Assembly: GCA_030669595.1 (NCBI GenBank)
Contig: DAOVDG010000010.1
Span: 1 to 32,325, forward strand
Reading direction: 5' to 3'
Source: Candidatus Thorarchaeota archaeon
GTDB lineage: Archaea; Asgardarchaeota; Thorarchaeia; Thorarchaeales; Thorarchaeaceae
Length of the DNA: 32,325 bases
Positions within the stretch are counted from its first letter, which is position 1. Every line of letters begins with the position of its first letter. This document shows, piece by piece, positions 1 through 32,325 of the stretch. Below the pieces are notes generated by a model. The model made no database searches and had not been told where the DNA came from. It saw only the letters and a list, made by a program, of their open reading frames with translations. A program made the translations under genes and the position numbers.

Positions 1-137
1 ATGGGGTTTGGGCGGGAAGGGGCACGAGTCGCAAAGAGCCCGCGTTCCCTGCTGTCGAGATATGGTCGGACCATCATCCGCGGAAGTTTGACCTTGTGAA
101 ACCAATAGAGCAAGATGATATGCGAGAAGCCATCTAG
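1..137 (+). CDS. C-terminal end of an unidentified protein, truncated by the window edge
   Basis: Frame 3 is open from the first base to a TAG at 135-137, giving about 44 residues that end in DLVKPIEQDDMREAI. The other two forward frames stop by base 99. The composition, with mixed charge and aromatic residues (EIWSDHHPRKFDL), looks like real protein, and no internal ATG would make a sensible separate gene, so I read it as the tail of a gene starting outside the window. It is too short to assign a family. The next clear gene lies more than 300 bases downstream on the same strand. Confidence 0.45.
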   Translation, partial: GVWAGRGTSRKEPAFPAVEIWSDHHPRKFDLVKPIEQDDMREAI

Positions 138-464
138 GGACTCCAATCCATCCACGTATTCCTCATTCACCAATGCCTCACCAGCCGTAACGGAGAATGC
201 CGGCTGGATAGGCACGTGGTCACTGGTCGCGAAAGGCGTATGGATGACACCGATAGGGCTGATTCTGAATTCCAACTTTTGCACCCGTCCGAAGATGAAA
301 AGGAGCTGGAGTTAAGGTTTCGCTTGTCTGAGGAGAATCTCAACACTCAGCTAGAAACTAGATTGCCAACAACGCCTAGTTCATTTAGGAGGACTTCCTT
401 ACTGTCTGTGGAAATAGTAGCAACGGATTAGCGTGCTGGCTGATTTGTGTGAAAGGATGAAATC
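138..464. other. Gap of about 330 bases upstream of the solute-binding protein gene
   Basis: No recognisable gene, RNA or repeat is visible here. It holds one weak small ORF at 240-431, listed separately. The last bases (452-460, AAAGGATGA) are the ribosome binding site of the next gene. I see no convincing TATA box. Confidence 0.4.
240..431 (+). CDS. Possible small acidic protein, about 63 residues
   Basis: An ATG at 240 opens a frame to a TAG at 429-431. The product begins MDDTDRADSEFQLLHPSEDE, so its N-terminal half is acidic, and it carries a short helical stretch (RFRLSEENLNTQLETR). A weak AAAGG lies just before the start. I recognise no family, and a competing frame (115-315) covers part of the same DNA. 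It lies 33 bases upstream of the solute-binding protein gene in the same direction. It may be random open frame. Confidence 0.2.
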   Translation: MDDTDRADSEFQLLHPSEDEKELELRFRLSEENLNTQLETRLPTTPSSFRRTSLLSVEIVATD

Positions 465-1925
465 ATGTCCGAGTCTGATTCCGAACCAAAAAGAAAGAAG
501 GCAATAGACGCCATATTTCTTGTTGCTCTTATGGCAGTGGCAGCAATTGTAGGGTCAGCCAACTTCATAGTGATTCCACATATGCCGCTGATAACAATCC
601 CAACCACTGTACCCGGCGTTACACTCCATATTCTGACTCGGTATGAAACCCCATCCCTGTACATATTTGAGGACGAATTCCTTGGAAGCGATTACGCTCA
701 GCAAAATCAAATCACTGACATTGTGTGGCGTACAGCATCCACTTACTTGTGGGATGAATATCTCATTTCAGGGGAAGTGGACCTTGTCTGGATACCAAGT
801 CCGGACCAATACAACCAGGTTACGACAGCTGACTTGCTGGAGCCGCTTAACAGCACTAGGATGCTGCAAGCACTATCGAGAGTAAACGACACCATGGGCG
901 GTGTGCCTGTCAAGGGCTGCAACTCAGAAGGACAGGTTGTATGGTGTTCGTCGTCATTCAACTCCTTGGAGTTAGGTCTCGCTGTAAATCATACATTCCT
1001 CGACAAGCATGGGCTTTCAGTACCAGATCAGTTGTCGGACCTAGCGGACCTGTCCTATGGTAGCACACTCCCAGACAATCCATCCATCGCTATTTCAAAG
1101 CCCTATTTCTCAGAAGTGTGCATTGCGTTATATGCCGCTCAAATGTACGGGTGGAGTCAAGCCTGGCGGGACCTGATTAGCATCGCAGGAAGTGCGAGAG
1201 TCTACAACTGCTCAGAAGACGCTTCCAACGCAGTGGCATATGGCAACAGCGGTCTTGCATTTTCGTGCCTAGTGAACGGATTACAACCTCAGTACGAAAG
1301 CGTTTCACACGACTTCATTGGGATAGGGATGAGACCGCTGGTTACTCCTGACATAATGGGCATCCCGACCCACAGCACCAAGAAACAGTTGGTCGAGGAG
1401 TTCATAGACTTTATCCTTTCAGACAATGGTCAGTCACTCTTTCTTCACTCCGATTTAGGTCGTCTGCCACTCATCAGAGATGCATTCGACCAACCGCTGG
1501 GTTTGCAAGCACAAAGTTCCTACGAGGCGTTCAATCGAACTGTCCATGGCGAAGGCGTCTTGTTTGACTACGATTTGTTTGACGAAATCTACACCGCAAT
1601 CAAGCTGCATTATGAGTCTGTACTCCTCGATGCTCACAATGAGCTTGCTATTTGCTGGGCAGCCATAGTTGCCGCGCTTCAGGATAGCCACATCAACACT
1701 TCAGAGGCCGAATACTACACTGAGCTCATGACAACGCCCGTCACCATTAGTGACCCTCTGAATGGTTCAGTACAGGAGTTCACTCTTCAATACGCCCGAG
1801 ATGTAAGCGCCATTATCCTGAGCAATTTCACCTACTACGTGCAGTTTAGGGAAAGATGGATGACTGCAGCTATCGCACAGTATAACGATGTATACGGCCA
1901 GATCATGATGCATGTGCCTCACTAA
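465..1925 (+). CDS. Membrane-anchored extracellular solute-binding-like protein
   Basis: This 486-residue protein has a short charged cytoplasmic N-terminus (SEPKRKK), then one hydrophobic segment at about residues 13-37 that acts as a signal anchor. The outside domain resembles the type 2 periplasmic-binding fold of iron/polyamine-type ABC binding proteins: an early strand (TLHILTRYE), a mid-region with LELGLAVNHTFLDKHGL followed by PDQLSDLADL, and a late VEEFIDFILSDNGQSLF segment, where that family typically has a helix describing removal of the ligand-bound stretch. N-glycosylation sequons are frequent (NST, NDT, NHT, NCS, NRT, NTS, NGS, NFT), consistent with a surface protein of an archaeon. 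The start is set by AAAGGATGA seven bases upstream. No permease or ATPase gene is adjacent, so transport is unproven, and the C-terminal 120 residues are unlike standard binding proteins. Confidence 0.65.
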   Translation: MSESDSEPKRKKAIDAIFLVALMAVAAIVGSANFIVIPHMPLITIPTTVPGVTLHILTRYETPSLYIFEDEFLGSDYAQQNQITDIVWRTASTYLWDEYLISGEVDLVWIPSPDQYNQVTTADLLEPLNSTRMLQALSRVNDTMGGVPVKGCNSEGQVVWCSSSFNSLELGLAVNHTFLDKHGLSVPDQLSDLADLSYGSTLPDNPSIAISKPYFSEVCIALYAAQMYGWSQAWRDLISIAGSARVYNCSEDASNAVAYGNSGLAFSCLVNGLQPQYESVSHDFIGIGMRPLVTPDIMGIPTHSTKKQLVEEFIDFILSDNGQSLFLHSDLGRLPLIRDAFDQPLGLQAQSSYEAFNRTVHGEGVLFDYDLFDEIYTAIKLHYESVLLDAHNELAICWAAIVAALQDSHINTSEAEYYTELMTTPVTISDPLNGSVQEFTLQYARDVSAIILSNFTYYVQFRERWMTAAIAQYNDVYGQIMMHVPH

Positions 1926-1938
1926 AGAGCGGCAGAAG

Positions 1939-1950
1939 CTGCGGCCGCAG
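1939..1950. repeat. Perfect 12-base palindrome just after the solute-binding gene
   Basis: CTGCGGCCGCAG is perfectly self-complementary and lies 13 bases beyond the stop codon of the solute-binding gene. It could be a protein-binding site or part of a 3' end structure. A perfect palindrome without a spacer forms a poor RNA hairpin. Confidence 0.4.
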
Positions 1951-2063
1951 ATGCAAAAGCTTTCCCCGTGCCAGTACATGAGCCCGCCTTTGGTCACCTC
2001 TTAATTCACAAATCCAGCCGAAGATAGGCGTTAAGTCATGTTCCTATGCGTGTGACAAAGAAT

Positions 2064-2084
2064 CTTTTTGGTAATGATTTTATT
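2064..2084 (+). terminator. T-rich tract between convergent genes
   Basis: A T5 run at 2065-2069 is followed by GATTTTATT within the 188-base convergent gap between the solute-binding gene and the lactate permease gene. Archaeal termination commonly uses such U-rich stretches. I saw no strong hairpin. Confidence 0.35.
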
Positions 2085-2113
2085 CTGGCAGCCAAGATTA
2101 ACGAGCTGAACGA

Positions 2114-3724
2114 CTAAATAATGAACCAGAAGTATGTCATGATTGCGACTGCCAGCGTCATGAGGATAGCAACAACGGCGCCGTAACGGATGACCTCTCC
2201 TTCTATTCCAATCTTATCGATGACTGCTGTTGCGTTTTGGATTTTGGCCGGGCTGAGAACACTAGCGAGCCCGCCCCCGATGCCGCTGGAGGCAGCAATT
2301 ATCTGGGCTTGGTGGGCATTTGCACCGATAGCAACACTGGCTTGGTAGTGATAGTCAGTGAACATTGCTATGGAGGACGTTTCGGATCCTGAAACAAAAC
2401 CAGCTAGAAGGCCCAAGAAAGCAGCGGTCAATGGATATGCTTGGCCCAGACTCTCAGATGTCAAAGTCGCAAGGAGATGCACCATGTTATTCGATGGGTC
2501 GAGCGGGTACGCCCAAACTCCTCCAGGACCAACAAACCATCCGCTGTAAATCATCACCTCAGCCATTGCAAAGAAAATAGCTGCAGCAAGTACTGGTCGG
2601 GGTGCACGCTTCATGAACTTAGCAAGCGTGTTCTTCAAAATCGTTCTGTCTCTCGAAAAGAATGGTATCGATACCAGGGTTGCAACCAGCATCAAAGTGT
2701 AGGCCTGCCAGAGCATTCTAGTATTGATGACCTGAGGGTATGCCCCAAGCTGAATAGCGACATTCAGCTGTTCTGCGAGCAAGAACCTGATTGGTTCAAC
2801 AATGGTCGTTAAGAGGCTCAGAATAACAAGGATAACCCATGGGATGCTCGCTCGTCCCAAGCTCATAGTCTTCTCGACCTCCAAATCCATATCATTCAGC
2901 TGACTGCGGTCAATCATTGGGCGTTTGCGAATCTTGGTGTACAGGAAGAGAACGAATACAACTGCAGCTCCTGCGAATACGTTGGTCAGCCGAGTCATGT
3001 TCACTGCTTCGAGATTGCATAGTATCGCAACAAAGCCTGCTGTTAGACCAGATGTCACTGCCAGTAACAGTGCTTCACGGTCCTTGAGCATCTGTCGACC
3101 CCCCGCAATCCAGAGCATCGATATGGCAATTCCAGTTGATACGACTGGCATGAACATAGCAAAGACAGAGCCTGACTGCGCGAGAGTAATGTTGAGTCCT
3201 GACGCGTCATTAAATGCTTTCTGAAACACCTGTGCGGGAACGGCCAACAGAGCGAATGTTGTCAATGGATCGTAGCCAATAGCAGGTAGTGCCACCGCGA
3301 CAAGGGGAGAGAACCCCAGTGCCAGCATCACGGGGGGTAACATTGTGACTGGGGTAGCGCCGATACCAACCAAGAACAGGCCAAGACCAAGGCTGATGAA
3401 CAAGATTTGCATAGGCCGGTTGCCTCCGCCAAGGGTCTTGAAGAAAACGGTAATCCTCTGGAGCGCGCCAGTTTCTTGCATGTACGTCATCATGAGTATT
3501 GAAGTTGCCACCATCAAAGAAATCGGAAACGACTTCACCATTCCCGCAAGACTGGCTACTAGTGCAACTCCAACGTCTGTCTGAAACCCGAAGATGGCAA
3601 ACACTAAAGTCACAAGCCAAACAATCACGCCAGTAACATCTGCTGCCTTATGCAGAAACACCAGTAATACGAAAGCAAGAATTATGGGGAACACTATCAA
3701 GATTGCACCAATGAGGGGATCCAT
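2114..3724 (-). CDS. lctP: L-lactate permease family transporter
   Basis: This 536-residue protein is almost wholly hydrophobic, with about 12-14 predicted membrane helices, the usual size for LctP/LldP permeases (TC 2.A.14, about 500-590 residues). Family-like features include a TPVTMLPPVMLALGF stretch around residue 125, a SGSETSSIAMF segment near residue 440, and GGGLASVLSPAKIQNATAVI near 490, which closely resembles the conserved C-terminal loop of lactate permeases. The family moves lactate or glycolate across the cytoplasmic membrane with a proton or sodium ion. The ATG lies one base past the stop of the upstream reductase gene, so the two are surely cotranscribed. No lactate dehydrogenase is nearby, so the exact substrate is open. 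Confidence 0.88.
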   Translation of the reverse strand: MDPLIGAILIVFPIILAFVLLVFLHKAADVTGVIVWLVTLVFAIFGFQTDVGVALVASLAGMVKSFPISLMVATSILMMTYMQETGALQRITVFFKTLGGGNRPMQILFISLGLGLFLVGIGATPVTMLPPVMLALGFSPLVAVALPAIGYDPLTTFALLAVPAQVFQKAFNDASGLNITLAQSGSVFAMFMPVVSTGIAISMLWIAGGRQMLKDREALLLAVTSGLTAGFVAILCNLEAVNMTRLTNVFAGAAVVFVLFLYTKIRKRPMIDRSQLNDMDLEVEKTMSLGRASIPWVILVILSLLTTIVEPIRFLLAEQLNVAIQLGAYPQVINTRMLWQAYTLMLVATLVSIPFFSRDRTILKNTLAKFMKRAPRPVLAAAIFFAMAEVMIYSGWFVGPGGVWAYPLDPSNNMVHLLATLTSESLGQAYPLTAAFLGLLAGFVSGSETSSIAMFTDYHYQASVAIGANAHQAQIIAASSGIGGGLASVLSPAKIQNATAVIDKIGIEGEVIRYGAVVAILMTLAVAIMTYFWFII

Positions 3725-3725
3725 T

Positions 3726-4724
3726 TTACTTGGCCATCCTCTCTAGATAGTTATTCTCATAGTACCAATCAACAGCTCTCTTGAGACCTTCACGCATAGT
3801 GATTTGTGGCGCCCAACCGAGGAGTTTCTTGGCCTTCTCGTTGGAGTACCATCGCTCCTCGTCCATACTCTGAACTGACTGCATATGCCACAGAAAAGTG
3901 GTTCGTTTCCGATTCTTGATTGGACTCAAGAGCCCAATGCCAACCTTCGCGAGAATGGTAGGAATTTTCAACTTAGGGGGATCCACACCAAGAATTTCTC
4001 CAATAAAAGCGAAAAACTCATTGTATGTAAGGGGTTCGTCAGGGCTAAGGATAATCGTGTTATCAAGTGCTAGCTTCGACGACATGGCTGCCATGAAGCC
4101 ACTAGCTACATCATCCACATGTGTATACATTATGCGTTTCTCGCCGTTTCCTGGAAGAACAGGTATCTCACGCTTATTCACTGCTTCAATGGCTTCAAAC
4201 GCAGTATAGAGGTCACCCTCACCTAGTACTCCAGTTGGACGCAAGATTATATGATGCAGACCGGTGTCCTTCGTAATCTCCCGAATTGCCTCCTCAGCCA
4301 TAATCTTGCTTTTCGAGTAGTCAAACTGCGGGTTGAGCTCAGTGTCCTCATCACCAGGAGGAAACCTAACAGGCCCTATTGTTTCCGTAGTGGAACAGTA
4401 GATGAACCGCTCAACTGATGTCCCCACGCAAGCGTTCATCAGATTCTTTGTACCTTCGACATTCACCTTGTACAGCAAGTCAACATCCTTGGGGAAAAAG
4501 TCGAAATAGGCTGCAAAATGAACTACCGCGTCACATCCCTGAACAGCTTTCTTCAATGACTGCTTGTCGAAGAGATCTCCTTCTAAGAAGTTCACACTCT
4601 CTGGCAGCCCAGCGGTATTGCTGGTTTCTCTCACGAACGCAACGACATCAAACCCGTTTTCGATCAGACGCACTAGGAATTTGCGACCAATGAACCCGGT
4701 TGCTCCAGTCACTAAGACTCTCAT
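3726..4724 (-). CDS. NAD(P)-dependent epimerase/reductase, extended SDR family
   Basis: This 332-residue Rossmann-fold enzyme starts MRVLVTGATGFIG, with the GxxGxxG dinucleotide-binding motif. The adenine-side acidic region follows (EGDLFD), then AVVHFAA, and the catalytic YxxxK appears as YSKSK about residue 140. The later GNGEKRIMYTHVDDVASGF segment and the C-terminal KKLLGWAPQITMREGLKRAVDWY are typical of dihydroflavonol-4-reductase/NDP-sugar-type extended SDRs. The substrate cannot be read from sequence. I chose the ATG at 4724 rather than the GTG at 4733, because the latter sits inside an AAAGGTGG ribosome binding site placed correctly for the ATG. It is the first gene of a two-gene unit with the lactate permease, so a hydroxy- or keto-acid role is possible but unproven. 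Confidence 0.85.
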   Translation of the reverse strand: MRVLVTGATGFIGRKFLVRLIENGFDVVAFVRETSNTAGLPESVNFLEGDLFDKQSLKKAVQGCDAVVHFAAYFDFFPKDVDLLYKVNVEGTKNLMNACVGTSVERFIYCSTTETIGPVRFPPGDEDTELNPQFDYSKSKIMAEEAIREITKDTGLHHIILRPTGVLGEGDLYTAFEAIEAVNKREIPVLPGNGEKRIMYTHVDDVASGFMAAMSSKLALDNTIILSPDEPLTYNEFFAFIGEILGVDPPKLKIPTILAKVGIGLLSPIKNRKRTTFLWHMQSVQSMDEERWYSNEKAKKLLGWAPQITMREGLKRAVDWYYENNYLERMAK

Positions 4725-4810
4725 GCCGGCCACCTTTCACGGGCTTATTTCGCCCCTCATTTAATTGTTCCCTATTATCATGAGTGGGCACCTTACTAAT
4801 GAATAGGCTG

Positions 4811-5539
4811 TCAGATTAGCGAGTCCAGAGCGGGTAGGGTTTTGCCTGAAGGCCCCCGAATATGGTAGTCGACATTGGAACTCAATCGAGATGTTTCCAC
4901 GTTGAACTCAATTAGAGTTCCACCTCTTTGCTTGACCAAGATCGGAAACATCGCAGCAGGTTGCACTATTCCAGAGGTCCCAATTACCAAACATACAGTG
5001 GCTTTCTCCAAATCGGCGTATACCCTTGCCATAACTTCTGAATCAAGGCTCTCTCCGAACCACACAACATCGGGACGAAGCATTGAGCCACACTCCGGGC
5101 ATTCCGGTAGCCCCTCAGCAGGGGCACTGAGTCTGCCATGATAGTCACATGATATGCACTTCAAAGCCCAGAGGTTTCCGTGAACCTCAAGGACATTGCT
5201 GGACCCAGCACGCCGATGAAGGCCATCAACGTTTTGAGTGATTAGTGATTTGAGAAGCCCAGTTTCCTCCCACTTGGCCAGCGTTAGATGTCCGGGGTTT
5301 GGTTCGCACTCGGCAATTAGTCCTTGCCTCCAAGTGTACCATTCCCAAACCAATTCGGGGTTGTTTGTAAACGCAGACGGCGTTGCCAACTCTATTACAT
5401 TGTAGTTCCTCCAGAGACCGTCTTCACCTCTGAAAGTTGGCACATTGGATTCCTTGGACACACCTGCGCCTGTCAGCGCAATCAAGTATTCGGCATTAGC
5501 AACTAACTCAGCTGCTTCTCGGAGCTCCCCTTCTGACAT
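4811..5539 (-). CDS. cobB: NAD-dependent protein deacylase, sirtuin (Sir2/CobB) family
   Basis: The 242-residue product has all sirtuin signatures: the NAD loop GAGVSKESNVPTFRG (residues 24-38), TQNVDGLH (101-108), catalytic His120 in LEVHGN, and a zinc ribbon with C128-x2-C131 and C147-x2-C150. Tyr68 and Arg71 form the YxxR pair (WYTWR) that marks class III sirtuins such as CobB and SIRT5, which remove succinyl, malonyl or acetyl groups from lysine. Activity therefore probably covers acidic acyl groups (inference from family). An upstream in-frame extension to 5620 exists. I rejected it because a TATA-like box lies inside it at the distance expected for a leaderless transcript, and because archaeal sirtuins are usually about 245-255 residues. 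It is divergent from the HTH gene. Confidence 0.93.
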   Translation of the reverse strand: MSEGELREAAELVANAEYLIALTGAGVSKESNVPTFRGEDGLWRNYNVIELATPSAFTNNPELVWEWYTWRQGLIAECEPNPGHLTLAKWEETGLLKSLITQNVDGLHRRAGSSNVLEVHGNLWALKCISCDYHGRLSAPAEGLPECPECGSMLRPDVVWFGESLDSEVMARVYADLEKATVCLVIGTSGIVQPAAMFPILVKQRGGTLIEFNVETSRLSSNVDYHIRGPSGKTLPALDSLI

Positions 5540-5561
5540 GTTGAACACCGTGGTCAGCAAG

Positions 5562-5569
5562 ATATGTAA
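5562..5569 (-). promoter_or_regulatory. TATA-like box for the sirtuin gene
   Basis: TTACATAT on the minus strand is centred 26 bases from the ATG at 5539, the spacing expected between TATA box and transcription start. This suggests a nearly leaderless mRNA and supports the shorter protein. Confidence 0.4.
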
Positions 5570-5743
5570 GCCTCTTAAGGATGGCCTTGTCCTGCCTGAA
5601 AATCGCTTCTGCGGTTCCAAACTGTAACATCAAATGTCCGGCATAAGGCGAAATGCAACCTCCATCATGCTTATTAGCGAGCACTCTTCACAATAGTGAA
5701 TAAGGAATTCAAGAATAACGAGTGCTTCCTCGAGGCCACGAAA

Positions 5744-6184
5744 ATGTCAAGCACAAAACAGAAGAGCAAGAAACGCGGAAAGCGTAGGACTTGGTTGATG
5801 CCCCAAGAAGTAGTGGTCTGGTACGTTCTTCCAGCAATCAGAAGAGAGCTAACTCGCGTTATGATAAAGAAGAATAAACCTCAGAAGCATATTGCCAAGA
5901 TGCTTGGTGTCACAGAACCAGCGATTACCCAGTATAAACTGAAGAAGTCCAAGCGATCCCGAGGTGATCAGGTTAACATTCCAGATAAGATTCTCGGGGA
6001 TATAGAAAAGGCTGCTGACGTGATTATCAAAGCTTATGAAAAGAATGGCGGCAAGAAAGTCTACGAAATCATGACTCGAGAGGTAAACCATCTCATCGAA
6101 GTCTTGAGGGACGCTGGAGTCATTTGCGATGTACACCGTGAGCACTGTGAGGGTGTTCACGAGGGCTGCAAGGCCTGCAAGTAG
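5744..6184 (+). CDS. Archaeal HTH transcriptional regulator with Cys/His-rich tail
   Basis: The 146-residue protein opens with a lysine/arginine-rich stretch (STKQKSKKRGKRR), then a helix (PQEVVVWYVLPAIRRELTRVM) and an Xre/lambda-like helix-turn-helix, KPQKHIAKMLGVTEPAITQY, at about residues 45-65. This arrangement matches the archaeal 'predicted transcriptional regulator' family in which MPxEVxxxYVLPxIR precedes the HTH. The C-terminus carries C-x6-C-x6-C-x2-C with interspersed histidines (CDVHREHCEGVHEGCKAC), a likely metal or redox site. The ATG at 5744 is preferred because GAGG lies eight bases upstream, whereas the longer GTG start at 5696 has no ribosome site. A CTTATTAG box at 5670-5677 could be its promoter. 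The target genes are unknown. Confidence 0.8.
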   Translation: MSSTKQKSKKRGKRRTWLMPQEVVVWYVLPAIRRELTRVMIKKNKPQKHIAKMLGVTEPAITQYKLKKSKRSRGDQVNIPDKILGDIEKAADVIIKAYEKNGGKKVYEIMTREVNHLIEVLRDAGVICDVHREHCEGVHEGCKACK

Positions 6185-6275
6185 AGCAGCTATTCTGCAG
6201 CAAATGGCCTGCACAGGACTGTTGATTGAAGACTTCTGTGATAAGCGATTATGAAAAGCCTAGCAATGAGTTCGA

Positions 6276-6608
6276 TTAATCATAAATCTGTTCAACAACA
6301 ACAGCTGTTCCATGGGTCGAAAATAATGCGCCGTTAAAGATATCACTTGTTTCGAAGTCAGTGGCGATTACGGCGTTTGCACCCATCGCACGCGCATTCC
6401 CCATGAGTCGGTCTATTGATTCCTTTCGAGCCTTTTCGCACTCGGAAGTAAAGGCAGTCACCTCACCTCCGACTATGCTTTGAATGCCTGCAGATAGGTT
6501 TCCCCCAAATCCTCTTGTCCGCACTGTCAGCCCATGAACAACGCCTAATACTTTGACAATCCGATGACCGGGAAATACAGATGTTGTAACAGCCAGATGT
6601 TCGTTCAT
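6276..6608 (-). CDS. YbjQ/UPF0145-family protein
   Basis: A 110-residue protein with the YbjQ pattern: an early strand ending VLGVVHGLTV, RGFGG near residue 33, an IVGGE turn, then a helix CEKARKESIDRLMGNARAMGANAVIATDF. The family was once called heavy-metal-binding but its function is unsettled; it probably assembles into a pentameric beta/alpha ring. Full length for the family is about 105-110 residues. The ATG at 6608 is favoured over the TTG at 6617, since a TATA-like box is centred 26 bases from it. The gene is divergent from the enoyl-CoA hydratase gene and converges with the HTH gene. Confidence 0.8.
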   Translation of the reverse strand: MNEHLAVTTSVFPGHRIVKVLGVVHGLTVRTRGFGGNLSAGIQSIVGGEVTAFTSECEKARKESIDRLMGNARAMGANAVIATDFETSDIFNGALFSTHGTAVVVEQIYD

Positions 6609-6630
6609 GGCATGCAAATTTCGTGGACGT

Positions 6631-6637
6631 GGATAAG
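6631..6637 (-). promoter_or_regulatory. TATA-like box for the YbjQ-like gene
   Basis: CTTATCC on the minus strand is centred 26 bases upstream of the ATG at 6608, consistent with a leaderless transcript. The match to an archaeal TATA box is only partial. Confidence 0.3.
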
Positions 6638-6711
6638 GCTTACGACGCCCACAGAAACAGAGTCGTGGTCAGGAAAAGGCTATGGTAATTCATTGATTTT
6701 TCCCAGAAAGG

Positions 6712-6719
6712 CTTTATTC
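6712..6719 (+). promoter_or_regulatory. TATA-like box for the enoyl-CoA hydratase-like gene
   Basis: CTTTATTC lies 44 bases before the ATG at 6763, leaving a short leader that contains the GGTGA ribosome site. The same octamer recurs upstream of the membrane protein gene at 21572-21579. Confidence 0.45.
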
Positions 6720-6762
6720 ACATTAAACTACTTCCTAGTGTTCGACTAGTTCGGTGAAACTC

Positions 6763-7497
6763 ATGGGTGGAGAAATTAAAGTTATGCGGAAGGGCCCTGT
6801 AGCCACCCTGACGATATCTCGGTCAGATAAACTCAACTCTGTCACAGGAGAGATGTTGACTGCCTTCGACGACAAAGTAAACCAGTTGACAAACGATCCA
6901 GAGATCATGGCTGTCATCTTCACCGGCGAGGGAGAGAATGCATTCTCAGCTGGTTTCGACTTGAAGACCGTGAAAAGTCTGAAGGGCGATGAGCGAACGA
7001 GCTTTTTCAAACTCCTTGAAAGCACAATCCGGTGCATCAAAGAAAATAGGAATTGCATAACTGTGGCTGCAATAAACGGCTATGCAATAGGTTTTGGGGC
7101 AATGATTGCCTCCGCCTGTGACTTTAGGTTCTTCTCTGAGAAGGCTGCATTTCGATTGCCAGAAGTGCAACTTGCGATATTCCCCGGCTCGGGAGCTACG
7201 GCCAACCTAATGGATCTAGTAGGTCCTGCGAGAACAAAGGACATCCTTGTTACTGGAAGGCTGGTTTCAGCGGAGGAGGCGCTGCAAATCGGATTCGCTA
7301 ACAGAGTAGTGCCTCATGGCGAGCTTATGTCCAGGGTTGAGGAGTTCGTGCAAGACACTATCAAAAAGGATAGGAGGATTGTCATGAGGACGGTAAATCT
7401 CGTTGACATGATGACGGGCCAAGATCATGCTGAGGCAGCAGACCTTGAAACCATGTACACGGATGAATGGCTGAGAGAACTCGAAGAGAACGATTGA
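6763..7497 (+). CDS. Enoyl-CoA hydratase/isomerase (crotonase) family protein
   Basis: The 244-residue length is normal for a crotonase. The oxyanion-hole segments are present: FSAGFDLKT near residue 62 and NGYAIGFGAMIASACDFRF near 105. The catalytic region reads LPEVQLAIFPGSGATANLMDLVG. The glutamate equivalent to Glu144 of rat crotonase is kept (LPE), but the second catalytic position, usually Glu in a KEM/LTG context, appears as Asp in TKDILVTG. The enzyme acts on CoA thioesters in the cytosol, but hydration versus isomerisation or another crotonase reaction cannot be decided. The ATG at 6763 follows GGTGA with five-base spacing, so I prefer it to the GTG at 6754. A T-rich tract follows the gene. 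Confidence 0.88.
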   Translation: MGGEIKVMRKGPVATLTISRSDKLNSVTGEMLTAFDDKVNQLTNDPEIMAVIFTGEGENAFSAGFDLKTVKSLKGDERTSFFKLLESTIRCIKENRNCITVAAINGYAIGFGAMIASACDFRFFSEKAAFRLPEVQLAIFPGSGATANLMDLVGPARTKDILVTGRLVSAEEALQIGFANRVVPHGELMSRVEEFVQDTIKKDRRIVMRTVNLVDMMTGQDHAEAADLETMYTDEWLRELEEND

Positions 7498-7553
7498 AGA
7501 CTCAATGTATTCATTGCTCATCTTGCCGTTTTCCAGTGCTCTGAACAGCTCTC

Positions 7554-7559
7554 TTTTTT
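7554..7559 (+). terminator. T6 tract after the enoyl-CoA hydratase-like gene
   Basis: A run of six T lies 57 bases beyond the stop codon and before the carbamate kinase ribosome site. It is consistent with archaeal U-tract termination. It could instead contribute to the carbamate kinase promoter. Confidence 0.35.
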
Positions 7560-7607
7560 AGGAATAGAGTCTCAGAAAACACCTCCATTCATTCATAGGT
7601 GATTACA

Positions 7608-8582
7608 ATGGCTCGCAGTGCTGTAGTGGCGATTGGTGGCAATTCGCTGATAAGAGATAAGAAACACAGGACAGTTCCTGACCAGTATGCTGCAACGGTT
7701 GAAACCTGCAAGCATATCGCAGACATGATCCAGGATAATTGGAATGTCGTCATCACCTCGGGAAACGGACCCCAAGTAGGATTCATTCTCCGACGTTCCG
7801 AACTTGCGGCGCATGAACTTCACGAAGTGCCTCTGGACTCTTGTGGTGCAGATACTCAAGGAGCCATTGGATACATGATACAGAAGGCGCTCTACAACGA
7901 GTTTCAGAAGAGGAACATGGACATACATGCAGCCAGCTTGGTAACGCAGGTGCGTGTTGATCCTGAAGACTCCGCTTTCAAGAATCCGGCAAAGCCAGTA
8001 GGTTCCTTCATGGACGAGAAGACAGCAAAGAAACGGGAGAAGGATGAGAACTGGAGTATCATGGAAGACTCAGGAAGAGGATGGCGAAGAGTTGTTCCCT
8101 CGCCAATTCCGATAGAGATCATTGAGCTTCCAGCAATCCACGCGTTGCTTAATGACGATATTGTTGTCTATGCTGTTGGGGGAGGTGGAATTCCTGTCAT
8201 ACAAAACGATGATGGCGACCTAGAAGGTGTCGCTGCTGTCATTGACAAGGATCGAGCATCTAGTCTTCTTGCTACGGGCCTAAGGGCCGATGTCCTCATT
8301 ATATCTACGTCCGTAGAGAAAGCCTATCTTAATTTCGGAAAGGAGAACGAAACACCAATCGACAAGATGGATCACATCCAAGCTCAGAATTACATCGAGG
8401 AAGGCCATTTCGCTCTTGGCAGCATGCTCCCAAAGGTGGAATCGTGCATTGATTTCATCAAGAATGGCGGTGAGCTAGCCATTATCACAGACCCTCCCAA
8501 CATCACAAGAGCGTTGAAAGGAGAAACAGGCACTCACATCGTGCGAGGCCATCATGTCCCACCGCCCCCAGAACGCCGCTAG
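7608..8582 (+). CDS. arcC: Carbamate kinase
   Basis: This 324-residue amino-acid-kinase-fold enzyme interconverts carbamoyl phosphate plus ADP with carbamate plus ATP. Visible family motifs are AIGGNSL near the N-terminus, VITSGNGPQVG near residue 50, YAVGGGGIPV near residue 195, VIDKDRASSLLA near 215, and the C-terminal ITDPPNITRALKGETGTHI. The usual length is 300-320. The ATG at 7608 follows AGGTGA at good spacing, and a GTG nine bases upstream lies within that site. RidA begins 31 bases downstream on the same strand, so the two are likely cotranscribed. No arginine deiminase or carbamoyltransferase gene is nearby. It may work in ATP recovery from nitrogen-compound breakdown or, as in some archaea, in making carbamoyl phosphate. 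Confidence 0.93.
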   Translation: MARSAVVAIGGNSLIRDKKHRTVPDQYAATVETCKHIADMIQDNWNVVITSGNGPQVGFILRRSELAAHELHEVPLDSCGADTQGAIGYMIQKALYNEFQKRNMDIHAASLVTQVRVDPEDSAFKNPAKPVGSFMDEKTAKKREKDENWSIMEDSGRGWRRVVPSPIPIEIIELPAIHALLNDDIVVYAVGGGGIPVIQNDDGDLEGVAAVIDKDRASSLLATGLRADVLIISTSVEKAYLNFGKENETPIDKMDHIQAQNYIEEGHFALGSMLPKVESCIDFIKNGGELAIITDPPNITRALKGETGTHIVRGHHVPPPPERR

Positions 8583-8613
8583 CACTTGACCGCCAGATTA
8601 ATGGGGGAGGTCC

Positions 8614-9015
8614 ATGTTGCCTGACCCGATACAAATGACAAAAGAGGTCGTTTCAACAAAGAAGGCACCGAAAGCTGTTGGTCCCTATTCACAGGCCATC
8701 AAAGCCAATGATTTCCTTTTCTGCTCAGGGCAGATTCCAATGATCCCCGAAACAGGAGAGGTCCTCACAGGCTCAATAACGGAGCAAACTCATCAAGTAC
8801 TGAGCAACCTAAAAGCAGTAATCGAAGAGGCTGGGTCATCTCTCGCCAATGTGGTGAAAGTTACTGTCTTCCTTCGTGACATGAATGACTTTGCTGAGAT
8901 GAACATGGAATACGCCAAGTGGTTCTCAGGGATTCCTCCCGCCAGAGCCGCGGTTCAAGTGGCAAGACTGCCAAAGGATGTCGCCATCGAAGCAGAGGCG
9001 ATTGTGCTTCTCTAG
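8614..9015 (+). CDS. ridA: RidA/YjgF-family imine/enamine deaminase
   Basis: The 133-residue protein matches RidA throughout: [33 protein letters not shown], the helix [35 protein letters not shown], and [23 protein letters not shown]. Arg111 in the PARAA motif is the residue that binds the substrate carboxylate in catalytic RidA proteins, so hydrolysis of 2-iminobutanoate/2-iminopropanoate to keto acids is expected. The active form is a cytosolic trimer. The ATG at 8614 has a strong GGGGGAGG three bases upstream, rather close; an ATG at 8635 would give a product nearer the usual 126 residues. Its linkage with carbamate kinase suggests a shared nitrogen-catabolic context. Confidence 0.93.
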
Positions 9016-9206
9016 GGCGCGTCTCCAAGACTGCTCACAGCAGCACTACATCGATAGTTCCAGATTTGAAGGTTTCATATTGGGTCTTACACAGCTCTGA
9101 GGTTCGTCGGGGCCGCTGATTCCATGTCATGCACTTGAACAAGCATCTCTTTGATAGGTTCAATGATTGTCTGAAAAGCCGGGGCCGCGGCGGACAGTCA
9201 GAAAGG

Positions 9207-9214
9207 TATTTATC
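9207..9214 (+). promoter_or_regulatory. TATA-like box for the exported three-domain protein gene
   Basis: TATTTATC lies about 50 bases before the ATG at 9259. It is followed at the expected distance by a likely transcription start and a GGTGA ribosome site at 9244-9248. The gap of 243 bases before the gene holds no other gene I can support. Confidence 0.5.
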
Positions 9215-9258
9215 ACCTGTCGATTGGCACAGCCGTACATATCGGTGAGTGTTGTACA

Positions 9259-10713
9259 ATGGTCACAATTGGCAGTCAAGGAAAACTCATAGCAGTCCTT
9301 GTTGGTGTCCTAGTTCTTGCAGGGGCTTCAATAGGGGCGATTATGCTTCTGCAGCAGTCCTCCCCAGGTCCATCAATTGATGTAATCAAAAAGGATGGCA
9401 CCCGACAGACAATCACGCTCTCTCAAATGTTATCTATGGAGTCAGTTGAGGCTTATGGGGCCTACGAGAACTCCTACGGCAACCCTCGCGGCAATGGAAC
9501 CTACAAGGGAGTTAATGTTTCGAATCTCATCGACCTGGCTGGCGGAATGGAGAGCACAGACCGGATCGTTGTCAATGCCTCAGACGGTTACAGTATCACC
9601 TTTCCGTACGAGAAAGTATACCCGTCTCCAAGTATACACGATCTCCAAGGGGATATGATACTGGCGTACTCGTACAACGGGACTACAGCGCCAGAATGGG
9701 AGCAGGGACTCAGAATTATCTTTCTCCCAGAAGATGAGTATTACTCAAACGCTGATGCCAATGCAACAACTCCTTCTGAATACTTCGGAGGCGCCGCAGG
9801 GCCGCAATGCGTGTCAAACGTAGTCACAATCGAAATTGTCGAGCCCGTGCTCAGTATTACTGTAGGCGATGAAACAACTAGCTACTCCATGAATGAGCTC
9901 CTTGCTCTCCCATCAATCACTGGAGAAGGAGGTTACAGGAAGACTACGGGCACCATCGTTGGACCGTACAACTACACTGGCGTGACCATACAGCATTTGC
10001 TAGAACTATCCGGCACACTGCCAGTTGAGTATTCCATCGAAGCAGTTGCATCTGACTTATACACGACCTACTTCAATAGAACGGAGGTGGAGGGGGCACT
10101 CAAAGCCTACGATGCAGAAACAGGTGATCCTTTGGGAATGGGAGACTTCACGGTGATTCTTGCCTACCACGAGGGAGGCGAACCGCTGGTCCATGGTGGA
10201 CCCCTCAGGATTGTAACCCTTAGCGAAGATGGCTATCTTTCAGATGGCCATTACTGGGCGAAAGATGTTGTAAACATAACACTTCTTGATGAAATCGAGC
10301 ATTGGTCGCTTGAGCTCCGAGGCGTAGAGGAATGGAATATGACACATGATATATACTACTCACTTGCCTCGTGTCCGCATCATCACGTAGAACTCACTCT
10401 TGGAGAAAGCGTTTACGCCGGCGTGCCGCTCTGGACGATCATTGCCTCGATGGACGGCGGGGACGATGATCACTATCTGTTCAACACAACGCTTCTCTCC
10501 CGGAACTATAATGTTACTCTCTTCAGCGAAGATGGTGCTAATGTCACATTTTCAGCAACACAGCTCGCTTACAACTCAAGCATTATCGTTGCTGGGTGGG
10601 TAAACGGAGCACTCCTGCAAGAACCTGACTGGCCGCTGAAATTGGTAGTTCCGGAGGGGGTTTCGATTCTTGGTAACATCGTTCGAATCGAAATGACTGG
10701 CTGGGACGATTAG
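9259..10713 (+). CDS. Exported protein with three tandem sulfite-oxidase-fold-like domains
   Basis: The 484-residue protein starts with a signal anchor (hydrophobic residues about 9-31), so the bulk faces outside. Three related segments follow at about residues 38-195, 197-340 and 345-482. Each has a start of type xVxVxDGxxxxITLSxLL, a central YxGVxxxxLL motif (TYKGVNVSNLIDLAG, NYTGVTIQHLLELSG, VYAGVPLWTIIASMD), a strand-rich aspartate/serine segment (NASDGYSITFP), and a closing LRIIFLPED/LRIVTLSED-type strand. These resemble the oxidoreductase molybdopterin-binding (SUOX) fold. I see no equivalent of the catalytic cysteine in a CxGN-type motif, so enzymatic activity is doubtful and a binding or structural role is likelier. 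N-glycosylation sequons are numerous. A TPR gene follows 14 bases downstream. Confidence 0.6.
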   Translation: MVTIGSQGKLIAVLVGVLVLAGASIGAIMLLQQSSPGPSIDVIKKDGTRQTITLSQMLSMESVEAYGAYENSYGNPRGNGTYKGVNVSNLIDLAGGMESTDRIVVNASDGYSITFPYEKVYPSPSIHDLQGDMILAYSYNGTTAPEWEQGLRIIFLPEDEYYSNADANATTPSEYFGGAAGPQCVSNVVTIEIVEPVLSITVGDETTSYSMNELLALPSITGEGGYRKTTGTIVGPYNYTGVTIQHLLELSGTLPVEYSIEAVASDLYTTYFNRTEVEGALKAYDAETGDPLGMGDFTVILAYHEGGEPLVHGGPLRIVTLSEDGYLSDGHYWAKDVVNITLLDEIEHWSLELRGVEEWNMTHDIYYSLASCPHHHVELTLGESVYAGVPLWTIIASMDGGDDDHYLFNTTLLSRNYNVTLFSEDGANVTFSATQLAYNSSIIVAGWVNGALLQEPDWPLKLVVPEGVSILGNIVRIEMTGWDD

Positions 10714-10727
10714 TAAAAGGAAATCCC

Positions 10728-11477
10728 GTGTTTCATCCAAACATGCTCGCAACTATTCAAGCCAGCTTTGGAATTGCTACAAGAACAATGTTTTTCTTTG
10801 GAATGTCAAGCGCAGAACACAGACATAATCTAGCCGGGGGAAAATCATTGAGCAAACCAATTCAAGAATGTCAAGACTCAGGCAGCATTCTTAATCAAGC
10901 GGCTTGTTTCATTGAGAATGCCCAGTATCAGCAGGCTATTGTTACCCTGGAACAAGGGCTCACAGTTGATCCCAATAACAAACCCATGTGGGAGAGCGTC
11001 TTTGCCTGCAATCTTGAATTAAAGAGGCCAGACAAGGCGATTGAGGCCCTAGACCATATCATTCGTATCGAGCCCAACTCGCAGATTGCATGGGGTGAGA
11101 AGGGGTTCCTACATCTACTCCTTAATGAAAGCAGCAAGGGCATGGAAGCCTTACAAAGAAGCCTTCGTCTCAACCCTAGAAATGGTCGTGATTGGCATCT
11201 ATTGGCTGCGGCGTTCATGACTAATGAGCAATGGGAAGATGCGCTAGAAGCGCTTGGCAAAGCGCTTTCCTTAGAACCTAACTCGGCAATGGGCTGGCAC
11301 AACTGTGCCATATGCTATTTCATCCTTGAGAACTTTGAGGCTGCACTCACCGCAGCAGATTACGCCCTTGCACTGGATCCAACACTTGAAGATGATACAT
11401 TGGATTGGATAGACGTCGTGCGTCAAGCTATGCTAGGGTTCGACTATGATTCTGACATCGAATCTGATGCCGGGTAA
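10728..11477 (+). CDS. Tetratricopeptide-repeat (TPR) protein
   Basis: The 249-residue product carries about five TPR units from residue 45 to 240. Examples are AQYQQAIVTLEQGLTVDPNN, KRPDKAIEALDHIIRIEPNS, SSKGMEALQRSLRLNPRNG, EQWEDALEALGKALSLEPNS and ENFEAALTAADYALALDPT. TPR arrays are protein-protein interaction scaffolds, and no enzymatic domain is visible. The GTG start at 10728 is favoured by AAGGAA at 10717-10722. ATG codons at 10743, 10788 and 10804 would give shorter forms that still contain every repeat. The 14-base spacing suggests cotranscription with the exported three-domain gene, but the TPR protein has no clear signal peptide and is probably cytosolic. Confidence 0.85.
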   Translation: MFHPNMLATIQASFGIATRTMFFFGMSSAEHRHNLAGGKSLSKPIQECQDSGSILNQAACFIENAQYQQAIVTLEQGLTVDPNNKPMWESVFACNLELKRPDKAIEALDHIIRIEPNSQIAWGEKGFLHLLLNESSKGMEALQRSLRLNPRNGRDWHLLAAAFMTNEQWEDALEALGKALSLEPNSAMGWHNCAICYFILENFEAALTAADYALALDPTLEDDTLDWIDVVRQAMLGFDYDSDIESDAG

Positions 11478-11548
11478 TATGTGCACCGTGGATTCTCTCG
11501 GGAATTGGATTATCCGTTTGAAGAGCAATGAAGAAAGGAATCCAAGCT

Positions 11549-13465
11549 TTACGTGTTCTCAGTACGAGCCGCCCCGTTGAGTGACGCTACACTCTCAATC
11601 TCATTCTGGATTGACCTAGTTTCTTCTTTCAGTCCGTGATGCTTTGCAGACTCTAATGCCTCCTCAAGGGCAATGGTCAGTCGCTCTAGCTCTTTCTGAC
11701 GCTTCGCGTGGTCGGAGATGGCCAACATGGCATTACGTTTCTTCGGCATTACTCTAAGTAGACTATGAATAGCCTCCAGAGCGTCGTCCTTGCTGGACAT
11801 CACTGGTTCTTGCTCGTCGTCTGAGGCTGATATGATGCGGCCTATTTGTTCATGGAGCTGTTTGTGCTTGCCCAGAGCACCCTTGAGAATCTCTTGGACT
11901 TCACTGTCCGACTCTGCGTTGGAAAGTTCCTTTTCGAGTTGCTTGATGGTTCGTTCAAGGAAGCCCCTTCTCTCGGACAGACTAGTTCTTCGCTGCTCCA
12001 TCCAGCGCCACTCATTCTCCATGCCGTGAACAAGAGCAATCGCTTGATTCACCTTGCGCTGATAATTCGCGAGCTTCTCCTTGGCAGCTTTAAGGTCAGA
12101 CTGTAGATTATCAGTAAGGTAAGTTAGCTGATAACTTAACATATCGTCAGCATTGTCCTCGGAGAGCGTACGTGACTCTCGAATGGCTGACTCGGCATTG
12201 CTCCATAGAGAGTCAATCTCCGCATCATCTCTCAAGGTTTGGCCCTTGAGCTCAAGCTCATCTGATATCTGTTCAATCTCCTTATTGATGGATTGAATCG
12301 CTTCAATCTTAGACCGGAGTGATGCTTTGCTTCGTCTGCTGCTGATTTCTCGTGTCAGCTTCTCGCGTTCCTTAGGAACTGCTTGAAGAGCGTGAACATT
12401 GTCGATGAGAAACTGTAATGCAGTGTCATACTCCGCCATAGCCTTGGAGAAGTGGCGCTCCTGCAGAAGACCGTCGCCTTGACGTTGATGATTCAACACG
12501 GACTCTAGCACATCGTAAGGCGACGTCTTGAGTAGGTGGTCATCTTGAATTTGATTATTGGCTTTGCATAAATCTAGTGCTTGCCCTTCAAGAGAGATGC
12601 CTATGACCATCAATCCTTCTGAAGATGCAACATATATCAGGTCATGGTCAGCTGCAACCCTTCCGTGCTTGATCCCATTCTCTCTGATCTGACCTAATTG
12701 AACATCTTTCTTAAGATCCCAAATGGTTAGGAACCCTGCAGTCGAAGATGTAACGAGATAAAGATCATTGGCCCACATTGAAACCAAGGGCTCATCAGTC
12801 TGTGATTCCAGCGTCCGAACATGGTTCCATCCAACACGGTCCCAGAGCTTCACATCACCCGAGGTTAGACCCACCATGACAAACTGGGCGTTACCTGTTA
12901 CAGCAGTACTGCGGTCTGTCTTATCAAGCACCGCGAGCTCAGTTGGTGCTGTATCAAGATCACGGGTCCAAACCACTGGAGATTCCTTCTTGGTCCCTGA
13001 GCATATTACGCTGCCATTGGACCATAGCACTGTTATTTCTGACTTGTGCAGTGGCCAGCTTGAAGTTTCGTTAGTATCCTTCTTAATTGACAATAGACGT
13101 CCTTCACGTGTGCCAATATAAAAAGAGTCACCATGGAGGTCAGAGGTCAGCGCATGATAGCTGAGCTCGAACCAGCCAATCAGCCCCCAAGTTCCCTTTC
13201 GCCACATATACACTCGTCGTTCGCAGGTGGCGTATACATGATCCCTGTCAACATGTACGGCTAATGGCTCAGAGTTGGTTTCACCTAGTTCAGCAACAAG
13301 CTGCCAATCACCCTTAGACCACACTCTCACGTATTTGTCCTTGCATGCAGCGTAGAGAAACCGGTCATCATGGCTGATATCGACTGCGTCTACCTCAAGT
13401 ACAGCCACCTCCTCGTGAGTTACCGAAGGTGATTCTGGCGCAGAATTGTCCTGTTGACCGGACAT
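11549..13465 (-). CDS. WD40-like beta-propeller protein with long C-terminal coiled coil
   Basis: The 638-residue protein is modular. Residues about 20-300 contain WD40-like blades with ending strands YVRVWSKG, RVYMWRKG, DVKLWDRVGW and FLTIWDLKKD, each preceded by an LYAAC/FVMVG/LYLVTSS-type strand. A helical hairpin (LLQERHFSKAMAEYDTALQF, about residues 340-360) resembles a TPR or MIT hairpin. The remainder to about residue 630 is heptad-rich coiled coil (for example KEIEQISDELELKGQ, RTIKQLEKELSNAES, KRQKELERLTIALEEALES). This architecture suggests a scaffold. The ATG at 13465 follows GAGGAAGG at eight bases. A 48-base upstream extension is rejected because it would bury that site. It is divergent from the tubulin-family operon, about 210 bases between starts, which hints at a shared role. 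Confidence 0.8.
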   Translation of the reverse strand: MSGQQDNSAPESPSVTHEEVAVLEVDAVDISHDDRFLYAACKDKYVRVWSKGDWQLVAELGETNSEPLAVHVDRDHVYATCERRVYMWRKGTWGLIGWFELSYHALTSDLHGDSFYIGTREGRLLSIKKDTNETSSWPLHKSEITVLWSNGSVICSGTKKESPVVWTRDLDTAPTELAVLDKTDRSTAVTGNAQFVMVGLTSGDVKLWDRVGWNHVRTLESQTDEPLVSMWANDLYLVTSSTAGFLTIWDLKKDVQLGQIRENGIKHGRVAADHDLIYVASSEGLMVIGISLEGQALDLCKANNQIQDDHLLKTSPYDVLESVLNHQRQGDGLLQERHFSKAMAEYDTALQFLIDNVHALQAVPKEREKLTREISSRRSKASLRSKIEAIQSINKEIEQISDELELKGQTLRDDAEIDSLWSNAESAIRESRTLSEDNADDMLSYQLTYLTDNLQSDLKAAKEKLANYQRKVNQAIALVHGMENEWRWMEQRRTSLSERRGFLERTIKQLEKELSNAESDSEVQEILKGALGKHKQLHEQIGRIISASDDEQEPVMSSKDDALEAIHSLLRVMPKKRNAMLAISDHAKRQKELERLTIALEEALESAKHHGLKEETRSIQNEIESVASLNGAARTENT

Positions 13466-13624
13466 TTTATTGGCCTTCCTCGTATAGGAATTGAATTCTA
13501 ATTCCCGTAGCATGACTTAAGGCATTTCCTAGCTTGGCTGCTAATGCCTCGCGGATTTCGAGCAGCTTACAGACGCGATTAGTGTATAAACAAGCTAGAT
13601 TCAATTGACCCAAGCGCAGAACAG

Positions 13625-13632
13625 TTTTAAAA
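13625..13632 (+). promoter_or_regulatory. TATA-like box for the tubulin-family operon
   Basis: TTTTAAAA is 44 bases before the operon's first ATG, with a strong AGGAGG (13663-13668) seven bases upstream of that start. A second box, TATAAA at 13585-13590, lies farther up in the divergent region and could serve either direction. Confidence 0.55.
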
Positions 13633-13675
13633 CGACAGACCGATTTGAAGTTACGCTACATCAGGAGGAAGGCTC

Positions 13676-16372
13676 ATGGATAGTCACGTATGGCGGCGCG
13701 AACTTGATAGACTCTCTGAAATGAAAGGAATGTTAGCAACAATCAACCCATCCACAGAACAACAGACTGACCGACAGGTTCGCCAGTTGTATGATGTGTA
13801 TGCGAAGCTTACGGGCCTAGACAAGGATCTCAGTGATACTTCAGGATTGAGCGTCCTGAAGAAGAGGAAGATTGCCGGCCAGATAGAAAAGGTGTCCAAG
13901 AACATCAAAGAAGATTTCATGAGAGTGGTCAGAGACTTCGCAGATATCTTCCGAAAGGAGCAGAGAGACTTTGCTGCAATGCTGCCACGCATTCAGTATT
14001 TCAAGCCCGCCGAGACAAAGACGCTGTCATCATTGAGTTTCCCGTCAATAGGTGCAGGAGACATAGATGACTTCGAAACGCTGTATAAATACGGGAAGAC
14101 ATTCTCACAGCATTACGCGACTCTTCATCAAGATTTTGTCCGAGAAGTCAAGGGAAAGCTTGACGAGAATAAGAGGACTCTCGAAACCTATGAGAGACAC
14201 ATTTCCATTGACAGAGGAGAGGTACCCACAACTTCCTCCATCGACGAAGTCGCTAACCTACCCATGACTGACCTAATTCCCATTATGGAGAAACTGAAGT
14301 CGGATGAAATCTATCTTGACGGACGCAAGGATGAGGTCAGCAAGATGCTGAGTGTTTCACTTATCACAGAAGTCGAGTCACTGCAGACCTCAGTTGAAAC
14401 CGCCTCGCGTCTTGGACTAGACCTTCCGATGGATTTCACGAAGCAGCTTCGGGTGATTGCTAGGGACTCATCCAAGGCAAATAACTTGACTGCGTTGATC
14501 AGCCTTGAAAATCAGCTTGATGCTGCTAGGTTGAAGATGTCCAATATGCTTCGGGATAGAATCATAAACATGAAACATGAGGTCACCGCCAAGATTGTTG
14601 AAGGAGGCATTCCTACTACTGCAGATGTCATTCCTCTACCCCCTGATGTCGTCCCTGAAGCTGATAATATCGCAAGCCTTCTTTCCGCTTATCAGAAAAT
14701 GGTAGAATGGAGCGGACAGGTCAAGATATCTCTTAAAGACAGAGTTGTAGACGCCCTTAATGATGTAGAGAAAGCAACGGACTTCCCTGATGATGCTGGC
14801 ATCAAGGACATCATCTCGGTTCGCAAGTTTGTTGCAGACTCCAAGAAAGAGTTGAAGCGCGCCGAGATTGACGGCATGATAAAGATTCACCTTAAAGCTA
14901 GGTCAATGGTAGACGAGTATAACAAGAACATCACAGAACAGATCCGGTCGTATATCACCCGGTTCAACGAACTGGCAACATCAGCAGACAAGGTCCTAGA
15001 CTACGCGCAGCTAAGTAAGAAAGCTCCAAAAGTCGAGGAACTAGAAGGTGGAACCGTGTTTCTCCTCGAATCCTTGGCGAACCTTAGAAAGGCTGTCGAG
15101 AGTGGAGTCGGCACCTTCCGAGATGCTGCAGGCCAAGAGATAGATGCGATAATATCAGACCTGCAGACAATCAAGCCTGCATTCGCAGAGATTTTCATGC
15201 CTATCATCAGCGAGCTCGACGAAACCAAGAGCCGCATTGCTGTAATGGAGGAATTTGGCGAGATCCGCTCAGAGATGCGAAGCACAAAGGAAGCCATTCT
15301 AGCCAAGGCAAAGGATGCCTTGGAGAACCTCCGATATCGCTTAGGCGTAAAAATTAGACTTGCCGCAGCCAAGCTTATGGGCGCAGGAGTGGAAATCCCA
15401 AAGGAAGCACAAGAAGCAATTGGTGAGCTCAACTCTGTGAGCATCGCGGCTGACACCGTGTTTAGTCTCCCGGCCATTGCCCGTAAAATGGTCGAGCTCT
15501 ATGAACACAAGATCACCGCGAAGGTTATCGAGGCCCTCGATACGGAAACGGTGGAGTTAAAGACATCCTTCGGACGCGCTGAAGCGATTGGCGTTGACCT
15601 GAAAAAGGAACTGAAAGTTCTTGACAAGATCATCTCCCAGCCCCCTCAGGAGCTGGAGGATGCCGCTGAGTACTTCGACAGGATTAGGGCTCTCACTACC
15701 TCAACAAAAGTCCAAGATAAAATAAAGGATAGAGCCAATGAGTCATACGAGCAACTCAAGAGTGCAACCACGTTATTTGAAGACCAAGGGATGCCCGAAA
15801 CTGTGGAACGTCTGAAAACGCTGCTGGAGAAGGTTCCGGAACAGCTCTCTGCAGAGTCTCAGCACGTGAACGAGGCACTTAGCGTGTGTCTCACTCTTGC
15901 AACAATCCAAGATGAGATGCTTTCCATTGTCAAAGGGATATCTCAAAAGGATGGAGAGAATCATTTAGAGAATCTCAAGAGAAAGAGCAAGTATCACTCG
16001 ACCATAACACGTGTGTACGAAACTCGTCCTGATGATTTTAGTAAGGTTATTTATCCTCTAAAGGAACTTCAGGAAACAGAAAAGAAGCTGGAAAAATCTG
16101 AAACCCTTGACGAGGCAATCAAACATTTCAACAAGATAGCTGAGTTGAGAGAGGGCTGGGTCGAGAAAGCAGGCAAGATGAACGAATGGCACAAATCAAT
16201 GAAAATGTTTATGGCTGGTTTCAGTCCAGCGGCTTCCCTAGATGACCGCAACAAATTCATTGACGACGCAACTCGGAAAATCAAAGAAACCTACAGCAGA
16301 GAGGACATCAGTTCTTATCTAGGCTGGGCGCTGAAAGAAATCGCCGAAACAATGGTCGAGAAACGAGGATAG
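13676..16372 (+). CDS. 898-residue all-helical coiled-coil repeat protein
   Basis: I do not recognise a named family. The protein is almost entirely helical and charged, with no transmembrane segment and no signal peptide. Degenerate modules recur, marked by an A-x2-x-G-[LVA]-[DE]-[LI] turn between helices: ASRLGLDLPMDF (about 242), AKLMGAGVEIPKEA (about 566) and AEAIGVDLKKEL (about 636). Each is flanked by long amphipathic helices such as KTQ-, KLEKS- and DKIKDRANESYEQL-type stretches. This looks like a spectrin- or plakin-like rod rather than one continuous coiled coil. It is the first gene of an operon, with the tubulin-family GTPase starting 18 bases later, so it is a good candidate for a filament partner, cross-linker or membrane linker. 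Cytosolic location is inferred. Confidence 0.75.
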   Translation: MDSHVWRRELDRLSEMKGMLATINPSTEQQTDRQVRQLYDVYAKLTGLDKDLSDTSGLSVLKKRKIAGQIEKVSKNIKEDFMRVVRDFADIFRKEQRDFAAMLPRIQYFKPAETKTLSSLSFPSIGAGDIDDFETLYKYGKTFSQHYATLHQDFVREVKGKLDENKRTLETYERHISIDRGEVPTTSSIDEVANLPMTDLIPIMEKLKSDEIYLDGRKDEVSKMLSVSLITEVESLQTSVETASRLGLDLPMDFTKQLRVIARDSSKANNLTALISLENQLDAARLKMSNMLRDRIINMKHEVTAKIVEGGIPTTADVIPLPPDVVPEADNIASLLSAYQKMVEWSGQVKISLKDRVVDALNDVEKATDFPDDAGIKDIISVRKFVADSKKELKRAEIDGMIKIHLKARSMVDEYNKNITEQIRSYITRFNELATSADKVLDYAQLSKKAPKVEELEGGTVFLLESLANLRKAVESGVGTFRDAAGQEIDAIISDLQTIKPAFAEIFMPIISELDETKSRIAVMEEFGEIRSEMRSTKEAILAKAKDALENLRYRLGVKIRLAAAKLMGAGVEIPKEAQEAIGELNSVSIAADTVFSLPAIARKMVELYEHKITAKVIEALDTETVELKTSFGRAEAIGVDLKKELKVLDKIISQPPQELEDAAEYFDRIRALTTSTKVQDKIKDRANESYEQLKSATTLFEDQGMPETVERLKTLLEKVPEQLSAESQHVNEALSVCLTLATIQDEMLSIVKGISQKDGENHLENLKRKSKYHSTITRVYETRPDDFSKVIYPLKELQETEKKLEKSETLDEAIKHFNKIAELREGWVEKAGKMNEWHKSMKMFMAGFSPAASLDDRNKFIDDATRKIKETYSREDISSYLGWALKEIAETMVEKRG

Positions 16373-16390
16373 CTTCAGGAGAAAGAATCC

Positions 16391-17785
16391 ATGCAGAGAT
16401 TTACAGGAAAGGGTGCTGAATCTGATGAAACACGAGCCGCAGAAGTATTCGCCATTGGAATTGGCGAATGTGGTTCGAATATTGTTGGATCATATCTGAA
16501 AACTAGCCGAGATAAGCGGCTACCGTCAAGAGTCAGAGGCTACATACTCATAAACACTGACAGAGCAGACATTACCAAGGTCCGCTCGAAGTATGGTATA
16601 CCGAAAGAGAACACGCTGCTTTACGGCGCCAGTGAGATAGGCGTCGGCGGAAGGTTCATGGACGGATACAACTCAGTACTGGAGTCAAAGGACATCATCT
16701 TCAACCAGCTAGCGGACCTCGGGTTTGAAGGCGTATCAGGGTTTTGCATATTCACCAGCCTTGGTGGGGGTACAGGATGTGGAGGCACACCGGCCATCAT
16801 CGAAGCTCTGAAGCAGAGGTTCCAAGAAGAAGAAGGACGTCGCATCTTCGTGTACGTGATTGGTGTCCTTCCATTTGAAGGCCAATCCAGCGAAGCTCTG
16901 AACTCCATCTGGGCAGTTTCAAAACTCCTTCGTGCGCAACTACAAGAACGAGGAGCAGACCTGACTATTCTCTTGAGCAATCGTACAATGTTGAAGCGAA
17001 TTATCCAATCAAGAAAGGCCGATACTGTGGACTATCTTCAGAGAGAATTGGATGTCGACATCGCGAATATCAACCAAATAGAAACGATGGTGCCTTCAAC
17101 CTTGGATGAAGCTGCAGACCTAGATGTGAGAACCGAGCAGGCCTTTGTGGAGCTTGTGAACCCTCTAGCCATCGATGTGGTTGAAGCAATGCTCTCGCCC
17201 GGCGTATATGAGGCCAACAAGGATGTGTTCCCAACTACGGACCTTGCAGATTATGCCAGGAAGCTGGACCCAGTTGTCGTGCCAGCACTGTACAAGGGTA
17301 TCGGCTTGATTCCTGACGCGGGAAGCATGCCCAAACAGTTAATGACAATGATTGACTACGCTGTCAAAGAGTGCTCTTACGCCGACATTGGAGAAGAGCC
17401 AAACGCCGAAAGTGTCTACTACGTCCTAAATGGGCCAAAACACGTCGCAAAAGCTGAATACGGTATGCATCTCAAGGATGCACTAAGCAAGTTCATTGCG
17501 CCTGGAGCCGCCATAACTCCCTGCTACGTGCAGCATTTCGTTGAGGACCCCCCCACTGATCTACTACTGCTTCTAGGCTTGCCCAAGATACCTGAACTCA
17601 TCAAGATTATCAATGAGGCCACGCAGCTAGTAAATCTCCACAGTGGACCATCTCCGTTGAAGCAGAGCTGGTTCATGAGATCGAAGGGTACGACTCGCAA
17701 GGAGCTCGTCAGTGCAATCGCTGATTTCAGAGAACTGTTCAGCTACTACATGACCCCCGGGGACTCCGCAACACCAATCGAATAA
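16391..17785 (+). CDS. Divergent tubulin/FtsZ-superfamily GTPase
   Basis: The 464-residue protein keeps the superfamily's nucleotide-binding elements in order: T1 GIGECGSN (residues 23-30), ILINTDRAD (53-60), T4 signature SLGGGTGCGGTP (123-134), the T5 region LPFEGQSSEA (160-169) and LSNRTM (195-200). The T7 loop that completes GTP hydrolysis in the neighbouring subunit reads NPLAID (257-262). The final catalytic acid is kept, but the first acid of the usual NxDxxD is replaced by Leu. Canonical FtsZ has GGGTGTGAAP, and CetZ/tubulin GGGTGSG, so this is neither a standard FtsZ nor an obvious CetZ. The longer C-terminal domain lacks the short FtsZ tail motif. GTP-dependent polymerisation is expected from family. 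Operon partners on both sides suggest a dedicated assembly. Confidence 0.9.
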   Translation: MQRFTGKGAESDETRAAEVFAIGIGECGSNIVGSYLKTSRDKRLPSRVRGYILINTDRADITKVRSKYGIPKENTLLYGASEIGVGGRFMDGYNSVLESKDIIFNQLADLGFEGVSGFCIFTSLGGGTGCGGTPAIIEALKQRFQEEEGRRIFVYVIGVLPFEGQSSEALNSIWAVSKLLRAQLQERGADLTILLSNRTMLKRIIQSRKADTVDYLQRELDVDIANINQIETMVPSTLDEAADLDVRTEQAFVELVNPLAIDVVEAMLSPGVYEANKDVFPTTDLADYARKLDPVVVPALYKGIGLIPDAGSMPKQLMTMIDYAVKECSYADIGEEPNAESVYYVLNGPKHVAKAEYGMHLKDALSKFIAPGAAITPCYVQHFVEDPPTDLLLLLGLPKIPELIKIINEATQLVNLHSGPSPLKQSWFMRSKGTTRKELVSAIADFRELFSYYMTPGDSATPIE

Positions 17786-17800
17786 GCGGATGGTGACCTA

Positions 17801-18850
17801 TTGAGCGAACCGTTTCCGATGAATGAATTGGTTGACAGGCTCCTCCTGATTGCCACACTGAACTCTACACTGATTCATTTCCTGTTGAGTTCCCAGATTG
17901 AAGGCAGCATAGATCCGGACAGGGTGGACTCACTAACTCAAGGGCTAACGAGAACCCGGAAATGGATGGAGGATGCTACCACTTCAGAAGGCATACCCTC
18001 TTCCACCGCAAACATCATGGGATTGATAGTGAAAAGACTCTCTCAGATAGAGAGCCTCCTTCCAAAGCTCTCATTTATCGCAAAGAAAGCTGAAGTCCAC
18101 GGGGGGCCAACTCAAGAGATACTATCGCTCCTTGAAGACAGCACCAGATCTGCTGAAGGTTCAACCCCTTTTACAGGGACATCCAATGTTGTTCCATTGG
18201 TTGAGGGGGCAGCTCCAGCGCCTGAAGAAGCCTTCAGAAAGGTACAGGTCGAGGACGACGAGTGGGGTTTGATAGGAAAGACTCAGCGGCTAATCAAACA
18301 GTATTCCAAACGGTGCCACGTGCTGTTGCCCACTTTCTGGCTCGAGGTTGTAAGAGACATTCACAAGTACAAGTCAAGCTCACCCTACGCCAGCGAGATC
18401 ATTGAAATACCTGCGAAGATTGCATCTCAGATAGTGAAGACTCTATTGACTGAAGCTCCAGGTGCAAGACTTCTGCAGGACCTGTCCAAGAAACGACCTG
18501 CTGAGATCTACTTGGATCCTTCGGAAGCCGAGCGCATAGAGAGAGCAGTATCAAAGTATTTCTCCGGACTCGAAGGTGTCCTCAGTGGTGCAACTCCCAA
18601 ACCTGCAGACAAGGTTTCAGAGGCACAGATGATTTTCGACGGCTTTGATTGGGGCGGGCCTGATTTAGAGAAACGAATTATAAAACGGTTCAATCAGCGA
18701 TGTGAGGAAACGCTTCGTGATGCAGAAACCGCTACCGACCCCGCCAGACAAGTCATCTATGCTGAGGCCACAAAACTGCTTTGCAAATTACAGCACGCGC
18801 TCCTTGCTGAACCCAGATTCAGAGAGATACTTGCCCAGATAAAACCATAG
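17801..18850 (+). CDS. Uncharacterised 349-residue protein with an internal duplication, in the tubulin-family operon
   Basis: I recognise no family. Residues 1-115 are helical (NELVDRLLLIATLNSTLIHFLL and an IVKRLSQIESLLPKL segment), followed by a low-complexity linker near 115-150. Two copies of one module follow. Copy 1 (about 152-228) has EWG, RLIKQYSKRC, then ASEI and LLTEAPGARLL. Copy 2 (about 281-346) has DWG, RIIKRFNQRC, then AEATKLL and LLAEPRFREIL. Trp155-Cys172 and Trp284-Cys301 have exactly the same spacing. There is no signal peptide or membrane helix. The start is TTG at 17801, with GGTGA four bases upstream; ATG 17819 is an alternative. It lies 15 bases after the GTPase stop, making it the third gene of the operon and a likely accessory factor. 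Confidence 0.75.
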   Translation: MSEPFPMNELVDRLLLIATLNSTLIHFLLSSQIEGSIDPDRVDSLTQGLTRTRKWMEDATTSEGIPSSTANIMGLIVKRLSQIESLLPKLSFIAKKAEVHGGPTQEILSLLEDSTRSAEGSTPFTGTSNVVPLVEGAAPAPEEAFRKVQVEDDEWGLIGKTQRLIKQYSKRCHVLLPTFWLEVVRDIHKYKSSSPYASEIIEIPAKIASQIVKTLLTEAPGARLLQDLSKKRPAEIYLDPSEAERIERAVSKYFSGLEGVLSGATPKPADKVSEAQMIFDGFDWGGPDLEKRIIKRFNQRCEETLRDAETATDPARQVIYAEATKLLCKLQHALLAEPRFREILAQIKP

Positions 18851-18881
18851 AGCTTGTGAAGCCACCGGCGTGAACATATTT

Positions 18882-18889
18882 GATATAAG
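18882..18889 (+). promoter_or_regulatory. TATA-like box for the acyl-CoA synthetase alpha subunit gene
   Basis: GATATAAG lies 42 bases before the ATG at 18931, with an AGAGGG ribosome site in between. It indicates that this gene has its own promoter, separate from the tubulin-family operon. Confidence 0.5.
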
Positions 18890-18930
18890 TAAGACATGTC
18901 GGTTCCACTCAAGCTTAGAGAGGGTAAACC

Positions 18931-20337
18931 ATGTCGGGTCTAGAGAGAATGCTTAATCCCAAAAAGACAGCTGTCATTGGCGTTAGCACATCGAATCCAT
19001 TCTTCCCCGGAAACGTCATCTTCAGGAAGTTGCGTTTCGAAAATGGCCTTCCCACGTTTCCTATCAACCCGAAAGGAGGAATGGTAGAAGGACAGAAAGT
19101 ATACAAATCGATTCTGGAAGCTCCGGATGGCATCGACCTCGTCGTCATCTCAGTTCCATCCAAGCATATACCCGGAATAATCGAGCAATGTGGAAGCAAG
19201 AAGATTCCCTCTATCATAGTCGTATCTGGAGGCTTCGGTGAAATAGGTCCCACAGGTGCAACTCTGCAAGCAGAGATTATCGATATCGCAAATAAGTACC
19301 ACATAACCATGGTGGGGCCTAATTGCATTGGTGTATTCGTACCTGACAAGCTTGACACATTTTTCTTGCCCTCTGAAAGAGTCGCTCGACCAAGAAAAGG
19401 GCACGTGGCGATCATATCTCAGAGTGGTGGGTGGCTCGTTGAGCGACTCGAAGAGTTTGCAACGCGCGACCTAGGAATTGCAGCAGCAGTTTCCATTGGC
19501 AACTCAGCCCAAGTGAACGTGACTGATTTCGTTAAGCATTTTGGCAAAGACAAGAACGTGCGAGTCATTCTGGCCTATATCGAAGGTTTTGAGCCCAATG
19601 AGGGACGAGAGTTTGTTGAAGCCTGTGCCGAGGTTGTGCCAAGAAAGCCTGTGGTTGTTCTGAAGGGAGGTGACTCGGAAGCCGGGCATCGGGCAACACA
19701 GAGTCACACTTCATCTCTCGCCGGAGATTCTGTTGTGGCAGCTGCCGCTTTCAAGCAGTACGGAGTAATTCAAGCGGTAGATGAAGATGAGGTCATGGCT
19801 TACACTAAGGTATTCTCATTTAATCCTCGCTTGATGAAAGGCTCAAGAGTTGGAGTAATAACTGTCAGCGGGGGTCATGGTGTTATTGCCAGCGATGAGG
19901 CGTCATTCTATGGTCTGGTACTCCCGCCGTTCACCAAGGAAGACCAAGAAGCTATGAGGGAAGTGATGACTCCTGCATACAGAAGGATTGCCTCATTTAC
20001 AAATCCGATCGACCTCACGGGAAGTGCGGCAGATATCGACTACGAGCAGGTGCTAAAGGTCATGCTCGGCTTGGACTACATCGACTCCGCCTTGTTGTTG
20101 CTCCTGCCTTACACTTCAGGAATATCCCTTCAGATTGGAGCGAGAGCAGCGAATGTTACAAAGCAATTCAACAAGTGCGTGGTCGCCTATGTTCCGGACT
20201 TGAACAAGTATGAAGTAATTCTGAGAGGCTTCGAGCTCAATGGCATTCCTGTGGGCGATACAATAGAAGAAGCAGTGCAGATGCTCAATGGAATTCGAGT
20301 TCGCTCTAGGTTCCTTCGACAAATAGGAAATCCGTAA
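18931..20337 (+). CDS. acdA: ADP-forming acyl-CoA synthetase, alpha subunit
   Basis: The 468-residue protein matches the alpha subunit of archaeal acetate/acyl-CoA:ADP ligases (about 455-465 residues). It has an N-terminal CoA-binding domain (LNPKKTAVIGVS at 8-19, then FPINPKGG), the VVISVPSKHIPGIIEQCG and IIVVSGGFGEIG strands, MVGPNCIGV near 130, AIISQSGG near 160, and the phosphorylated-histidine region QSHTSSLAGD near 256-265, followed by a second ligase domain ending in TNPIDLTGSA. The complex makes ATP from an acyl-CoA and releases the free acid. The ATP-grasp beta subunit is not adjacent: the next gene is the oppositely oriented isoprenoid isomerase. Substrate range cannot be judged. 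Confidence 0.92.
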   Translation: MSGLERMLNPKKTAVIGVSTSNPFFPGNVIFRKLRFENGLPTFPINPKGGMVEGQKVYKSILEAPDGIDLVVISVPSKHIPGIIEQCGSKKIPSIIVVSGGFGEIGPTGATLQAEIIDIANKYHITMVGPNCIGVFVPDKLDTFFLPSERVARPRKGHVAIISQSGGWLVERLEEFATRDLGIAAAVSIGNSAQVNVTDFVKHFGKDKNVRVILAYIEGFEPNEGREFVEACAEVVPRKPVVVLKGGDSEAGHRATQSHTSSLAGDSVVAAAAFKQYGVIQAVDEDEVMAYTKVFSFNPRLMKGSRVGVITVSGGHGVIASDEASFYGLVLPPFTKEDQEAMREVMTPAYRRIASFTNPIDLTGSAADIDYEQVLKVMLGLDYIDSALLLLLPYTSGISLQIGARAANVTKQFNKCVVAYVPDLNKYEVILRGFELNGIPVGDTIEEAVQMLNGIRVRSRFLRQIGNP

Positions 20338-20362
20338 TGACGTAGCGTATGAGCGGTTTTCC

Positions 20363-21490
20363 CTACACCCGAGTATACTTCGAGTAATCGATACCAAGAG
20401 ACTGTAAGTGCTTCAGAAGGTCGCCAGTGATTATAATCGGTTTCGTTGTCAAGTCTGCAAGGGCTTCACAACCGGTGAGATACATTGCGACTTTCAAACC
20501 CTCGATGATCTTTTCGACCTCATCAATAACCTCTGAAACTGTCCCGCGAGCTGCGGGTTTCAGCAGTGGGTGAGCTACTCCTGCGGCAACGGCGCCGAGA
20601 CTCAAAGCTTTGGCAACATCAAGCCCGGTTCTTATTCCACCTGTCGCTACTACATCAAGTTCAGTAGCATCAGCAACCATGATGACACTCAAAGCTGTGG
20701 GAATTCCCCAGTCCCAGAAATCATTACCCAATTGGATTTTGACTTCGTCGCCGTCCCGCACGGCTCGGAAGTACTCTACGGCAGCCCAACTTGTTCCTCC
20801 CACGCCGCCAACGTCCACTGCATCAACCCCTACCTCCTCAAGACTGCGAGCGACTTCGCCAGAGATCCCGGCCCCAGTTTCTTTTACCATGACAGGAATG
20901 TCCACTGAATCCACGATGGCTCTTATGTGTCCGAGCACTCCAATGGAATTGCAGTCACCTTCCGGTTGGATAGCCTCTTGAAGTGGATTGAGATGAATCG
21001 CAATGATGTCCGCATCAATCATCTCGATGACTTCTTGAGCTGCCTTCACGTGAGTTGCACCGATATTTGCGATGATCGGCACAGAAGGCGCCTCTTCACG
21101 GACTACCTTGAACGTGTTTGCTAGGGTTGAATCCTCAATTGCTGCGCGTTGACTCCCAACTCCCATTGGAATTTTCAACTCTTCGGCTGCCTGAGCAAGG
21201 CTCCGATTGATCTCCAAAGTTTGAGGGTGGCCGCCTGTCATTGCAGCAATAATAATTGGCGCTGAAGCTTTTAGCCCTAGAAGGTTGGTTGTGAGGTCGA
21301 TATTATCCTTATCAATTTCGGGCAATGCATTATGCATGAACTCGATGTCAGCAAACATACTGAGCGCCCTGCACTGAACATCCTCATCCAGACAGATTTC
21401 GATGTGTTCGATTTTGCGTCTGCGCGTTAGAGAAGCCTCCGAACCATCTTCTTCGCCCAATGGTTTTCCTTCGGAATCATGCTGCACCAT
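20363..21490 (-). CDS. fni: Type 2 isopentenyl-diphosphate delta-isomerase
   Basis: The FMN- and NADPH-dependent enzyme interconverts isopentenyl and dimethylallyl diphosphate for isoprenoid lipids. Visible family features are RRKIEHIEICL near the N-terminus, APIIIAAMTGGHP, the GVGSQRAA segment, HLNPLQEAIQPEGD, the strand VMVKETGAGIS, DVGGVGGTSWAAVE and the phosphate-binding VATGGIRTGLDVAKALSLGA. All sit in the expected TIM-barrel order. The preferred ATG at 21490 gives 375 residues and follows an AGGGTG site. A GTG (21538) and an ATG (21520) upstream lack ribosome sites. The gene converges with the acyl-CoA synthetase gene with a 25-base gap. Its role in making archaeal ether-lipid precursors is the natural assumption. 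Confidence 0.94.
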   Translation of the reverse strand: MVQHDSEGKPLGEEDGSEASLTRRRKIEHIEICLDEDVQCRALSMFADIEFMHNALPEIDKDNIDLTTNLLGLKASAPIIIAAMTGGHPQTLEINRSLAQAAEELKIPMGVGSQRAAIEDSTLANTFKVVREEAPSVPIIANIGATHVKAAQEVIEMIDADIIAIHLNPLQEAIQPEGDCNSIGVLGHIRAIVDSVDIPVMVKETGAGISGEVARSLEEVGVDAVDVGGVGGTSWAAVEYFRAVRDGDEVKIQLGNDFWDWGIPTALSVIMVADATELDVVATGGIRTGLDVAKALSLGAVAAGVAHPLLKPAARGTVSEVIDEVEKIIEGLKVAMYLTGCEALADLTTKPIIITGDLLKHLQSLGIDYSKYTRV

Positions 21491-21571
21491 GTCAAGAACA
21501 CCCTTCCACTTGGAACTCATGCAATTTACTGATAGCACTTGCGGTCACACAGGAGTTGCGTGATGCGAAGA

Positions 21572-21579
21572 CTTTATTC
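21572..21579 (+). promoter_or_regulatory. TATA-like box for the 179-residue membrane protein gene
   Basis: CTTTATTC lies 36 bases before the ATG at 21615, which is preceded by the strong ribosome site GAGGAAGG. The octamer is identical to the one at 6712-6719. Confidence 0.45.
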
Positions 21580-21614
21580 TGAGTGCTACCGGAACTTCAA
21601 TACGAGGAAGGTAA

Positions 21615-22154
21615 ATGGACGAGGAAACCAAGTATAGAGTGGAAGACCCCGGTCAAGTTGATGATGAACAACCAAGCATTATGAAACCACTTCCCCCCGC
21701 TCCTAAAGCCCATAGGGAAAGAAGAAAACGTCCTGTACCCATAATCAAGTTTCTAGGTGTGACAATGAAGGAAACTAGCCGGGACAATCTGCTCTTCATC
21801 ATGGTACCTCTTCTTGTTGGTCTTATGGATGCGAACATTTACTCTTGGATTATAGTCGGGATTCTGGAGGAATCTTCAATCTACATGTTTGTCCTTCCAT
21901 TATTCGCTGCCATTCCGGTGGGCCTTTTAATGCCAAACATAGGAAGGGCGATAGGAGGTGCAATACTTGCATCCATATTCTTCGCGACATTCGTTGTGGC
22001 GTTCTTTATAGCCCCTGGCTTCTACTCACAATCTGGCAACATCGGTGATTTCCTCATGAGTGCGGCTGTTGTAACCATGGTTTACGTCGTCTTCGTATCT
22101 CTCGCATCGTTGTTGGGGAGCATAGTTGGGATGTTGCTTCGCGAGTTCTTATGA
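21615..22154 (+). CDS. Small integral membrane protein of unknown function
   Basis: The 179-residue product has a polar, proline-rich cytoplasmic N-terminus of about 60 residues (KPLPPAPKAHRERRKRP) followed by about four hydrophobic helices: LLFIMVPLLVGLM, FVLPLFAAIPVGLLMP, a glycine-rich IGGAILASIFFATFVVAFFI and VVTMVYVVFVSLASLLGSIV. I recognise no family. The positive cluster before the first helix suggests the N-terminus stays inside. The start is clear from GAGGAAGG four bases upstream. The HDAC-like gene follows after 53 bases on the same strand and may share its transcript, but no functional link is evident. Confidence 0.75.
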   Translation: MDEETKYRVEDPGQVDDEQPSIMKPLPPAPKAHRERRKRPVPIIKFLGVTMKETSRDNLLFIMVPLLVGLMDANIYSWIIVGILEESSIYMFVLPLFAAIPVGLLMPNIGRAIGGAILASIFFATFVVAFFIAPGFYSQSGNIGDFLMSAAVVTMVYVVFVSLASLLGSIVGMLLREFL

Positions 22155-22207
22155 CGTGCACCTGCTTCATAGGAAATAAGCGAGACCCCTCTCAGTAGGA
22201 ACCCACG

Positions 22208-23359
22208 ATGAAAGGAAAGCTTGTCTACCCATATTCAGATGCTTTGCTTCAATACGAATTCAAGAAGGAACACCCACTCACGCCCGAAAGATTGAAGCTG
22301 ACCCATCTGTTGTCAGAACAGCTCGGGCTCATGGACAAGGTACAACTAATCGAGCCTACAGTGGCAGAGAGAGCGGATCTGGAGATGTTTCATACTCCTG
22401 ATTTCATAGATGCTGTTGTGGAGTGTGGCGATCGCGACCACATCAATGCGAGGTACGGTTTGGGGATAGCGGATAATCCAACATTTCCTAGAATCTACGA
22501 TGCGGCGGCGAGATACGTCGGAGCAACCCTCGATGGAATGAAGGAGATAGTAAAGGGAGCATCCCATGCGTTCTGCATTTCAGGCGGACTTCACCATGCT
22601 CATAGAAGCGAGGCTTCCGGCTTTTGCATCTTCAATGATATTGTGACAGCAGTGATGTACCTTCAGAAAAAAAAGCCAAGCAGAGTGCTCTACCTCGATA
22701 TTTTTGACGCTCACCATGGTGATGGGGTTCAGAATGCGTTCTACAGGTCGAAAGACGTTCTTACAATCTCCGCACATCAGACTGGCAAGACTCTATTCCC
22801 AGGTACAGGCTTCGTGTATGAAATTGGCGGTGGAGAGGGCATTGGCTATTCTGTAAACGTGCCGGTGCTTCCGGGAACAGGAACCCCTGAACTGATACGG
22901 ATTGTCGAAGAGGTCGTTGTGCCGCTCTTTGAGTCTTTTCAACCCAATCTACTTGTTACTCAACTTGGAGTGGATGGACATTTCCTCGATCCGTTGGCAC
23001 ACTTAGCTTACACTAGTCATGGATACGAAACCAGCCTTAAGTGTATCAAGAAGTTATCCGAAGATATCTGCGATATCGGTTGGCTGGCTGTAGGTGGGGG
23101 CGGATATCATCCTGTGAATGTCGCAAGGCTCTGGACGCTTTTTCTGGCCATCATGTTGGACGAGGACGTACCAAGATACTTGCCAGACGAATTCAAGCAA
23201 GAATGCAAAATGCGGGGATACAAGGAATTCCCGGAAACAATGAGGGATGAGCAGGAAGTAGTCCAGCAGTACTTCTCCCAGGAGCAGGTCACTCTGGATC
23301 TTGATAGAGTATTCAGACGTATCGAGGAGCTGGTCTTTCCCTATCATGGCATCCAGTAA
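22208..23359 (+). CDS. Histone deacetylase/AcuC-family zinc amidohydrolase
   Basis: The 383-residue length and motifs match the AcuC/class I HDAC family: His-His at 129-130 (GGLHHAHRSEASGFCIFND), the zinc motif at 164-173, the zinc Asp in FLDPLAHL near 258, and the catalytic Tyr in GGGGYHPVN near residue 301. The charge-relay and zinc motif is normally DxDxHHGDG. Here it reads D164-I-F-D167-A-H169-H170-G-D172, one residue longer between the first two aspartates. Zinc ligands (D167, H169 and the late Asp) keep their spacing, so catalysis may persist. The enzyme removes acyl groups from lysine or from small amides; AcuC proteins are linked to acetyl-CoA synthetase control. The gene may be cotranscribed with the membrane protein upstream. 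Confidence 0.9.
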   Translation: MKGKLVYPYSDALLQYEFKKEHPLTPERLKLTHLLSEQLGLMDKVQLIEPTVAERADLEMFHTPDFIDAVVECGDRDHINARYGLGIADNPTFPRIYDAAARYVGATLDGMKEIVKGASHAFCISGGLHHAHRSEASGFCIFNDIVTAVMYLQKKKPSRVLYLDIFDAHHGDGVQNAFYRSKDVLTISAHQTGKTLFPGTGFVYEIGGGEGIGYSVNVPVLPGTGTPELIRIVEEVVVPLFESFQPNLLVTQLGVDGHFLDPLAHLAYTSHGYETSLKCIKKLSEDICDIGWLAVGGGGYHPVNVARLWTLFLAIMLDEDVPRYLPDEFKQECKMRGYKEFPETMRDEQEVVQQYFSQEQVTLDLDRVFRRIEELVFPYHGIQ

Positions 23360-23387
23360 TCAGAGAAATCGGATGGTAGTGTAGAAG

Positions 23388-24020
23388 TCAACGTTGCTCC
23401 AGCTGAGCATCAACCCACTTGCGTACCATCTGTGTTACAAGATTAGATGATGCTGCGATTATTATCGAGTCGGCATCCTCAGATAGCAGAGAGGACGGGT
23501 CAACTCCCGATCGAGCCATCTTAAGAAGAGAAGGAAAGCAGAGAAATCCTAAAGCCTCAACCACATCAGCAGATTCAGCGCCAGTTATTTGAACTGATAT
23601 GCCAATGACATCTGTGGGAGAAATGCGCGAGTCAATGTTCACTATGTCTGTCAGATGATTTATAGTTCCCGAGACAACCACATCGGGTTCTACGCATTCA
23701 TCATGGACGCGGGTCGCTCCATTATCAAAAATAATAGACAGGAGTTCATCAACATCCGTGGCCTTGAAGCATATTGTCAGATCTCTGAACGAATGCTCGG
23801 TTGAATCCATGTATTTCTCGAATTCCGACTCAGGCATCTTATGAATATCGCGAGCACGCTCAATGCCAACTTTCATTGCCGCTCTGCAGCCATCAACTAC
23901 TGGACCCAGATACTCCATGAGCATGAACTTGTCCAGATTGACTGCGCTCGATAACTGCTTTAGGTGCCACTTCAGATTCGTTCGATTTTCCTTCTCTGAC
24001 AATATAATCCTAACTAGCAT
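23388..24020 (-). CDS. SCP2-like sterol/lipid-carrier-type protein
   Basis: The 210-residue product starts MLVRIILSEKENRTNLKWHL. Its second half (about 85-190) has a pattern similar to SCP2 domains: a strand TICFKATD, then VEPDVVVSGTINHLTDIV, then a DVIGISVQITGAESADVVEALGFL segment. SCP2 folds bind hydrophobic ligands such as acyl-CoA or lipids in the cytosol. The match is a resemblance in pattern, not a set of diagnostic residues, so I rate it moderate. The ATG at 24020 is preferred over a TTG at 24056, since neither has a ribosome site. The gene is convergent with the HDAC gene (27-base gap) and divergent from the amidohydrolase gene. Confidence 0.55.
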   Translation of the reverse strand: MLVRIILSEKENRTNLKWHLKQLSSAVNLDKFMLMEYLGPVVDGCRAAMKVGIERARDIHKMPESEFEKYMDSTEHSFRDLTICFKATDVDELLSIIFDNGATRVHDECVEPDVVVSGTINHLTDIVNIDSRISPTDVIGISVQITGAESADVVEALGFLCFPSLLKMARSGVDPSSLLSEDADSIIIAASSNLVTQMVRKWVDAQLEQR

Positions 24021-24111
24021 TATTGCAGTGGTATTTAGAGATGGTGTTTGACCCAAGAAACAATATTACAGGATGTGAATACCAAAACACAAGCAACTGC
24101 AACGGGGTTAA

Positions 24112-24861
24112 ATGGTGACCATCGACATCCACACGCATCTTGGAAGTACACGAATGGAATCTGATGATGTCAGTGACAACACATTGAAGAACCATGTTGA
24201 TGAACTCATTCGACATATGGACATGCACGGAATCAAGAAAGCGGTTGTGTGTCCGACATCGCCCAAGTATGATAATGACATTCATATCGCGGCTGCTTCG
24301 ATGAACCCTGATAGACTGATGAGCGCCTGTGCGGTTATTCCAAGACCACTAGGCAACGCGCGGAAGATGGTTACACGCTATGCTGATGAAGGATGCAAAG
24401 CGATTATTTTCGATGACAGGCTGTATCACCCTCGAGATCCTGCCGCTTATGCGCTGCTACAGGCATCTGTTGAAGCCAGTCTAGCTGTCTATCTGCACAA
24501 TACCGAAATGACCGGTGATACGATTACCTTCTTAGACCGAGCATCGCAGATGTATCCGGATGGCAGATTCGTCGTGCTCCATATGGGAGGGCTCTTCGGT
24601 TTCCCTAAGTTATTACCTTTGGTGACTAGGAGCAACGTCTGGTTAGAGGTGTCAGTAACATTGATCAAGCTAGTCGAGTCACCACTGAAGGTTTTCCTTG
24701 ATGCTCTTGTTCAGGATATCGGCGTCAGGAGGTTAGTCTTTGGTTCGGAGCATTATACAGAGTATGGCGACCTAAGAGCTGTGCTGAATATGATAGACCT
24801 CAATGTAGAAACCAGTCAAATCATTACGAACGGCAACGCCAAGGACATCCTGCGCCTTTAG
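24112..24861 (+). CDS. Amidohydrolase-2-family metal-dependent hydrolase
   Basis: The 249-residue TIM-barrel protein starts MVTIDIHTHLG, with the HxH metal motif (His7, His9). Further conserved points are LHNTEMTGDT near residue 127 (His on strand 5), VVLHMGG near 154 (His on strand 6), and a C-terminal strand VFGSEHYTEYGD. Here the family's usual late Asp is represented by an acidic position (Glu in GSEHY). This fits PF04909-type hydrolases and decarboxylases, which act on cyclic amides or carboxylic acids. The protein is shorter than typical members (about 280-330). No substrate can be named. A GTG at 24115 is an alternative start. Confidence 0.85.
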   Translation: MVTIDIHTHLGSTRMESDDVSDNTLKNHVDELIRHMDMHGIKKAVVCPTSPKYDNDIHIAAASMNPDRLMSACAVIPRPLGNARKMVTRYADEGCKAIIFDDRLYHPRDPAAYALLQASVEASLAVYLHNTEMTGDTITFLDRASQMYPDGRFVVLHMGGLFGFPKLLPLVTRSNVWLEVSVTLIKLVESPLKVFLDALVQDIGVRRLVFGSEHYTEYGDLRAVLNMIDLNVETSQIITNGNAKDILRL

Positions 24862-24915
24862 GAAACAGAGTCGCACCCAATGCTTTGACCAACCAAGCCT
24901 GTGTCTTGTTCATTT

Positions 24916-25269
24916 TCAAGTGTCATCAACGTGATGAGTGAGCATGGCTCCATGAATGAGATCGCGGACGTCTTCTAGCTTGGGAATGCCAATGATGCGT
25001 GATTTGCCCACCACAATAGTCGGCACAGCAATGATGCTTTCAGATTCGATACGGTCCAAATGTGTTTCTATTCGTGATTCAACTACTTCAAAAGCATCCG
25101 CGCCATAGTTTAAATCCCGCGTCGCTTCTTTCACCAATTCCATTGCATGGTTACAGAAACCACAGTGGTCGCTCGTGAAGACAGTTATCTTGATTGCATT
25201 CTTGCGCTTTTGGGATTTATCAATCTGAGAATTATCCAACCAGTCCCGTGATCGATTTCGGTGTGTCAC
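24916..25269 (-). CDS. Thioredoxin/glutaredoxin-fold protein with CxxC active site
   Basis: The product reads ITVFTSDHCGFCNHAMELVKEA at the start of the fold, with a CGFC redox motif. It has a cis-proline loop, IIAVPTIVVGKSRIIGIP, in the middle-to-C-terminal part, so it is a small disulfide oxidoreductase of the cytosol. A GTG at 25269 (117 residues) follows AAGGAG at nine bases. The longer ATG form at 25296 would include that site inside its coding region and lacks its own. The first 25 residues are basic and outside the fold. The partner reductase is unknown, and the gene is convergent with the amidohydrolase gene. Confidence 0.82.
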   Translation of the reverse strand: MTHRNRSRDWLDNSQIDKSQKRKNAIKITVFTSDHCGFCNHAMELVKEATRDLNYGADAFEVVESRIETHLDRIESESIIAVPTIVVGKSRIIGIPKLEDVRDLIHGAMLTHHVDDT

Positions 25270-25387
25270 TTGGTCATTCTCCTTACGGCAGCACATGGCA
25301 AACTACGTAGATTGAAGCTATGCATGATGTTTGGCTTTGATGATTTAATCCCGTCAAGAACAGGAACTCCACGCGATTGCAAGCCCC

Positions 25388-25606
25388 TCACTCAGCGAAT
25401 ATGGGGGGCTTAAGACGAATCTCTTCTTGTACGGAATGGATGGCTCTCAGCGGTATTGATTCCCAATGCCGACTACCTCTCTCCACGATAACAAACGGTC
25501 CAGTTCCTTCATCATACCAGACTTTCTTCACGCGCCCTATGGGAAAGCCCCTGAAGTCGCAAACAAGCTTATTCTTCAGAAGCCATTTCATCTTCTCGTC
25601 CGTCAT
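25388..25606 (-). CDS. PRC-barrel-like small protein
   Basis: A 72-residue protein, KWLLKNKLVCDFRGFPIGRVKKVWYDEGTGPFVIVERG, resembling a PRC-barrel: a small beta-barrel with the GxxIGxVxxV turn (FPIGRVKKV) and a second-half strand pair VIVERGSRHWESIPLRAI. PRC-barrels in archaea occur next to division or RNA-processing genes and bind partners; none is obvious here. The C-terminus ends KPPIFAE. There is no clear ribosome site before the ATG at 25606. About 130 bases of empty sequence separate it from the membrane protein gene at 25739. Confidence 0.6.
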   Translation of the reverse strand: MTDEKMKWLLKNKLVCDFRGFPIGRVKKVWYDEGTGPFVIVERGSRHWESIPLRAIHSVQEEIRLKPPIFAE

Positions 25607-25738
25607 AAGTGCTCATCAATTTGAAGAGCGAATCCCATTGAAGAGCTTGTGTAAGACGGGAGCAATTCCGAGGTAACATACACTCGGGTCATGACTTACT
25701 GATTCACCGCCTGTCTGCGGCTAATGGACATCTGTAAA

Positions 25739-26269
25739 TCACGGGAAGAGTATCATCAATCCGTATAGAAGCCAGTTAGCAATAGCGGGAAAGAAAAGCC
25801 AGACTAGATAATTACCTGGAGGAGCAGTGAATCGATTAATCTGAGAGGGAAGGAATCCCAAATACCCATTGTCAACCGGAGTCCAAGTCCACAAAGCTCT
25901 TTGCCGACTGAGGACTGGCTCGATTATAATCAAGTCCAGAGCAGCCCCAAGCAGCCCAGAGCTCAAGATGGCTCCAGCTGCAGGTAGCCCCATCATCAAT
26001 GAAAACACCAATGTGCCTTGAACTGCGAAAACCCACATGAAGGGAATCCACAATGGCACCCGTCCTACAAAGAAACCATTGGTTTTGGATTTCGTGTAGT
26101 GGTAATACCCCTGTCCCGAAATATAGTGTTCTCCAATGGCGCCAACCATCAGGATAGCCACGATTTGCACAGCCACTCTCCAGCTTGCCATTGTCCAAAG
26201 CAAGTACGTAGTTGAGGCGGCAAGTACGACAAGTATGGCGGCGAGCATAAGTCCAAATATCTTTGACAT
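25739..26269 (-). CDS. Integral membrane protein resembling carotenoid-biosynthesis (CruF/DUF422) proteins
   Basis: The 176-residue product has about five membrane helices. The order of motifs resembles the DUF422/CruF-like family that includes carotenoid hydratases of archaea and bacteria: GEHYISGQGYYHYT near residue 45, a VPLWIPFMWVFAVQGTLVF helix, an ALDLIIIEPVL segment with an Asp and Glu in the membrane (near 115-125), then WTWTPVDNGYLGFLPSQINRF and a closing NYLVWLFFPAIANWLL. The resemblance is in pattern, so I give moderate confidence. It is shorter than the typical 250-300 residues. The ATG at 26269 follows AAGGAG at eight bases. It lies six bases after the HTH gene, so the two form one transcript. 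Confidence 0.55.
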   Translation of the reverse strand: MSKIFGLMLAAILVVLAASTTYLLWTMASWRVAVQIVAILMVGAIGEHYISGQGYYHYTKSKTNGFFVGRVPLWIPFMWVFAVQGTLVFSLMMGLPAAGAILSSGLLGAALDLIIIEPVLSRQRALWTWTPVDNGYLGFLPSQINRFTAPPGNYLVWLFFPAIANWLLYGLMILFP

Positions 26270-26274
26270 GGCGT

Positions 26275-26619
26275 TCACTCCTTGCGCTTCAGGAAGCTCC
26301 ATAGACCGAACTGTGTATTTCTTCGGACGACGTGAGTAGCTGATCTTAGACTTTTGCGAATTGCGGCCCCCCGTTCCTTGAAAGCCACTAGGAACCGTCG
26401 CCCTCTCTTCTCGGTTGTGATGGCTTGCGAATTGAAGGCCTCTTGGATGTCAAGCAGGACATCAATTACCCGGCCCACCGTACGTCGATCAATGTCGAGT
26501 TTCCGTGATAATTCTCCAATCGACAGCGGAACGCCATTCCTAAGCTCCCTAACAATCCGAGCCATGGCGTCAATGTAACCAACGCGTTCCATAGAAGGAT
26601 GAAAGCCTGGAAATGCCAT
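26275..26619 (-). CDS. Winged-helix/HTH regulator upstream of the carotenoid-like gene
   Basis: The 114-residue protein has a helix-turn-helix, VPLSIGELSRKLDIDRRTVG, at about residues 30-50. A recognition-type helix follows and then a wing-like basic strand pair (TTEKRGRRFLVAF). There is no sensor domain. The arrangement is that of small DNA-binding repressors or activators, and cotranscription suggests autoregulation and control of the downstream membrane protein gene. The ATG at 26619 lies about 35 bases after a strong TATA box. A second ATG at residue 10 (26592) is possible. Confidence 0.75.
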   Translation of the reverse strand: MAFPGFHPSMERVGYIDAMARIVRELRNGVPLSIGELSRKLDIDRRTVGRVIDVLLDIQEAFNSQAITTEKRGRRFLVAFKERGAAIRKSLRSATHVVRRNTQFGLWSFLKRKE

Positions 26620-26648
26620 TGTAATTCAACAGGCAGCATCGCCAGCTC

Positions 26649-26658
26649 TAATATATAC
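26649..26658 (-). promoter_or_regulatory. TATA box for the HTH/membrane protein operon
   Basis: GTATATATTA on the minus strand is among the best TATA matches in the window. It is centred 35 bases from the ATG at 26619, leaving a leader of only a few bases. Confidence 0.6.
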
Positions 26659-26711
26659 TTTGTTACGCACACATAATTTGGTACATAAATCGGTGATTGC
26701 TAGATAACAAG

Positions 26712-27296
26712 TCAAGAAGTCACATATCCTTCCTCTTCTTCGTATCCCCACTCAACAATGCTCTCGTCCCCGGTTGGAAGCATCTGTCCGGGTAAGAGGA
26801 ATCCAATGACGGCCATGATGAGACCAACGATGTTCATTGTGCCTCCACTGACAACCCAGACGCGCATGTCGCTGAGCTGGGTGAGACCTATATCCGCAAA
26901 ACCTGTGCCATCGAGGCGGTCAAGTGTAAGTGTGTAGTTCCCAGGATCCAGATCGATCATGACCGTGTTTTCGAAGATAGGAGGGTTGCTGTCCGGAAGT
27001 TGATGTTCAGTTGTTAGGGTCATGTTTATGATATGCATGTCAAACGTATCGTTGTTCATGATCGTAATGTCTACGTTAACAAGCGTGATGTTGGACGGCC
27101 GCACTGATATCCAGACCTCAAGCTGGGGGTAGAACTGGTCTTTGTCCCATATGCTAAATGAACCTCGATTGCCGGCCAGTGCTATGTAACCCACCGCATG
27201 ATATGGCGCGGAGTAGACAATTGCCCCACCTAGAATAATTATGAACGCTCCTCCGAAATAGAGGAATGCTTTCTTGCTGAACCAGACGCTTCTCAT
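26712..27296 (-). CDS. Membrane-anchored protein with an extracellular beta domain, function unknown
   Basis: The 194-residue protein has an N-terminal membrane helix (FLYFGGAFIIILGGAIVY, about residues 11-29) and a second helix near the C-terminus (TMNIVGLIMAVIGFLLPG, about 155-172). Between them is a strand-rich domain with N-glycosylation sequons (NIT, NDT, NMT, NYT). It probably forms a beta sandwich outside the cell: the order NVDITIMNNDTFDMHIINMTLTT then PGNYTLTLDRLD resembles Ig-like domains. The tail after the second helix is acidic (EEEEGYVTS). I recognise no family. A TATA-like box sits 39 bases upstream. Confidence 0.7.
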   Translation of the reverse strand: MRSVWFSKKAFLYFGGAFIIILGGAIVYSAPYHAVGYIALAGNRGSFSIWDKDQFYPQLEVWISVRPSNITLVNVDITIMNNDTFDMHIINMTLTTEHQLPDSNPPIFENTVMIDLDPGNYTLTLDRLDGTGFADIGLTQLSDMRVWVVSGGTMNIVGLIMAVIGFLLPGQMLPTGDESIVEWGYEEEEGYVTS

Positions 27297-27330
27297 GCAT
27301 CAGACACCGAGGTTGACAACTGGAACTAAG

Positions 27331-27338
27331 GATATAGG
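27331..27338 (-). promoter_or_regulatory. TATA-like box for the 194-residue membrane protein gene
   Basis: CCTATATC on the minus strand is centred about 39 bases from the ATG at 27296, suggesting a leader of about 13 bases. Confidence 0.45.
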
Positions 27339-27443
27339 TCTAACGAACCGGACAATGTACATGAAAACTGAACTCCAAGTGCAGTTCATAGGATAAACGC
27401 GTGCCATTGCGAGAACAAAATTTCCGATGATGGCAACCATAGC

Positions 27444-27451
27444 CTTTATAG
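27444..27451 (+). promoter_or_regulatory. TATA-like box for the 130-residue membrane protein gene
   Basis: CTTTATAG lies 46 bases before the ATG at 27497, which also has a GGGAG ribosome-site-like stretch upstream. The 200-base gap therefore carries two divergent promoters and no gene. Confidence 0.45.
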
Positions 27452-27496
27452 GTACGACCAAAACAGTGAGTTTCAAACTATAGGGAGTATCCAGCA

Positions 27497-27889
27497 ATGT
27501 ACTTCGAGTTGTCGCTAATACCATTTCTGTTGATAGTGCTGCTGTTCCTCATTTTCTGGATCGTGCAGGAAGGGAGCCGTTGGCAAAAGCACCCTCAATT
27601 GGGCGTATTCGCCAGGTTCATACAGGCATCAGCTGGAAGAGCCTTTTTCTCGTTCTTCATACTCACATTATTCTTGGTGCCCGCGACCTTGCTTCTCCTG
27701 CAAGGAGTGTGGTGGGACTTACTAGCGACTGGAAAAGCCATTTCGAATACAGTTCCTGTTGTAAATACGCTGCTGCTCATGTTCCTTGTCCTGTCCGGAA
27801 TGATTCCAGTGATGCTAAGCAGTTTCAGGACTTGGCGTCATGCAGTCCGAGCCGCAGCAGAAGTTAGAGTGAGAACTACAACTGGATAA
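27497..27889 (+). CDS. Small three-helix membrane protein, function unknown
   Basis: The 130-residue product is mostly hydrophobic with helices at about residues 5-23 (LSLIPFLLIVLLFLIFWIV), 50-70 (AFFSFFILTLFLVPATLLLL) and 85-105 (VVNTLLLMFLVLSGMIPVML). It ends in a basic tail (RTWRHAVRAAAEVRVRTTTG), probably cytoplasmic. I recognise no family and see no charged residue inside the helices that would suggest transport. The start is set by GGGAG at a suitable distance. The MBL-fold gene follows after 76 bases. Confidence 0.7.
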   Translation: MYFELSLIPFLLIVLLFLIFWIVQEGSRWQKHPQLGVFARFIQASAGRAFFSFFILTLFLVPATLLLLQGVWWDLLATGKAISNTVPVVNTLLLMFLVLSGMIPVMLSSFRTWRHAVRAAAEVRVRTTTG

Positions 27890-27965
27890 GCATCGGTCCA
27901 TTCGATGAATAGACGGGTGAGAAACACCTTTCGCTCTCATAACCCTGAAATGAGGTTAGGTTCAA

Positions 27966-28898
27966 GTGGGCTCGATTGGAGTTGGCAATGAAATCCACGT
28001 TGTTATTGGTGGCGCCTTTCCATTCTGCAATACTGTTGTAGTCATCACCTCTGAGGAACTCGTAGTAATAGACCCAGGCTGTCCTATCGAAGAGCTGCGC
28101 TCCCTTCTGAAGAATCATAATCTCGAACTCCGCGACATTGACACAGTCATTCTGACGCACATTCATCCGGATCATATTGCGCATGCAACGAAATTGCACA
28201 GACTCTCAGGATGCAGAATTGCTGCCAACGAGATGACAGCATCGCTCTTCAATGATAAAGAGGAAATGAAGAAGTTCCTTGGGTTCCACAAAAAGCATCC
28301 CATCAGACCCCTGTGGGAAGAGCTGGTCAACAGGAGCATGTATGGAGCCCTAGAGGATGGAAGAGTAGATGAAGAGCTACGAAACGGCGACAAGTTCGCG
28401 GTGGGGAACCTCACTCTCCGCGTACTATACGCGCCGGGCCATCTCCCCGATCACATGTGCATAGAGTTTCTCGAGCCCAACCTCATCTTCGCATCTGATA
28501 TTGACTGCACAAGGTTCGGCCCATTCTATGGACACGAGAACTCATCCATTCCTGAGTTCAGAGAATCGATACGGATGCTGAAGAAACGTGACTACAAGGG
28601 AATGATCAGTGGGCATCTGCAAGAACCTTTGATTGTTGACCACAGAAATGCTCTTTCAGAGTACGAGAAGCACTTCGACAGACGTGAGGAAGCAGTGCTT
28701 AAGTCAATAGGAGATGGAGCAGAAACAATCGAAGAACTTTCTATCAACCCAATCGTGTATCCACCTCTCTCAGACTTGGTTCTACTTCAGTTTGAGAAAT
28801 GGATGATCGAGCATCACGTGAGCTCCCTCATGGAAAAAGGGTTGGTAGAAGTGGTGAATAAGAAGTTGATCGCGATGTTCCCAGAATCATCTACTTAG
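27966..28898 (+). CDS. Metallo-beta-lactamase-fold hydrolase
   Basis: The 310-residue protein has the MBL core: VVIDPGCP (Asp36), the metal motif THIHPDH (residues 64-70), YAPGHLPDHMCI with the next His near residue 160, DIDCTRFGPFYG with the bridging Asp, and ISGHLQEP with the late His. The C-terminal 90 residues (a helical region with EKWMIEHHVSSLMEKGLVEVV) resemble the winged-helix-like extension found in glyoxalase-II-like/LACTB2 members. It may hydrolyse a thioester, lactone or RNA; the substrate is unknown. The GTG start at 27966 is preceded by GAGGTTAGG. A small ORF begins eight bases after its stop behind a strong ribosome site. Confidence 0.87.
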   Translation: MGSIGVGNEIHVVIGGAFPFCNTVVVITSEELVVIDPGCPIEELRSLLKNHNLELRDIDTVILTHIHPDHIAHATKLHRLSGCRIAANEMTASLFNDKEEMKKFLGFHKKHPIRPLWEELVNRSMYGALEDGRVDEELRNGDKFAVGNLTLRVLYAPGHLPDHMCIEFLEPNLIFASDIDCTRFGPFYGHENSSIPEFRESIRMLKKRDYKGMISGHLQEPLIVDHRNALSEYEKHFDRREEAVLKSIGDGAETIEELSINPIVYPPLSDLVLLQFEKWMIEHHVSSLMEKGLVEVVNKKLIAMFPESST

Positions 28899-28906
28899 GA
28901 GGGGCA

Positions 28907-29029
28907 ATGCTGTGCACAGATCGTTCCATTACATTCTCAAGAAAATGTACTGACGCACTACGAGCGGACCCGGGTTTCACGTACGTCTATCCTTTGTACT
29001 GCATCGACCGAGTTAGCTTTTGGTGTTGA
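28907..29029 (+). CDS. Possible 40-residue Cys-containing small protein
   Basis: An ATG eight bases after the MBL-fold gene's stop opens a 40-codon frame ending in TGA. It begins MLCTDRSITFSRKCTDALRA and has four cysteines (residues 3, 14, 32, 40). AGGAGGGG at 28897-28904 overlaps the upstream stop and places a very strong ribosome site in front of it, so translational coupling is plausible. There is no homology I can recognise, and such ORFs also arise by chance. Confidence 0.3.
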   Translation: MLCTDRSITFSRKCTDALRADPGFTYVYPLYCIDRVSFWC

Positions 29030-29073
29030 CTTGCTAAGCATAGAACATGATACTCATAGTCGGAAGCTGGTGG

Positions 29074-29087
29074 GTGAGTGAACTCAC
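29074..29087. repeat. Inverted repeat GTGAGT-GA-ACTCAC
   Basis: Perfect 6-base arms separated by two bases lie about ten bases upstream of a TATA-like ATATAT and 206 bases before the PAS-kinase gene. An operator for a dimeric regulator is possible. The site also lies within the weak 50-residue ORF, so the reading is uncertain. Confidence 0.35.
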
Positions 29088-29292
29088 GGAGAGTGACATA
29101 TATGCTCAGAATGGTAATGAATTTGTTTATCTTGGTTTCAACCTAATAGGAATTGCACGTGGAGTTACCGAACGCAACCAGAGCGAGGCTTCGTATTGAT
29201 GCAAGCGTTGATACTTCGCAATTCGATTGTTGATGGAAACAGACACCCTTCGCTGCTGCGAGAATTCCAATTGCTAGGAGAATGAGAACTGA

Positions 29293-29868
29293 ATGTCCGA
29301 TGATAAAGCTTCGAAGTTATCTAGTACTCGAAGAGAGGTAACTTCTACTGAGCAACCCCAGCGTGAGGACCTCCTCAAGGCACGAGAGTATTTGGACCTG
29401 GCAGAAGTCATGTTCGTCGCGCTTAACTCGGACGGCATTGTTGTGTTTGCAAATCGCAAGTGCTGCGAGGTCGTGGGTTATGACCATGACGAGGTCATTG
29501 GCAAGGACTGGTTCAAGACCTTTCTCCCAAAGAGGTTTCGAAAGGAAACCTATGATGTATTCAGAAGCCTCATGAAAGGCAAGATCGAGCCAGTGGAGTA
29601 CTTCGAGAATCCAGTCTTGACCAAAGACGGTGAGGAACAAATCATAGCATGGCACAACACAGTTACGAAAAACAGTAAGGGTCGGATAGATGGTATACTC
29701 AGCTCTGGAGAGGACATCACCGAGAGCAAGAAGGCTGAAAGGGCGCTTCAGGAATCCGAGCAGCGCTACAAGGAACTAATCCATATGCTGCCTCAGGGAG
29801 TGGCTATAGCAGATTTGAACGAAGTAGTATCCCTAGTCAACAAGGAGATGTGCAACATCCTTGGATAG
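29293..29868 (+). CDS. PAS-domain histidine kinase, N-terminal part, ended by an in-frame TAG
   Basis: The 191-residue product has a first PAS domain at about residues 35-150 (LNSDGIVVFANRKCCEVVGY, then DEVIGKDWFKTFLP, then GEDITESKKAERAL) and the opening of a second, starting RYKELIHMLPQGVAIADL. Reading stops at a TAG (29866-29868), exactly where PAS domains usually have Tyr in an NILGY-type turn. The frame continues without shift (DSEELMGNPLLDF) into the kinase domains of the next entry. Intact, the protein would be 491 residues. Such kinases sense small ligands or redox and autophosphorylate on His. I suspect a nonsense mutation, a sequencing error, or two polypeptides. Confidence 0.8.
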   Translation: MSDDKASKLSSTRREVTSTEQPQREDLLKAREYLDLAEVMFVALNSDGIVVFANRKCCEVVGYDHDEVIGKDWFKTFLPKRFRKETYDVFRSLMKGKIEPVEYFENPVLTKDGEEQIIAWHNTVTKNSKGRIDGILSSGEDITESKKAERALQESEQRYKELIHMLPQGVAIADLNEVVSLVNKEMCNILG

Positions 29869-29883
29869 GATTCTGAGGAGTTG

Positions 29884-30768
29884 ATGGGGAACCCCTTGCT
29901 TGACTTCGTTGATGTGCGGGATGCGAAAAAGATGACGAATCAGACAGAACGAAGGGCTCAAGGAGTGTTCTCTTCGTATGAATTGCGGATGATTCACAAG
30001 ACCGGAGAGGTCGGGGATGTTCAAGTGACAGCAGCTCCCATGAGGAACAACGCCGGTGAGGTCGATGGAACGATAGGGATCTTCGTGGATATCACCGAGA
30101 GCAAGCAGAATGAGGAGCAAAGGCGCCAGCAGCACAGCGAACTAGAGGTTTATGCTGCGTTGATTCGCCACGACCTGAGGAACGACGTGGGCATCATCTT
30201 GGGAAACGTGGATCTCGCGAAGATGATTGCAGGAGAGAATGATGGCGAGATACTCGATATCCTGTCGTCCACAGAAGCAGTCTGTGAACGAATGATGAAT
30301 CTATTGAAAGCAGTCAGTCGACCAGCAGACTCTATCGAAAAGAGTATCGTAGCACTGGTAAGGAGTGTATCCACCCAGGCTCAAAACGCACACGCAAAAC
30401 TCGTTGTGAACGTGACTGTAGATGATGATGCTGAAGAACTGACAATCGTGGGAAATAGGCTACTTCCAATGGTCTTTGAGAATCTCCTAAGAAATGCTGC
30501 AGCACATGCCGGTGAGAAACCAATAGTAGACATGATAATCTCTAAAGAAGGAAGCAACGTGCAGGTCCTTGTTTCAGACAATGGGCCTGGAGTTCCTGAG
30601 GAAGTTCGAGACCAGCTCTTTCATAGAGGGGTTTCAATAAGTGGAGGAGGTCTTGGTCTGTACCTCTCCAAAGAGATTGTGAATGCCATGAACGGCTCGA
30701 TAGAGCTGATGGACACAGACCCAAGCAAAGGTGCCATCTTCAAAATCCTGCTCCCTCTGACCATGTAA
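29884..30768 (+). CDS. PAS-domain histidine kinase, C-terminal catalytic part
   Basis: Read from the ATG at 29884, this 294-residue segment contains the rest of a PAS domain (LRMIHKTGEVGDVQVTAAP, GTIGIFVDITESKQ), then the phosphoacceptor box ALIRHDLRNDVGIILG. The ATP-binding domain has the N box FENLLRNAAAHAG, the G1 box SDNGPGVP and the G2 box GGGLGLYLSKEI. The signature HDLRN is common in archaeal kinases. GAGGAG at 29875-29880 lies three bases before the ATG, close for a ribosome site but enough for reinitiation. A TTG at 29881 is an alternative. No receiver domain follows, and no response-regulator gene is in the window. Without the first PAS half it might still act as a kinase. Confidence 0.85.
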   Translation: MGNPLLDFVDVRDAKKMTNQTERRAQGVFSSYELRMIHKTGEVGDVQVTAAPMRNNAGEVDGTIGIFVDITESKQNEEQRRQQHSELEVYAALIRHDLRNDVGIILGNVDLAKMIAGENDGEILDILSSTEAVCERMMNLLKAVSRPADSIEKSIVALVRSVSTQAQNAHAKLVVNVTVDDDAEELTIVGNRLLPMVFENLLRNAAAHAGEKPIVDMIISKEGSNVQVLVSDNGPGVPEEVRDQLFHRGVSISGGGLGLYLSKEIVNAMNGSIELMDTDPSKGAIFKILLPLTM

Positions 30769-30879
30769 GCGGGCGCCTACAGGAGTGGTTCCTGAGTTTG
30801 AAGACTAAGGAAGGGTGGAACTAGGTCGATAACGTCGAGGAAGGAGGAGAACAGGGGCGGCCTCGCCGGCCAAATAGGC

Positions 30880-32325
30880 TCATGCTGTTGACTTGGGGAA
30901 CCAGATGTGAAACTCAGCACCCTTGTTTGAATCGCCGGGCACTCGGTCTTGTACACTGATCTGTCCTCCATATTTTTGTGCAATCTTGAATGCCTGATGG
31001 ACTCCCACGCCGCCAAACCTCCTGCTTTGGTCGAACAGGTTCTCCTTCGTATCATTGTCAATCCCAGGACCGTTGTCGGCGACCACGACCTCATAACCCC
31101 CCTCTACTTCTTTGAGGCCCAGCCAGATTCGTTTCTTCTTTTTATCATTGTGAAGGATTGCGTTTTCCAAGATGTTCATCAGCAGATTTCCTAGGTACTT
31201 GTCTGCGAACACATTCGGTTGTTGAGCGGCCAAATCCACCTCAATCTGAACATCATCGTACGTTTCGTTCAGAACTTGCAGACAATCCTCCAGAGCTTCT
31301 TTCAACGGGATGCTCGATAGCGGCACTGACAGCAGCTCGCGAGTTGCTTGTACCTTCTTGATCAAGTTCTGCGAATTTTCCACCGAGTCAACTACTAGGT
31401 CAACCATCTCTCTAACTTCAGGCCTGATGTCTAGTTGTTCCAGTATCTCCGTTCCCATAATGATTGCCTGCAGATGATTCCGTATGTCATGGCCCATAAG
31501 GTCCAAGTATAACATCGCAGTTTCAGCAGCAGTTCTCATGTCCTCCTCTGCCTTCTTGCGATCAGTAATGTCCCTGCAATTACCCTCTAGCGCGATAAGG
31601 TTTCCCTTCTCGTCGTATACGGGGGCATTTGACTGTGACACCCATTTCGTATTCCCGCTGGTGTCGATGATCTTGTACTCATAGACGGGATCCACCTTGC
31701 TCTCCACCATCTCCGCCCACTTCCCCATGAAGTATTCCAAAGAGTCTGGATGAACCATCTTCATGATAAGCAGTGGGCTGTCGAGAAACTCCTTTGCTTC
31801 ATATCCACCAAGTCGACCAACGGAAGGGCTCATATACTCGTACTTGCCATCGGGCACTGATATGCGAAACACTACCTCGTTCATCCGCTCAACTAGACCT
31901 CTGTATCTCTCCTCGCTTATCCGCACTTTCTTCTCTGCCAGCACGCGATCTGTAGCATCAACCATCTGGACCATATATCCATGTAGGGACTCATCATCTC
32001 CGTACTTCAGCGGGGATGTGCCAGCCTCAACGTAACTCACCCCAGACTTGGAGGTATCGTACAGCCCTGCTTCCCTAGCTTTGGCGTAGTCAATCACAGA
32101 CTGGAACCGTACTCTTTCACCCTTGCGCATTCGTTGTATCGCATCCTCTGGCATGTTGGGGTCCCTGAATATGTTGAAGTCTTTCAAATCCTCAACACTC
32201 GACACCCCAACGAAATTGAGCAATGCGGGATTCGCATGAACTAGGTTACCGTCCAGATCAAACACGTTGATTGCGATTGGCGATTCCTCGTAGATTGCCC
32301 TGAACCATTCCTCGCTCTCTCGAAG
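30880..32325 (-). CDS. PAS-PAS histidine kinase, partial at the window end
   Basis: The frame is open to the window's last base, beginning LRESEEWFRAIYEESPIAIN, which is the linker and first strand of a PAS domain. The gene's true start therefore lies outside; the GTG at 32265 is not a real start. The visible 481 residues hold PAS1 (about 8-115, ending YMVQMVDATDRV), PAS2 (about 125-250, VVFRISVPDGKYEYMSPS, then ALEGNCRDITDRKKAEED), the H box LDLMGHDIRNHLQAI near 275, the N box LLMNILENAILHND, the G1 box ADNGPGIDND and the G2-like FGGVGVHQAFKIAQKYGG. It is a cytosolic or membrane-associated sensor kinase; no membrane helix is seen in this part. It converges with the interrupted kinase, 111 bases apart. 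Confidence 0.9.
   Translation of the reverse strand, partial: LRESEEWFRAIYEESPIAINVFDLDGNLVHANPALLNFVGVSSVEDLKDFNIFRDPNMPEDAIQRMRKGERVRFQSVIDYAKAREAGLYDTSKSGVSYVEAGTSPLKYGDDESLHGYMVQMVDATDRVLAEKKVRISEERYRGLVERMNEVVFRISVPDGKYEYMSPSVGRLGGYEAKEFLDSPLLIMKMVHPDSLEYFMGKWAEMVESKVDPVYEYKIIDTSGNTKWVSQSNAPVYDEKGNLIALEGNCRDITDRKKAEEDMRTAAETAMLYLDLMGHDIRNHLQAIIMGTEILEQLDIRPEVREMVDLVVDSVENSQNLIKKVQATRELLSVPLSSIPLKEALEDCLQVLNETYDDVQIEVDLAAQQPNVFADKYLGNLLMNILENAILHNDKKKKRIWLGLKEVEGGYEVVVADNGPGIDNDTKENLFDQSRRFGGVGVHQAFKIAQKYGGQISVQDRVPGDSNKGAEFHIWFPKSTA

Follow-up and report, generated by a model that had tools for sequence, protein, structure and literature searches.

Of all microbes, Asgard archaea are the nearest to the lineage that gave rise to complex cells, and a compact locus built around a tubulin-like GTPase in one of them, a Thorarchaeota MAG, raises the question of what kind of system its genes encode. 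The locus lies in a window of 32,325 bp (the whole stretch of DNA analyzed; contig DAOVDG010000010.1 of GCA_030669595.1) and comprises three co-directional ORFs on the plus strand: ROD (13676..16372, 898 aa), the tubulin-superfamily GTPase (16391..17785, 464 aa) and THIRD (17801..18850, 349 aa, with a TTG start). The intergenic gaps of 18 bp (ROD/GTPase) and 15 bp (GTPase/THIRD) confirm the three-gene order and the 15–18 base spacing described in an earlier, sequence-only reading of this DNA. Direct reading of the upstream region provides two candidate promoter elements of ROD, TATAAA (13585-13590, plus strand) and TTTTAAAA (13625-13632), and each gene is preceded on the plus strand by a putative Shine-Dalgarno-like ribosome-binding site: AGGAGGA for ROD (13663-13669), AGGAGA for the GTPase (16377-16382) and GGTGA for THIRD (17792-17796).

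Conservation of the three-gene unit

A survey of 228 Asgard genomes detected the GTPase in 72, ROD in 70 and THIRD in 68 of them; the incomplete sets correspond to matches cut at a contig end or to fragments only, and about 155 of the 228 genomes contain no cassette gene. The ROD-GTPase-THIRD order is constant, and the genes lie close together or overlap, in Thor-, Hermod-, Borr/Sif- and Baldrarchaeota as well as in Hodarchaeales, i.e., in five class-level lineages across which the GTPase identity ranges from 42 to 98%. The family also includes sequences labelled in NCBI as ‘Lokiarchaeota’ (L066, L084) and ‘Heimdallarchaeota’ (L103). An exception to the compact arrangement is a genome (G016) with ~8.2 kb of other genes between the GTPase and THIRD. 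Testing of 27 window genes served as an internal control: outside Thorarchaeota, only the cassette trio remains adjacent, joined in Borrarchaeota by the CoA-ligase gene located downstream of it. The retention of order and spacing across five class-level lineages is much beyond chance, and the three genes have been inherited as a unit. GTPase homologues devoid of these neighbors were found only at contig ends among the 228 genomes, in support of the earlier proposal that the GTPase has dedicated partners in its flanking proteins.

The same proposal tentatively included the divergently transcribed neighbor (11549..13513, minus strand; 638 aa if the start is at 13465, or 654 aa), a WD40-propeller and coiled-coil protein by its WD40-type Pfam matches. 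This part had to be abandoned, as this gene adjoins the cassette only in most (but not all) Thorarchaeota, being absent beside it in three genomes (G014, G016, G026) and in the other classes.

Rates of divergence differ within the unit. In one genus pair of Thorarchaeota, identity amounts to 84% for the GTPase and to 77% and 82% for the two FtsZs, as compared to 56% for ROD and 66% for THIRD; thus, within this group the GTPase evolves about as slowly as FtsZ, and its partners evolve faster. In Hodarchaeales, ROD and the GTPase were duplicated jointly, as seen alike in both gene trees, and since the second copy retains this pair without a recognisable THIRD, the latter may be dispensable. Two further candidates were rejected: a 311-aa gene that adjoins the second copy in Hodarchaeales is unrelated to THIRD, and a 1202-aa ORF in L123 is not a copy of ROD.

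TubZ-TubR-like systems are typically encoded in operons in which a tubulin-like GTPase is joined by partners, and the locus has this general layout. A DNA segregation system of plasmid or proviral origin is nevertheless an extremely improbable reading: the cassette resides on long chromosome-like contigs with vertical-looking inheritance, no relative was present among the plasmids, phages and viral contigs searched, and neither ROD nor THIRD contains a DNA-binding domain above cut-off. A pattern scan of genome contigs yielded matches in Asgard genomes only; as its short patterns missed the main Hodarchaeales copies, distant relatives may exist beyond Asgards.

The GTPase and its place in the tubulin superfamily

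The label of a divergent tubulin-superfamily GTPase, assigned before any database search, proved right, since the protein matches the Pfam Tubulin family PF00091 well over the cut-off (E 1.5e-19, 71.5 bits vs. 33) and falls far under that of the FtsZ model TIGR00065 (32.5 bits vs. 295.2). A weak match to Tubulin_2 (PF13809, E 0.0033) brings up potential membership in the membrane-remodelling FtsZl1 systems, but its score of 17.2 bits stays below the cut-off of 27, and the vWA, OmpA or P-loop GTPase partners that mark FtsZl1 operons (PMC2875224) are missing from this locus. The chance of such membership is practically negligible, and we regard it as refuted on domain content.

Invariance of the functional loops was scored over 56 family members (all coordinates on the plus strand). 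The T1 loop (G-I-G-E-C-G-S-N, residues 23-30, 16457..16480), which aligns with T1 of FtsZ and CetZ, has G23, G25, E26 and G28 invariant; in the T3 loop (G-V-G-G, residues 84-87, 16640..16651) this applies to G84, G86 and G87, and the phosphate-binding T4 loop (GGGTGCG, residues 125-131, 16763..16783) is invariant throughout. The latter motif differs from GGGTGTG of FtsZ and GGGTGSG of CetZ and tubulin. In the T7 synergy loop (P-T-T-D-L-A-D, residues 281-287, 17231..17251), aligned with NVDFAD of E. coli FtsZ, the Asn of the NxDxx[D/E] motif is lost in the family, and both acidic residues, D284 and D287, are kept in all members. By these motifs, the nucleotide site and the T7 loop are intact. 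In FtsZ and tubulin, the T7 loop completes the active site of the next subunit.

The remainder of the protein is less familiar. A long insert follows T6 (about residues 205-245), and profile comparison of the C-terminal domain gave no significant match to the respective domains of FtsZ, CetZ or tubulin. Neither FtsZ_C nor Tubulin_C is matched in Pfam; the hhalign probability is at most 1% against Asgard FtsZ and 1.4% against CetZ, the latter alignment pairing GLPKIPEL with the CetZ stretch GVTNVPRVKEL. In relatives of the GTPase, this domain supplies half of the polymer contacts. The unrecognisable C-terminal domain and the insert, along with flanking proteins unlike known filament regulators, would suit a non-polymerising switch, in which the tubulin fold provides a nucleotide-dependent scaffold on ROD and no filaments are formed. 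The invariance of both T7 acidic residues, which in relatives act across the subunit-subunit contact, argues against this reading and makes it, in our estimate, quite unlikely.

Phylogenetic analysis, also suggested by the earlier reading, placed the GTPase family in a single clade (support 100/99, or 99/99 with the GTPase domain alone) outside FtsZ1, FtsZ2, CetZ and Asgard tubulins, a position that also favors the earlier proposal of a non-canonical GTPase with partners of its own. A split uniting the family with CetZ and tubulin against all FtsZs is supported at 99/98. With respect to the exact sister group, the AU test allows both the grouping with tubulin (p-AU 0.48) and that with CetZ (p-AU 0.39); one tree unites the family with tubulins at 97/90, on long branches, and this grouping is absent from the GTPase-domain tree. 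By profile comparison the best match is CetZ (E 4.7e-16 among profile groups, 1.1e-13 to 4b46), and the closest solved relatives are CetZ, followed by tubulins and OdinTubulin, all of them filament-forming families. The profile match and the allowed CetZ grouping could be taken to mean that the GTPase is simply an Asgard CetZ that serves cell shape, its operon neighbors being secondary. This is very unlikely: CetZ sequences form their own clade excluding the GTPase family (98/91), the C-terminal domain gives no significant match, and the partnership with ROD and THIRD is invariant.

Another alternative is a third component of the divisome, with the GTPase and an EzrA-like rod joining FtsZ1 and FtsZ2 to act in, or regulate, the division ring. 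EzrA and similar helical rods are regulators of FtsZ in Firmicutes, the GTPase is conserved as strongly as FtsZ, and in some Hermodarchaeota MAGs (G044, G122) no PF00091 protein besides it was found. On the other hand, most Asgard genomes have FtsZ without the cassette, which is therefore not needed for FtsZ-based division in general; the GTPase stands on the CetZ/tubulin side of the superfamily, and the ftsZ genes of the source MAG are located on contigs other than that of the cassette. On balance, we consider a divisome role unlikely.

The two predicted helical partners

The description of ROD as an 898-residue helical rod agrees with its structure model, which is helix-only and extended (mean pLDDT 86, pTM 0.39); given the low pTM, the predicted helicity is reliable and the overall shape is not. 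Conservation is highest toward the C-terminus (about residues 751-898). ROD has no Pfam or NCBIfam family above cut-off; neither profile nor fold searches of the PDB retrieved a relative (E <= 0.001 for the fold search), and fold matches to dynein-tail, spectrin and vinculin were dismissed as weak and non-significant. The model of THIRD is likewise all-helical (pLDDT 80 overall, about 95 for the C-terminal domain), with a helical N-terminal part, a predicted disordered linker (about 101-140) and a confident C-terminal domain (about 150-349); no Pfam family and no PDB fold (E <= 0.001) were matched. The internal duplication previously claimed for THIRD is not supported, as a profile-profile comparison of the two C-terminal halves returned a probability of 0.57%. 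ROD and THIRD represent two families that resemble no entry of the public libraries searched.

Nothing points toward membranes, in disagreement with the earlier suggestion of membrane remodelling: none of the three proteins has a transmembrane segment, a scan for amphipathic membrane-binding helices yielded no candidate consistent across members, and all three look soluble.

A proposed filament system and its relation to known ones

Overall, we favor, as the likely reading, a dedicated three-component system based on a third, deep family of Asgard tubulin-superfamily GTPases and probably forming a GTP-driven internal filament, a capability suggested by analogy with its relatives. The GTPase would polymerise head to tail with GTP, so that D284 and D287 in the T7 loop of each subunit would act on the nucleotide bound by the following one. 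ROD, which is extended, helical and about 900-1300 aa long, would bind the filaments, most likely via its conserved C-terminal ~130 residues, and may cross-link, space or tether them, and THIRD could be a smaller adaptor or regulator within the same complex. Two canonical FtsZs are also present in Thorarchaeota, including the MAG bearing this cassette, so that the system would likely serve as an internal cytoskeleton (shape, internal organisation or cargo positioning) rather than as the division ring itself.

The GTPase is probably not new as such. A CetZ-like group of Asgardarchaeota termed ‘Asg.Tub’ (Santana-Molina et al., 2023, PMC9871819) probably includes it, as all the traits described for that group fit: restriction to Asgards, a CetZ-like N-terminal domain, an unrecognisable C-terminus, a position between CetZ and tubulins, and uncharacterised neighbors of a coiled-coil-like kind. 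That study reports scarce sequences in unrelated contexts, whereas the family described here spans 72 genomes of five class-level lineages in an invariant gene order. Of the ‘undescribed system’ suggested previously, the GTPase is probably already on record, and the conserved cassette was not found in the literature searched.

Side-by-side comparison with other systems revealed both likenesses and differences. CetZ of Haloferax (PDB 4B46, 4B45; also 3ZID) is the best match among solved structures and profiles, with similar T1-T4 loops, but differs in its separate clade and its T4 motif; the C-terminal domain of the GTPase has no significant match to that of CetZ, and its helical partners are fixed. 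FtsZ with EzrA or SepF offers a similar pairing of a filament GTPase with, in EzrA, an all-helical rod regulator; however, EzrA is membrane-anchored, ROD has no transmembrane segment, and the GTPase is not an FtsZ. BtubA/B of Prosthecobacter, with BtubC, illustrate a tubulin-type operon encoding its own filament-binding partner (PMC9871819), but BtubC is kinesin-light-chain-like, ROD and THIRD show no such Pfam match, and the GTPase is far from tubulin. Asgard tubulins (OdinTubulin, AtubA/B) likewise occur in Asgards and share the side of the superfamily, yet form a separate clade and are rare (PMC13394414 reports them in about 1% of the Asgard genomes surveyed), as compared to 72 of the 228 genomes, or about one in three, for the GTPase.

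If the GTPase polymerises, a tubulin-type filament with associated proteins of its own was broadly conserved in Asgards. We lean, by a modest degree, toward the broader view that an early Asgard ancestor passed on a complete third tubulin-superfamily filament system, apart from FtsZ division, CetZ and microtubule-type tubulins, with its own long helical cross-linker and an adaptor whose folds match nothing solved. With heirs including Hodarchaeales, close to eukaryotes, a tubulin-like cytoskeleton of several parts, complete with dedicated associated proteins, would then predate eukaryotes and be far more widespread among Asgards than tubulin. The fixed three-gene unit makes the question of Asgard non-division cytoskeletons directly testable with three recombinant proteins, and some Hodarchaeales carry two paralogues of the GTPase.

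Conservation of the three-gene unit

The cassette (13676-18850, + strand), encoding the proteins ROD (898 aa), a tubulin-superfamily GTPase (464 aa) and THIRD (349 aa), was read in the window with the order and the gaps of 18 and 15 bp stated in the sequence-only reading, a ribosome-binding site before each start and a TATA-like sequence 5' of ROD. A search of 228 Asgard genomes, mostly metagenome bins, yielded the GTPase in 72 (75 hits minus three weak cross-hits in G089, G051 and G215), ROD in 70, THIRD in 68 (69 minus one weak hit) and none of the three in ~155. All three occur together in 59 relatives, and wherever a member is missing the match is cut by the end of a contig (GTPase but no ROD in G024, G220 and G120; GTPase but no THIRD in G003, G098, G106 and G107; ROD but no GTPase in G031); for G098 and G120 the contig break is deduced from the GTPase being seen there as short fragments only. 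Conservation of gene order, the check proposed in the sequence-only reading, is borne out, and the three genes are inherited as a unit in Thorarchaeota, Hermodarchaeota, Borr- and Sifarchaeota, Baldrarchaeota and Hodarchaeales, with intergenic spacing mostly 2-26 bp or overlapping (three exceptions: loci L055, L059 and L060). The internal control was a search for 27 window genes at the same loci; outside Thorarchaeota only the cassette genes are kept, bar a downstream CoA-ligase gene in Borrarchaeota. Short patterns were used for the search beyond Asgards.

Some individual loci deviate in detail. In G016 (L059:10139-18358) GTPase and THIRD are some 8.2 kb apart, with genes for a membrane protein, for TPR- and HEAT-like proteins and for an esterase-like protein in between; the gap in its sister genome G026 is just 158 bp. 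ROD of the single-contig genome G027 (CP070658; L046:8322-9182) is readable for its last 287 residues only, beside an intact GTPase, reflecting either truncation or sequencing error.

A distinct GTPase family

The GTPase is a clear PF00091 protein by Pfam search and not FtsZ by the NCBIfam model. Its active-site residues are intact: nucleotide loops T1, T3 and T4 and the acidic D284 and D287 of synergy loop T7 are conserved or invariant across 56 relatives, and in alignment the T7 residues fall on the E. coli FtsZ catalytic loop. The best matches among solved structures are CetZ, then tubulins and OdinTubulin; profile comparison gave 4.7e-16 for CetZ, 8e-10 for Asgard tubulin and ~1e-8 for Asgard FtsZ, and the C-terminal domain has no significant match to CetZ, tubulin or FtsZ. 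A first tree, built with FtsZ1 and FtsZ2 of Asgards, CetZ, Asgard tubulins, E. coli FtsZ and TubZ, placed the family in one separate clade (support 100/99). A GTPase-domain-only tree recovered this clade (99/99) and united it with CetZ and tubulins versus all FtsZs (99/98), without deciding between CetZ and tubulin as the nearer relative.

The family very probably falls within Asg.Tub and matches its published description: Santana-Molina et al. 2023 (PMC9871819) reported this as a CetZ-like group of Asgards whose C-terminus has no match and whose neighbours are unknown coiled-coil proteins. Term searches of the main texts of Asgard FtsZ work (PMC12583498), Asgard tubulin work (PMC13394414) and a 2026 Asgard review (PMC12993045) found no description of the cassette; an earlier one is possible, subscription papers and preprints being mostly outside the literature search.

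The genome to which the window belongs, as contig 86, measures 2.17 Mb (85% complete) and is that of an Asgard archaeon, its closest named relatives being Candidatus Thorarchaeota. It has two further, canonical FtsZ-type genes on other contigs, and the superfamily counts exactly three members in almost every Thorarchaeota genome searched. In two incomplete Hermodarchaeota MAGs (G044, G122) the cassette GTPase is the sole PF00091 protein found, so some Hermodarchaeota may have lost canonical FtsZ. In genome G089 (L168) two tubulin-like genes (405 and 422 aa) lie side by side and resemble an AtubA/AtubB pair.

A putative filament system

Neither ROD nor THIRD reaches the cut-off of any Pfam family, and comparison with the PDB, by profile as well as by fold, turned up no relative of either; no transmembrane-like segment is present in these two proteins or in the GTPase. 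ROD and THIRD are both predicted to be all-helical, ROD as an extended run of long helices (pLDDT 86, pTM 0.39) and THIRD as a confident C-terminal helical domain, a disordered linker and a helical N-terminal part; the internal duplication previously claimed for THIRD proved unsupported on examination.

Members of the FtsZ, CetZ and tubulin families assemble head to tail into filaments in a GTP-dependent way, each subunit contributing its T7 loop to complete the neighbouring subunit's site. By analogy, the GTPase would most likely polymerise in the same manner, ROD would bind the filament, probably via its conserved C-terminus, and cross-link, space or tether it, and THIRD would be an adaptor or regulator. 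The presence of FtsZs alongside the cassette, and its absence from most Asgard genomes, lead us to infer a role outside division.

Second copies and neighbouring genes

Three Hodarchaeales genomes carry a second ROD-GTPase pair with no recognisable THIRD; it is sister to the first copy in both ROD and GTPase trees, so the pair was duplicated together, which suggests that ROD is an obligate partner and THIRD more dispensable. A conserved 310-312-aa protein, without a Pfam family and unrelated to THIRD by profile, lies 5' of the second-copy ROD (L115:12246-13178, L119:7866-8795, L121:12958-13893). In two Hodarchaeales genomes a long protein without a Pfam family separates ROD and GTPase (L123:9358-12963, 1202 aa; L120:5069-7387, 773 aa); its being a ROD copy was ruled out.

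An NDP-forming acyl-CoA ligase alpha-type gene (18931-20337), metabolic in appearance, is found just downstream of the cassette at most Thorarchaeota loci and likewise in Borrarchaeota (L036, L037, L131). The gene for a WD40-propeller and long coiled-coil protein (11549-13513, - strand) adjoins the cassette only in most Thorarchaeota genera.
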